Positions 1-39,976 of a DNA stretch of 39,976 nt are shown here, one piece after another. Numbering within the stretch: position 1 is the first letter of the stretch; each line of letters begins with the position of its first letter. The notes under the pieces were generated by a model. The model was not told the origin of the DNA and did no database searches. It saw nothing but the letters and a program-made list of their open reading frames with translations. The translations under genes and the position numbers were made by a program. The stretch comes from a virus: IMG/VR virus record IMGVR_UViG_3300042879_001376, positions 1 through 39,976 of that record; one strand, 5' to 3'.

Positions 1-175
1 TTTCGCTTGACACGGTCACAGGCGTTGTGAAAGCGTGGAAGCGTGGCGAAGTATCATCTAACGGGTTCACGGGTGTAATCCTCAAGGTGTTCGTTTACGG
101 GGTGTTCGTTATCGTTCTGCACGTCCTTTCGTCTTTCAGTGATAAGGAGTTGATACGGGCCGCCTTTGATTGGGT
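1..175. repeat. Left copy of terminal overlap
   Basis: These 175 bases recur at the right end (39802-39976). The first 127 bases are identical; the last 48 carry 8 substitutions, of which only one changes the protein (Ile to Val in the holin). This shows that the two ends join, giving a unit of about 39,801 bp. Either direct terminal repeats or circular permutation would look like this. Confidence 0.9.
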
Positions 176-314
176 GGGCACGTTCGGTTATGCCGCTGTA
201 ATTGTCCGTGAGAGTATCAGTATAATTGAGAACTTAGGGGCCATAAAGTCGGGCCTTATACCCGCTTGGATATTGAAGCGGTTGAAGGACTTTGATGAGA
301 ACGGACACGGGTAA
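3..314 (+). CDS. Phage holin family protein, C-terminal part
   Basis: This is the downstream part of a gene whose start is at 39642, across the contig join. The first complete codon here is at position 3 and reads on as SLDTVTGVVKAWKRGE. The joined protein would be about 157 residues. The DxxTGvvKAwk motif followed by hydrophobic segments matches the phage holin 4 / toxin-secretion holin family, which permeabilises the inner membrane at lysis. It has several membrane segments and a charged C-terminus (about KRLKDFDENGHG). It lies directly upstream of the phosphoesterase and the M15 endolysin region, which fits a lysis cluster. The GTG at 27 is an internal valine codon, not a start. The family call is by recalled motif only. 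Confidence 0.8.
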   Translation, partial: SLDTVTGVVKAWKRGEVSSNGFTGVILKVFVYGVFVIVLHVLSSFSDKELIRAAFDWVGTFGYAAVIVRESISIIENLGAIKSGLIPAWILKRLKDFDENGHG

Positions 315-316
315 GT

Positions 317-1339
317 ATGGCAGGTTCAGAGGCAAAGTTATCGGGTAAGACCACGATGGAGGCGTTGGCAAAGTGGCCCGAATTACCGTCTCTGACATTG
401 GCCCGTAAGATTTACGAAAGCAACCCCGAACTATACACATCTTTGGAGGCGGCACGGGCGAGCATTCGTTACTATCGCGGCACAATCGGCAAGTATAGCC
501 GAGCAAAGCATCGCATTGAGAAACCCGAACCTGCAAAACACGCTACTGCTATGGGCATTCCTAATCCATTTTTCCTTCCAGAGTCAGATGAAGTTGAATG
601 GGAGCCGTATGTGATTCCACCATCGGTTACACGTCTGCTAATCCTATCCGATGTTCACATTCCTTACCACAGCGTTGAGGCGGTGACTTTGGCCCTGCAA
701 TACGGCAAGGACAAAGCGGTCAACGGCATCATGCTGAACGGTGACATCCTTGACTTTTACGGCCTTTCTACGTTTGAAAAAGACCCGCGCAAAAGACGGT
801 TCTCCGAGGAGTTGGAAATGGGTCGGCAATTCTTGAGGGTGTTGCGAAAGGAGTTTGAGGGTGTACCTATCTACTTCAAACTTGGCAACCACGAGGAGCG
901 TTATGAGCGTTATCTCCGCATAAAAGCCCCCGAACTTTTGGACGTTGCGGAGTTTAGAATGGACGTGCTTTTGCGCTTCGGTGAACTTGGCGTTGAGTTA
1001 ATAGACGATAAGCGAATCACACAATTCGGCAAGCTGAATATCATGCACGGCCATGAGTTCGGAAAGTCCGTATTTTCTCCCGTTAACCCCGCCCGTGGGC
1101 TATACATGAGGGGAAAAGAGAACTGCATTGCAGGGCATAACCACCAAACGAGCAGCCACGTTGAGCCAAGCATGAACGGTCACGTAGTTAATACATGGTC
1201 AACGGGTTGCCTATGTGAACTGCACCCCGCATACATGCCAATCAACAAGTGGAACTTAGGCTTCGCCTATGCGGAACGGGAACCCGACAACGGTTTTACG
1301 GTTCACAATCACACCATAATCAAGGGCAAGATTAGATGA
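317..1339 (+). CDS. Calcineurin-like metallophosphoesterase
   Basis: A 340-residue protein with the full set of dinuclear metallophosphoesterase motifs: SDVH (111-114), NGDILD (141-146), GNHE (190-193), HGH (244-246) and GHNH (273-276). These residues normally bind two divalent metals and hydrolyse phosphomono- or diesters. The first 100 residues (rich in K/R, with a possible helical DNA-binding segment at 10-60) are not part of the catalytic fold. The gene follows the holin by 2 nt and overlaps the next gene by ATGA. The substrate cannot be read from the sequence; in phages such enzymes have been linked to DNA end or nucleotide processing. Its place inside a lysis cluster is unusual. Confidence 0.85.
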   Translation: MAGSEAKLSGKTTMEALAKWPELPSLTLARKIYESNPELYTSLEAARASIRYYRGTIGKYSRAKHRIEKPEPAKHATAMGIPNPFFLPESDEVEWEPYVIPPSVTRLLILSDVHIPYHSVEAVTLALQYGKDKAVNGIMLNGDILDFYGLSTFEKDPRKRRFSEELEMGRQFLRVLRKEFEGVPIYFKLGNHEERYERYLRIKAPELLDVAEFRMDVLLRFGELGVELIDDKRITQFGKLNIMHGHEFGKSVFSPVNPARGLYMRGKENCIAGHNHQTSSHVEPSMNGHVVNTWSTGCLCELHPAYMPINKWNLGFAYAEREPDNGFTVHNHTIIKGKIR

Positions 1340-1560
1340 GCCTCCGACACGAGCAACTCCGCGCACTATTCTACACCCGTGAACTACTCCACGACCTGCT
1401 GCACCCGTCAACACGGCCTAAGACGGTGGCCGAAACTAAGGCGAGGGTTAAGAGATGCCTCCGACACTTTCCCCCATTGGATCGGACGGGCGCGCCTATG
1501 TTCTCTCAGGACGGGATTGAGTGCCTACCTTTGAGCGATGGAACGAGCGAACGCGGTTAG
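1336..1560 (+). CDS. Hypothetical protein (74 aa)
   Basis: It starts at an ATGA overlap with the phosphoesterase stop, which supports translation by coupling. It is a small, soluble, Arg/His/Leu-rich protein with no recognised motif; the N-terminal half (RHEQLRALFYTRELLHDLL) is predicted helical. Its 3' end overlaps the next small gene by 23 nt in another frame. The function is unknown. Confidence 0.6.
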   Translation: MSLRHEQLRALFYTRELLHDLLHPSTRPKTVAETKARVKRCLRHFPPLDRTGAPMFSQDGIECLPLSDGTSERG

Positions 1561-1720
1561 GTATTGTCGTGACTGCTGGGACGCTTACAAGCGCATGAGC
1601 ATTGACGACTGGCGCAGTTACGCTAACAGCATGGCAGGAACTGCCCCCGAAATGTGGAAGATGCAGGCGATGGCGTGGATGGAAATGACCTTCGCGCATT
1701 GTCGGGCGAACGGTCTATAA
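1538..1720 (+). CDS. Hypothetical protein (60 aa)
   Basis: A small Met/Trp/Cys-rich protein (for example YCRDCWDAYKRM and EMWKMQAMAWMEM). It begins 23 nt before the upstream stop. A CxxC and a later Cys might bind metal, but this is weak. It fills an otherwise empty stretch in a tightly packed operon and is followed by a terminator at 1793. Function unknown. Confidence 0.5.
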   Translation: MERANAVRYCRDCWDAYKRMSIDDWRSYANSMAGTAPEMWKMQAMAWMEMTFAHCRANGL

Positions 1721-1792
1721 TTCACTAACTGGCAGACCGTGGCCCATTGAATGAAAAACGCTACATTTGGGGCGTGTGTTCTGTTTTGGTTT

Positions 1793-1826
1793 CCCGTGTC
1801 GGCTAAGGTCGGCACGGGTTTCTTTT
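1793..1826 (+). terminator. Intrinsic terminator overlapping a promoter
   Basis: The arms CCCGTGTCG (1793-1801) and CGGCACGGG (1810-1818) pair with one G-U wobble around a short loop, and TTTCTTTT follows. It would end the transcript of the phosphoesterase group. The T tract runs directly into the -7-like element at 1828. Confidence 0.65.
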
Positions 1827-1827
1827 A

Positions 1828-1835
1828 TACTTTTA
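1828..1835 (+). promoter_or_regulatory. Bacteroidota -7 element, start-proximal
   Basis: TACTTTTA (TAnnTTTR) lies only 4 nt before the ATG at 1840, directly after a terminator. The same spacing occurs at 24256 and 35834. If used, it would give a leaderless or nearly leaderless mRNA. No clear -33 TTG is visible. Confidence 0.4.
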
Positions 1836-1839
1836 GGCC

Positions 1840-1956
1840 ATGAAGAAAGCAACCGCCACCGTCCACCGTAAGCGCGTCCGCGTAAAGTTGGGACGGCATA
1901 CTAAACACGCCAACAAGCACCGAAGGACTAAGGCGTACAAAGGGCAGGGGCGATGA
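1840..1956 (+). CDS. Very basic 38-residue protein
   Basis: Translation gives MKKATATVHRKRVRVKLG at the N-terminus and continues rich in Lys, Arg and His (roughly half the residues), with essentially no acidic residues. It resembles small ribosomal or nucleic-acid-binding peptides in composition only. Its start follows a promoter-like TACTTTTA by 4 nt and its TGA overlaps the next ATG (ATGA), so expression as a gene is plausible. It may bind RNA or DNA; this is inference from charge. Confidence 0.6.
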   Translation: MKKATATVHRKRVRVKLGRHTKHANKHRRTKAYKGQGR

Positions 1957-2159
1957 AAGCAACGGACAAACAACGCGAGGTCATTCAAGTATGCATTGAT
2001 ACGCTTAAATGCTTACGTGACAGCAACGACATTACATCACCATCGCACTTTACGGACGCTGAAATGGAGGTGGACAAATTAGATTTGCCACGAGATGTTG
2101 AGTTGGCGTTAGCCGATAGCTTGACGGATTTGATTAGTGCTATACGACTGGCGAAATAA
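1953..2159 (+). CDS. Hypothetical protein (68 aa)
   Basis: An acidic, helical small protein coupled by ATGA to the preceding basic 38-residue gene. No recognised domain. The pairing of a strongly basic peptide with a net acidic one in one coupled unit is suggestive of partners, but there is no direct evidence. The gap to the endolysin gene is 29 nt. Confidence 0.6.
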   Translation: MKATDKQREVIQVCIDTLKCLRDSNDITSPSHFTDAEMEVDKLDLPRDVELALADSLTDLISAIRLAK

Positions 2160-2188
2160 AATACCTGAAATTCCAAAGCAGTACCCAA

Positions 2189-2614
2189 ATGAGCCGACCT
2201 AAATACTTCACCATTCACGAACTTGCCGACCCGTCCATAATCAAGGACTTGGGCGAGGATGGTACTTGGGTATTACTCGACCCCGTATTGTTCCCCGCTT
2301 TGGATTGGTTGCGGGAAGTGTTCGGGCCGCTAAGAATCAACGGAGGCGGATACAAGGAATCGGGGCTACGTAGAAAGGACACTAAGACGGGTTCGCCCCG
2401 TTCGGCTCATAAGGCGGGACAGGCTTACGATATTAAGCCGATGGATAAGACGGTCACGGTTCGGCAGATGTACGCTCATATCTTAGCTAATGAAGCCGTG
2501 GCCCTATCCAAAGGCATCACCGAACTGGAGGACATTGCATTTACCCCGACATGGCTGCACGTTAGTTGCCGTCCTCACACGTTGGGCAATCGTATCCGTA
2601 TAGTGAAACCATGA
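2189..2614 (+). CDS. Endolysin, peptidase M15 family
   Basis: A 141-residue protein with the zinc-peptidase M15 signature: SAHKAGQAYD (72-81, ligands His74 and Asp81) and WLH (122-124, ligand His124). This fold cleaves peptide cross-links or D-Ala-containing stems of peptidoglycan (L,D- or D,D-endopeptidase). There is no signal peptide, so it needs the holin for release. It is coupled by ATGA to a membrane peptide and followed by two coiled-coil membrane proteins, which together form a Gram-negative lysis cassette. The length matches single-domain M15 phage lysins. Confidence 0.85.
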   Translation: MSRPKYFTIHELADPSIIKDLGEDGTWVLLDPVLFPALDWLREVFGPLRINGGGYKESGLRRKDTKTGSPRSAHKAGQAYDIKPMDKTVTVRQMYAHILANEAVALSKGITELEDIAFTPTWLHVSCRPHTLGNRIRIVKP

Positions 2615-2721
2615 GCCTAAACGACCGTCCACCTTCGCCCCAACTTATCGGTGCGGTCTGCCTACTCATCGGCCTGATTTGGCTGTGCGTGGTGGCGGCA
2701 TCTAACTTCCCTTGGCCATGA
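2611..2721 (+). CDS. Small single-span membrane protein (36 aa)
   Basis: The sequence starts MSLNDRPPSPQ and then has one hydrophobic helix of about 20 residues (LIGAVCLLIGLIWLCVVAA) ending in SNFPWP. It overlaps the endolysin stop and the next start, both as ATGA, so it is very likely translated. The size and topology suit a pinholin, holin partner or antiholin in the lysis cassette, but no family is recognised. Confidence 0.65.
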   Translation: MSLNDRPPSPQLIGAVCLLIGLIWLCVVAASNFPWP

Positions 2722-3074
2722 CCACCGAACGCTACATAATCGCAGCCCTTGCCATAGCTTGCATCGCGCTTGCATGGGTAGCCTTTGCGCCCGCACCTCC
2801 GACCCCGACAGAAGACCCCGAACGTTGGCGGGTTGAGGAACGGATGCGGATGAGAGAGGCGCAGTTGGAAGTGGCGCGGGATAGCATCGTAACCCTGAAA
2901 GCCGAAGCGGTAAAAGCCAAAGAAACCCCACGTAAGAAACACACCCCGAACCATGAACAGAAACGCAAGCATTGGAATCTTAGCGACAGCCTGTCTGCTG
3001 AACTTGCCCTTAATATCCTCCGCACAAATCTACCTGACTCCGTTAGGGGTGAGGTCGGTCGTATTGCTGAATGA
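2718..3074 (+). CDS. Inner-membrane spanin-like protein (Rz-like)
   Basis: A 118-residue protein: N-terminal membrane anchor (about residues 5-25), a short Pro-rich stretch (PAPPTPTEDP), then a long charged helical segment. This is the layout of an i-spanin, which sits in the inner membrane with a periplasmic coiled coil. The ATG at 2718 overlaps the upstream TGA and is preferred over the TTG six bases earlier. Its last 122 nt overlap the next gene in another frame, as Rz and Rz1 do. Spanins diverge quickly, so the call rests on layout and neighbours rather than sequence similarity. Confidence 0.6.
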   Translation: MTTERYIIAALAIACIALAWVAFAPAPPTPTEDPERWRVEERMRMREAQLEVARDSIVTLKAEAVKAKETPRKKHTPNHEQKRKHWNLSDSLSAELALNILRTNLPDSVRGEVGRIAE

Positions 3075-3378
3075 TAAGCTGGCCGACTGCGAGGGCCGCG
3101 TTACGGTTGCGGAGTATAACCTCGAATTAGAACGCCTTGAATTACGCAGGTGGCAGGACGCATTCACCGCCTCCGAAAGTGCGCGGCTACTTGCCGAAGC
3201 GCAGATAGCAGACGGGGCTAACCTGTCAGACCTCCACCGTGAAAGGGAGATGGTACTTGTGAACGCCTTGGCCAAATCGGGGCGCGTTACTAAGAGACGC
3301 GAACGGTTGCTTTGGATAGTCGGCACGGTGGCCGTTATTGAAGCGGCTGTTATCGGGGTTGCTTACGGCCTACGGTAG
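2953..3378 (+). CDS. Nested coiled-coil protein with signal and C-terminal anchor (u-spanin-like)
   Basis: It starts inside the preceding gene in the +1 frame. The 141 residues show an N-terminal signal sequence (about MNRNASIGILATACLLNLPL, cleavage near SSA-Q, or an imperfect lipobox ending at the Cys of ATAC), a central charged coiled coil, and a C-terminal membrane helix (LLWIVGTVAVIEAAVIGVAY). A lipidated N-terminus plus a C-terminal anchor is the unimolecular u-spanin layout. Normal Rz1 proteins lack the C-terminal anchor, so the pair is not a textbook case. The alternative is an unrelated tail or envelope protein. Confidence 0.55.
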   Translation: MNRNASIGILATACLLNLPLISSAQIYLTPLGVRSVVLLNDKLADCEGRVTVAEYNLELERLELRRWQDAFTASESARLLAEAQIADGANLSDLHREREMVLVNALAKSGRVTKRRERLLWIVGTVAVIEAAVIGVAYGLR

Positions 3379-3381
3379 CTT

Positions 3382-3400
3382 ATTTAGAATCATTCTAAAT
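3382..3400. promoter_or_regulatory. Perfect palindrome, operator candidate
   Basis: The arms ATTTAGAAT and ATTCTAAAT flank a single C, 13 bp upstream of the TTG element of the next promoter. As RNA it has no T tract behind it, so an operator is likelier than a terminator. The half-site ATTTAGAAT recurs at 27371-27379, just before another -7 element. Confidence 0.4.
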
Positions 3401-3412
3401 TACGGTCGCGTG

Positions 3413-3443
3413 TTGTGGGTATGGAATGCGGTTGTATATTTGC
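3413..3443 (+). promoter_or_regulatory. Bacteroidota promoter (TTG-N19-TATATTTGC)
   Basis: TTG at 3413-3415 and TATATTTGC at 3435-3443, separated by 19 bp, match the Bacteroidota -33/-7 consensus. It lies 23 nt before the ATG at 3467 and starts an early operon. It also argues that the in-frame codons upstream of 3467 are not translated. Confidence 0.75.
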
Positions 3444-3466
3444 AGCACAAACCAACACAACACACA

Positions 3467-3655
3467 ATGACCATCGACAAGATACGCCACTACATGAACC
3501 CAATCATCTTCAACCATTGGGCTACGGTTAACGACCTTGCAATACTTGAAAGGGCAAGAATAGACCTACGGCATCACATGGAATTAGGGCTACTGACAGG
3601 CATCGAATACGTTGCAGAGGAGAAGCTGCTGACAATGAAAATAGGCAAACCATAA
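3467..3655 (+). CDS. Hypothetical early protein (62 aa)
   Basis: The start at 3467 is chosen because a strong promoter lies inside the longer frame that extends back to 3338. An A/C-rich leader with no Shine-Dalgarno site precedes the ATG. The protein (starts MTIDKIRHYM) is helical and soluble with no recognised domain. As first gene of an early operon it could be a host-takeover factor, but nothing specific shows this. A conserved hairpin element follows. Confidence 0.65.
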   Translation: MTIDKIRHYMNPIIFNHWATVNDLAILERARIDLRHHMELGLLTGIEYVAEEKLLTMKIGKP

Positions 3656-3656
3656 T

Positions 3657-3709
3657 TTGCACCCGATGGGGTATAAGGTGGGCCATATAGGTTGACTTTA
3701 TACCCTATC
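3657..3709 (+). promoter_or_regulatory. Conserved intergenic hairpin element, copy 1
   Basis: The arms GATGGGGTATAAGG (3665-3678) and CTTTATACCCTATC (3696-3709) pair over 14 positions, allowing two G-U pairs, around a 17-nt loop. A flank GCACCCGAT precedes it. A second copy with the same arm and loop lengths lies at 6968-7018. No T tract follows, so an operator or RNA element is likelier than a terminator. Confidence 0.6.
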
Positions 3710-3740
3710 GGATATAATTAACAAACCAACACAACACGCG

Positions 3741-3989
3741 ATGATTCAACAATTAGAATGGGCGTTACCCCGCCTCGACAAAACGGTTGCCGCTTCGGTT
3801 GCGCACCGTGTCCACACGTTCCTGTTAGCGGGTCAATCCGCTCACATCGAATGCACTTCGGTACAACTGGGCTTGATTGCCCGTGACCTTTGCCAACACG
3901 TCACCGAACACGACCTCAACCACTCCCTGACCATTACGGAGGGGGAGACTACCGTAATCCTTCAAACACCAATACACACACAGCAATGA
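3741..3989 (+). CDS. Hypothetical protein (82 aa)
   Basis: A small protein behind hairpin element copy 1 and a 17-base leader segment (ACAAACCAACACAACAC) that is identical to the one before 3467. It is coupled by ATGA to the ERF gene, so it probably belongs to the recombination operon. It has alternating hydrophobic residues and several His residues; no family is recognised. Confidence 0.6.
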   Translation: MIQQLEWALPRLDKTVAASVAHRVHTFLLAGQSAHIECTSVQLGLIARDLCQHVTEHDLNHSLTITEGETTVILQTPIHTQQ

Positions 3990-4555
3990 ACAAGTCAGAA
4001 TCAATAACAAAACTCGCAGCCGCCCTGTGCAAGTTCCACGGAGCAATGGGCAAGGTCGGCAAGGATAGCGTTAACCCGCACTTCCGCAACAAGTACGCAA
4101 GCCTATCAAACATCATTGAGGCGGTCACTCCGCACCTCAACGCGGTCGGGCTAACGGTCGTGCAGATGCCAACGGTCGATGGGCTTAATACGTTGCTACT
4201 CCACGAATCGGGCGAATACATCAGTAGCCTGTCTGCCATCGCAAGTAAAGACCCGATGAACCCGCAAGCCGTGGGGTCTGCCATTACATACGCCCGTAGG
4301 TACGCATTGGGCGCGGTATTATCGCTGAACATAGATGAGGACGATGACGCGAATGCAGCGGCTACACCACCACCTGTAAAGCCTGCACAGCCGAAAGCGT
4401 TACCCGCACTAACTCCAGAGGACAGCGACAAATGGGCTAAGGCCATCGCGGCACTATCAACGGGCAGCACGACCATCGAGAAAATCCGCAAGGCGTACAC
4501 GTTGAGCGAACACCACGAAGCAATGTTGAACCTTGCTAAAGACCTGCAAGAATGA
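3986..4555 (+). CDS. erf: ERF family single-strand annealing protein
   Basis: A 189-residue protein with the ERF hallmarks: NPHFRNKYASLSNIIEAV (30-47), LNAVGL (51-56), a GE-rich middle and SAITYARRYALGA (98-110) before an acidic stretch. ERF proteins bind ssDNA as rings and anneal complementary strands for recombination and genome circularisation. The start at 3986 overlaps the upstream stop (ATGA); earlier in-frame codons lie within the neighbour. The C-terminal third (Pro/Ala linker, then helices) is variable. Its neighbours Gp157, DUF3127 and small genes form a typical early recombination operon. Confidence 0.9.
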   Translation: MNKSESITKLAAALCKFHGAMGKVGKDSVNPHFRNKYASLSNIIEAVTPHLNAVGLTVVQMPTVDGLNTLLLHESGEYISSLSAIASKDPMNPQAVGSAITYARRYALGAVLSLNIDEDDDANAAATPPPVKPAQPKALPALTPEDSDKWAKAIAALSTGSTTIEKIRKAYTLSEHHEAMLNLAKDLQE

Positions 4556-4983
4556 GACCGTTCACATACGATGAGTTTCAAATGTTTGGCATCGAGCCAG
4601 TAACAATAATGTTTGATGACAAGTATTCGTATGGTTCTAAAAATCCGTGGGTAAGCGCGTTAAAATGGGCATCCCAAGAAAACAAACTTCCTGACTTTGT
4701 TTTGTACGCTTGCAATGATAACAGAGGAAGGGCGGAGTATAATCAGCATGGTATTGATTGCTGTCTGTTCATTCATGGGAATTATCATGCCGCATACGTT
4801 AATGTCACATGGGAGGCGTTCTTTTCAATGTCAAAAGCGAATAGGCGCAAACTTGAAAACTACAACGCATTGAAGTACGCGCTAATGAATTTCCACCGAA
4901 TAGACATTGAACGATTAGATTGTGAACACTACCAAATTGAATCACTTTACAAATTAATCACTAACCAAAAAGGAATGCACTAA
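4552..4983 (+). CDS. Hypothetical protein (143 aa), AT-richer than neighbours
   Basis: It is coupled to erf by ATGA and ends in a 1-base overlap with the next gene. It is rich in aromatic residues and Cys (YACNDNRGRAEYNQHGIDCC). Its base composition is visibly more A/T-rich, with more A/T-ending codons than the surrounding genes, which suggests recent acquisition. No family is recognised; a small compact enzyme or host-interaction protein are both possible. Confidence 0.65.
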   Translation: MRPFTYDEFQMFGIEPVTIMFDDKYSYGSKNPWVSALKWASQENKLPDFVLYACNDNRGRAEYNQHGIDCCLFIHGNYHAAYVNVTWEAFFSMSKANRRKLENYNALKYALMNFHRIDIERLDCEHYQIESLYKLITNQKGMH

Positions 4984-5219
4984 TGAAAAGCACAAAACAC
5001 GTTAACACAAAAGAGTTACTGCGACACGCATTTGATACCATGATGCTATTGAAGGCTAAGGCCATCAATACCGAAGAGGCAAAGGCGCAAGCTAACCTAC
5101 TAAAGCAATCCAACAACCTACTCAAATACGAACTTGACAGGGCTATTGCTCAGCAGAAGTTTGAAGGTTTGGAACTCCGCGAAATTGAAGAGTACGCATC
5201 TAACGAAACCGAAGAATGA
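4983..5219 (+). CDS. Hypothetical helical protein (78 aa)
   Basis: A short coiled-coil-like protein (KAKAINTEEAKAQANLLKQS). It overlaps the upstream stop by one base (TAATG) and the Gp157 gene by ATGA. In many phages small helical proteins sit next to recombinases, but no family is recognised. Confidence 0.65.
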   Translation: MKSTKHVNTKELLRHAFDTMMLLKAKAINTEEAKAQANLLKQSNNLLKYELDRAIAQQKFEGLELREIEEYASNETEE

Positions 5220-5701
5220 AATCCCTATACGCAATCCAAGCCGAATACCTCGCCCTTGCCTCCGCCCTGGAGGTGGGGGAGGTCACACCAGAGATTGAAA
5301 CCGCGTTGGCTATCAACGAGCAAGAGTTGCAACAGAAAGCAATCGGGTACGCCTACGTGATTAAAGAGGCCGAAGCGAACGTAGATACCATCGAGAATGA
5401 GATAGCCCGTCTAATCGCCTTAAAACAGGCCGAGAAGCGAAAGGCCGAAGCGTTGAAGTCTGCCATCAGTAACGCTATGCAGTTCTACGGGGTGCATGAA
5501 GTGAAGACGGCAACCGTGCGCCTCTCATTCCGGAAGTCGGAGGGGCTAATTGGCCAAGCCGACAACCTTGCTGATGAGTTCATTACCTTAGTACCCGAAC
5601 AGCGCAAGCCGAATGCAGCTGCGATTAAGGCCGCTATCAAAGAGGGCCGCGAAGTTGAGGGCTACGAAATCGAGACCAGATGGAATCTGCAAATAAAGTA
5701 G
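5216..5701 (+). CDS. Siphovirus Gp157 family protein
   Basis: A 161-residue protein with the Gp157 pattern: N-terminal LYAIQAEYLALASALE, a long coiled coil with VIKEAEANVDTIENEIARL, then a small beta domain with the conserved lead-in KTATVRLSFRKSEG and a terminal NAAAIKAAIKEG segment. Gp157 proteins occur beside single-strand annealing proteins and SSBs in recombination operons; one member has been linked to phage resistance, but the activity is not settled. It is coupled to the upstream gene by ATGA. Confidence 0.85.
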   Translation: MKSLYAIQAEYLALASALEVGEVTPEIETALAINEQELQQKAIGYAYVIKEAEANVDTIENEIARLIALKQAEKRKAEALKSAISNAMQFYGVHEVKTATVRLSFRKSEGLIGQADNLADEFITLVPEQRKPNAAAIKAAIKEGREVEGYEIETRWNLQIK

Positions 5702-5776
5702 TAGGCAAGCCATACCCAAAAGCGTGGATAATCGGGAAGACCATTGAACAAATAACAAACGAAAAACCAAAACCAA

Positions 5777-5980
5777 ATGGAACAAGAGACAAAAGCCCCA
5801 AGGGGTAAAGTATGGTGCGTTGGAGTAACGTACCCACAGGGCAAGTACATTCCGCATTACGAACATTCACGAGATGCACCATCCCGAAGATTCAAGTATT
5901 ACAGTCAGTGCCTTGCTGAATGCGAGAAAATGAACATCGAAAAACAAAACCGTTTAATTAAAACCAATCTAACCAAATGA
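5777..5980 (+). CDS. Hypothetical protein (67 aa)
   Basis: It follows a 75-nt A-rich gap with no Shine-Dalgarno site and an A/C-rich leader (CCAAAACCAAATG). The protein is basic with several aromatic residues (YPQGKYIPHYEHSRD). It is coupled by ATGA to the next gene. No family is recognised. Confidence 0.6.
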   Translation: MEQETKAPRGKVWCVGVTYPQGKYIPHYEHSRDAPSRRFKYYSQCLAECEKMNIEKQNRLIKTNLTK

Positions 5981-6207
5981 CAATCACAGTAAGACACGAC
6001 AAAACCGAGATAGTGGTGGAAATGCCACAAGCGCGAACATCCGAGCAGTACAGCCATCCGATAGGCGCACCGTACAGCGACAATCACACAACGGTTGAAA
6101 ACAGCCCAGTCCTTCAACGTCTGCTCAAACTCATCGAGGTCACAGCGAACAAGGTAATTGACATCGAAAACAGAAACACGGTAATCTTTACAACCCAAAC
6201 CAAATGA
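5977..6207 (+). CDS. Hypothetical protein (76 aa)
   Basis: A small protein with a beta-like start (TITVRHDKTEIVVEMP) and a helical C-terminus. It is coupled by ATGA on both sides, upstream to a 67-residue gene and downstream to the SSB-like DUF3127 gene. Function unknown; the operon suggests a role in early DNA metabolism. Confidence 0.6.
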   Translation: MTITVRHDKTEIVVEMPQARTSEQYSHPIGAPYSDNHTTVENSPVLQRLLKLIEVTANKVIDIENRNTVIFTTQTK

Positions 6208-6557
6208 GCCTACAAATCACAGGAAAAGTAAAAGCGGTATTCGACACGCAGACGTTCGGAAGCGGGTTCACTAAGCGTGAGTTCGTAATTACCACATCGG
6301 AGCAATACCCGCAAGACGTGAAGTTTGAACTAATAAAGGATAAGACGGGCGCGATTGACGCTTACAAGGTAGGGCAGTCCGTTACCGTTTACTTCAACGT
6401 TCGTGGCAATGAGCATCAGGGCAAGTATTACGTGAGCCTCCAAGCGTGGAAACTTGAAGCTGACCAAAGTGCACCACCTCAAAATCAAAGTGCACCACCT
6501 GCAAAGCAAAGTGCACCAGTTGCCGTTGAGGATGATAACTATGATTTGCCCTTCTGA
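6204..6557 (+). CDS. DUF3127 protein, SSB-like with acidic C-terminal tip
   Basis: Residues 1-85 match DUF3127, an OB-fold SSB-like family common in Bacteroidota (ITGKVKAVFDTQTF, KREFVITTSEQYPQDVKFE, GKYYVSLQAWKLE). Three tandem QSAPPxx repeats form a linker (about 88-108). The protein ends DDNYDLPF, like the acidic tip that bacterial SSB uses to recruit partner proteins. It therefore most likely coats phage ssDNA and recruits repair or replication factors. It is the last gene of the early operon, before a strong terminator. Confidence 0.85.
   Translation: MSLQITGKVKAVFDTQTFGSGFTKREFVITTSEQYPQDVKFELIKDKTGAIDAYKVGQSVTVYFNVRGNEHQGKYYVSLQAWKLEADQSAPPQNQSAPPAKQSAPVAVEDDNYDLPF
6465..6520 (+). repeat. 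Tandem 21-bp repeat in the DUF3127 gene
   Basis: CAAAGTGCACCA begins at 6465, 6486 and 6507, an exact 21-bp period. It encodes the QSAPPxx linker repeats, so unit number can change by slippage without breaking the frame. Confidence 0.85.
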
Positions 6558-6577
6558 CCATCACCACCGCTAACGTA

Positions 6578-6618
6578 TGCCCCGACCGTCTAAGGATAGT
6601 CGGGGCAAACTTTTTTTT
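6578..6618 (+). terminator. Strong intrinsic terminator
   Basis: A perfect 9-bp stem TGCCCCGAC / GTCGGGGCA (6578-6586 and 6599-6607) with a 12-nt loop, followed after AAC by eight Ts. It closes the erf-to-DUF3127 operon. Confidence 0.9.
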
Positions 6619-6628
6619 ATCGGGTGCA

Positions 6629-6659
6629 TTGTGGAATCAAATAGGCGTTGTATATTTGC
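6629..6659 (+). promoter_or_regulatory. Bacteroidota promoter (TTG-N19-TATATTTGC)
   Basis: TTG at 6629-6631 and TATATTTGC at 6651-6659 with 19-bp spacing, the same as the promoter at 3413. It lies directly after the terminator and 22 nt before the ATG at 6682. Confidence 0.8.
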
Positions 6660-6681
6660 GGAACACTAAACCAAACACACC

Positions 6682-6966
6682 ATGAGCAAGTACCACATCA
6701 TAATGCGCGAGACTTTCTACGGTATCGCAAAAAAGCTAAACGGTCAAGGGATGTCCACGTCAACCGTAGTTGACACCGTGGATGGAACACTTGCAGATGC
6801 AGGCCGCGTACTGCTCGACAGGCTACGGGCTAACGAACTGAACGTAGATGGCGACACGTACTACTCACAGTTAAGCCACGGCAAAATGTTCGCAGCGTTC
6901 ACCGTTGGTGAGTGCCATTGCGAGTGCTACGAATACGATTGTGAGTATATCATTGCAACCGCATAA
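6682..6966 (+). CDS. Hypothetical early protein (94 aa)
   Basis: First gene after a consensus promoter, with an A/C-rich leader (CTAAACCAAACACACC). The protein ends with a Cys-rich acidic segment (GECHCECYEYDCEY) that may bind metal. No family is recognised. A conserved hairpin element follows directly. Confidence 0.65.
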   Translation: MSKYHIIMRETFYGIAKKLNGQGMSTSTVVDTVDGTLADAGRVLLDRLRANELNVDGDTYYSQLSHGKMFAAFTVGECHCECYEYDCEYIIATA

Positions 6967-6967
6967 C

Positions 6968-7018
6968 GCACCCGATGAGGTATAAGGTGGGCGATACTGA
7001 CCCGCTTTATACCCCATC
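6968..7018 (+). promoter_or_regulatory. Conserved intergenic hairpin element, copy 2
   Basis: The arms GATGAGGTATAAGG (6974-6987) and CTTTATACCCCATC (7005-7018) have a 17-nt loop and a GCACCC flank, like copy 1 at 3657. Both copies follow a single small promoter-proximal gene and precede another small gene. Most arm differences keep pairing or make G-U pairs, which favours an RNA role. Confidence 0.6.
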
Positions 7019-7036
7019 TGGTATAAAAAACACACC

Positions 7037-7246
7037 ATGCAACACACCACCACCTACAACGGCCACACCATCCTCCTGACCTACGAGTCGGACGGGGGAT
7101 GCCAAGGCGATAACACCACAGCCCCAACGCCTCCGATCATCGACCTTATCGGGGTGGAATGGGATGGTAAGGACTTGACCGAACTATTGGGCGGGTCGGA
7201 TTTGTGGGAGGAACTTAGTGATAAACTGAAAAGCGAACTGAAATGA
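7037..7246 (+). CDS. Hypothetical protein (69 aa)
   Basis: A small acidic protein preceded by hairpin element copy 2 and an A-rich leader (AAAAAACACACC). It overlaps the next gene by ATGA. The middle has a Thr/Pro linker (TTAPTPP). No family is recognised. Confidence 0.6.
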   Translation: MQHTTTYNGHTILLTYESDGGCQGDNTTAPTPPIIDLIGVEWDGKDLTELLGGSDLWEELSDKLKSELK

Positions 7247-7653
7247 AAAGCACAGCGCAAAGATTGAGTGAGGTGTATTGTAGGCCTAATCCAGAAGAGT
7301 GGGATTTATTCGGCCTTATACCGTTGACGGGGCATTATGTAGCGTTCATAGGTGGAGAGCCGACATTGATAAGCGGGAAGTTTGCTGAACGTGTAGAGGT
7401 TAGCGTCTCCCACTTCATCGACCTGCTGAACGACAGCATCGTGCTGTGGAGAATTGAGGAGGATGGGTTTATGTTCTACGAATCAACTGGTCAGCATGTA
7501 TTGCACGCCAATGGTTTGAAACGTTACCATGTGACCTTACCGCCAATGTCAACCACGGTAAAGGTAGATGTGTGGGATGGGGACAAGGGCATCACGGCTA
7601 ACGGCATCACCACCTACACCGACCTTCTAACCCTAATCCGTTTGATAGGATGA
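7243..7653 (+). CDS. Hypothetical protein (136 aa)
   Basis: A soluble mixed alpha/beta protein coupled by ATGA on both sides. No motif is recognised. Its place in the second early operon suggests a role in host interaction or DNA metabolism, but the sequence does not say which. Confidence 0.6.
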   Translation: MKSTAQRLSEVYCRPNPEEWDLFGLIPLTGHYVAFIGGEPTLISGKFAERVEVSVSHFIDLLNDSIVLWRIEEDGFMFYESTGQHVLHANGLKRYHVTLPPMSTTVKVDVWDGDKGITANGITTYTDLLTLIRLIG

Positions 7654-7808
7654 GAACCGCCTACCTGTTATTCGTTCTCCTCACACTACCACAGCACGAC
7701 ATTCCCGACCGCACTCAACAGAACGCCCCGATACTGATCGCTAAGGGATGCCCCGATGGGTATAGCGGTGAGGAATTGAAGTGGGGGTATTACAGGCTAA
7801 GACCATGA
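7650..7808 (+). CDS. Hypothetical protein with hydrophobic N-terminus (52 aa)
   Basis: It starts MRTAYLLFVLLTLPQHD, a short hydrophobic lead that could act as a signal or anchor, and continues polar. Both ends overlap neighbours by ATGA, which is the main support for translation. Function unknown. Confidence 0.5.
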   Translation: MRTAYLLFVLLTLPQHDIPDRTQQNAPILIAKGCPDGYSGEELKWGYYRLRP

Positions 7809-8062
7809 CACGCGAAGACATCCAGCTGCTGATTGATAGCGGTAGCGAAATTGCCGAGGTTTTGGCTTTAGCAATTGTTGCCATTGCCAAAGTAGGTTCA
7901 GCTAACTACGAGCAGCGTGTTGATTTGGACACGCTCAATCTTATTGCAGACACATTGTCCATTCAGCCCGAACCATATCGCAGTTGGGGAATAGCACACA
8001 GGCAGATTCGCCTATCCTTCATGGAGGTGGACGCGGTAATCTACGCACGGGTGCAGCGGTGA
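7805..8062 (+). CDS. Hypothetical helical protein (85 aa)
   Basis: The start at 7805 is chosen for the ATGA overlap; a GTG 24 nt earlier is less likely. The protein is mostly helical (EIAEVLALAIVAIAKVG) and has no recognised domain. It ends the second early operon; the next promoter-like element is 35 nt downstream. Confidence 0.6.
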   Translation: MTREDIQLLIDSGSEIAEVLALAIVAIAKVGSANYEQRVDLDTLNLIADTLSIQPEPYRSWGIAHRQIRLSFMEVDAVIYARVQR

Positions 8063-8097
8063 AAAAGCCTATCCTTCGGGGTGGGAATGAAATAAAA

Positions 8098-8111
8098 TGC
8101 TATCTTTGTAC
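8098..8111 (+). promoter_or_regulatory. Promoter core TGCTATCTTTGTAC before primase
   Basis: Contains the -7 match TATCTTTG (8101-8108). The same 14 bases occur at 16367-16380, upstream of the terminase genes. No convincing -33 TTG is seen at normal spacing. The start site would fall near 8115, about 140 nt before the primase start. Confidence 0.6.
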
Positions 8112-8251
8112 CTGTTCGCGATGACAAGCGACCTTAATTGAGAACGAGCAATGAGCAAAAAGCACCGAGGTTAAAACGTAGAGCAGGGTACTCGTTCCCC
8201 CGCGTCTTCGGCTACGGCTGTCAACCGTAGCACCTCGCCCTTTTTTAAGCC
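8112..8251 (+). ncRNA. Structured leader RNA of the primase-helicase gene
   Basis: It holds a 7-bp hairpin GCTACGG/CCGTAGC (8211-8217, 8225-8231), a helix CGAGGT/ACCTCG (8166-8171, 8232-8237) stacked directly on it, and a 7-bp helix GAACGAG/CTCGTTC (8142-8148, 8191-8197). The last two helices cross, so they form a pseudoknot or exclude each other. Six Ts (8241-8246) follow, just before the ATG. This looks like an attenuator or regulated leader. The 7-nt loop resembles a tRNA-Asp anticodon loop, but D and T arms are absent. Confidence 0.45.
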
Positions 8252-10453
8252 ATGACAAAAATCAGCCTATACAATCGCCTACCTGCAAAGGGTAAGGTTC
8301 ACACCTGCGATGAAATACTAACGCTTACTGACTTTCTCAACTCCGTAAAGTACGGGAAATGGAAAGACCAGATTCAAGCTATCCGTGCAATAGCCGATAA
8401 GACGGCAAGGGATAACGCGAAAAAGAACATTCCATCCGTGACCATTGCGGGGGTTTTCAAAGAACGCAAGGCGGAACTACTGATTGAACACAGCGGTTTT
8501 ATCGCGGTGGACATAGACGGGTATAACGACAAGTCCGCGTTGCTTGCCGACCCATACACATACGCCCTGTTCTACTCCGCAAGCGGTAAGGGCGTGGTGG
8601 TGGTGGCAAAGGTCAACCCAGATAAGCACAAAGAGAGTTACCGTTGGCTTTCAAATTACTACTTTACTACTTACGGAATCGCAGTAGATGAAGCCCCGAA
8701 GTCAGTAGCCTCTTTGCGGTTTGTATCGTTTGACCCTGACCTGTTCATTAACGAGCGGTCAAAAAAGTCGGGCGTAAAAGCGGAACAGAAGACCCGTCCG
8801 CAGTCGATACCCGTTGTTCTGCCACAATCGGTGGCCGCTGAAATGTGCGCGGAGTGCGCGGCACAAGGTCACGACATCGCGCCCGATTACGATAGCTATT
8901 TCAGGTTGGGTCTATCACTTGCCAAAGGCTTTGGAGAGGAGGGCCGTGCTATGTTCCACACGCTTTGTGGCCCGTCTCCGAAGTACGACAGTGTTCAGGC
9001 CGACCGCAAGTACACGGAATGCATGAAGACCGCGCCACATTCAAAGGTCAACGTAGGCACGTTCTATTGGATGCTGAAACAGGTCGGCATTCATGCGCCA
9101 ACAACAAACCACAGGGCCGTTCAGGTTGCCGCCTTGGGCAAGAAAGCGGGCCGCAACGTGGAGGGCGTTGTTCAACAGCTTGTTGAGATGGAGGGGATAG
9201 GCCGCGAACAGGCGCAAGCCTTGGCCAACGAGGTCTATCAACGCGATGACATCGACATTCGCAAGGTGTCAGCCGACCCAGAGAATATCATTGAGGGGGT
9301 AATGGAGTTCATTAAACAGAACCATCCCATAAGACGAAACAGCATAACACAGAAGTTGGAAGAGAACGGGCAGGAAGTCAGTAAGGAACGGTTGAATACC
9401 ATCTACCTACGGGCGCGTTCCATGTTCAACACTAAGGACATCACATACGACCTAATTGACCGTGTGATTTTCTCCGACTTCACGCATGAGTTCAACCCGA
9501 TACATGAGTACATCGACCGAAACCGTTACCGAAACGCAAGCGGTCACATTGCAGCGTTGACGCGAACCATTAAGACGGACAGCCCGAACAGCGAGACATT
9601 CATTCGCAAGTGGTGTCTCGGATGGATAGCTGCCATACACGGCCATCCTGTGCGTTCCGTGTTGACCCTTGTTGGAGGTCAGAACACGGGCAAAACGGAA
9701 TGGTTCAGGCGGCTACCTCCGTCCGCGCTCCGTAAGTATTACGCTGAAAGTAAACTGGATGCGGGGAAGGACGATGATATTCTCATGTGCCAAAAGTTGT
9801 GGGTCATGGATGATGAGATGGGGGGCAAATCCAAACAGGATGAAAAGCGTTTCAAGGAACTGACAAGCAAAAGCACGTTCTCACTTCGCGCCCCGTACGG
9901 ACGGCACAATGAGGACTACAAGCGTCTGGCCGTGCTATGCGGAACGTCAAACGAAGAGGACATCATAAACGACCCGACAGGCAACACGCGTATTTTGCCC
10001 GTCCGTGTCATAAGCATAGACCATGAGGCATACAACGCGATAGACAAGGATGAGTTGTTCATGGAGTGCGTCCGTGCCTTTGAAAGCGGTGAGGAGTGGC
10101 AGCTTAACAAGTCAGAACTTGCCGCCTTAGATGAAATGGGCGTGGAGTTTGAAACCACACCGTTTGAAAGGGAGTTGATTTTGTCTCACTTTTCACCTCC
10201 ACGGGCGGGGGCGTACTCCACATTCCTGTCATCTACTGACATTAAGGACGTGATTGAGACGCGTACAAAGCAAAAGCTAATGAGTCAAAAGCGTTTCGGA
10301 ATGGAGTTGAAGCGCATCTTCGGCAAGCCCGTAAGTAAGCGAATCAATGGTTTCCCTGTGAAGGTGTACGAAGTAGTGAAGTTGGACTTCAACCATCCTA
10401 CTACACACGAAAGCCGCGCCAACACTAAGGATGACGATGATATTCCCTTCTAA
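8252..10453 (+). CDS. VirE-like primase-helicase
   Basis: A 733-residue replication protein. N-terminal BT4734/VirE-N-type primase domain with FIAVDIDG (83-90; Asp87 and Asp89 likely metal ligands) and SGKG (111-114); a PriCT-2-like region (about 195-280); a linker; then a virulence-associated E type superfamily 3/AAA+ helicase with Walker A GGQNTGKT (475-482) and Walker B LWVMDDE (516-522). It likely primes and unwinds DNA at the phage origin, which may be the repeat-rich gap directly downstream. The C-terminus, KDDDDIPF, mimics the SSB acidic tip also present in the DUF3127 protein. It has a long structured leader. Confidence 0.9.
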   Translation: MTKISLYNRLPAKGKVHTCDEILTLTDFLNSVKYGKWKDQIQAIRAIADKTARDNAKKNIPSVTIAGVFKERKAELLIEHSGFIAVDIDGYNDKSALLADPYTYALFYSASGKGVVVVAKVNPDKHKESYRWLSNYYFTTYGIAVDEAPKSVASLRFVSFDPDLFINERSKKSGVKAEQKTRPQSIPVVLPQSVAAEMCAECAAQGHDIAPDYDSYFRLGLSLAKGFGEEGRAMFHTLCGPSPKYDSVQADRKYTECMKTAPHSKVNVGTFYWMLKQVGIHAPTTNHRAVQVAALGKKAGRNVEGVVQQLVEMEGIGREQAQALANEVYQRDDIDIRKVSADPENIIEGVMEFIKQNHPIRRNSITQKLEENGQEVSKERLNTIYLRARSMFNTKDITYDLIDRVIFSDFTHEFNPIHEYIDRNRYRNASGHIAALTRTIKTDSPNSETFIRKWCLGWIAAIHGHPVRSVLTLVGGQNTGKTEWFRRLPPSALRKYYAESKLDAGKDDDILMCQKLWVMDDEMGGKSKQDEKRFKELTSKSTFSLRAPYGRHNEDYKRLAVLCGTSNEEDIINDPTGNTRILPVRVISIDHEAYNAIDKDELFMECVRAFESGEEWQLNKSELAALDEMGVEFETTPFERELILSHFSPPRAGAYSTFLSSTDIKDVIETRTKQKLMSQKRFGMELKRIFGKPVSKRINGFPVKVYEVVKLDFNHPTTHESRANTKDDDDIPF

Positions 10454-10605
10454 TGTAGTAGCGTAGTAGGGTAGTTTGCATAGCATTCTGCAAACCCATC
10501 ACAACATCATTGCACGATGCACATATACTCTCATTACATTATTACCACTTTTATCTTACTACACTACTACAAAGGGCTACAAGCCGCACCACCACTAAGA
10601 AAAAG

Positions 10606-10629
10606 TGTAGTAGGGTCGACCCTACTACA
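10606..10629. repeat. 24-bp perfect palindrome
   Basis: Centred on TCGA with arms TGTAGTAGGG and CCCTACTACA. Its right arm is also the first of three CCTACTACA direct repeats. Suited to a dimeric DNA-binding protein or to cruciform extrusion. Confidence 0.85.
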
Positions 10630-10650
10630 ACCCTACTACAACCTACTACA
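10621..10650 (+). repeat. Three CCTACTACA iterons in helical phase
   Basis: CCTACTACA begins at 10621, 10632 and 10642, spacings of 11 and 10 bp, so all three copies face the same side of the helix. They end 2 nt before the helicase ATG, so bound protein could also block that gene. Confidence 0.8.
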
Positions 10651-10652
10651 CT

Positions 10653-12095
10653 ATGATTGAACTACGACCATACCAGACCGATGCCATCGCGCAACTTCGG
10701 CAATCGTTCGCCAACAAGAACAAGCGCATAGTCCTATGCCTACCCACAGGTTCAGGGAAGACGGTCGTGTTCTCCGAGATGGTCAGACGGTCAGCCGAAA
10801 AGGGAACACGTACCCTTGTGCTAACGGACAGGTTGGAACTTTTTGACCAGACTTTTAAGGCAATGGGCCGTGTCGGGGTAACGCCACAAATGATACACGC
10901 CAAAGGGAACTACACCATAGACCCGTATGCGTTGGTCAGCGTTGGCATGGTTGAGACGGTAAAGCGAAGGGTGGCGAAAGGCGCGATGATGTTCCCTGAG
11001 TTCATCGTAATTGATGAGGCGCACAAGGGCAACTTTACGGCCATCCTTGATTTGTTCCCAGATGCTCGGGTAATAGGAGCAACTGCCACACCCGTAGGAA
11101 AACACTTCTACAAGTATTACACGGACATCATTCAGAACATTGACATTCCCGACCTTGTTGACGCGGGATACCTTTCAGAGTGTCGGGCATTCCAGATGCA
11201 GGATGATCTTAGCGACCTGCAAACGCGTGGGGGTGAGTACACCGAAGAAAGCCTTTTCGGTCACTACAATAGTCAGAAGCTATTTGATGGAGTGATTGAG
11301 CAATACCGCGCCAAAGCGGACGGAACAAAGGCGATAGTGTTCAACGTGAACATTGCCCATACCGTGAACATGACAGCCGCGTTCAACGCTGCGGGTATCC
11401 GTTCGGAATGCGTTACAAGCAACACACCAAAGGATGAGCGGACGCGTGTACTACGTGCGTTCGCGCAAGGTATGTTCCCCGTGTTGAACAACTGCGGGAT
11501 ACTTACAACGGGATACGATGAGCCGACCATAGAAACGGTAATAATGAACCGTGCTACTAAGAGCCTACCTCTTTGGCTGCAATGCTGCGGACGGGGTTCG
11601 CGTGTCATCCCGAACGCGAAAACACAATTCACGGTGTTGGACTTCGGAATGAACCACGATCAACACGGCATGTGGTCGGAGCCTCGGACGTGGAAAATAC
11701 GCAAGCCTCGGGAAAAGGGCGAACAGGCCGCACCGGTCAAAGAATGCCCATCCTGTAACGCTTTGGTGTTCGCGTCTGCGCGGTCGTGTAGATACTGCGG
11801 CCATGACTTCCCAATGGAGGCCAAGCCGTTAGCCAACGGGCAGATGGTGCAGGTCACTCCAAAGGTTCCATTCGGTTTGCAGGGTAGGCGGATAGGCGAC
11901 CTATCTTTGATTGAGTTGATTGAGTTGGAAGCCTCAAAGACCTACGGGGCGCGGTTCATCTGGCGCGTGGTCAGGTCACACGGTAAGGATGCCATACGCG
12001 AATACGGGCGAATGAAGGGCCATAGTTCGGGATGGTGTTACAGACAGGAAAAGGAAATGCACGACTGCGAATACAAAAACTACTTACTGAAATGA
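10653..12095 (+). CDS. DEAH-box superfamily 2 helicase with zinc ribbon
   Basis: A 480-residue helicase: Walker A PTGSGKT (31-37), DEAH (121-124), ATATP (143-147) and motif VI QCCGRGSR (310-317). A C-terminal zinc ribbon has CPSC (365-368) and CRYC (379-382). It is close in layout to SSL2/RecQ-like phage helicases that unwind duplex or branched DNA using ATP. It follows the origin-like repeats directly and is coupled to a nuclease by ATGA, as in replication or recombination pairs. Whether it is the replicative helicase or a repair helicase is open, since the upstream VirE protein also has a helicase domain. Confidence 0.9.
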   Translation: MIELRPYQTDAIAQLRQSFANKNKRIVLCLPTGSGKTVVFSEMVRRSAEKGTRTLVLTDRLELFDQTFKAMGRVGVTPQMIHAKGNYTIDPYALVSVGMVETVKRRVAKGAMMFPEFIVIDEAHKGNFTAILDLFPDARVIGATATPVGKHFYKYYTDIIQNIDIPDLVDAGYLSECRAFQMQDDLSDLQTRGGEYTEESLFGHYNSQKLFDGVIEQYRAKADGTKAIVFNVNIAHTVNMTAAFNAAGIRSECVTSNTPKDERTRVLRAFAQGMFPVLNNCGILTTGYDEPTIETVIMNRATKSLPLWLQCCGRGSRVIPNAKTQFTVLDFGMNHDQHGMWSEPRTWKIRKPREKGEQAAPVKECPSCNALVFASARSCRYCGHDFPMEAKPLANGQMVQVTPKVPFGLQGRRIGDLSLIELIELEASKTYGARFIWRVVRSHGKDAIREYGRMKGHSSGWCYRQEKEMHDCEYKNYLLK

Positions 12096-12427
12096 AACAA
12101 TCCGAAAACCGTTTACAATCCGAATGCTACCTCCACTTTCACAACACCTGCCCAGCGTTGAGGGGGCGTCTCTTTTGTGTGAACAATAACCCGAAGAACG
12201 CAATAGACGGGGCGCGTCTGCGCTCAATCGGAATGGTGGCAGGAGTCAGCGACATGATTTACCTCCGAGATAACCGACCGCCTTTGTGCCTTGAGTTCAA
12301 AACCTCCACGGGGTCACAGCAACGGGTTCAAAAGGAATGGCAAGCGGTGGCCGAAGCTACGGGATGCGAGTACCGTATTATCCGAACCTTTGACCAGTTC
12401 TGCCAAGCCTTAGGAATAGCCCCCTAA
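12092..12427 (+). CDS. VRR-NUC domain nuclease
   Basis: A 111-residue protein of the PD-(D/E)xK type: an N-terminal Glu (ENRLQSE), GVSD (51-54, Asp54), LEFK (67-70, Glu68 and Lys70) and a downstream QKEW segment. Stand-alone VRR-NUC proteins of phages are structure-specific nucleases, including Holliday-junction resolvases. The start at 12092 is set by ATGA overlap with the helicase; an earlier in-frame start would lie inside it. Helicase plus junction nuclease suggests branch processing before packaging. Confidence 0.85.
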   Translation: MKQSENRLQSECYLHFHNTCPALRGRLFCVNNNPKNAIDGARLRSIGMVAGVSDMIYLRDNRPPLCLEFKTSTGSQQRVQKEWQAVAEATGCEYRIIRTFDQFCQALGIAP

Positions 12428-12438
12428 ACTTTTTTTTC
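12410..12438 (+). terminator. Weak intrinsic terminator
   Basis: TTAGG and CCTAA (5 bp) flank the nuclease stop codon region, followed after AC by eight Ts (about 12430-12437). The T run is strong but the stem is short. It ends the replication operon. Confidence 0.45.
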
Positions 12439-12478
12439 ACCTCTTTGAAAATCCGTGTCGGGCGTGTTGAGAGTGTTG

Positions 12479-12487
12479 TATATTTGC
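12479..12487 (+). promoter_or_regulatory. Bacteroidota -7 element TATATTTGC
   Basis: Perfect match to the -7 consensus, 15 nt before the ATG at 12503 and after a T-rich terminator. No TTG at 19-21 bp spacing is visible. It marks the start of the next operon and argues against an earlier start for the 61-residue gene. Confidence 0.65.
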
Positions 12488-12502
12488 ACCCATAAGAGAC
12501 TA

Positions 12503-12688
12503 ATGCCCACCCTCCGCGACATCACCCATCCCCGCTACGGCACTTATGCGGTAGATAAGCCTTTCACCCACAACGGGAGGACGTGGAGGATAATCGGGCG
12601 GGATGAGGACGGGTATATACTCAGGAATGAGGAAACTGGACAACGGAAACAAGTGAGTGAAGAACAACTAAAACAAGCAGAGAAATGA
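12503..12688 (+). CDS. Hypothetical protein (61 aa)
   Basis: The start at 12503 is the first ATG after the -7 element. A small protein with an SH3-like beta pattern (RYGTYAVDKPFTHNGRTWRI) ending EEQLKQAEK. It is coupled by ATGA to the next gene. Its final codons lie in a 21-bp sequence repeated at the end of the next gene. Confidence 0.65.
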   Translation: MPTLRDITHPRYGTYAVDKPFTHNGRTWRIIGRDEDGYILRNEETGQRKQVSEEQLKQAEK

Positions 12689-12689
12689 G
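12669..12689 (+). repeat. 21-bp direct repeat, copy 1
   Basis: From TAAAACAAGC to AGAAATGAG, identical to 12839-12859 (170 bp apart). It spans the end of one gene (KQAEK-stop) and the ATG of the next. Confidence 0.9.
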
Positions 12690-12858
12690 CGGACTAAGAA
12701 GAATATGCAAGATGTACGGGGCCATGACGATTCAGGGCGTTGAATGGGTATGGGATTACGCCACAGACGAGCCGCGCATCAAATCGGAAATGACAAAGGA
12801 GCAACTGGAAGCCTCTGAACGTGCTAAGTGGACAGGTGTAAAACAAGCAGAGAAATGA
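12685..12858 (+). CDS. Hypothetical protein (57 aa), repeat-bracketed cassette
   Basis: Translation starts MSGLRRICKMYGAMTIQG and ends GVKQAEK. Both its start and stop lie in copies of a 21-bp direct repeat, so recombination between the copies would remove this gene exactly and keep coupling between its neighbours. It has three Trp residues and no recognised domain. Confidence 0.55.
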   Translation: MSGLRRICKMYGAMTIQGVEWVWDYATDEPRIKSEMTKEQLEASERAKWTGVKQAEK

Positions 12859-12859
12859 G
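12839..12859 (+). repeat. 21-bp direct repeat, copy 2
   Basis: Identical to 12669-12689. It spans the end of the 57-residue gene and the start of the YopX-like gene. Confidence 0.9.
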
Positions 12860-13229
12860 AAGGATTAAATTCAGAGGGTTACGGGTGGATGGTAAGGGGT
12901 GGGTGTATGGGTATTACACGGCCACATCATTTTGGCACGGCAAGGGGTTGGATAAAGTAAGCGTTGAGGAACATTTTATTTCCGACATTACGGGTGAGCA
13001 ATACGAGGTCAACTCCGAAACGGTCGGGCAGTTCACTGGGCTGATGGATAAGAACGGGGTGGAGGTGTTTGAGGGGGACCGCGTTGAGATTTCCATGCTT
13101 GAAATGGTTGTTGGATATTCAGAAACATACGCGGGGTTTACGCTGAATCGAATAGAAACAGGACAGATATTCGTGTACAATATCAATGCGAAAGTAATCG
13201 CGGTCCGAGGCAACATCCACACCCCATGA
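12855..13229 (+). CDS. YopX family protein
   Basis: A 124-residue protein with the YopX pattern: KFRGLRVDGKGWVYGYY near the N-terminus, VNSETVGQFTGLMDKNGVEV in the middle followed by FEGDRVE, and a terminal VRGNIH. YopX proteins occur widely in phages and form beta-barrel-like oligomers; the function is unknown. The start at 12855 overlaps the upstream stop (ATGA) and lies within repeat copy 2. It is coupled by ATGA to the next gene. Confidence 0.85.
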   Translation: MRRIKFRGLRVDGKGWVYGYYTATSFWHGKGLDKVSVEEHFISDITGEQYEVNSETVGQFTGLMDKNGVEVFEGDRVEISMLEMVVGYSETYAGFTLNRIETGQIFVYNINAKVIAVRGNIHTP

Positions 13230-13408
13230 CCCACCGCACCGAATCCATCCGCGCCCTACTCCGACAGGGCAGCTACTCACTGCACGACCTTCGCCAACTG
13301 GTCAAACGCCCGAACGGTCAACGGTGGTCGATAGCCGCGATTGATAACAGCGTGAGGAGTATCGGGGAGGCGAAGAAAAATGATAACCTGTTTACTATTG
13401 AACCATGA
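13226..13408 (+). CDS. Small protein with winged-helix-like sequence (60 aa)
   Basis: The segment SIRALLRQGSYSLHDLRQLV followed by AIDNSVRSIG has the spacing of a winged helix-turn-helix. It may bind DNA, but similarity is weak. It is coupled by ATGA on both sides and lies beside the DnaA-IV and HTH genes, so a small regulatory cluster is likely. Confidence 0.55.
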   Translation: MTHRTESIRALLRQGSYSLHDLRQLVKRPNGQRWSIAAIDNSVRSIGEAKKNDNLFTIEP

Positions 13409-13926
13409 TAACACAGACCGAAAAGGACACGCTCATTACCATCCTCAGGCTCCGAAAAATTCAAACGGGACAGGATACGAACGACCTCATTGATACCGTC
13501 CAAAAAATACCCGTGAAGTCACTCGTTCAAATGCGTAAGGACGTAGGCAAGGCCCGAAAGGTCAGGGTCACAAGTGGCCTTGTTTACGACCGAAGATTGA
13601 CCGACTATATCAAAGAGGGCCGCATGGAACAGGTTGACCCTGACCGCATATTGGAGGCCGTTGAATCGGTCACGGGCGTACCCGTTGCGGCCATACTCGG
13701 CAAGGCCCGACATAGGCCGACTGTAGATGCCCGTCACATGGTGTGCGGGTTGCTATACGTCTACTGCCCACACTTCGGAATGATTGAACTTGGCCGAATC
13801 GTTCGCAGGAATTACGCAACGGTTATCCACAGCATTAAGATGTTTGACAGCCTTAGTGATACCGATGCGGGGTTTGCGGACAAGAGAAGAAAAGTTGAGG
13901 CGATACTGAACGGGGGGAAAGCATGA
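13405..13926 (+). CDS. DnaA domain IV-like DNA-binding protein
   Basis: A 173-residue protein. Residues about 80-150 resemble the DnaA C-terminal DNA-binding domain: ILEAVESVTGVPVAAILG, then RHRPTVDARHMVCGLLY, and IELGRIVRRNYATVIHSIKMF in the place of the DnaA signature (IGxxFGGRDHSTVxHA). The AAA+ domain is absent; the N-terminal 75 residues are helical and basic. It could bind DnaA-box-like or phage origin sites, or regulate transcription. It is coupled by ATGA on both sides. The family call is by pattern. Confidence 0.75.
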   Translation: MITQTEKDTLITILRLRKIQTGQDTNDLIDTVQKIPVKSLVQMRKDVGKARKVRVTSGLVYDRRLTDYIKEGRMEQVDPDRILEAVESVTGVPVAAILGKARHRPTVDARHMVCGLLYVYCPHFGMIELGRIVRRNYATVIHSIKMFDSLSDTDAGFADKRRKVEAILNGGKA

Positions 13927-14126
13927 ACCAACTTATCCGATATTGGCAACTGCACCAACTGAAGAAACGCGGGTACATTAACAAGGACGCTGCACGCGAG
14001 TTGAACGTCAGCCTAAGCACGGTGGAGAAAGACCTCAACTTTATGCGGCACACGGTCGGAATAGAACCGAACGCCAAGCACTACGAATTTTTCCAAGCCG
14101 TAACCGATTACGTCATTTCTCAATAG
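13923..14126 (+). CDS. Helix-turn-helix protein (67 aa)
   Basis: The segment KKRGYINKDAARELNVSLST with VEKDLNFMR is a clear helix-turn-helix like sigma-70 region 4 or LuxR-type domains, without any other domain. It is likely a small transcription regulator of the phage. It is coupled to the DnaA-IV-like gene by ATGA; a -7-like element for the next gene follows 7 nt after its stop. Confidence 0.65.
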   Translation: MNQLIRYWQLHQLKKRGYINKDAARELNVSLSTVEKDLNFMRHTVGIEPNAKHYEFFQAVTDYVISQ

Positions 14127-14133
14127 TCTTTTG

Positions 14134-14142
14134 TATATTCGC
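14134..14142 (+). promoter_or_regulatory. -7-like element TATATTCGC, start-proximal
   Basis: A one-base variant of the TATATTTGC element, ending 6 nt before the ATG at 14149. It suggests a leaderless transcript and supports that start over an in-frame TTG at 14131. Confidence 0.5.
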
Positions 14143-14148
14143 CCCATC

Positions 14149-14427
14149 ATGCCACGAGCCAAGTACACATACCACATAACACCGCCAACAAAGCGACCGC
14201 TGACCACCATGCAGGAGGTCGCTGAACATCTCGGCCTATCCGTTCACGTCCTTCGCCATCGGTTCGCCACTGGTTCCGAGTGCATTGATACGGGTGCGGT
14301 CAGGGTATGCCGTAAGCGGGTGCTATGCACAAGCCGTTACTCGTTCTGGGAGGACAAGATTAAGGAGGAGTATGGGAGTCGGAGGGCTTACGACAGGGCA
14401 AGGAAAGGGGAACAGGATAACGACTAA
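14149..14427 (+). CDS. Putative HTH protein (92 aa)
   Basis: The segment TMQEVAEHLGLSVHVLRHRF reads as a helix-turn-helix of the excisionase/MerR kind (an adaptor-like domain choosing DNA by a short recognition helix). The rest is basic with several Arg/Lys. It is possibly a regulator. The start is set by the -7 element just upstream. It is followed by a 41-nt gap. Confidence 0.55.
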   Translation: MPRAKYTYHITPPTKRPLTTMQEVAEHLGLSVHVLRHRFATGSECIDTGAVRVCRKRVLCTSRYSFWEDKIKEEYGSRRAYDRARKGEQDND

Positions 14428-14468
14428 CCGCCTACACCCCCTTCGGCAAGGGAACAGATACACACAAG

Positions 14469-14699
14469 ATGAAAGCAACGCATAACAAGGCAAGTAAACC
14501 CGATAAAGCGAAATGGAATTTCCCGTGTTTGGGAGTGGGAGAGGGAGGAACAATTGTCCTATTCAAATCGGAAGGAAAAGGAACGAGACTAATTGGCATA
14601 AGTGAGAAGTATAGAACAGGAGTTTATGCTACTGATTGGGACATGGATAGCTTCAAACCCCTCCCCTCCACCGAATCCGTAACCCTTCAAAACGACTGA
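14469..14699 (+). CDS. Hypothetical protein (76 aa)
   Basis: Short basic N-terminus, then a Gly-rich beta-like middle (GVGEGGTIVLFKSEGKGTRL). The ATG at 14469 follows an A/C-rich leader (GATACACACAAG). No family is recognised. Its composition is slightly more A/T-rich than the neighbours. Confidence 0.55.
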   Translation: MKATHNKASKPDKAKWNFPCLGVGEGGTIVLFKSEGKGTRLIGISEKYRTGVYATDWDMDSFKPLPSTESVTLQND

Positions 14700-14702
14700 G
14701 CC

Positions 14703-15017
14703 ATGACTACAATCCTCGGAGTGACCGCAACATTGCTACTGCTTGCAAACATCCTGCAAGCGGTGGCGGCAATAGCAAACAAGGGCAAGGTGCAGGATAC
14801 CCTTCTCGAATTGCACCATGCGTACAAGGACCTATCCAAAGCCATTGCCGAACGTGACCATGCCAAGGCCGAAGCGAAACGGGCTGACCGATTGCGGGAC
14901 GAATGCGAGAAGACGATGAGGGCCGCGATGGATGAGAACGATAGGATGATGACCGAACGCGCAAGCCTATACTTCCGAAACAGCAAAGGGCAGATTCAGA
15001 AACTATCCGAGCAATGA
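14703..15017 (+). CDS. Membrane-anchored coiled-coil protein (104 aa)
   Basis: An N-terminal membrane helix (ILGVTATLLLLANILQAVAA) followed by a charged coiled coil rich in Ala, Lys and Glu. This is the i-spanin layout, but it lies away from the lysis cluster and just before the late promoter at 15027, so the role is uncertain. It could be a second envelope-acting protein or a virion accessory. Confidence 0.55.
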   Translation: MTTILGVTATLLLLANILQAVAAIANKGKVQDTLLELHHAYKDLSKAIAERDHAKAEAKRADRLRDECEKTMRAAMDENDRMMTERASLYFRNSKGQIQKLSEQ

Positions 15018-15026
15018 TTTATTTCG

Positions 15027-15034
15027 TAAGTTTG
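15027..15034 (+). promoter_or_regulatory. -7 element TAAGTTTG before the structural module
   Basis: Exact TAnnTTTG match, 27 nt before the ATG at 15062. It marks the switch from accessory to structural genes and probably drives late expression. No -33 TTG at normal spacing. Confidence 0.6.
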
Positions 15035-15061
15035 GCACGTAAAACCTAATACCCCTTCGCC

Positions 15062-15634
15062 ATGCCTTGCGTTACCTACTCATGCCAACCCATCGAAGAT
15101 TACGAACTCGCCATCTGCGGTGAAACCATTAAAGGCGGACAGGACGGATTCCTGCTGTTCACCTGTGATGCTGACCTTGCAGACTCAACTCTTGACATTT
15201 ACGACTCCGCTGCCGTTGACGTGGCCGTTGCCGCTGACATTGCCGCAGGTAAGGCCGTGTATGCTCAAGAAATCAACTTCACTCAGGACGCGGGTTCTCC
15301 CGTTCAGTTCGGAACGCAGACCGTAGCAGGTCGCCCTAACGGTCAGGTCACAACCGACTACACCGCCAACGTGATTGATGCCAACGTGAACGAGCAGAAC
15401 GACCTGTTCTGGGAGGCCGCAAGCGCAACCGTTGGTCGTGTATGGGGTGGCTTCATTGTGAAACACGCACAGACACCATCTAAGGCCCATTTCGTTCTGC
15501 CTGACAATGGTCTTTACGTTCAAGTGTCCAAGGCCCTTCCAGCTGACACCGACCCCGTACATTACGCGGGAACGTTCACTTACAAAAAGGTAGGTCTGCC
15601 ACGCGTAATTGATGCCCCTGCCCTGTTCGTATGA
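15062..15634 (+). CDS. Virion structural protein, candidate major tail protein
   Basis: A 190-residue protein starting MPCVTYSCQPIEDYELAICG, rich in Ala, Val, Thr and Asp and predicted mostly beta. It has its own promoter and a long untranslated lead, as expected for an abundant virion protein. No family is recognised with certainty; a tail tube or decoration protein is the best guess. Its short Cys-rich N-terminus resembles in style those of other virion genes here (MCP starts MSNICELISCEA). Confidence 0.5.
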   Translation: MPCVTYSCQPIEDYELAICGETIKGGQDGFLLFTCDADLADSTLDIYDSAAVDVAVAADIAAGKAVYAQEINFTQDAGSPVQFGTQTVAGRPNGQVTTDYTANVIDANVNEQNDLFWEAASATVGRVWGGFIVKHAQTPSKAHFVLPDNGLYVQVSKALPADTDPVHYAGTFTYKKVGLPRVIDAPALFV

Positions 15635-16497
15635 CAGGTGTTCTTTTGGTTGCTTTCGGGAAACGGGGTTACGGTCACATGACACGTAACCTCGTTTCTT
15701 CGTTACGGCACTATGCACCCGACCTACACATTGCTGTTTACTCCACCCCCGAACTACTGCCTGTAATCGGGACGGACGGGATAGCCTCAACGCACACGCT
15801 AACGCCTGACCAATGGCAACGCGCTGGAGGTGGCAAGGTAGACCCTTCAACGGCTAAGACACAGCTTTACAGATTGGGCATTGATGCGGGTCTGACGCGG
15901 TTCTTAGTATTGGATGTTGACGCGATTTGCCTTGCCGATGTTAGACCGTGGCTTAGTGCGCTCAAAGGGTCACAGGTGGCTACTGAGATAATCGCAAAGG
16001 GAAAGAAAGGCGAACGTATCAATTACCTCATTTGGACTTCACAGGATAGCCTGTTTGACCAGTTCACAATTCCCGAAGACCGTACCGTTTGCGCGGTTCA
16101 AACATCGTGGTTGTACTTCGAACAGGGCGAAGTGATGGACACCGTTCAATCACACCTTGATTGGCATATGGTCAAGCGATTCCCCCCGCACCTACTTACT
16201 CACTCATGGGGTACTCATGCAACTATTCCAGATGAGTTGATTTACACGGGGGTGTTCGGAAAGTTGGGTATAATCCCGACCGCACCACAGACGGAACGAC
16301 AGCCTATATTCTTCGGGAACAAACAGAACCGCGCAAGTGAGCAGCAGGTAACGGACGGCTACTATTTGCTATCTTTGTACGGAAACAGCAACCTGACCGT
16401 TCAAAGGTGGCAGAGGCTTTACGACATTCAATGTCAGAAGCTGGGGCTAAAGGTACGGGCAAAGGAAATCATGCAGGATAAGTTTGCAAACGGCTAA
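15631..16497 (+). CDS. Glycosyltransferase-like protein (GT-A fold)
   Basis: A 288-residue protein with an early LLVAFG strand, a DxD-type motif FLVLDVDAICL (91-101, DVD 95-97) and a late DELIYTGVFG segment, as in nucleotide-sugar transferases. It likely transfers a sugar from a nucleotide donor with a divalent metal. The gene is coupled by ATGA to the upstream structural gene and precedes the terminase genes, so virion glycosylation or host-glycan modification are both possible. A second sugar cassette lies at 27643-31226. Donor and acceptor are unknown. Confidence 0.65.
   Translation: MTGVLLVAFGKRGYGHMTRNLVSSLRHYAPDLHIAVYSTPELLPVIGTDGIASTHTLTPDQWQRAGGGKVDPSTAKTQLYRLGIDAGLTRFLVLDVDAICLADVRPWLSALKGSQVATEIIAKGKKGERINYLIWTSQDSLFDQFTIPEDRTVCAVQTSWLYFEQGEVMDTVQSHLDWHMVKRFPPHLLTHSWGTHATIPDELIYTGVFGKLGIIPTAPQTERQPIFFGNKQNRASEQQVTDGYYLLSLYGNSNLTVQRWQRLYDIQCQKLGLKVRAKEIMQDKFANG
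16367..16380 (+). promoter_or_regulatory. Promoter core TGCTATCTTTGTAC inside the transferase gene
   Basis: Identical over 14 bases to 8098-8111, with -7 match TATCTTTG (16370-16377). It lies in the coding end of the transferase and could drive the terminase operon about 140 nt downstream, a similar distance to the primase leader. Confidence 0.4.
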
Positions 16498-16515
16498 AAT
16501 CAATAATGATATTAT

Positions 16516-16788
16516 TTGATTGTGGACGGTAGGAAGAACAACAAAGGCATAAAGGGCAAAGCGGGCCGCAAACCAAAGGCGGACGAATTGAAGCTATTGG
16601 ATACGATGGACGCTATCCTTGCGCCCGATACTCTTTGGATGGCAATAGCCAACAAGGTAAGGGAGGGCGATACCCCTGCTATGAAGATTTGGACAAGCTA
16701 CCGTTATGGGATGCCAAAGCAACAGGTGGACATGAATACCACAATAGTTGAGTTCCCGTCTCCCATCATCGAGCTTCCGAATGAATGA
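16516..16788 (+). CDS. Terminase small subunit (putative)
   Basis: A 90-residue basic protein: GRKNNKGIKGKAGRKPKADE, then helices, then the KMIW-like segment AMKIWTSYRYGMPKQQVD typical of small packaging proteins of Bacteroidota phages. It likely recognises the packaging site and recruits the large subunit. The start is TTG 16516 or GTG 16522; no in-frame ATG exists between the upstream stop codon and here. It is coupled to the large subunit by ATGA. Confidence 0.7.
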   Translation: MIVDGRKNNKGIKGKAGRKPKADELKLLDTMDAILAPDTLWMAIANKVREGDTPAMKIWTSYRYGMPKQQVDMNTTIVEFPSPIIELPNE

Positions 16789-18125
16789 GTGTTCGCATTC
16801 GACTAAGCGCAAAACAGGCGCAAGCGTGGCGGCTATTAGAACACCCTGAGATAGCTGAAGTCTTCGCAGGAGGTGCAGCGGGTGGCGGCAAGTCGTGGCT
16901 TGGATGCCTGAGACAGATTTACAGGCGAACGACATACGCAGACACGCGTGGATTTATCGGGAGGCGTGACTACACCGCGCTCCGAGATTCCACAATGAAG
17001 ACCTATTTCACCATCCTCAAAGAGATGGGGTACGAAAGCGATATTCATTACAGGTACAACGCGCAAGAGCATACGGTCTATTTCACGAACGGAAGTGAAC
17101 AGCATTTCCGCCACATGAGTTACCAACCTTCCGACCCCGACTATAATCGCTTTGGCTCTACAGAGTACACGGATGCGTTCATTGATGAAGCCCCTGAGAT
17201 TGACAAAAGGGCCGCTGAGATAGTGCTATCCCGTTTACGTTACAATCATTCAAAGCATGGCATCACAAAGGAGCTTCTGTTAACGGGCAACCCCACGGAC
17301 AACTGGATTAAGTATCGCTATGTAATGGATGCGGAAAACAGGTTCTTAGACCTACCTCCGCACCGCGCCCGTGTATTGTTCACCCTTGCCGATAACCCTG
17401 ACACGGCACTAAGGGAAAGCTACACTAAGACGTTGGAACTGCTGGACGATTACGACCGCGCCCGATTGCTTTACGGTGATTGGACTGCCAAGCCGAACAT
17501 AGAACGTCCCTTCGCTATCCAACTCGACACGGCAAAGCATTTCAGGCCGTGCGGGTTCGATTCGACAAAGCCGCTGTTCATCAGTTTCGACTTCAACATC
17601 GACCCGTTCGCAATTGTCTATTCCCACATTTGGCAAGATGGGGACGGGTGGCACTTCCATGTGTTCGATGAGGAGACCATTACAGGCGGCACAATAGACG
17701 AGGGATGTGACCGCATTAGGCAGAAGGTAGGGAACGCGGTTCTGAGCGCAACGATAACAGGCGATAGGAACGGCACAGCACGGAGCATGACACACCGTGA
17801 CCACACGACCGCCTATCAACTCATTAGAAGGCAGCTATTGCTTTCAGATAGGCAATTCGACCTCCCACCGAACCCGACCCATATCAATAGCCGTGAGGAT
17901 TGCAACTACCTGCTAAGGCACTTTGACGACTTCCGTGTAGATGCCCGTGCGGTGAACCTTAGACGTGACCTTAGGACGGTTGAGGTCGGCCCCGATGGGA
18001 AGATTCTCAAAGAGAACCGCGCCAAGGATGCCCAACGTGCTGACCACTTGGATGCGTGGCGTTACTTGGTTAACTGCAAAACGCTAACTTCGTGGCGTAA
18101 ATTCCACAACAGCAGACCACGATGA
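16785..18125 (+). CDS. terL: Terminase large subunit
   Basis: A 446-residue packaging motor: Walker A GGAAGGGKSW (29-38), Walker B TDAFIDEAPE (129-138), and a C-terminal RNase H-like nuclease with FDFNID (268-273), ITGDRNG (324-330) and HLDAWRY (421-427) contributing acidic residues. It cuts concatemeric DNA and pumps it into the prohead using ATP. The length matches the family. It lies next to the small subunit but more than 14 kb from the portal gene. Confidence 0.95.
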   Translation: MSVRIRLSAKQAQAWRLLEHPEIAEVFAGGAAGGGKSWLGCLRQIYRRTTYADTRGFIGRRDYTALRDSTMKTYFTILKEMGYESDIHYRYNAQEHTVYFTNGSEQHFRHMSYQPSDPDYNRFGSTEYTDAFIDEAPEIDKRAAEIVLSRLRYNHSKHGITKELLLTGNPTDNWIKYRYVMDAENRFLDLPPHRARVLFTLADNPDTALRESYTKTLELLDDYDRARLLYGDWTAKPNIERPFAIQLDTAKHFRPCGFDSTKPLFISFDFNIDPFAIVYSHIWQDGDGWHFHVFDEETITGGTIDEGCDRIRQKVGNAVLSATITGDRNGTARSMTHRDHTTAYQLIRRQLLLSDRQFDLPPNPTHINSREDCNYLLRHFDDFRVDARAVNLRRDLRTVEVGPDGKILKENRAKDAQRADHLDAWRYLVNCKTLTSWRKFHNSRPR

Positions 18126-18463
18126 GCGGATATTGCCCTACAGACCCGTGCGCACCTTGCGCCAAAACGCACCCGTTAAACCTATGCTTTGCCACGTTAG
18201 CCGTGACTGGATTGAACCCGTCCGCTACTGTGGCCTTGCGCTTCGATAATCAGGCCGATGGGTCTGCACACTTTTGGAGCGGCACAACGGACGGTAACGG
18301 GGTGGCGACAATACCAATTGCAGACAGCCCTAACTTTGTGGCGGGGGTGCAGTACCGATTGACCTCGTTAGGCTATGACTTTTGCTATCTGTTGAAGTTT
18401 GAACATCGCGCAGACGTTAACGGGTGGATAACAGGCACTAACGAAACGGTTGAGACATGCTAA
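18122..18463 (+). CDS. Hypothetical virion-region protein (113 aa)
   Basis: A Cys-rich start (YCPTDPCAPCAKTHPLNLCF) and a beta-like body (VALRFDNQADGSAHFWSG) similar in style to small Ig-like or carbohydrate-binding modules. It is coupled to terL by ATGA and overlaps the next gene by 7 nt. A role in head or tail structure is possible. Confidence 0.55.
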   Translation: MSGYCPTDPCAPCAKTHPLNLCFATLAVTGLNPSATVALRFDNQADGSAHFWSGTTDGNGVATIPIADSPNFVAGVQYRLTSLGYDFCYLLKFEHRADVNGWITGTNETVETC

Positions 18464-18732
18464 TCCCGTTCATTATTAGCGTCTCCGCTGCGATAGTAGG
18501 CGCACACATTGCAGCCGATGAACTTGCGTACACGTACTCCAAAGGGGCGAAGGGAATAGGCGACTACCTTCCGAAGTGGTGGGCCAAGCCTATAATCACT
18601 TGCCCTACTTGCATGGCCTCCGTTTGGGGGTTCACGGCCTGTTTCGTATTTGGCATTCAAGTTTGGGAATGGCCGCTTGCCGTGTTCGGTATTGCCTTTG
18701 TAAATACGATATTCAATAAGTGGGCGCAATGA
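18457..18732 (+). CDS. Membrane protein with CPTC motif (91 aa)
   Basis: Two or three hydrophobic segments around ITCPTCMASVWGF; the CPxC-plus-WG motif recalls DUF1360-type small membrane proteins. Membrane proteins between terminase and tail genes are unusual, so superinfection exclusion or a lysis function are possible, but nothing specific shows either. It is coupled to the next gene by ATGA. Confidence 0.6.
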   Translation: MLIPFIISVSAAIVGAHIAADELAYTYSKGAKGIGDYLPKWWAKPIITCPTCMASVWGFTACFVFGIQVWEWPLAVFGIAFVNTIFNKWAQ

Positions 18733-18923
18733 GACACCGCTTCAACTTCGGGCAGTTGGTTTACATTAAGACCGACCCCGAACAGATGCCCGTTCAAATC
18801 ATCGCTATCCGTTTCCACATGGGCGGAACGGTGACGTACACAACGGGCTGCAATGGCACGTATCAGGACATCTACGAGGATGAATTGACAGCAGAAATAG
18901 ACACACTCAAAAAGCTACGATGA
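18729..18923 (+). CDS. Hypothetical protein (64 aa)
   Basis: A small beta-rich protein (FNFGQLVYIKTDPEQMPVQI) with a helical tail. The start at 18729 is chosen for ATGA coupling, over a GTG 9 nt earlier. It is coupled by ATGA to the tail chaperone gene. No family is recognised. Confidence 0.6.
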   Translation: MRHRFNFGQLVYIKTDPEQMPVQIIAIRFHMGGTVTYTTGCNGTYQDIYEDELTAEIDTLKKLR

Positions 18924-19528
18924 ACCTACTCATTCGCCTAATCGGTGAACAACGCCTGTGTGACCTTTACAGACGACACGCGGCAAAGCAGATACGGCAA
19001 GGCATGGTTGCGGAATTTCAGGATGACAAAGGGCGTTGGTATTATTCGTTCAAAGACCCCCAGGACGTACCCATCACAAGGTTAGCGGAGGCGCAAACAT
19101 CCATGCAATTCTTGGCCGCTGGGCTGACTCCTGACCTGTTTGAAAAGGCAATGGACACGCTTACGGTATGCCTTGCCAAGTCCGAGATAGTCAAAGCGGG
19201 TGGGGTTATCGCAAGCCTGACCGAACTGAATAAACGCATTGTGAACCTTGACGCGGTGGTGAACATCATCGCTATCAACTACGTGCGAGAGGATGAGGAT
19301 ACGGTCAAGGTGAACCCGACAATCCACTCCGAGAAGTGCGAGTTCCTTAAGACCGAAACAGAGGAGGGCCGCTTTTTTTTTCGTCTGCCCATGTTCGCAA
19401 GTCTGCTAACGAATCATCCAGTTTCCAAAGAGCAATCGACACAACTCTGGGCGGCCTATCAAACCGAATTGGAAAGGCTGAACCTGCAATTAAAACACTA
19501 TCGTTCCGAGAAGTTGCCGACCGAATAA
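18920..19528 (+). CDS. Tail assembly chaperone, G-like product
   Basis: A 202-residue protein just before the tape measure, where tail chaperones G and GT normally lie. The zero-frame product is helical with no recognised domain. A run of nine Ts at codons 152-154 (TTT TTT TTT) offers a slip to the -1 frame, which stays open for 117 codons after the slip and overlaps the tape measure start. Position, length and frame layout support the G/GT system; the sequence itself is not diagnostic. Confidence 0.65.
   Translation: MNLLIRLIGEQRLCDLYRRHAAKQIRQGMVAEFQDDKGRWYYSFKDPQDVPITRLAEAQTSMQFLAAGLTPDLFEKAMDTLTVCLAKSEIVKAGGVIASLTELNKRIVNLDAVVNIIAINYVREDEDTVKVNPTIHSEKCEFLKTETEEGRFFFRLPMFASLLTNHPVSKEQSTQLWAAYQTELERLNLQLKHYRSEKLPTE
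19373..19381 (+). other. Probable -1 frameshift site (T9)
   Basis: Nine Ts in phase as three Phe codons of the G-like gene. Slippage by -1 here joins the zero frame to an open frame that runs to 19734. An RNA-polymerase slip on the same run could have a similar effect. No downstream pseudoknot was worked out. Confidence 0.55.
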
Positions 19529-19734
19529 GCCGCGACCGCTTGGCGTGGGATGAGTTCGTCCGTGCCATTGACAAACACAACAAGCCGCGTACCCCCGTGG
19601 CCGAAATGTCAAGGCGGGATTTCATGGTGGAATTAGCTACTTTTGTCAAGGACAAACGTCAAGAGCGAATAGATGGCAGACGAAATAGTAGCGGTATACC
19701 GCGCGGAGGTCGAGCAGTACAAAAAGGCGGTTGA
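19381..19734 (+). CDS. GT-like frameshift extension of the tail chaperone
   Basis: In the -1 frame, 117 codons follow the T9 slip with no stop: SSAHVRKSANESSSFQRAID at the start, then SFREVADRISRDRLAWDEFV and later MSRRDFMVELATFVKD. The fused product would be about 271 residues. It overlaps the tape measure start by 62 nt, as GT genes usually do. It has no good ATG of its own; a TTG at 19540 could serve only by re-initiation. Confidence 0.55.
   Translation, partial: SSAHVRKSANESSSFQRAIDTTLGGLSNRIGKAEPAIKTLSFREVADRISRDRLAWDEFVRAIDKHNKPRTPVAEMSRRDFMVELATFVKDKRQERIDGRRNSSGIPRGGRAVQKGG
19638..19645 (+). promoter_or_regulatory. -7 element TACTTTTG before the tape measure
   Basis: Exact TAnnTTTG match, 27 nt before the tape measure ATG at 19673, the same distance as at 15027. 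It lies inside the frameshift extension. Confidence 0.4.
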
Positions 19735-22267
19735 TGACCTGACATCTAAGGTTAATGCGTTAGACAAAGCGCAGAACAAAGTAGGTGACGATGCACAGGC
19801 TGACTTTGGCAAAGGTGCAAAGGCGGTGGGAGGGATGACATCACAGGTCACTAACTTGACCGCAAGTCTGAAACAAGTTGCCGTTGGTATGGGTGTTGCA
19901 TTCTCGGCGCAGCAACTGATTCAATTCGGAAAAGAGGCCGTTACCGTTGCGGCAAGGGCCGAAGGTATTGAGAGGGCGTTTAAGCGCATAGGAAACCCGC
20001 AACTGTTAGACGGTCTGCGTAAGGCCACGCGTGGGACGGTCACAGACATTAACCTGATGACCACGGCAATACAAGCGTCCAACTTTAAGATACCGCTTGA
20101 GGAACTTGCCACCTACCTACAATTTGCCACGCAACGCGCGAACGAAACGGGTAAGTCTGTTGATTACATGGTGGAATCCATACTTACGGGTGTTGGCCGT
20201 GGTTCAATAGAGGTGTGGGATAACTTAGGATTCTCTTTGGGTGAGGTAAGACAGCACCTGAACGGGGTGGCGGTAGAATCACTTTCCGTTGGTGAACGTG
20301 CTAAATTGATGAGCAAGTTGGTGAACGCTGAACTTGTCAAGATGGGCGAACAGGCCGACACGACAGCGGATGCATTGGGGCAGTTGTCAACTAAATGGGA
20401 TAACATCAAAAAATCAATAGGCGCAGCCGTAATTGAGGCAGCTAAATTCTTTGAGATAATAGACGACAGCCAAAGTAAGGCGGGATTACTAAGAACGGAG
20501 GAACGCGCAAAACAAGTGTCCTACGCGTTGGGCGTGGTCACTAATGAAATGCGAGGCATCAATGATGAAACGGAAAAGCAACAGGCATTAGAGGAAAAGT
20601 TAGCTCAGAAGCGGACTGAATCCCAAAGGCTACTGAAAACCATTCAGGACATTGAAGCGCAGAGGGTAGAGATAACGGCTAAAGTCGCAGCCGCTGAAAC
20701 CGTATATCAGAACGCTTCAAACTCAAACCTTAAATTCAGGTCAGCTGCGGCAAAGGAACAGATTGCGCAGGCTGGTAAAATCATTGAGGACGGCAACAAG
20801 GAGTTGAGCATACTTAAAGAGCAGCGAAAAGAGTCCATTGAGAAACTGTCTTGGACAAGTGCATACATAGCGGCCACGGAGCAGTTGATAGGCAAAAAGG
20901 AAAAGTCTAACGCGCTTGATGCAAATGAAATCCGCAACGTTTTCTTTTACACAAAAGCAATAAAGGACTTGACTGAGGAGCAGGAGGCCCAAGGCACTTC
21001 GGTTGAAAGGGTTTATGAAATTAACAAACTTTTACCACCACTTAGGGAAGAGTTGGCCCGACTAATTGGCCAAGAGACGGAGGCCACACGTAAGGCACGT
21101 GAGGAGGCTGAGAAAGCGGCAAAGGCTGAAAAGGACAGGATTGATAACGCCCGAAGGATGCAAGAGGAGTACACCGCTGCATTCTTGGAGACGATGAACA
21201 TGCGCATGGACGCTATCAATGCGTTCTACGATGAGCAGCAGATTAGCGCAACCCGTGAGATAGCGGACGCACAGGAACGGGCGCGGGTATTGGAAGAGAT
21301 TGAGCGCAACAGGTTACGCGAACAGATTACCCTACTCCAAGGGTTCGGTTTGGCGGCAACATCGGAACGGCTTAAACTTGCTCAATCCGAGGCCAAGATA
21401 TTGGACGATGCGGACGCTTTGTATAAGCGTTTTTTGGAGGGGCAGGATGCGGATTACATGGCATCAATGGCAAAGAGAAAAACAGAGGCCGAAAAGTTGG
21501 CCGATGCCGAAAAGCGCAGAAATGAACTGACCGTTCAACTTATGCAAGAGGGTTTGTCAACCGTTGCCAACATATACGGCAGCATCAATCAAATGGCACA
21601 GCAATCGGCCGACTTTGAAATGCAGATGTACCGTCAGAAGTTTGAGGAAGGGTTGATTACCCGTGAGGAATTGGATGCAAAGGAACGGCAACTGCAAGCG
21701 GATTCGGCACAAAGGGCAAAAGACGCGGCTACGTTTAACGCTATCATTGGGGCAGCACAGGCAACTATTAACGCGCTTTCAAGTCCAGGCGTTCCGTTCC
21801 CCGTTGCCTTGGCTTTCAGCTTGTTCGCAGCGGCCACGGCGGGAGTACAGGTAGCGGCTATCCAATCTGCTCAGGTTCCGCAGTTTGCAACGGGTGTTAT
21901 CGGCTTGCAAGGTGCTGGAACGGAAACAAGTGATAGCATCATGGCCCGTCTGTCAAAGGGTGAAAGCGTAATGACCGCAGCCGAAACAAAGAAATACCGC
22001 CCACTATTGGAGGGCATGAGAAAGGGAACGCTGGGCGACATCATTCGGGAAACTTACGTTCGCCCTGCGATTGACGCGGCCATGCTTTTAGGCTTTGCCG
22101 ACATGGGGCGAAGTGCTGAATTGAACGGCCTGACCGCTAAGCTATCTGACCACAACATAATCGCGGCAATGGACAGGAACAGGTCGGCCACGGTTTACGG
22201 GTTGAAGATGCTGGCCGAAGAAATTAAGGCGAACAAACGTAGGGCGGAACGCAACACATGGAACTGA
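19673..22267 (+). CDS. Tail tape measure protein
   Basis: An 864-residue protein: helical N-terminus (DLTSKVNALDKAQNKVGDDA), Gly/Ala-rich segment (about 60-75), a pattern of alternating helical heptads through the middle, and a hydrophobic Ala-rich stretch near 690-730 (VALAFSLFAAATAGVQVAAI) followed by a Gly-Ser/KGES region typical of tape measure C-termini. By the usual 0.15 nm per residue, the tail would be about 130 nm. No lysozyme or peptidase domain is visible. The gene lies between the chaperones and the tail-tip genes. Confidence 0.85.
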   Translation: MADEIVAVYRAEVEQYKKAVDDLTSKVNALDKAQNKVGDDAQADFGKGAKAVGGMTSQVTNLTASLKQVAVGMGVAFSAQQLIQFGKEAVTVAARAEGIERAFKRIGNPQLLDGLRKATRGTVTDINLMTTAIQASNFKIPLEELATYLQFATQRANETGKSVDYMVESILTGVGRGSIEVWDNLGFSLGEVRQHLNGVAVESLSVGERAKLMSKLVNAELVKMGEQADTTADALGQLSTKWDNIKKSIGAAVIEAAKFFEIIDDSQSKAGLLRTEERAKQVSYALGVVTNEMRGINDETEKQQALEEKLAQKRTESQRLLKTIQDIEAQRVEITAKVAAAETVYQNASNSNLKFRSAAAKEQIAQAGKIIEDGNKELSILKEQRKESIEKLSWTSAYIAATEQLIGKKEKSNALDANEIRNVFFYTKAIKDLTEEQEAQGTSVERVYEINKLLPPLREELARLIGQETEATRKAREEAEKAAKAEKDRIDNARRMQEEYTAAFLETMNMRMDAINAFYDEQQISATREIADAQERARVLEEIERNRLREQITLLQGFGLAATSERLKLAQSEAKILDDADALYKRFLEGQDADYMASMAKRKTEAEKLADAEKRRNELTVQLMQEGLSTVANIYGSINQMAQQSADFEMQMYRQKFEEGLITREELDAKERQLQADSAQRAKDAATFNAIIGAAQATINALSSPGVPFPVALAFSLFAAATAGVQVAAIQSAQVPQFATGVIGLQGAGTETSDSIMARLSKGESVMTAAETKKYRPLLEGMRKGTLGDIIRETYVRPAIDAAMLLGFADMGRSAELNGLTAKLSDHNIIAAMDRNRSATVYGLKMLAEEIKANKRRAERNTWN

Positions 22268-24258
22268 CATTCCTACTTGACGGACAGCAATTCGACTCAC
22301 CTGAGGGATGGGAGGGTACTTCATTTGCGCGAACGTTTGACCATAACACGCAGATTACCACACTTGACTACTCACAGGAGTACATGTTCACAGGTGCGGC
22401 CTATGCGTACCTGTACGGTAAAGCGGTGAACGGACAAGAGTGCGACCTTGTTGACGTGCTAATCACAGACGGTGACAGGGTATTGGTGCAGGGCGTTATC
22501 TTCATTACTGACTGCACCTTTAATGAAACGCAATGTTCTGTAAAGGTAACGGTTCAGGATGATGGGTTTAGCGCAAGGATAGAGAACAACCTTTCAATAC
22601 CTGTGACCATTGGCGGGGACAAGTCAAAGAACGGGGTTGCAATTACCCCAATCACTCCGCAATTCATATTCCTATTCAATCAGGAAACGGGGGCGTATCT
22701 GAGTGAGTCCACAGCGGTCTACACGGTGCATGATGCAATGCAATGGTTCGTGCAATGGATGACAGACGGGGGCGTATTGTTTCGCTCCGATTTCTTCAAC
22801 GTGGGCGGTGTTGGTGAGGTCGATACCATTACAAGCGGTATCAACGTCCTCAACAGCGAATCACAGGACGTTGGTGGCCCTGTCATTACCTTCCGTGACC
22901 TGTTCACCACATGGCGCATTCTGCGTAACGTGGGCATGGGCTTCGAATGGGTGAACGGTCAGCCACAGGTGAGGGTGGAACAGATTGACTTTTTCAGGAC
23001 AGGCACAACCATTGTACCGCTGACCGATGCTGAGACGGTGGAGTTGTCATTCGTCCGTGAACTGTTATATTCCAACATTGATATTGGCAGCGAAACAACG
23101 GCCAACGGTGACTGTGATAGCGGGGCGTGTGGGGCGTTTGTCAATACGAGATACTACGGATTCAGAAACGAGATATTTGGGTTAACGGGGACGTGCAACA
23201 TGGACATTCCTTTGAACCTGACCTTTCCCCGTGACGTGGTGATTGACGGAAATACGATTCAGGCAATACTGATTGACGGTGATGAGAACTTCAACGAGTC
23301 GACCGTTTGCATTGAACGCGATTTAGGAACAGCAACGGCTACGCAGTCCGACCCGCTCAACGTTGGGCAGTTTTGGTATAACGGTGGATACACGAACGAG
23401 AACATTCTACTGCGATACGTTGACTACATCAATGGCAACATTGGCGGTTTTCAACTGATTGAAGATATTAACCTGTTCCTGTGTTCGGGCAGTTCGGCAA
23501 TAGGTAGGATGGCCCCGTCCGTTGACTACACGCAGACGTTGGCAGCGTCCCCGCTTTGGACGTTGTTTCCAAACGGTGGGCCAAACATGGTATTTGCGAA
23601 CGATACCGCTTTCATTGTCAACGCTGGGTCAACTATCCCGCGCATTGTAAACGGCTTCCAGTGCTTTGACGCGAACAACCGATACGATGACACCACAGGC
23701 CGCTATTCGTGCGAGTACAGCGGGGCTTATCGCTTTCAGATGCAGTTCAGCGTACAGGCCGCAAGTGGTGCGCCAACGGGTCAGATAGTAATGAGGTGTT
23801 CGGCCTTGCGCTATTCATCGGGCGGCACGTTGATTGACACCATAACAATACCGCTGTTCACCGATACCGTTCTGAATCTGACCGTACTTCAACCAACACC
23901 TGTATGGGATAGCGGTTTTATGGAAGCGGACGCGGGGGACTACTTTGAGTTCACCTTTGAGGCCAACACGAACAGCATCTTTGCGACTGACCTGACCGTA
24001 TTGGAAGGGTGGATTGAATTGATAGCGTCCCGTTCCGTGGTTGAGACTATCCAAACCAACACCGCTGCAAAGCGTTTGGGCGTTCGCAGGTCGTTCAAGT
24101 ACCCTTTGACCTGTGAGGATACCGATACGATAAGACAGGACATCACGGCCCGTGTTCTGCTGACCTCAAAGGAGGTGGTAAAGACGGGAGTGATTGAACG
24201 GGTGGAGGTCAACATGGTCACGGGTGAATCTACCTTTGACATCATTACTAATGTTTAA
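22258..24258 (+). CDS. Tail tip or distal tail protein
   Basis: A 666-residue, mostly beta protein starting MELTFLLDGQQFDSPEGWEG; it follows the tape measure with a 10-nt overlap, the place of distal tail or hub proteins in siphoviruses. The middle has repeated Asp/Gly-rich strands. It has few charged helices and no enzyme motif. It probably forms the tail tip with the following gene. No family is recognised with certainty. Confidence 0.6.
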   Translation: MELTFLLDGQQFDSPEGWEGTSFARTFDHNTQITTLDYSQEYMFTGAAYAYLYGKAVNGQECDLVDVLITDGDRVLVQGVIFITDCTFNETQCSVKVTVQDDGFSARIENNLSIPVTIGGDKSKNGVAITPITPQFIFLFNQETGAYLSESTAVYTVHDAMQWFVQWMTDGGVLFRSDFFNVGGVGEVDTITSGINVLNSESQDVGGPVITFRDLFTTWRILRNVGMGFEWVNGQPQVRVEQIDFFRTGTTIVPLTDAETVELSFVRELLYSNIDIGSETTANGDCDSGACGAFVNTRYYGFRNEIFGLTGTCNMDIPLNLTFPRDVVIDGNTIQAILIDGDENFNESTVCIERDLGTATATQSDPLNVGQFWYNGGYTNENILLRYVDYINGNIGGFQLIEDINLFLCSGSSAIGRMAPSVDYTQTLAASPLWTLFPNGGPNMVFANDTAFIVNAGSTIPRIVNGFQCFDANNRYDDTTGRYSCEYSGAYRFQMQFSVQAASGAPTGQIVMRCSALRYSSGGTLIDTITIPLFTDTVLNLTVLQPTPVWDSGFMEADAGDYFEFTFEANTNSIFATDLTVLEGWIELIASRSVVETIQTNTAAKRLGVRRSFKYPLTCEDTDTIRQDITARVLLTSKEVVKTGVIERVEVNMVTGESTFDIITNV

Positions 24259-24263
24259 CTTCG
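24256..24263 (+). promoter_or_regulatory. -7-like element TAACTTCG, start-proximal
   Basis: It overlaps the upstream stop codon and ends 4 nt before the GTG at 24268, the same layout as at 1828 and 35834. Confidence 0.35.
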
Positions 24264-24267
24264 CCCC

Positions 24268-25896
24268 GTGAGCCTCGGAATAATCCCATACCAGCCCCTG
24301 CCTTTCGGATTAGAGGATAACTGCACCTTGCCGTGCGGTTCTTGGATTCAGAAGATAGCCCCCACGGATAGGACGATGTTCCAATTCACTTACGGGGCTT
24401 GCGGCAACACCAACAACGTCCTGACCAATGGTGACTTTACATCGGGCGGCACGGGGTGGACGGTGACGGGTGCATGGACGTATTCTTTCGGCTGGGCTAA
24501 TTCACCCGTTGGAGGTGGCGGCAACATTCAACAGGCCATAGCATTGACGGGTTTTGTTCAGCTGACCTTTGGATTGGAGGTTAACGTGGGTTCAATGATA
24601 CTCAGTTCTAACCTTGGCCTGATTGACTTTTACACTTTTGGCGGTCAGAAGTCGGTGGTGTTCGATGCCACGGGAATGACAAACCTGAATTTCTTTTTCG
24701 GGTCTGCGAACGGTGGGCGTATTCAGAACGTTATAGTGAGGCCCATCAGTTCGGATGTTCGGATAGCGGGTTTGGATGCAAACGGGGATTTCATTTACTT
24801 CATAGACCCACCCGCATCGAAAGTGATAACAGACGGGTTCATAACATTTGCTTTGGACTGGATTGATCCCCCGCCTTTCGGGTGCTATTCGTTCGCGGTT
24901 TACGACCCGTGCCAGTGTTCGCAGTTCGGGTTCATCGGTGATGACTTTGACACGCCTAATCAGTTTGTGGTCAGCGTTGGCGGTGCGGGTAACGTAGACG
25001 TTAGCGGAGGCGAGATGACCGTTACCAATAGCGGAGTGAGTGCGGTTACGGTGCTACGTAAGGACGTGTTATGTGTTGGCGTTGAGTATGACATCACTTA
25101 CACGCTTTCGGGCATGGCCGTTGGTGATACTTTCCGCCTTGCATCGGGAACGGCTAACGGTATCCTGAGAAACGCGGACGGTACTTACACCGAAACTCTT
25201 ACCGTAACGGCCACGAACGACCTGCCACAGGACTTGCGCTTTGTGTTCGCGTTTGTCGGAGGGCTGCACGCGGTGACATTGGACGAATTTTCAATAGAGG
25301 CGAGTGAGCCGATTATCACATACCAATCGGTTCAATTTGAGTTTACGGACACGCTCAACTGCAATAACTGCACCGTACTTGTTGAGGCTTGCGGCAATGG
25401 CAATCAACTCAACTTTGGCTTTGACGGTTCGGGGTTCAAACCTTCAATCCGTATAGAGGGGACTTTGCGCGGCACGGGGTATCCGTCAACGCGGACACAA
25501 TACGAGTTCGCAACGGGCAAGCGGGTCGTTCCTTACGCACGGTTGAGAAAGGCAAGGTCGCTCCTATTCGGTGCGCCTGAGTACGTTCATGATTTCATGC
25601 AGACCCTTATCGCTTTGGACAACGTCTATATCAATGGCCGACTTAGCCACTGTGAGGATGATGAATACCCGACCCCGTCTTTGGAGGCGGACGTGGACTT
25701 TGCGACCGTTACCATGACATTCAGCGATAAGACCGAACTGACCGAAAAGAGGCCATGTGCTGCGACCGCTGACATCGGTTGTGAGACGGGCGGCTTCGGG
25801 GTGACATTCAGCGGCACGGGTGGCCTCTCATGGGGTGGCGGTGTATCTAATAAGGCAGAAGCAATCAACGGACTAATACTTACATACAATGGCTAA
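24268..25896 (+). CDS. Tail protein with carbohydrate-binding-like domains
   Basis: A 542-residue protein with a GTG start. It has two jelly-roll-like stretches: NGDFTSGGTGWTVTGAWTYS (about residues 53-72) and a second near 225-340 (FVVSVGGAGNVDVSGGEMTV). Both resemble CBM4/9-type lectin-like modules, so the protein may bind host glycans. The C-terminus is Cys-rich with repeated CNNC and CEDDEYPTP segments. Its place after the distal tail gene suits a receptor-binding tail protein. No catalytic motif is visible. Confidence 0.6.
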   Translation: MSLGIIPYQPLPFGLEDNCTLPCGSWIQKIAPTDRTMFQFTYGACGNTNNVLTNGDFTSGGTGWTVTGAWTYSFGWANSPVGGGGNIQQAIALTGFVQLTFGLEVNVGSMILSSNLGLIDFYTFGGQKSVVFDATGMTNLNFFFGSANGGRIQNVIVRPISSDVRIAGLDANGDFIYFIDPPASKVITDGFITFALDWIDPPPFGCYSFAVYDPCQCSQFGFIGDDFDTPNQFVVSVGGAGNVDVSGGEMTVTNSGVSAVTVLRKDVLCVGVEYDITYTLSGMAVGDTFRLASGTANGILRNADGTYTETLTVTATNDLPQDLRFVFAFVGGLHAVTLDEFSIEASEPIITYQSVQFEFTDTLNCNNCTVLVEACGNGNQLNFGFDGSGFKPSIRIEGTLRGTGYPSTRTQYEFATGKRVVPYARLRKARSLLFGAPEYVHDFMQTLIALDNVYINGRLSHCEDDEYPTPSLEADVDFATVTMTFSDKTELTEKRPCAATADIGCETGGFGVTFSGTGGLSWGGGVSNKAEAINGLILTYNG

Positions 25897-26488
25897 TACA
25901 ATCAACGTTACAGACCTTGCCGTAATCGTGGCGGGTGCAATCACCACAGGGCAACAGGTTACAATTTACGACCAGTCGGGCAACGCGGGAAGGGCCGCGA
26001 TTGAGGACGTTGTGGCGGCTGGGCGCGTGTCACCTTTGCTCGATAGCGTTATTATTCCCGTTGGAACAACAGCTGTAACAAGTGAGGAAACGCTATACAC
26101 AGGGCCAACGGGAAGATGGGAGGTCGGTGAAACGCGCAGAATATCGGCCGCATTCACAACCAACGCCAACAACCACGTTAAAACCATAAAGCTGAAATTT
26201 GACGGGGTTGTCGTGTACAATAGCGCAACGGCCTCACCAACCGACACAACCCCGAACGATGCAAGGGTACTTGTTGAGTTTGACGCTTTGAGGGTTTCAA
26301 CAACGGTGGCGCGTGTCAAAGGAATGGCAACCATAAGCAACAGCGGAAGCGTGTCAGCGGTTGCAGTTGGTGACATTACAGGGCTTGCGGGGGCCGTCAA
26401 CGTTGTGGTCACAATAACGGGGCAGAACGGCACAGCAACGGTGGACGATATTGTACTTGAATACGTTACCATAGTCAAGGTGAATTGA
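25889..26488 (+). CDS. Tail fibre-like beta-rich protein
   Basis: A 199-residue protein of Thr/Val/Ala-rich strands (TTNANNHVKTIKLKFDGVVV). It follows the tail-tip genes with an 8-nt overlap. Beta-rich, almost no helices, no enzyme motif. It is similar in style to small fibre or tip proteins of Bacteroidota phages. A virion role is inferred from place and composition. Confidence 0.5.
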   Translation: MANTINVTDLAVIVAGAITTGQQVTIYDQSGNAGRAAIEDVVAAGRVSPLLDSVIIPVGTTAVTSEETLYTGPTGRWEVGETRRISAAFTTNANNHVKTIKLKFDGVVVYNSATASPTDTTPNDARVLVEFDALRVSTTVARVKGMATISNSGSVSAVAVGDITGLAGAVNVVVTITGQNGTATVDDIVLEYVTIVKVN

Positions 26489-27381
26489 GCCTCCAATCCA
26501 CAATAAAGGCAAAGGTTGACGCGTTGCAATCCGTCCCAGAATCATGGGCGCGGGGAGTGATGAAGTTGCAACCTTCGCTTTTGGCAAGGCTTCAACGGCT
26601 GACCGCTTCTCTGGAAACAGAGGGCGGTATGCTGACCATGACAACGCAGAACCTCGCAACGGTCGATACAATCATTTCAGAACTTGCCCGATACCTAACG
26701 AGGTCAGAATACGCTGAACTTGTCACGGGCTTGGCTGAGGAGTTCCAACTTCAACAGGGCCGAACAATCGCCTACTTTGAGGCCGCAACGGGTACGCCTC
26801 CGAGTGTGTCGGGGTTCGCTTCGGCACGGTACGCACAGGCAGCAGCGGACAGCCTTAGGAACATCGCGCAGAACGTCCCGACCCAATACCTGACAGAGCC
26901 GTTGCGCAACGCGCTATTGGAGGGCATCGCAACGGGGAGCAGCTACTCCGACCTATTGGGCAACGTGCAGAGTATCATCATCGGAACGGATACGACCGAG
27001 GGCAATCTACTACGCTACTCCCGTCAGATAGTTTCCGACAGCCTTGCCGTAACGGATAGGGAGTTTACCAACATAGTGGCTAATGACCTCGGTTTGGAGT
27101 GGTATCTCTACGCGGGTGGTGAGATAGCAACTACACGCTGTTTCTGCGATAAGCGCAACGGCCTGTACTTCCACCGTAATGAGGTGGCAGGATGGGGCAG
27201 CGGGGTGGGCGTTGGGGAGTGCGGGTTTCCGTGGGCGGGAATGTTCAAGGGCACGAACGAGGCGACTATATTCGTTTACGTTGGCGGTTACAATTGTCAG
27301 CATTCACTACTTCCCGTCTCGGAGGCCATAGTACCGCCTGAGGACGTGGCAAGGGCCAAGTTGAAGGGGTATTTAGAATAA
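26485..27381 (+). CDS. Head morphogenesis / minor head protein (Mu gpF / SPP1 gp7-like)
   Basis: A 298-residue protein starting at TTG, overlapping the upstream stop (TTGA). Helical N-terminal two thirds; C-terminal part with TRCFCDKRNGLYFHRNEV, a GECGFPW segment and CQHSLLPV, which follow the Cys/His layout of the phage Mu F family (metal-binding-like C-x-C ... C ... C-x-H). Members sit near the portal and help capsid assembly or DNA ejection. Here it lies before the sugar cassette that separates it from the portal. Confidence 0.7.
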   Translation: MSLQSTIKAKVDALQSVPESWARGVMKLQPSLLARLQRLTASLETEGGMLTMTTQNLATVDTIISELARYLTRSEYAELVTGLAEEFQLQQGRTIAYFEAATGTPPSVSGFASARYAQAAADSLRNIAQNVPTQYLTEPLRNALLEGIATGSSYSDLLGNVQSIIIGTDTTEGNLLRYSRQIVSDSLAVTDREFTNIVANDLGLEWYLYAGGEIATTRCFCDKRNGLYFHRNEVAGWGSGVGVGECGFPWAGMFKGTNEATIFVYVGGYNCQHSLLPVSEAIVPPEDVARAKLKGYLE

Positions 27382-27393
27382 TTGTATATTTAC
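27361..27393 (+). promoter_or_regulatory. Bacteroidota promoter (TTG-N21-TATATTTAC)
   Basis: TTG at 27361-27363 and TATATTTAC at 27385-27393, 22 nt before the ATG at 27416. A half-site ATTTAGAAT, as in the palindrome at 3382, lies at 27371-27379. It starts the sugar cassette. Confidence 0.6.
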
Positions 27394-27415
27394 GCCCGAA
27401 CAAACACACAAACAA

Positions 27416-27646
27416 ATGAAACACTTACTGGTTTACAAGTATTACGATGATAATGAACATGAGAACCGCCATGAGGTAGTTATCATCGAGTCAGAAAACG
27501 AACTTCACAAAAAGGTGAATGATGTCACCGTGGAGTGTCAAGGCAAATTTTTAGAAATCCTATTCGCTGGGGCAGTCCTTCACGAGTACGAATACAATCC
27601 CGTTGAGTACGTGGTAAAAATGAAGCCAAAAAGAAAGGCTTTATGA
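27416..27646 (+). CDS. Hypothetical protein (76 aa)
   Basis: First gene after the promoter, with an A/C-rich leader (CAAACACACAAACAA). An acidic N-terminal half and a basic tail (KMKPKRKAL). It is coupled by ATGA to the first sugar gene. It has no recognised family. Confidence 0.6.
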   Translation: MKHLLVYKYYDDNEHENRHEVVIIESENELHKKVNDVTVECQGKFLEILFAGAVLHEYEYNPVEYVVKMKPKRKAL

Positions 27647-28338
27647 CCCTCGCCTTTACATCCATTTCACCCCGACACGCAATCGGGGATGCTCAATTAC
27701 AGGCCGTGGAAAGTTGGTCAGCTTGCGGCCTCAAAGTCCTTTCGTTCAATAGCCCGTCAGAGATTGAGCAGCTACGGCCAACGTATCCAAGCGTTGAGTT
27801 TGTACCCGTTCATCACACAATGGAGGGGGTTCAGCGCGTTCCATACGTTCCTATTTCCGCGTTCATAGAATACGCCAAGCGTAACGGATTGGAGCAGGTA
27901 ATGCTAATCAATTCAGACATTGCCATAAACGACCCGCGTGGATTGGTGCAGAACTATTGCGGACGGGCAAAGGGCGGACTGATATTTGCAAGCCGAGAAG
28001 ACCACAACGGGGACGGACGGAGTAGGCGTTACATTCACGGGTTTGACGTGTTCATTATTCACCGCAATTACTACCATCTAATCACCGCATCCATGTTCTG
28101 TATGGGGCAGACGTGGTGGGATTATTGGATTCCTTGGCAGTTCATCCGTAACAATGTGAGCGTTACCCTTGTCAAAGAGCCTGTTTTTTTCCACCGTGAA
28201 CACCCTGTACAATACAGCCATGATGAATGGGTGCGCATGACCGAACACTTCCAATGGATGACTGGTCAATTCAAGAATCAACGTCCGCAACAGGTGAACG
28301 ATTCAGTTTTCAAAACCATAATGAGACACGCACGATGA
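27643..28338 (+). CDS. Glycosyltransferase-like protein (GT-A type)
   Basis: A 231-residue protein with SPRHAIGDAQLQAVESW at the N-terminus and VMLINSDIAI (87-96), where NSD takes the place of DxD that binds the metal and nucleotide sugar. The C-terminal half has many aromatic residues (YWIPWQFIRNN), as in GT-A acceptor sites. It is the first sugar enzyme of the cassette and is coupled by ATGA to the next transferase. Exact donor and linkage cannot be read. Confidence 0.65.
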   Translation: MTLAFTSISPRHAIGDAQLQAVESWSACGLKVLSFNSPSEIEQLRPTYPSVEFVPVHHTMEGVQRVPYVPISAFIEYAKRNGLEQVMLINSDIAINDPRGLVQNYCGRAKGGLIFASREDHNGDGRSRRYIHGFDVFIIHRNYYHLITASMFCMGQTWWDYWIPWQFIRNNVSVTLVKEPVFFHREHPVQYSHDEWVRMTEHFQWMTGQFKNQRPQQVNDSVFKTIMRHAR

Positions 28339-29027
28339 CAATAGACGTATTTATCCGCACCTACTCAAAAGATTTGAACTGGTTAGCCCATGCGCTGCGT
28401 TCAATTCAAATGAACGTGACAGGCCATAGACGGGTAATTGTGGCAATACCTAACGCGGGGCTGTTATCTCACCTCACAGCGGAGACGGTGATACAAGTTG
28501 AGGACTTGGCAGACGGGTACATCGGTCAGCAGCTTACAAAGATGGAGGCGTGGCGTTACACCGATGCCGATGCCGTTCTGTTCTGGGATAGCGATACCAT
28601 TGCGACCGAACCCGTTGACGTTTCCGAATGGTTGAAGGACCGCAAACCGCACGTATGGAAAACACGGTACTCCGAGATTGATACCCCGTGGCAGGGCATA
28701 ACGGAATACGCAGTAGGGTTTACCGTTGAATGGGAGTACATGCGTAGGATGCCGCTACTTTACCGAACATCTACCCTATTCAACGCCTGTGAGTACATGC
28801 AGGGCGTACATAAGGAGTCCATGCGCGATTACTTGGACGGGTTGCCGCATCGCTCCTTTTCTGAGTTCAACGCAATCGGTGCATTTGCCGAACGGTTTGA
28901 AGCGGACGACTATACCTTTGAGGACACTAAAGGGGCGGACATGCCGCGCAACAAATGCCGTCAATTTTGGAGTTGGTCAGGATTGGATTCAAAGGACTTG
29001 GCAGAAATCAAAAGCTACATAGGATGA
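28335..29027 (+). CDS. Glycosyltransferase-like protein (GT-A type)
   Basis: A 230-residue protein starting MTIDVFIRTYSKDLNWL, the beginning typical of GT-A family 2-like enzymes, with DADAVLFWDSDTI (77-89, DSD 85-87). It likely uses a nucleotide-sugar donor and a divalent metal. The start at 28335 is set by ATGA overlap; earlier in-frame codons lie in the neighbour. Two transferases in tandem suggest a disaccharide or two acceptor sites. It is coupled by ATGA to the first methyltransferase. Confidence 0.65.
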   Translation: MTIDVFIRTYSKDLNWLAHALRSIQMNVTGHRRVIVAIPNAGLLSHLTAETVIQVEDLADGYIGQQLTKMEAWRYTDADAVLFWDSDTIATEPVDVSEWLKDRKPHVWKTRYSEIDTPWQGITEYAVGFTVEWEYMRRMPLLYRTSTLFNACEYMQGVHKESMRDYLDGLPHRSFSEFNAIGAFAERFEADDYTFEDTKGADMPRNKCRQFWSWSGLDSKDLAEIKSYIG

Positions 29028-29584
29028 AACTACACGAATTGAAGACCCGTTACGACATTGGCCGCGTGTTGGATTCAATGGGGCTGACTAACGATGCCGT
29101 GGAGGTGGGCGTGGCGTTCGGTGAGAATGCTGAAATAATCCTCAACACGTCAAAGCTGAATCACATTTGGCTGGTTGACCTTTGGGACTACGTGCCGAAT
29201 GAGAACCCGTTAGGCTATGCCGATGCGATTAAGAACTGGACGGGGTGCATGAGATACTGCGCTGACAAGATGCAGCCGTTCGGTGAACGTGCGACCATGT
29301 TCAAAGAGACAAGCGTAAAGGCCGCGTCAACGTTTGAGGACGGGCAGTTTGACTTTGTGTATATTGACGCTAATCACATGCGCCCGTACATTGATAACGA
29401 CCTCAAAGCGTGGTTTAGTAAGGTAAAAACGGGCTGTATCTTTGGAGGCCACGACTACCACAACGTAAACAGGCCCGACTACGTTTGTCAGGTCAAAGAT
29501 GCAGTAGATGCGTTCTTTGCCGACAAGGACTACACACTACACATAACCGAAGACGAAGACCCATCATGGTATATCATAAAATAG
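29024..29584 (+). CDS. SAM-dependent methyltransferase (class I)
   Basis: A 186-residue protein with VEVGVAFGE (26-34, the SAM-binding loop after strand 1), VDLWD (51-55, acidic end of strand 2) and FDFVYIDANH (109-118). The pattern fits Methyltransf_24, a family often found in glycan and lipopolysaccharide loci. It is preceded by two transferases and followed by a second methyltransferase. Substrate: probably a sugar hydroxyl, by context only. The start at 29024 is set by ATGA overlap. Confidence 0.75.
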   Translation: MKLHELKTRYDIGRVLDSMGLTNDAVEVGVAFGENAEIILNTSKLNHIWLVDLWDYVPNENPLGYADAIKNWTGCMRYCADKMQPFGERATMFKETSVKAASTFEDGQFDFVYIDANHMRPYIDNDLKAWFSKVKTGCIFGGHDYHNVNRPDYVCQVKDAVDAFFADKDYTLHITEDEDPSWYIIK

Positions 29585-30240
29585 CCCCGAACCGAACCGT
29601 TGCTTTGATTGACGGTGATACTCACATTGGGAAATGGGTGATTGAGTCGGGCCGATTAGACCACGACCAAAACATGCTACCGTTATTGAACGCCTACATT
29701 CACAAAGGCTTCACCGTGGTTGACATTGGGGCGTTCATCGGTGACCATACAGAATACTACGTCAGCCGCGTGGGACGGACGGGCAAGGTTTACGCATTTG
29801 AGCCTAACCCCCCAGCGTTCGCATGTTTGGAGTACAACATGGCAAGTTACCCCAACGTACTTTGCATCAATGCGGGGGCAAGTGACAAGGGCGGTAAGAT
29901 TGGCATAGCCACAGACCCGAACGCGGGGGCAAGTCATGCCGTTGATGGCGGTGACATTCCCTGCATCACATTGGACGGGTTGAATCTGACCGAATGCCAC
30001 TTTATAAAGATGGACTGCGAGGGTATGGAGTTGAGGGCGTTGAAGGGTGCAGCTGGAGCGATTGCCAAGTACCGTCCCACGATGCTTTTAGAGATTAACC
30101 GTGGGGCATTGGAAAGGCAAGGCACAAGCGCGGAAGAGGTGTTCCTTTGGCTTTCTGCGAACGGCTACCGATACCGCAACATCTACACGAATCAAGGAAT
30201 AACAGACGCTCAACTGGATATTATATGCGTACCGAAATGA
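29566..30240 (+). CDS. FkbM family methyltransferase
   Basis: A 224-residue protein with VVDIGAFIGDHT (51-62), VYAFEPNP (75-82) and a later FIKMDCEGMELRALKGA, the set of FkbM/Methyltransf_21 motifs. Such enzymes often O-methylate sugars or peptides in exopolysaccharide loci. The start at 29566 overlaps the previous gene by 19 nt, and the stop overlaps the gmd start by ATGA. Two methyltransferases suggest two methylation sites or a multi-step glycan. Confidence 0.8.
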   Translation: MVYHKIAPNRTVALIDGDTHIGKWVIESGRLDHDQNMLPLLNAYIHKGFTVVDIGAFIGDHTEYYVSRVGRTGKVYAFEPNPPAFACLEYNMASYPNVLCINAGASDKGGKIGIATDPNAGASHAVDGGDIPCITLDGLNLTECHFIKMDCEGMELRALKGAAGAIAKYRPTMLLEINRGALERQGTSAEEVFLWLSANGYRYRNIYTNQGITDAQLDIICVPK

Positions 30241-31226
30241 GGGCGTTGATAACTGGGGTGGGAGGTCAGGATGGCAGCTACCTTGCCGAGTACCTACTAG
30301 GCAAAGGTTACGAGGTTCACGGAATGATACGTGCAAGTTCGGCCATTGTGCAGAACTCCGCAAGGCTGCGAACGTGCTACCTAAACCCGAACTTTCATAC
30401 CCACTACGGGGACATGACCGACCCGTTGAGCCTTGAAAGAATACTCCGCGAAGTCATGCCAAGCGAGGTGTATAACCTTGCCGCTCAAAGTCACGTTAGA
30501 ATATCCTTTGACGTTCCGCAATTCACAGCACAGACGGACGCGATAGGGGTGATTAACCTATTGGAGTCCATTAGGCGTATCTGCCCCGAGGCGCGGGTAT
30601 ATCAGGCGAGCAGTTCCGAGATGTTCGGCCTATCCGTGAACGCTAACGGCTTTCAGGATGAAGATACCCCGCTCAACCCTGTGAGTCCTTACGGGTGCAG
30701 TAAGGTATTTGCGTACAACGTGGCGAGGCATTACAGACGGGCGTATGGTATGCACGTAAGTAACGGCATTCTGTTCAACCATGAATCGCCAAGGCGGGGC
30801 GTTGACTTTGTGACCGCAAAGGTTGTAAGGGGCGCGGCCATGATAGCGCATGGGAAGGCCGATGTATTGGAATTGGGCAATTTGGACGCGTCACGGGATT
30901 GGGGACACGCAAAGGACTACGTAAAGGCCATGCACCTAATTACTTCGCATGACACGCCCAGCGATTACGTCTGTTCAATGATGGAAACGCATACGGTGCG
31001 CGAATTGTGCGAGGTCGTGTTCAATTACTTCGGAATGGATTACCGCGAACGAGTGACCATGAACCCGAAGTATCTGAGGGGCGAAGAACTGCCATACCTT
31101 AAAGGCGACTCAACACGGATACGAACGGAGTTAGGATGGTCACCCGAATACACCTTCACCACGCTCATTACTGAAATGTGCGAGCATTGGGTGGACGAGT
31201 TCAATGGGGTTGTAAGTGATAGGTAA
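30237..31226 (+). CDS. gmd: GDP-mannose 4,6-dehydratase
   Basis: A 329-residue short-chain dehydrogenase: NAD(P)-binding TGVGGQDGSYL (6-16), SSSEMFG (125-131) with the catalytic Ser/Glu, and PYGCSK (151-156) with Tyr152 and Lys156. This enzyme converts GDP-mannose to GDP-4-keto-6-deoxy-mannose, the first step to fucose, rhamnose or perosamine-type sugars. The start MRALITGVGG is chosen for ATGA coupling and fit to the family, over an in-frame ATG 12 nt earlier. No GDP-fucose synthase follows, so the host would finish the sugar or the keto-sugar would be used directly. Confidence 0.9.
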   Translation: MRALITGVGGQDGSYLAEYLLGKGYEVHGMIRASSAIVQNSARLRTCYLNPNFHTHYGDMTDPLSLERILREVMPSEVYNLAAQSHVRISFDVPQFTAQTDAIGVINLLESIRRICPEARVYQASSSEMFGLSVNANGFQDEDTPLNPVSPYGCSKVFAYNVARHYRRAYGMHVSNGILFNHESPRRGVDFVTAKVVRGAAMIAHGKADVLELGNLDASRDWGHAKDYVKAMHLITSHDTPSDYVCSMMETHTVRELCEVVFNYFGMDYRERVTMNPKYLRGEELPYLKGDSTRIRTELGWSPEYTFTTLITEMCEHWVDEFNGVVSDR

Positions 31227-31234
31227 AAGTTTAT

Positions 31235-31243
31235 TACCTTTGC
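31235..31243 (+). promoter_or_regulatory. -7 element TACCTTTGC before the structured RNA
   Basis: Exact TAnnTTTG match. Its T and A also belong to a small hairpin AGGTAA/TTACCT (31221-31226, 31234-31239). A start 5-7 nt downstream would coincide with the beginning of the first long helix at 31247. Confidence 0.55.
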
Positions 31244-31246
31244 CCC

Positions 31247-31630
31247 GTCCGTGCCAACGGTGGGGGTCAGCAGCAATGCGCCCCCAACTTGGCCCGACAT
31301 ACATACACGGGTGCTTTCAGTGTTTGACCCGTATCCGATGGCACGGATAACCAATCGAACAGTATTGAAAGTAGTGCAGCCCTAATCCGAGCAATGACTC
31401 CCGCGTGTCAACTCGGTCGATAAAGCAAACCCTCACTCTAAGGGGGAATGAAGTAAGGGGTGTTAAGGAGTTGCTGAACGGTGAATAAAGAAAAGCCGTT
31501 TATGCTTAAATCATTCGGAGTAAGGGTTCGCCCTTTGAATGATTGAAGAATTGGCCTTAACTGCGTTGCTTGCCAAACGGGTGATTCTAATAGAATTGCT
31601 TGAATAGACGCGGTGCGCCTTTGAACGAAA
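31247..31630 (+). ncRNA. Candidate structured noncoding RNA (two three-way junctions)
   Basis: There is no supported protein gene in 31227-31650. Domain 1 is closed by a 9-bp helix (31247-31255 with 31340-31348, one wobble) and holds TGGGGG/CCCCCA (31261-31266, 31281-31286) and ACGGGT/ACCCGT (31307-31312, 31327-31332). A linker hairpin has CCGAG/CTCGG (31387-31391, 31412-31416) with an inner TGAC/GTCA. Domain 2 is closed by GTTAAGG/CCTTAAC (31462-31468, 31555-31561) and holds AACGG/CCGTT (31477-31481, 31496-31500) and a long hairpin: AATCATTC/GAATGATT (31509-31516, 31537-31544) with inner AAGGG-TTCG-CCCTT. A further hairpin is ATTCT/AGAAT (31584-31596). Promoters flank the region. No known RNA family is recognised; tmRNA and RNase P signatures were not seen. 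Confidence 0.55.
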
Positions 31631-31637
31631 TCTTTTC

Positions 31638-31645
31638 TAACTTTG
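31638..31645 (+). promoter_or_regulatory. -7 element TAACTTTG, start-proximal
   Basis: Exact TAnnTTTG match, 5 nt before the ATG of a 14-codon peptide that is coupled to the portal gene. It probably drives the head operon. Confidence 0.6.
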
Positions 31646-31650
31646 CCCAC

Positions 31651-31695
31651 ATGGGATGCAACTGCTCAAAGCCTAAGCCCCGTCCTGCGAGATGA
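31651..31695 (+). CDS. 14-residue leader peptide before portal
   Basis: Reads MGCNCSKPKPRPAR and stops at a TGA that overlaps the portal ATG (ATGA). It lies 5 nt behind a perfect -7 element. The most likely role is to load ribosomes on a leaderless mRNA and couple them to the portal gene. The Cys and Pro/Lys/Arg content might matter by itself, but nothing shows this. Confidence 0.5.
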   Translation: MGCNCSKPKPRPAR

Positions 31696-33503
31696 GTATA
31701 GAACGGGTACGCGATGCAATAACTGACATCGTTCAAGCTGAGAAATCGGCCAACAAGTCAACGCCCCATTACTACACTACCTACGCCCGTGCTGTCAGTC
31801 AGCGTGACCAAATCATGGCCCACGCAGATACGGAGGTGTTCCCCGAACGTCTGTTCAAAGAACGCGCACCGAATCAAACGGATGAGCAACACAGATACGT
31901 CAAAGCCAATTACCGCTGCACGACAAACCCCGTTTGGCAGGATTATATGACCGTTATCGGTCGGACGTTCATAGACTCCAATTGGAGCATGAACTGGCCC
32001 GATGATGCCAAAGCTGACAACGGATTACAGGGGTATTGTGAGAATGACTTTCCGAAATACGGAAGCGTTGAGGCGTTTGTTAAGAACCTGCTACTGCCAT
32101 TGAAGGGCATGGATGCGAATGGGGTTATTGCCGTTCACCCGTTGCCTCCGAAGACCATTGAAAGGGAGAACGGTGAAATAGTCGTGGATGAAAGCGAATA
32201 CCTTGAGCCCGCTATCTTTTACTATTCTTCCGACCGCGTTCTGCTGCGTGACCCTGACCTATTTATAGGCGTAAGTTCCGAGCGGTCGCGTATCACGGTA
32301 GGGCAAGTTGAAAGGAAAGAGGGCCGCGTTATGTACGCCTACACGCCTGACACCATTTACCGTGTCACACAGATAGGCAAGAAAGAGAAACCCGAATACG
32401 ACATTTCGGTTTGGTTTGAACACAACGAGGGCGTTACCCCTGCTCATGAGTTGATGGGCAGCGCAATGATGGCAGAGGACGGGTCAATCTATTGGCGGAG
32501 TCCGTTTTACTTTGCCGTTCCTTTGTTGGATTATGCACTGACCACGCGGAACATTCTGCAAGTCAGCATAGCCAACAGCGCCTTTCCGTTCCGTGTTCTT
32601 CGCGCTTCACCTTGCGATTTCAAGGATGACAACGGGCAATGCATCGGAGGGGTTTACAATAACTTTCAGGACGGCAAAAAGTCCACATGTTCATCATGCA
32701 AAGGCGTGGGCCACAGAGTACCCGTTAGCCCAACAGGTGAATACCAATGGCTTGAGCCTGAGGGACTGAGTGAGGGCAAGGGAATGTCGTACAAGCCCGT
32801 TGAGTACATAGAGCCTGGGACTGGTGCAATGACATTTGTCCGCGAACAGGTGGACATTGATACCAACAAAGCGCGGGGCATTCTCCACTTGCACACGTCC
32901 GCGAACAAGGCAAGCGGTCAGGAATCGGCCACGGCTACGGAGGTGGCGATGGACTACTCAACGCAGTTTGCTTTCTTGCGGCCGATAGCTGAGCAGATAT
33001 TCGACCTTTTCGAGTGGATAATCAACAGGGTCGCATGGCAGCGTTACGGCAATTACGAACAAGTGCCGAACATTGTCCGTCCTCAATCGTTCGACTTCCG
33101 TTCGGAGGGCCAACTTTGGGCAGACCTTGAGACGGCAAGGAACGCGGGTGCGCCTCCGTTCATTATTCACAGCATCATGCACGACCTATTGAGCAACCGT
33201 TTAAGCAGCGACATTGACGCGCAACGGGTGGCCCTTAGTGTTATGATGGTGGATGAACTATTCACCCTGACAGACGCGGAGGTCACGGCACGAAAGGCAA
33301 CCAACACCGTTGAGCCGTGGCAGGTGGCGTTCCACCATGCGGCCTATCAGTACACCATGCAGCTAATGGCAGAGGATGTCAACTGGATAACCTTAGAGGA
33401 CAAAGAACGGGCGGACGCGTTGCGCGAATACGCAAAGGCTAAAGCCCCTGTGATACAAACGCTTGCACCCGCTCCCGATATTTTCGGTACATTTGGGGCG
33501 TAA
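31692..33503 (+). CDS. Portal protein
   Basis: A 603-residue protein in the place of the portal (before scaffold and capsid genes). Mixed alpha/beta with a long helical C-terminal part (IAEQIFDLFEWIINRVAWQRY and following), typical of portal stems and wings. It carries a predicted zinc-ribbon-like insertion: Cys308, Cys317, Cys333 and Cys336 (CDFKDDNGQC ... CSSCKGVGHR). It would form the dodecameric DNA entry ring. The family match is from layout and size rather than a firm motif. Confidence 0.75.
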   Translation: MSIERVRDAITDIVQAEKSANKSTPHYYTTYARAVSQRDQIMAHADTEVFPERLFKERAPNQTDEQHRYVKANYRCTTNPVWQDYMTVIGRTFIDSNWSMNWPDDAKADNGLQGYCENDFPKYGSVEAFVKNLLLPLKGMDANGVIAVHPLPPKTIERENGEIVVDESEYLEPAIFYYSSDRVLLRDPDLFIGVSSERSRITVGQVERKEGRVMYAYTPDTIYRVTQIGKKEKPEYDISVWFEHNEGVTPAHELMGSAMMAEDGSIYWRSPFYFAVPLLDYALTTRNILQVSIANSAFPFRVLRASPCDFKDDNGQCIGGVYNNFQDGKKSTCSSCKGVGHRVPVSPTGEYQWLEPEGLSEGKGMSYKPVEYIEPGTGAMTFVREQVDIDTNKARGILHLHTSANKASGQESATATEVAMDYSTQFAFLRPIAEQIFDLFEWIINRVAWQRYGNYEQVPNIVRPQSFDFRSEGQLWADLETARNAGAPPFIIHSIMHDLLSNRLSSDIDAQRVALSVMMVDELFTLTDAEVTARKATNTVEPWQVAFHHAAYQYTMQLMAEDVNWITLEDKERADALREYAKAKAPVIQTLAPAPDIFGTFGA

Positions 33504-33512
33504 ATACAACGC

Positions 33513-33830
33513 ATGCCGCAGAACACACTGATTACCGTACTTCGGGGCAAAGCCACCGTACAACTTCCGTACAAGGCACTTATGGGCGAATACGCTGAAA
33601 GGCTGTTCAAAATTTACGGGGACAACGTTACCATTAGCGACCCGAAACTGAACGACAAACTGAGTGAGGCCGAATACCGTGACCTTGCCAACAGATACCC
33701 ATACCTTGCCCCGTCCGCTGTGTTGCCACCCGAACCGCCTTTATTGACGGGTGAAGTGGCCGAACTGATGGGCGATGGCAGAACCGAAGTAAAACGCAGA
33801 GGCCGTAAACCAAAACAAACAGAACAATGA
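33513..33830 (+). CDS. Hypothetical head-operon protein (105 aa)
   Basis: It starts MPQNTLITVLRGKATVQLPY with a beta-like first half, a Pro-rich stretch (SAVLPPEPP) and a basic tail (KRRGRKPKQTEQ). It is coupled by ATGA to the scaffold gene and lies 9 nt after the portal. A capsid-assembly or DNA-contacting role is possible; no family is recognised. Confidence 0.6.
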   Translation: MPQNTLITVLRGKATVQLPYKALMGEYAERLFKIYGDNVTISDPKLNDKLSEAEYRDLANRYPYLAPSAVLPPEPPLLTGEVAELMGDGRTEVKRRGRKPKQTEQ

Positions 33831-34615
33831 GCATCGAGACAAAAGAGGTACTTGCATTCATCGGCATTGAGGCCGACAACTTGGACACGCTGAAAGAGCA
33901 GTTCAATACAAAGTACCTACCAAAAGAGGAACACGTTAAAACGCTGGGCGAACTCAACGGAAAGTTAACGGCATCAATTAAAAAAGCGGGAAAGGAGGTG
34001 GGCATAGAGTTGGATGCGACCGACATTAAAGACAAGTCGCTGACCGAAATCATCCCGCTATTCGGTGAACGGGTCAAAGGCAAGTTTACCGAATTGGAAG
34101 GGCACAAGTCAGCCACGGCCGAAGAGATTGAGGCGAAATATAAGGGAGACGTTTCCACCTATCAACAGAAGGTGAACGACCTTAAGCAACTCAACGAGAC
34201 ATTGAAGAGTCAGTTTGAAGGGTTCAAAACCGAAGTTGAGACGGAAAAAAAGACGTTCAAGGTGAACAGCTACTTTGATGGGGCGTTCGGCAAACTGAAC
34301 TTCGCGGAGTCAGCGGGTGACTTTGCTAAAATAGGATTCAAGGCCACGGTATCACAGAAGTACCGCTTTGACCTGAATGATGAGGGTGCGCCCGTTGTCC
34401 GTGACAAGGACGGCAACATCGTACAATCCAAAGCAAAAGCGGGAACGGCTGCGACCTTTGATGAGGTGCTGGCAAATGAACTTCGCGAGGCAAAATTGGA
34501 AAAGGTTGTTGATTCGAAAAAAGTTAATACATTTGTCCCATCAGCGCGAGTGGTTGAACCGAAAGGGGGAGGCAATGCAGCCCCGAAGCGATACCAACCA
34601 AATCTACTACGCTGA
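33827..34615 (+). CDS. Scaffolding protein (putative)
   Basis: A 262-residue, highly charged and largely helical protein: helices rich in Lys/Glu with coiled-coil heptads at about 100-145 (AEEIEAKYKGDVSTYQQKVN) and a Lys-rich C-terminus. It lies directly before the major capsid gene. This is the standard order and composition of a capsid scaffold. No protease domain is visible and no separate protease gene was found nearby, so cleavage of scaffold or capsid is unclear. Confidence 0.65.
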   Translation: MSIETKEVLAFIGIEADNLDTLKEQFNTKYLPKEEHVKTLGELNGKLTASIKKAGKEVGIELDATDIKDKSLTEIIPLFGERVKGKFTELEGHKSATAEEIEAKYKGDVSTYQQKVNDLKQLNETLKSQFEGFKTEVETEKKTFKVNSYFDGAFGKLNFAESAGDFAKIGFKATVSQKYRFDLNDEGAPVVRDKDGNIVQSKAKAGTAATFDEVLANELREAKLEKVVDSKKVNTFVPSARVVEPKGGGNAAPKRYQPNLLR

Positions 34616-34636
34616 TTCTGCGGGGTGACTCTGCTA

Positions 34637-34692
34637 AAGGTCTTTCTGGCGTTGTTTGCGGCCTACTGCGAACATCTAACCTTAAAGACCTT
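34637..34692 (+). promoter_or_regulatory. Hairpin in the capsid gene leader
   Basis: AAGGTCTTT (34637-34645) and AAAGACCTT (34684-34692) form a perfect 9-bp stem that ends 5 nt before the capsid ATG at 34698. CCTTAAA is also repeated directly (within 34680-34695). It could stabilise the 5' end of the capsid mRNA or set translation. Confidence 0.5.
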
Positions 34693-34697
34693 AAACA

Positions 34698-35777
34698 ATG
34701 TCTAACATTTGCGAACTCATTTCATGCGAAGCTATCCAACAAGGTTTGGATTCAGCCTTCGGTTTCAACAACATGGCCCCCGAAAACCTCGGAACGCTGG
34801 CCTATGTTTTTTCACCTGAGAACATTGCGGCTGCTCAAGTTACCGCTGTCACAGGCCGACCATCAAAGACCAACCCCGTTAAGGTCATCTATGACCAAAG
34901 ACTGGTGGAGGGCAGCGCAAGTGCTGGCCGTGGTGGTTGCACCATGACTAACGAAGAATGTGACCTTTCGCAGGTTTACAACTTCGACACAACTGACGCA
35001 ATCAATAACGGTTTCACGATAACACCGCAAGAACTTGCGGGAACTTGTGAGGAGAACAGCGCGTTTGTAAGCCGTAAGATTGCCAAGTATATCGAGTCAC
35101 TTGACCGTGACAACGCTGTGAAATTGGCACAGGCTATTGCTGCTCAGTACGGTGGATGGTCAGCCGACACAGCCAACGGACGCGGTGTTACCGTAACAGG
35201 TGGCGTTCTTCAGGTGAACGACTACATTCCGAACAGCAACGACCCTAACCCTGTGCTCATGCAGCAAATCCGCAAGGCTTTGCAGAAGTCACGCATTGAT
35301 GGTGGTATCGTTGCAGGTGGTGACGCGTTGGACGATTACTTTCAGCGTTCATTCAGCCGCAACGGTGCAGACAGCGGATGGGACGTGACCGAGATGGTTA
35401 GCCGTTACGGTTTCGCACCTATCTACGACCGTTTCCTTGCGGACGAACTTGCAGCCGTGAACGCTACTAACGCAGCCATTGGCCGTGGTGGTATCATCCC
35501 GCTTGTGTTCAACCTGTTCGCAGAGCCGTTCAATAAGATGAACGACAGCACGAACATTGGAGACGTTACCTTCTCACCATTCACAGGCATTCCTTACGAC
35601 CTTGTGATAACAAGGACTTGCCCTGAGGAGCCTTGGAGTGTGAAACTGGTTTCGACCGTGCAATATGTTACAATGCCTGACGACATCTACAAGGCGGGTG
35701 ATAACCTTTCAGGGGTTAAGAACCTTGCGCTGCTGAATGTCACTTGCACCGACCTCACTCCTTGCCAAGAGGCGTAA
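34698..35777 (+). CDS. Major capsid protein (putative)
   Basis: A 359-residue protein starting MSNICELISCEAI, following the scaffold, with a long untranslated lead and an A-rich start region, as befits a highly expressed gene. Segments such as FTITPQELAGTCEENSAFVS and a mid-protein helix (NAVKLAQAIAAQYGGW) are compatible with the HK97 fold but are not diagnostic. It is followed by a strong terminator, again typical of a capsid gene. Cysteines near both ends are unusual. Confidence 0.7.
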   Translation: MSNICELISCEAIQQGLDSAFGFNNMAPENLGTLAYVFSPENIAAAQVTAVTGRPSKTNPVKVIYDQRLVEGSASAGRGGCTMTNEECDLSQVYNFDTTDAINNGFTITPQELAGTCEENSAFVSRKIAKYIESLDRDNAVKLAQAIAAQYGGWSADTANGRGVTVTGGVLQVNDYIPNSNDPNPVLMQQIRKALQKSRIDGGIVAGGDALDDYFQRSFSRNGADSGWDVTEMVSRYGFAPIYDRFLADELAAVNATNAAIGRGGIIPLVFNLFAEPFNKMNDSTNIGDVTFSPFTGIPYDLVITRTCPEEPWSVKLVSTVQYVTMPDDIYKAGDNLSGVKNLALLNVTCTDLTPCQEA

Positions 35778-35799
35778 GCGTTTGAATGAGAAATGAACG

Positions 35800-35831
35800 G
35801 GGGCGGTGGGATATTCCTTCCGCCCCTTTTC
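35800..35831 (+). terminator. Intrinsic terminator after the capsid gene
   Basis: A stem with GGGGCG (35801-35806) and CGCCCC (35821-35826), flanked by G-T wobbles, then TTTTCTTT. It abuts the -7 element of the next gene, as at 1793-1835. Confidence 0.7.
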
Positions 35832-35833
35832 TT

Positions 35834-35841
35834 TAACTTTA
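35834..35841 (+). promoter_or_regulatory. -7 element TAACTTTA, start-proximal
   Basis: TAnnTTTR ending 4 nt before the ATG at 35846, inside the tail of the terminator. It suggests a leaderless start for the neck operon. Confidence 0.5.
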
Positions 35842-35845
35842 GCCC

Positions 35846-36835
35846 ATGAACTGCATTGAGACATTAGTAGGCTTACGTGGTAGATGCGAGGACGTGTCAG
35901 CCGTTGGTGATGTTTGGCTGGATGACAAAGTGAGTTGCTCCGAATTGGAGTTGTTCATTAGTCAGAAAGACCATGCAAACGTTGGTTATATGTTTGCCCG
36001 TTGGCGGCAACAGGCGGCACGTGAATTGGTTGACAGCGTGAACGAGGCTTTCGGGGGCAGCTACATTCGTAAGACCGTAGTTGATTCTAAACTAATCGGA
36101 CAGACAGGCGACAGGTTGAGCGCGGTTGCCGCTGCACCCGTTACCCGTGGACTGCGTTTCTACCGTTGCCATGAGTGGCCGTCCGTGGCTTACAGGCTTA
36201 CACAGGTGGGCCTACTTAGTCAGGTGACGGGCAACGTGACGGTGCAGTATTTTGATGGCATTACAGGTCAGCTATTGGGGTCGGACGTTATTGCAGCCGT
36301 GGCTGGTCAGAACGTAACGCTATCCGTTAACAGGCTTTTCAGGGGCGTTAGGATTCTGCACATCGGGTACAATGCAACAGCGGTGGCGGCATACACTACG
36401 AACGTCTGCCCATCACTTTGCTACACATGCCCGAACGCCCACAGGGTTAACGGATTCACGGACGGGTTCGGGTTTACTTCAACGGTCGGGAACGTCCTAA
36501 GCAATATGAAAACATCAAACGACAGCGCGGGGTTATCCGTTGTAATGGCCCTTGAATGCGACAGCGAGGCGTGGATGTGTTCAATCCGCCAAAACTTCGC
36601 GATGCCGATGCTTTGGAAAGTGGCGGAGTTGGCAATGGAGTACGCGGTGTTCAACACGAACAGGAACAATACCAAGACCGTCCGTGACCATGAGATTTTG
36701 AAGGAACGCCAAATGATGTACCGTGAGAACTTCACGCGGTCGCTGGGCCAAGCGGTTAAAACCGTGAACCTTCCAGATGACCCCGTTTGTTTCAAATGCA
36801 ATAGGCGTTCACGTATAGCGGTGGCGATACCATGA
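35846..36835 (+). CDS. Hypothetical head/neck protein (329 aa)
   Basis: It starts behind its own promoter, after the capsid terminator. It has a helical N-terminus (FARWRQQAARELVDSVNEAF), a beta-rich middle (VTVQYFDGITGQLLGSD) and Cys clusters (CPSLCYTC and CFKC). No family is recognised. Its place between capsid and neck genes suggests head completion, decoration or a capsid-attached adhesin. Confidence 0.55.
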   Translation: MNCIETLVGLRGRCEDVSAVGDVWLDDKVSCSELELFISQKDHANVGYMFARWRQQAARELVDSVNEAFGGSYIRKTVVDSKLIGQTGDRLSAVAAAPVTRGLRFYRCHEWPSVAYRLTQVGLLSQVTGNVTVQYFDGITGQLLGSDVIAAVAGQNVTLSVNRLFRGVRILHIGYNATAVAAYTTNVCPSLCYTCPNAHRVNGFTDGFGFTSTVGNVLSNMKTSNDSAGLSVVMALECDSEAWMCSIRQNFAMPMLWKVAELAMEYAVFNTNRNNTKTVRDHEILKERQMMYRENFTRSLGQAVKTVNLPDDPVCFKCNRRSRIAVAIP

Positions 36836-36927
36836 GGGTGATATATGGGGCGTTTGAGTGGATTGAATGTACTGATTGGGGTTACGGGTTTCCCGTAACG
36901 GTAATTTTCAAAGTCGGTTTGAACTGA
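36832..36927 (+). CDS. Very small protein (31 aa)
   Basis: Reads from MRVIYGAFEWIECTDWGY to FKVGLN. It starts at an ATGA overlap and its TGA shares a base with the next ATG (TGATG). The exact coupling on both sides is the support; function unknown. Confidence 0.5.
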   Translation: MRVIYGAFEWIECTDWGYGFPVTVIFKVGLN

Positions 36928-37475
36928 TGACAAGCGCGGAACACATAGCCAAGTTGAGGGCAAGCGTTAAGGCGTTGGATGAGAACCGCCCTTTCGCTGT
37001 TGCCGTGCAGTCCGTTCATGCGTTGCGGGTGCTGCGGATATTTGACAAGGGAATAGACGGGGCAAGCTACACGGGTGGCCCGATGTACATAGCCGATGAC
37101 AAGCTGCGCAAAGGTGGAAACCACACGGGCAAGACGGGCAAGCCTATCAAAACGTCCTACTATAAGTCCTATGCGGACATGAAAAAACAGCAGGGGTTCA
37201 CGGGTGGGCAGGTGAATCTGCGCCTAACTAACGACCTGCAATCTGACTTCGCCAATAGCCCACAGACAAGCGGGACGGGTCGCCCACCAGTCGGCAAGGC
37301 AATCAAAATAAACCCGAACATCTACATCGAGGCATTACGCAGACCGCTCAACCAAAAGAAACTGCGCGGTCACATTGCCCGTTACGGTGACTTTACTCGG
37401 TTCACACAGGAAGAAAGGGATAAATTTACGGTGGTGTTAAATCGCGAATTTAACAAGCTGCTAAAAAGGATATGA
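36927..37475 (+). CDS. Putative neck / tail-completion protein (182 aa)
   Basis: The start at 36927 is set by a one-base overlap with the upstream stop. A basic protein with a Gly-rich middle (TGKTGKPIKTSYYKSYADMK) and a C-terminal IYIEALRRPLNQKKLRGHIA followed by a helix, similar in layout to HK97 gp10-like neck proteins. It is coupled by ATGA to the fusion protein downstream. The family assignment is weak. Confidence 0.5.
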   Translation: MTSAEHIAKLRASVKALDENRPFAVAVQSVHALRVLRIFDKGIDGASYTGGPMYIADDKLRKGGNHTGKTGKPIKTSYYKSYADMKKQQGFTGGQVNLRLTNDLQSDFANSPQTSGTGRPPVGKAIKINPNIYIEALRRPLNQKKLRGHIARYGDFTRFTQEERDKFTVVLNREFNKLLKRI

Positions 37476-39400
37476 TTCAGACCATTATAGACTACCTCAA
37501 TCTTCGCGTTGAGACGTTGGGCCGCATTGCCCATTTGTACGGTATAACCGAAAAGCGCAAAAGGTCGGGGGACGATGCCGCGATACCATACGCCTACGTT
37601 GGTGCTGGGCAGTTTGAACCCGTTGACATTGATAACGGAAACGCTGGGTGGTGGAGGCCGCGTTCGGGGTTCACGATGGAACCCGTTGAGGTTATCGGTC
37701 GGGCGGTAAAACAGCAAAGGGCAAGTTACCCGCTCAGATTCGTGGCCGTGTTGAGGCGTGACCTGTCCGTTGCCGATGACGCTTTCATGCCGTCCCGTTT
37801 GGCTGAGGACATTAGCAACGCCTTTAACTTCGACAACGGGGACTTGCGGAACATTCTCAAGGCTTTGAACGTGGAGGCGAGAACATCGTCCGTTGAGTTT
37901 GACGCTTCGGCTATTTGGGCGACTGAATTTCACACGTCAATATCCGACCTGCATTATGAGTTGGCGATGGTTGCGGTTGACGTGACCATTGAAGTGGTGG
38001 CGAAGTATAGCTGCTGGGAGGGCGAGTGTGCTACTGACCTTGACATTCTTCGCCTGTTCAATTTCTGCGACCCGTCCGTTGTGGCGCGGTTGAGTCCTAC
38101 ACAGGTCGCATGTTTGGAGGCCGCGATATGCCCAACGCCCCCGACACTATGCGAGCAACTTGCGGAAGTAGAACCCGCTGACGTAGTGGCCGATGTGTTT
38201 GACTGTTTGACCGAGGCCGCACAGGATGAACTACTAACAACCGAATGCGAGGACGCAACTATAACGGTCAACGCTCAACCCTTCGGAACAGTTCCAAGCG
38301 GTGACACGTTGGACGTTCCCGTGGTCAACGGTGGCAGCAATCCAGTCGGGGCAGAACAGGGCGGTGAATGGGTAATAGGCAACAGCGAGGTGTTCATTAA
38401 CGCGGTTCAGGTCGCTGACATTGTAGCGGAGGATACTGCGAACCTTGCCGTGGAATTGGACGGTGTTCCTTCGGGAACGTGGAACGCGGGAACGCAGACA
38501 TGGGAGGTGACAAGTGCGCCTTGTCCAGATGGTGCGGTCACGGTCAACTCGGTCGCATTCGGTAACGCCCCAAGCGGGGGCAGTCTCAACGTACCCGTAA
38601 AGAACAGCGCGGGAACATTGCGCGGGTCGAAGGTGGGGGCAGATTGGGTCGTGCCTGACGGGTCTGTTCCTGTCACGAACACAGCCGCTACACCCATCAC
38701 AACTATTGCCGTTCCATCGGGTGACTCCGTTCCGTATGTAATCCCCAACGTCTCATGGACGGACTCGGACGGGTCGGCTGAGTCAACGCCTTACGGTGAT
38801 GCTATTGTATGCACGCCAAATCCTCCCGTGACCTATCCGACCACGGCTGCGTTGATTAAGACAGGTCAGACGGTCAGTTATCAATCGGGTGACGATGGTG
38901 ACTTTGAGGCGGGGAGGGAGACCTCATTCCTTGTGCTTTCCGAAAACAACCCGTTTGGCAATACCAACCGATTCACTGATCTTGTTGGAGGACAAACGTA
39001 TGCAGCAAACATCGTAATCGACTGGTCAACATTTGAGAAGTCAACGGGCAAGGTGCTGATGTGGGAACGGACGCGGCAGGGCATTGTAAACTGGACTACT
39101 GCCGTGACCAACTCAAGGGCGCTGACGTATAACGGCTGGACTAATTGGAGGCTTCCGAATGTAACGGAGGGGTTGTCTCTGTTCAATTACGGGGTATTGT
39201 CCAACCCATTGAATTACTCCCCATTTACTACCAATGCGCTTGACGGATACTACTGGACGGGAACGACCAACCCATCCAACACAGTGACCGCTTTGCTGAT
39301 GGGTATGGCCGTATGGGCGAGCGTGGTTTCCACGAAGACTAATGCGGTGAGGTGGATAGCCGTCCGCACGGGTAACATTTCAGAACTTGTAATCCCCTAA
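37472..39400 (+). CDS. Neck-like protein fused to Ig-like repeats and a DUF1566 C-type lectin domain
   Basis: A 642-residue mosaic. Residues 1-180 look like a head-tail connector (helix, beta strands, LRFVAVLRRDLSVADD). The middle has repeats with the pattern TVNxxxFGxxPSGxxLxVPV at 265-284 and 357-376, and a third VPSGDSVPYVIP at 414-425, like small Ig/fibre modules. The C-terminus (about 500-635) has GKVLMWERTRQGIVNWTTAV and NGWTNWRLPNVTEGLSLFNY, the DUF1566/Lcl C-type-lectin signature (WRLP). A connector joined to a lectin suggests a neck-attached adhesin. No diversity-generating retroelement was found. Confidence 0.7.
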   Translation: MIQTIIDYLNLRVETLGRIAHLYGITEKRKRSGDDAAIPYAYVGAGQFEPVDIDNGNAGWWRPRSGFTMEPVEVIGRAVKQQRASYPLRFVAVLRRDLSVADDAFMPSRLAEDISNAFNFDNGDLRNILKALNVEARTSSVEFDASAIWATEFHTSISDLHYELAMVAVDVTIEVVAKYSCWEGECATDLDILRLFNFCDPSVVARLSPTQVACLEAAICPTPPTLCEQLAEVEPADVVADVFDCLTEAAQDELLTTECEDATITVNAQPFGTVPSGDTLDVPVVNGGSNPVGAEQGGEWVIGNSEVFINAVQVADIVAEDTANLAVELDGVPSGTWNAGTQTWEVTSAPCPDGAVTVNSVAFGNAPSGGSLNVPVKNSAGTLRGSKVGADWVVPDGSVPVTNTAATPITTIAVPSGDSVPYVIPNVSWTDSDGSAESTPYGDAIVCTPNPPVTYPTTAALIKTGQTVSYQSGDDGDFEAGRETSFLVLSENNPFGNTNRFTDLVGGQTYAANIVIDWSTFEKSTGKVLMWERTRQGIVNWTTAVTNSRALTYNGWTNWRLPNVTEGLSLFNYGVLSNPLNYSPFTTNALDGYYWTGTTNPSNTVTALLMGMAVWASVVSTKTNAVRWIAVRTGNISELVIP

Positions 39401-39402
39401 TC

Positions 39403-39645
39403 ATGGCAGTATATCGATTTCCGCAATTCAACGTTGACCTCGTTGATCCAATCATGGAAGTGGTAAAGGCCACCTATCAAATAGGTGGGGAAACTGGAGC
39501 CGTTAGCGTGGTGCTTTCCACAGCCTCGGCACGGCTGTTCGGTGTGACCTTTGAGGGCTTTCCGAATGAGGACGAATGGTCGGATGCCGATGTGATGGCA
39601 TGGGCCGTTTTGGAGTTGGAAAAACACAGAGTTGAAATACCATGA
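39403..39645 (+). CDS. Hypothetical protein (80 aa)
   Basis: A small acidic protein (ends ELEKHRVEIP) coupled to the holin gene by ATGA. Mixed beta start (VYRFPQFNVDLVD) and helical tail. No family is recognised. It may be the last structural gene or part of the lysis cluster. Confidence 0.6.
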   Translation: MAVYRFPQFNVDLVDPIMEVVKATYQIGGETGAVSVVLSTASARLFGVTFEGFPNEDEWSDADVMAWAVLELEKHRVEIP

Positions 39646-39976
39646 GAATGAGTGACTTCGCCCACGGATTAGCCGAGCAGCTTTCGCCTTTGAAGTTCAA
39701 GGCCCCATTGATAGCTGCTGTTTTCATCGCGCCCATTTTGGAGGCGTTCGGAAAGTTCGTGTTTGACGATTGGCAGTTTCTCATTTTCCTTGCCGTGATG
39801 GTTTCGCTTGACACGGTCACAGGCGTTGTGAAAGCGTGGAAGCGTGGCGAAGTATCATCTAACGGGTTCACGGGTGTAATCCTCAAGGTGTTCGTTTACG
39901 GGGTGTTCGTTATCGTTCTGCACGTCCTATCATCGTTCAGTGATAAGGAACTGGTAAGGGCCGCTTTTGATTGGGT
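39642..39976 (+). CDS. Phage holin family protein, N-terminal part
   Basis: Starts MRMSDFAHGLAEQLSPLK (a second ATG at 39648 is also possible), then a hydrophobic helix (LIAAVFIAPILEAF), a second segment (FLIFLAVMVSLDTVTGVV) and KAWKRGEV. It runs off the right end of the window and continues at 3-314. DTVTGVVKAWK is the holin 4 signature. The right-hand copy reads VRAAFDWV where the left reads IRAAFDWV. Confidence 0.8.
   Translation, partial: MRMSDFAHGLAEQLSPLKFKAPLIAAVFIAPILEAFGKFVFDDWQFLIFLAVMVSLDTVTGVVKAWKRGEVSSNGFTGVILKVFVYGVFVIVLHVLSSFSDKELVRAAFDW
39802..39976. repeat. Right copy of terminal overlap
   Basis: Matches 1-175; identical over 39802-39928 (127 bp), then 8 substitutions in 48 bp. 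See the left copy. Confidence 0.9.

Follow-up and report, generated by a model that had tools for sequence, protein, structure and literature searches.

The interval at positions 31227-31650 of a phage genome, between the genes for a GDP-mannose 4,6-dehydratase (GMD) and the portal protein, is noncoding, and we tentatively favor a structured RNA specific to this lineage, either a leader or a noncoding RNA, inserted between GMD and the portal promoter. The original prediction of a candidate structured RNA stands as to a predicted promoter of its own and an above-chance fold, whereas the two-junction architecture and the switch proposed with it were not robust. The window analyzed here is the whole stretch of 39,976 bases from one virus record, and positions refer to it unless a relative is named.

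A noncoding block between the GMD and portal genes

The host is likely a member of the Bacteroidota, as the terminase is similar to terminases from Flavobacterium, Polaribacter, Cellulophaga and Bacteroides phages and the + strand of the window has 17 TAHHTTTG elements vs one on the - strand. The affinity of the terminase also makes this promoter type applicable here. A portal-based search of genome_contigs yielded no prophage, and a GMD search of the same contigs returned only distant relatives from many phyla, which gave no clue to the host. The upstream neighbor of the block is GMD (30225-31226, + strand; PF16363, E 1.1e-115) and the portal gene follows at 31692-33503 on the + strand (phrog_7376, 1.9e-10; phrog_145, 5.8e-4). 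GMD ends a sugar cassette (27643-31226) that precedes the portal gene and is conserved in relatives, comprising, on our reading of the sequences, glycosyltransferase-like genes, a methyltransferase and an FkbM-like methyltransferase. GMD itself is variably present at the end of this cassette, being absent in relatives L002, L003, L004 and also L109.

As originally predicted, the block is free of genes, with 5-10 stops in each of the six frames and codon-usage scores ≤0 (vs 0.09-0.18 for real genes). Its description as the largest gap holds for intervals lacking a credible ORF in a crude gene map, but not for a map of genes of at least 80 aa, where longer intervals occur that contain smaller ORFs. 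Pfam gave no match above cut-off for the small ORFs of the block, no protein remnants were found in it by Pfam or six-frame codon usage, and a tRNA scan was empty. These results disfavor an origin by decay of a protein gene once located between GMD and portal: forward 44-aa ORFs are present in the block and L104, a relative, carries additional small genes in the same interval, but the stops, the missing coding signal in all six frames and the lack of a family match make such an origin improbable. L104 additionally carries a small ORF at 1529-1746 of its contig that is apparently interrupted by one in-frame TAG (MKTARQWFAQLPEPIRS before it, AIENAENLNAHH... after it).

Promoters at both ends of the block

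In Flavobacterium johnsoniae, transcription starts 4-5 nt after a -7 element of consensus TAHHTTTG (PMC6847099). The -7 element that had been described as placing a likely start at the first closing helix of the fold is indeed there: P1 (TACCTTTG, 31235-31242, + strand) fits this Bacteroidota consensus and lies 8 nt downstream of the GMD stop, as the portal promoter does in relatives. By the 4-5 nt rule, P1 would start transcription at 31247-31248 on the + strand, within 1 nt of where the helix of domain 1 (D1) begins; no ATG is found there. This inferred coincidence, which follows from a rule that takes no account of folding, is the strongest individual argument for an RNA. The second promoter predicted for the far end of the block was likewise confirmed as P2 (TAACTTTG, 31638-31645, + strand), the native portal promoter, which L002 and L003 share together with a few bases 5' of it (from 31631). 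P1 and P2 form a 21-nt direct repeat (76%) at the block ends with a spacing of 403 nt.

For P2 and the promoters of relatives, the same rule places the predicted start at the ATG of a micro-ORF or of the portal gene, i.e. on a leaderless mRNA. In the window, the leaderless micro-ORF (MGCNCSKPKPRPAR) occupies 31651-31695 on the + strand, with counterparts at the same place in L002/L003, in L005-type relatives (L005 4024-4138), in L104 (2376-2487) and in L004 (about 3889-3949). These micro-ORFs (MGCNCSKPKPRPAR; MARNIKIRPQDRPIRGRCGGKKSGC...), which contain Cys and basic/Pro residues, lie leaderless behind a promoter in the window, the L005-type relatives and L104, and possibly encode a conserved micro-protein. 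Tandem promoters precede the portal gene in L104 (2277-2376), where TAACTTTG is followed after ~50 nt by TATATTTG and a leaderless ORF, the ~50-nt spacer containing a GC hairpin and a T run.

As to the makings of a stand-alone noncoding RNA gene, the block has a predicted promoter of its own, judged by the fit of TACCTTTG to TAHHTTTG and by its location, which is that of the portal promoter in relatives, and lacks its own terminator, as no intrinsic terminator was found on the + strand. An 11-bp hairpin with a 3-nt loop in the minimum free energy structures (31578-31602, + strand) has no T run 3' of it and is not a canonical terminator. With no terminator after P1, both a leader of the head operon and a processed RNA are possible.

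Fold strength and predicted architecture

Compared with dinucleotide shuffles, the check proposed with the original prediction, the whole block folded at -138.8 kcal/mol (z -3.24, 0/500 shuffles reaching it), a signal moderately above chance in a region that had been picked for its structured look. The predicted transcript (31247-31650) gave z -2.72 (4/300 shuffles), so that the stability above shuffles expected of a conserved structured RNA was seen for both block (z -3.2) and transcript (z -2.7). By sub-region, D1 reached z -3.99 (31247-31348) or -4.3 (31247-31349) and domain 2 (D2, 31462-31561) z -3.47, with two of the four sub-regions, 31349-31461 (z -0.39), which contains the linker (31350-31461, + strand), and 31562-31650, being unstructured by z. 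In a genome scan the block was one of the three most negative among ~200 windows of 400 nt, and at 110 nt D1 was the fourth best locus (top 1% of windows), the other three being intergenic hairpins.

Other hairpins in the window deserve mention in their own right. A long near-perfect hairpin (CACCCGATGRGGTATAAGGTGGGC...CTTTATACCCYATC) occurs in two intergenic copies directly after stop codons, at 3662-3720 and 6968-7030 (z -7.4 and -5.4), with some differences in the arms; no exact copy of its core was found among 403 loci, and it is possibly a terminator, a processing site or a protein-binding site. Another strong hairpin without a T run (AAGGTCTTT...AAAGACCTT, 34637-34693, z about -5) lies within a short gap that precedes the gene at 34698.

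The + strand folded better than the - strand for the block, D1 and D2, and the - strand of D1 and D2 also folded above chance. That result, along with a 13-nt inverted repeat at the ends of D1, would suit an element acting as DNA (a packaging, replication or recombination site) and not as RNA, a reading that we consider highly improbable given the stronger + strand fold, a terminase ~14 kb away and relatives that do without the block.

The architecture fared less well than the fold energy. Both closing helices that had been described are present (GTCCGTGCC/GGCACGGAT with one G-U, and GTTAAGG/CCTTAAC), but they are within chance for a block of this size: two 8-bp long-range helices were seen vs 0.36 expected, as many being reached by 11% of shuffles, and 9% of shuffles reached the observed number of 7-mer helices. 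D1 (31247-31349, + strand) was predicted to form a long, rod-like imperfect hairpin at -48.5 kcal/mol in place of the proposed three-way junction, the two-hairpin junction being 3.2 kcal/mol worse. The TATCCG/CGGATA helix suggested as a switch is present in D1 and competes with its clamp; which of the two prevails varies with the precise 5' and 3' ends of the RNA, so that a switch may exist but is no robust prediction. The UUCG loop, held to be a stable tetraloop, is closed by a G-C pair (GGG-UUCG-CCC) and is not the extra-stable C(UUCG)G. The three-way junction of D2, a 7-bp clamp around two hairpins on the + strand, was recovered when D2 was folded alone or when the 3' end lay near 31600, and not in an RNA extending to 31651 or the portal gene (clamp p 0.87 in 31247-31600 vs 0.02 in 31247-31651). 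With a 3' end at 31651 or beyond, clamp probabilities were 0-0.5 for D1 and 0-0.17 for D2, and the folding model thus suggests that both closing helices would weaken or dissolve in longer transcripts.

Relatives and origin of the block

A look at the GMD-portal junction of related phages had been proposed, and the block was not found in the contigs of relatives. The two closest (L002 and L003, portal 97% identical) have neither GMD nor block: their homology breaks off at the GMD start codon (30224) and restarts at 31631, so that GMD and block form a single 1.4-kb indel and were perhaps gained or lost together. About 20 further contigs (portal ~45%, GMD 78% identity) carry GMD with TAACTTTG (TAAATTTG in two) directly behind it and no block, and then the micro-ORF and portal or the portal alone. 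Because relatives carry GMD, promoter and portal without it, comparison of the sequences indicates that the block is an insertion, found in this genome alone among those compared; its absence from all relatives also marks it as dispensable in the family. Recombination at the 21-nt P1/P2 repeat would be a simple way of adding it.

Searches beyond the junction agree with this restricted occurrence. No homologue was found by blastn in phage or plasmid records, nor in the whole contigs of 27 relatives, which held only 14-27-nt matches at chance level; covariance models of D1 and D2 recovered none over 37 records. Five 14-18-mer scans of viral contigs gave no homologue among the matches listed (checked by blastn and in part by nhmmer), and by a rough estimate such exact-word scans catch most 95%-identical homologues and about half of the 90%-identical ones. 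In Rfam no family reached its gathering threshold in the window, the only match being a chance one to sR36 (12.5 bits vs a cut-off of 55).

The close rival of a structured RNA is that the block is recombination DNA without a function, which the gain or swap of GMD and its flanks left behind as a scar or filler and whose structure is partly due to chance. We hold this to be possible, if somewhat less probable: it would account for the occurrence in a single genome, the one indel shared with GMD, the clamp helices at chance level and the modest transcript z, but it fits poorly with a whole-block fold that none of 500 shuffles reached, with the rank of D1 among the best 1% of windows in the genome and with a predicted start coinciding with that of D1, and such DNA is usually lost from compact phage genomes.

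Proposed role of a structured RNA

In weighing the structured RNA, we counted in its favor the fold z with its strand asymmetry, the noncoding status, the start/D1 coincidence, the positions of P1 and P2 and their repeat, and the missing ATG at the predicted P1 start, in contrast to P2 and the relatives, which are leaderless. Counted against it were a transcript z of only -2.7, domain folds that depend on the ends, the two unstructured sub-regions, the lack of a homologue or terminator, and its dispensability in the family. If the structured RNA is real, P1 would start it at 31247/31248 with its first base paired in the D1 hairpin. It could then form a ~400-nt structured 5' leader on a second head-operon transcript, made beside the leaderless P2 transcript, or trimming could turn the P1 RNA into a free noncoding RNA. 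In the leader case, it might determine how stable, or how well translated, part of the micro-ORF/portal message is. The tandem arrangement of the promoters points to recombination at their repeat as a way in which the cassette may have been added.

A bolder reading, which we regard as doubtful, is that of a new ~350-400-nt noncoding RNA family of Bacteroidota phages, carried as a promoter-flanked mobile cassette beside a sugar-modifying gene, with an RNA that begins exactly at a terminal hairpin and influences either the expression of head genes or the host. The block is at present a single-genome candidate. Should it prove to be a real RNA, phages with an otherwise apparently leaderless head mRNA would have acquired an orphan noncoding RNA in the form of a cassette at a promoter repeat, and this would show how Bacteroidota phages add structured leaders or noncoding RNAs.

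Comparison with known RNAs

The original prediction suggested that the block may be a packaging RNA. The pRNA of phi29 is likewise a noncoding RNA of a phage with a link to head functions; at ~174 nt, it serves the small phi29 ATPase. The phage here differs in having an ordinary large terminase of a common type (phrog_979, not the phi29-type ATPase) that lies ~14 kb from the block, and the block has no Rfam match. Its place before the portal gene is all that speaks for the suggestion, and with such a terminase and with relatives that do without the block, a packaging RNA of the phi29 kind is very unlikely. The GOLLD and ROOL families of large phage and mobile-element RNAs are similar in being long structured intergenic RNAs in phages; these families show conservation across many genomes, with covariation, whereas the block is known from a single genome and has no match in Rfam. 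Neither an Rfam aptamer nor a terminator, as would be looked for in a leader riboswitch or attenuator, was found. Structured 5' leaders of phage and bacterial operons differ from the block in that here a second, native promoter stands between block and genes and that the block has no known ligand, protein or conserved motif, but they share with it the arrangement of a promoter, a structured RNA and a same-strand operon with no terminator between.
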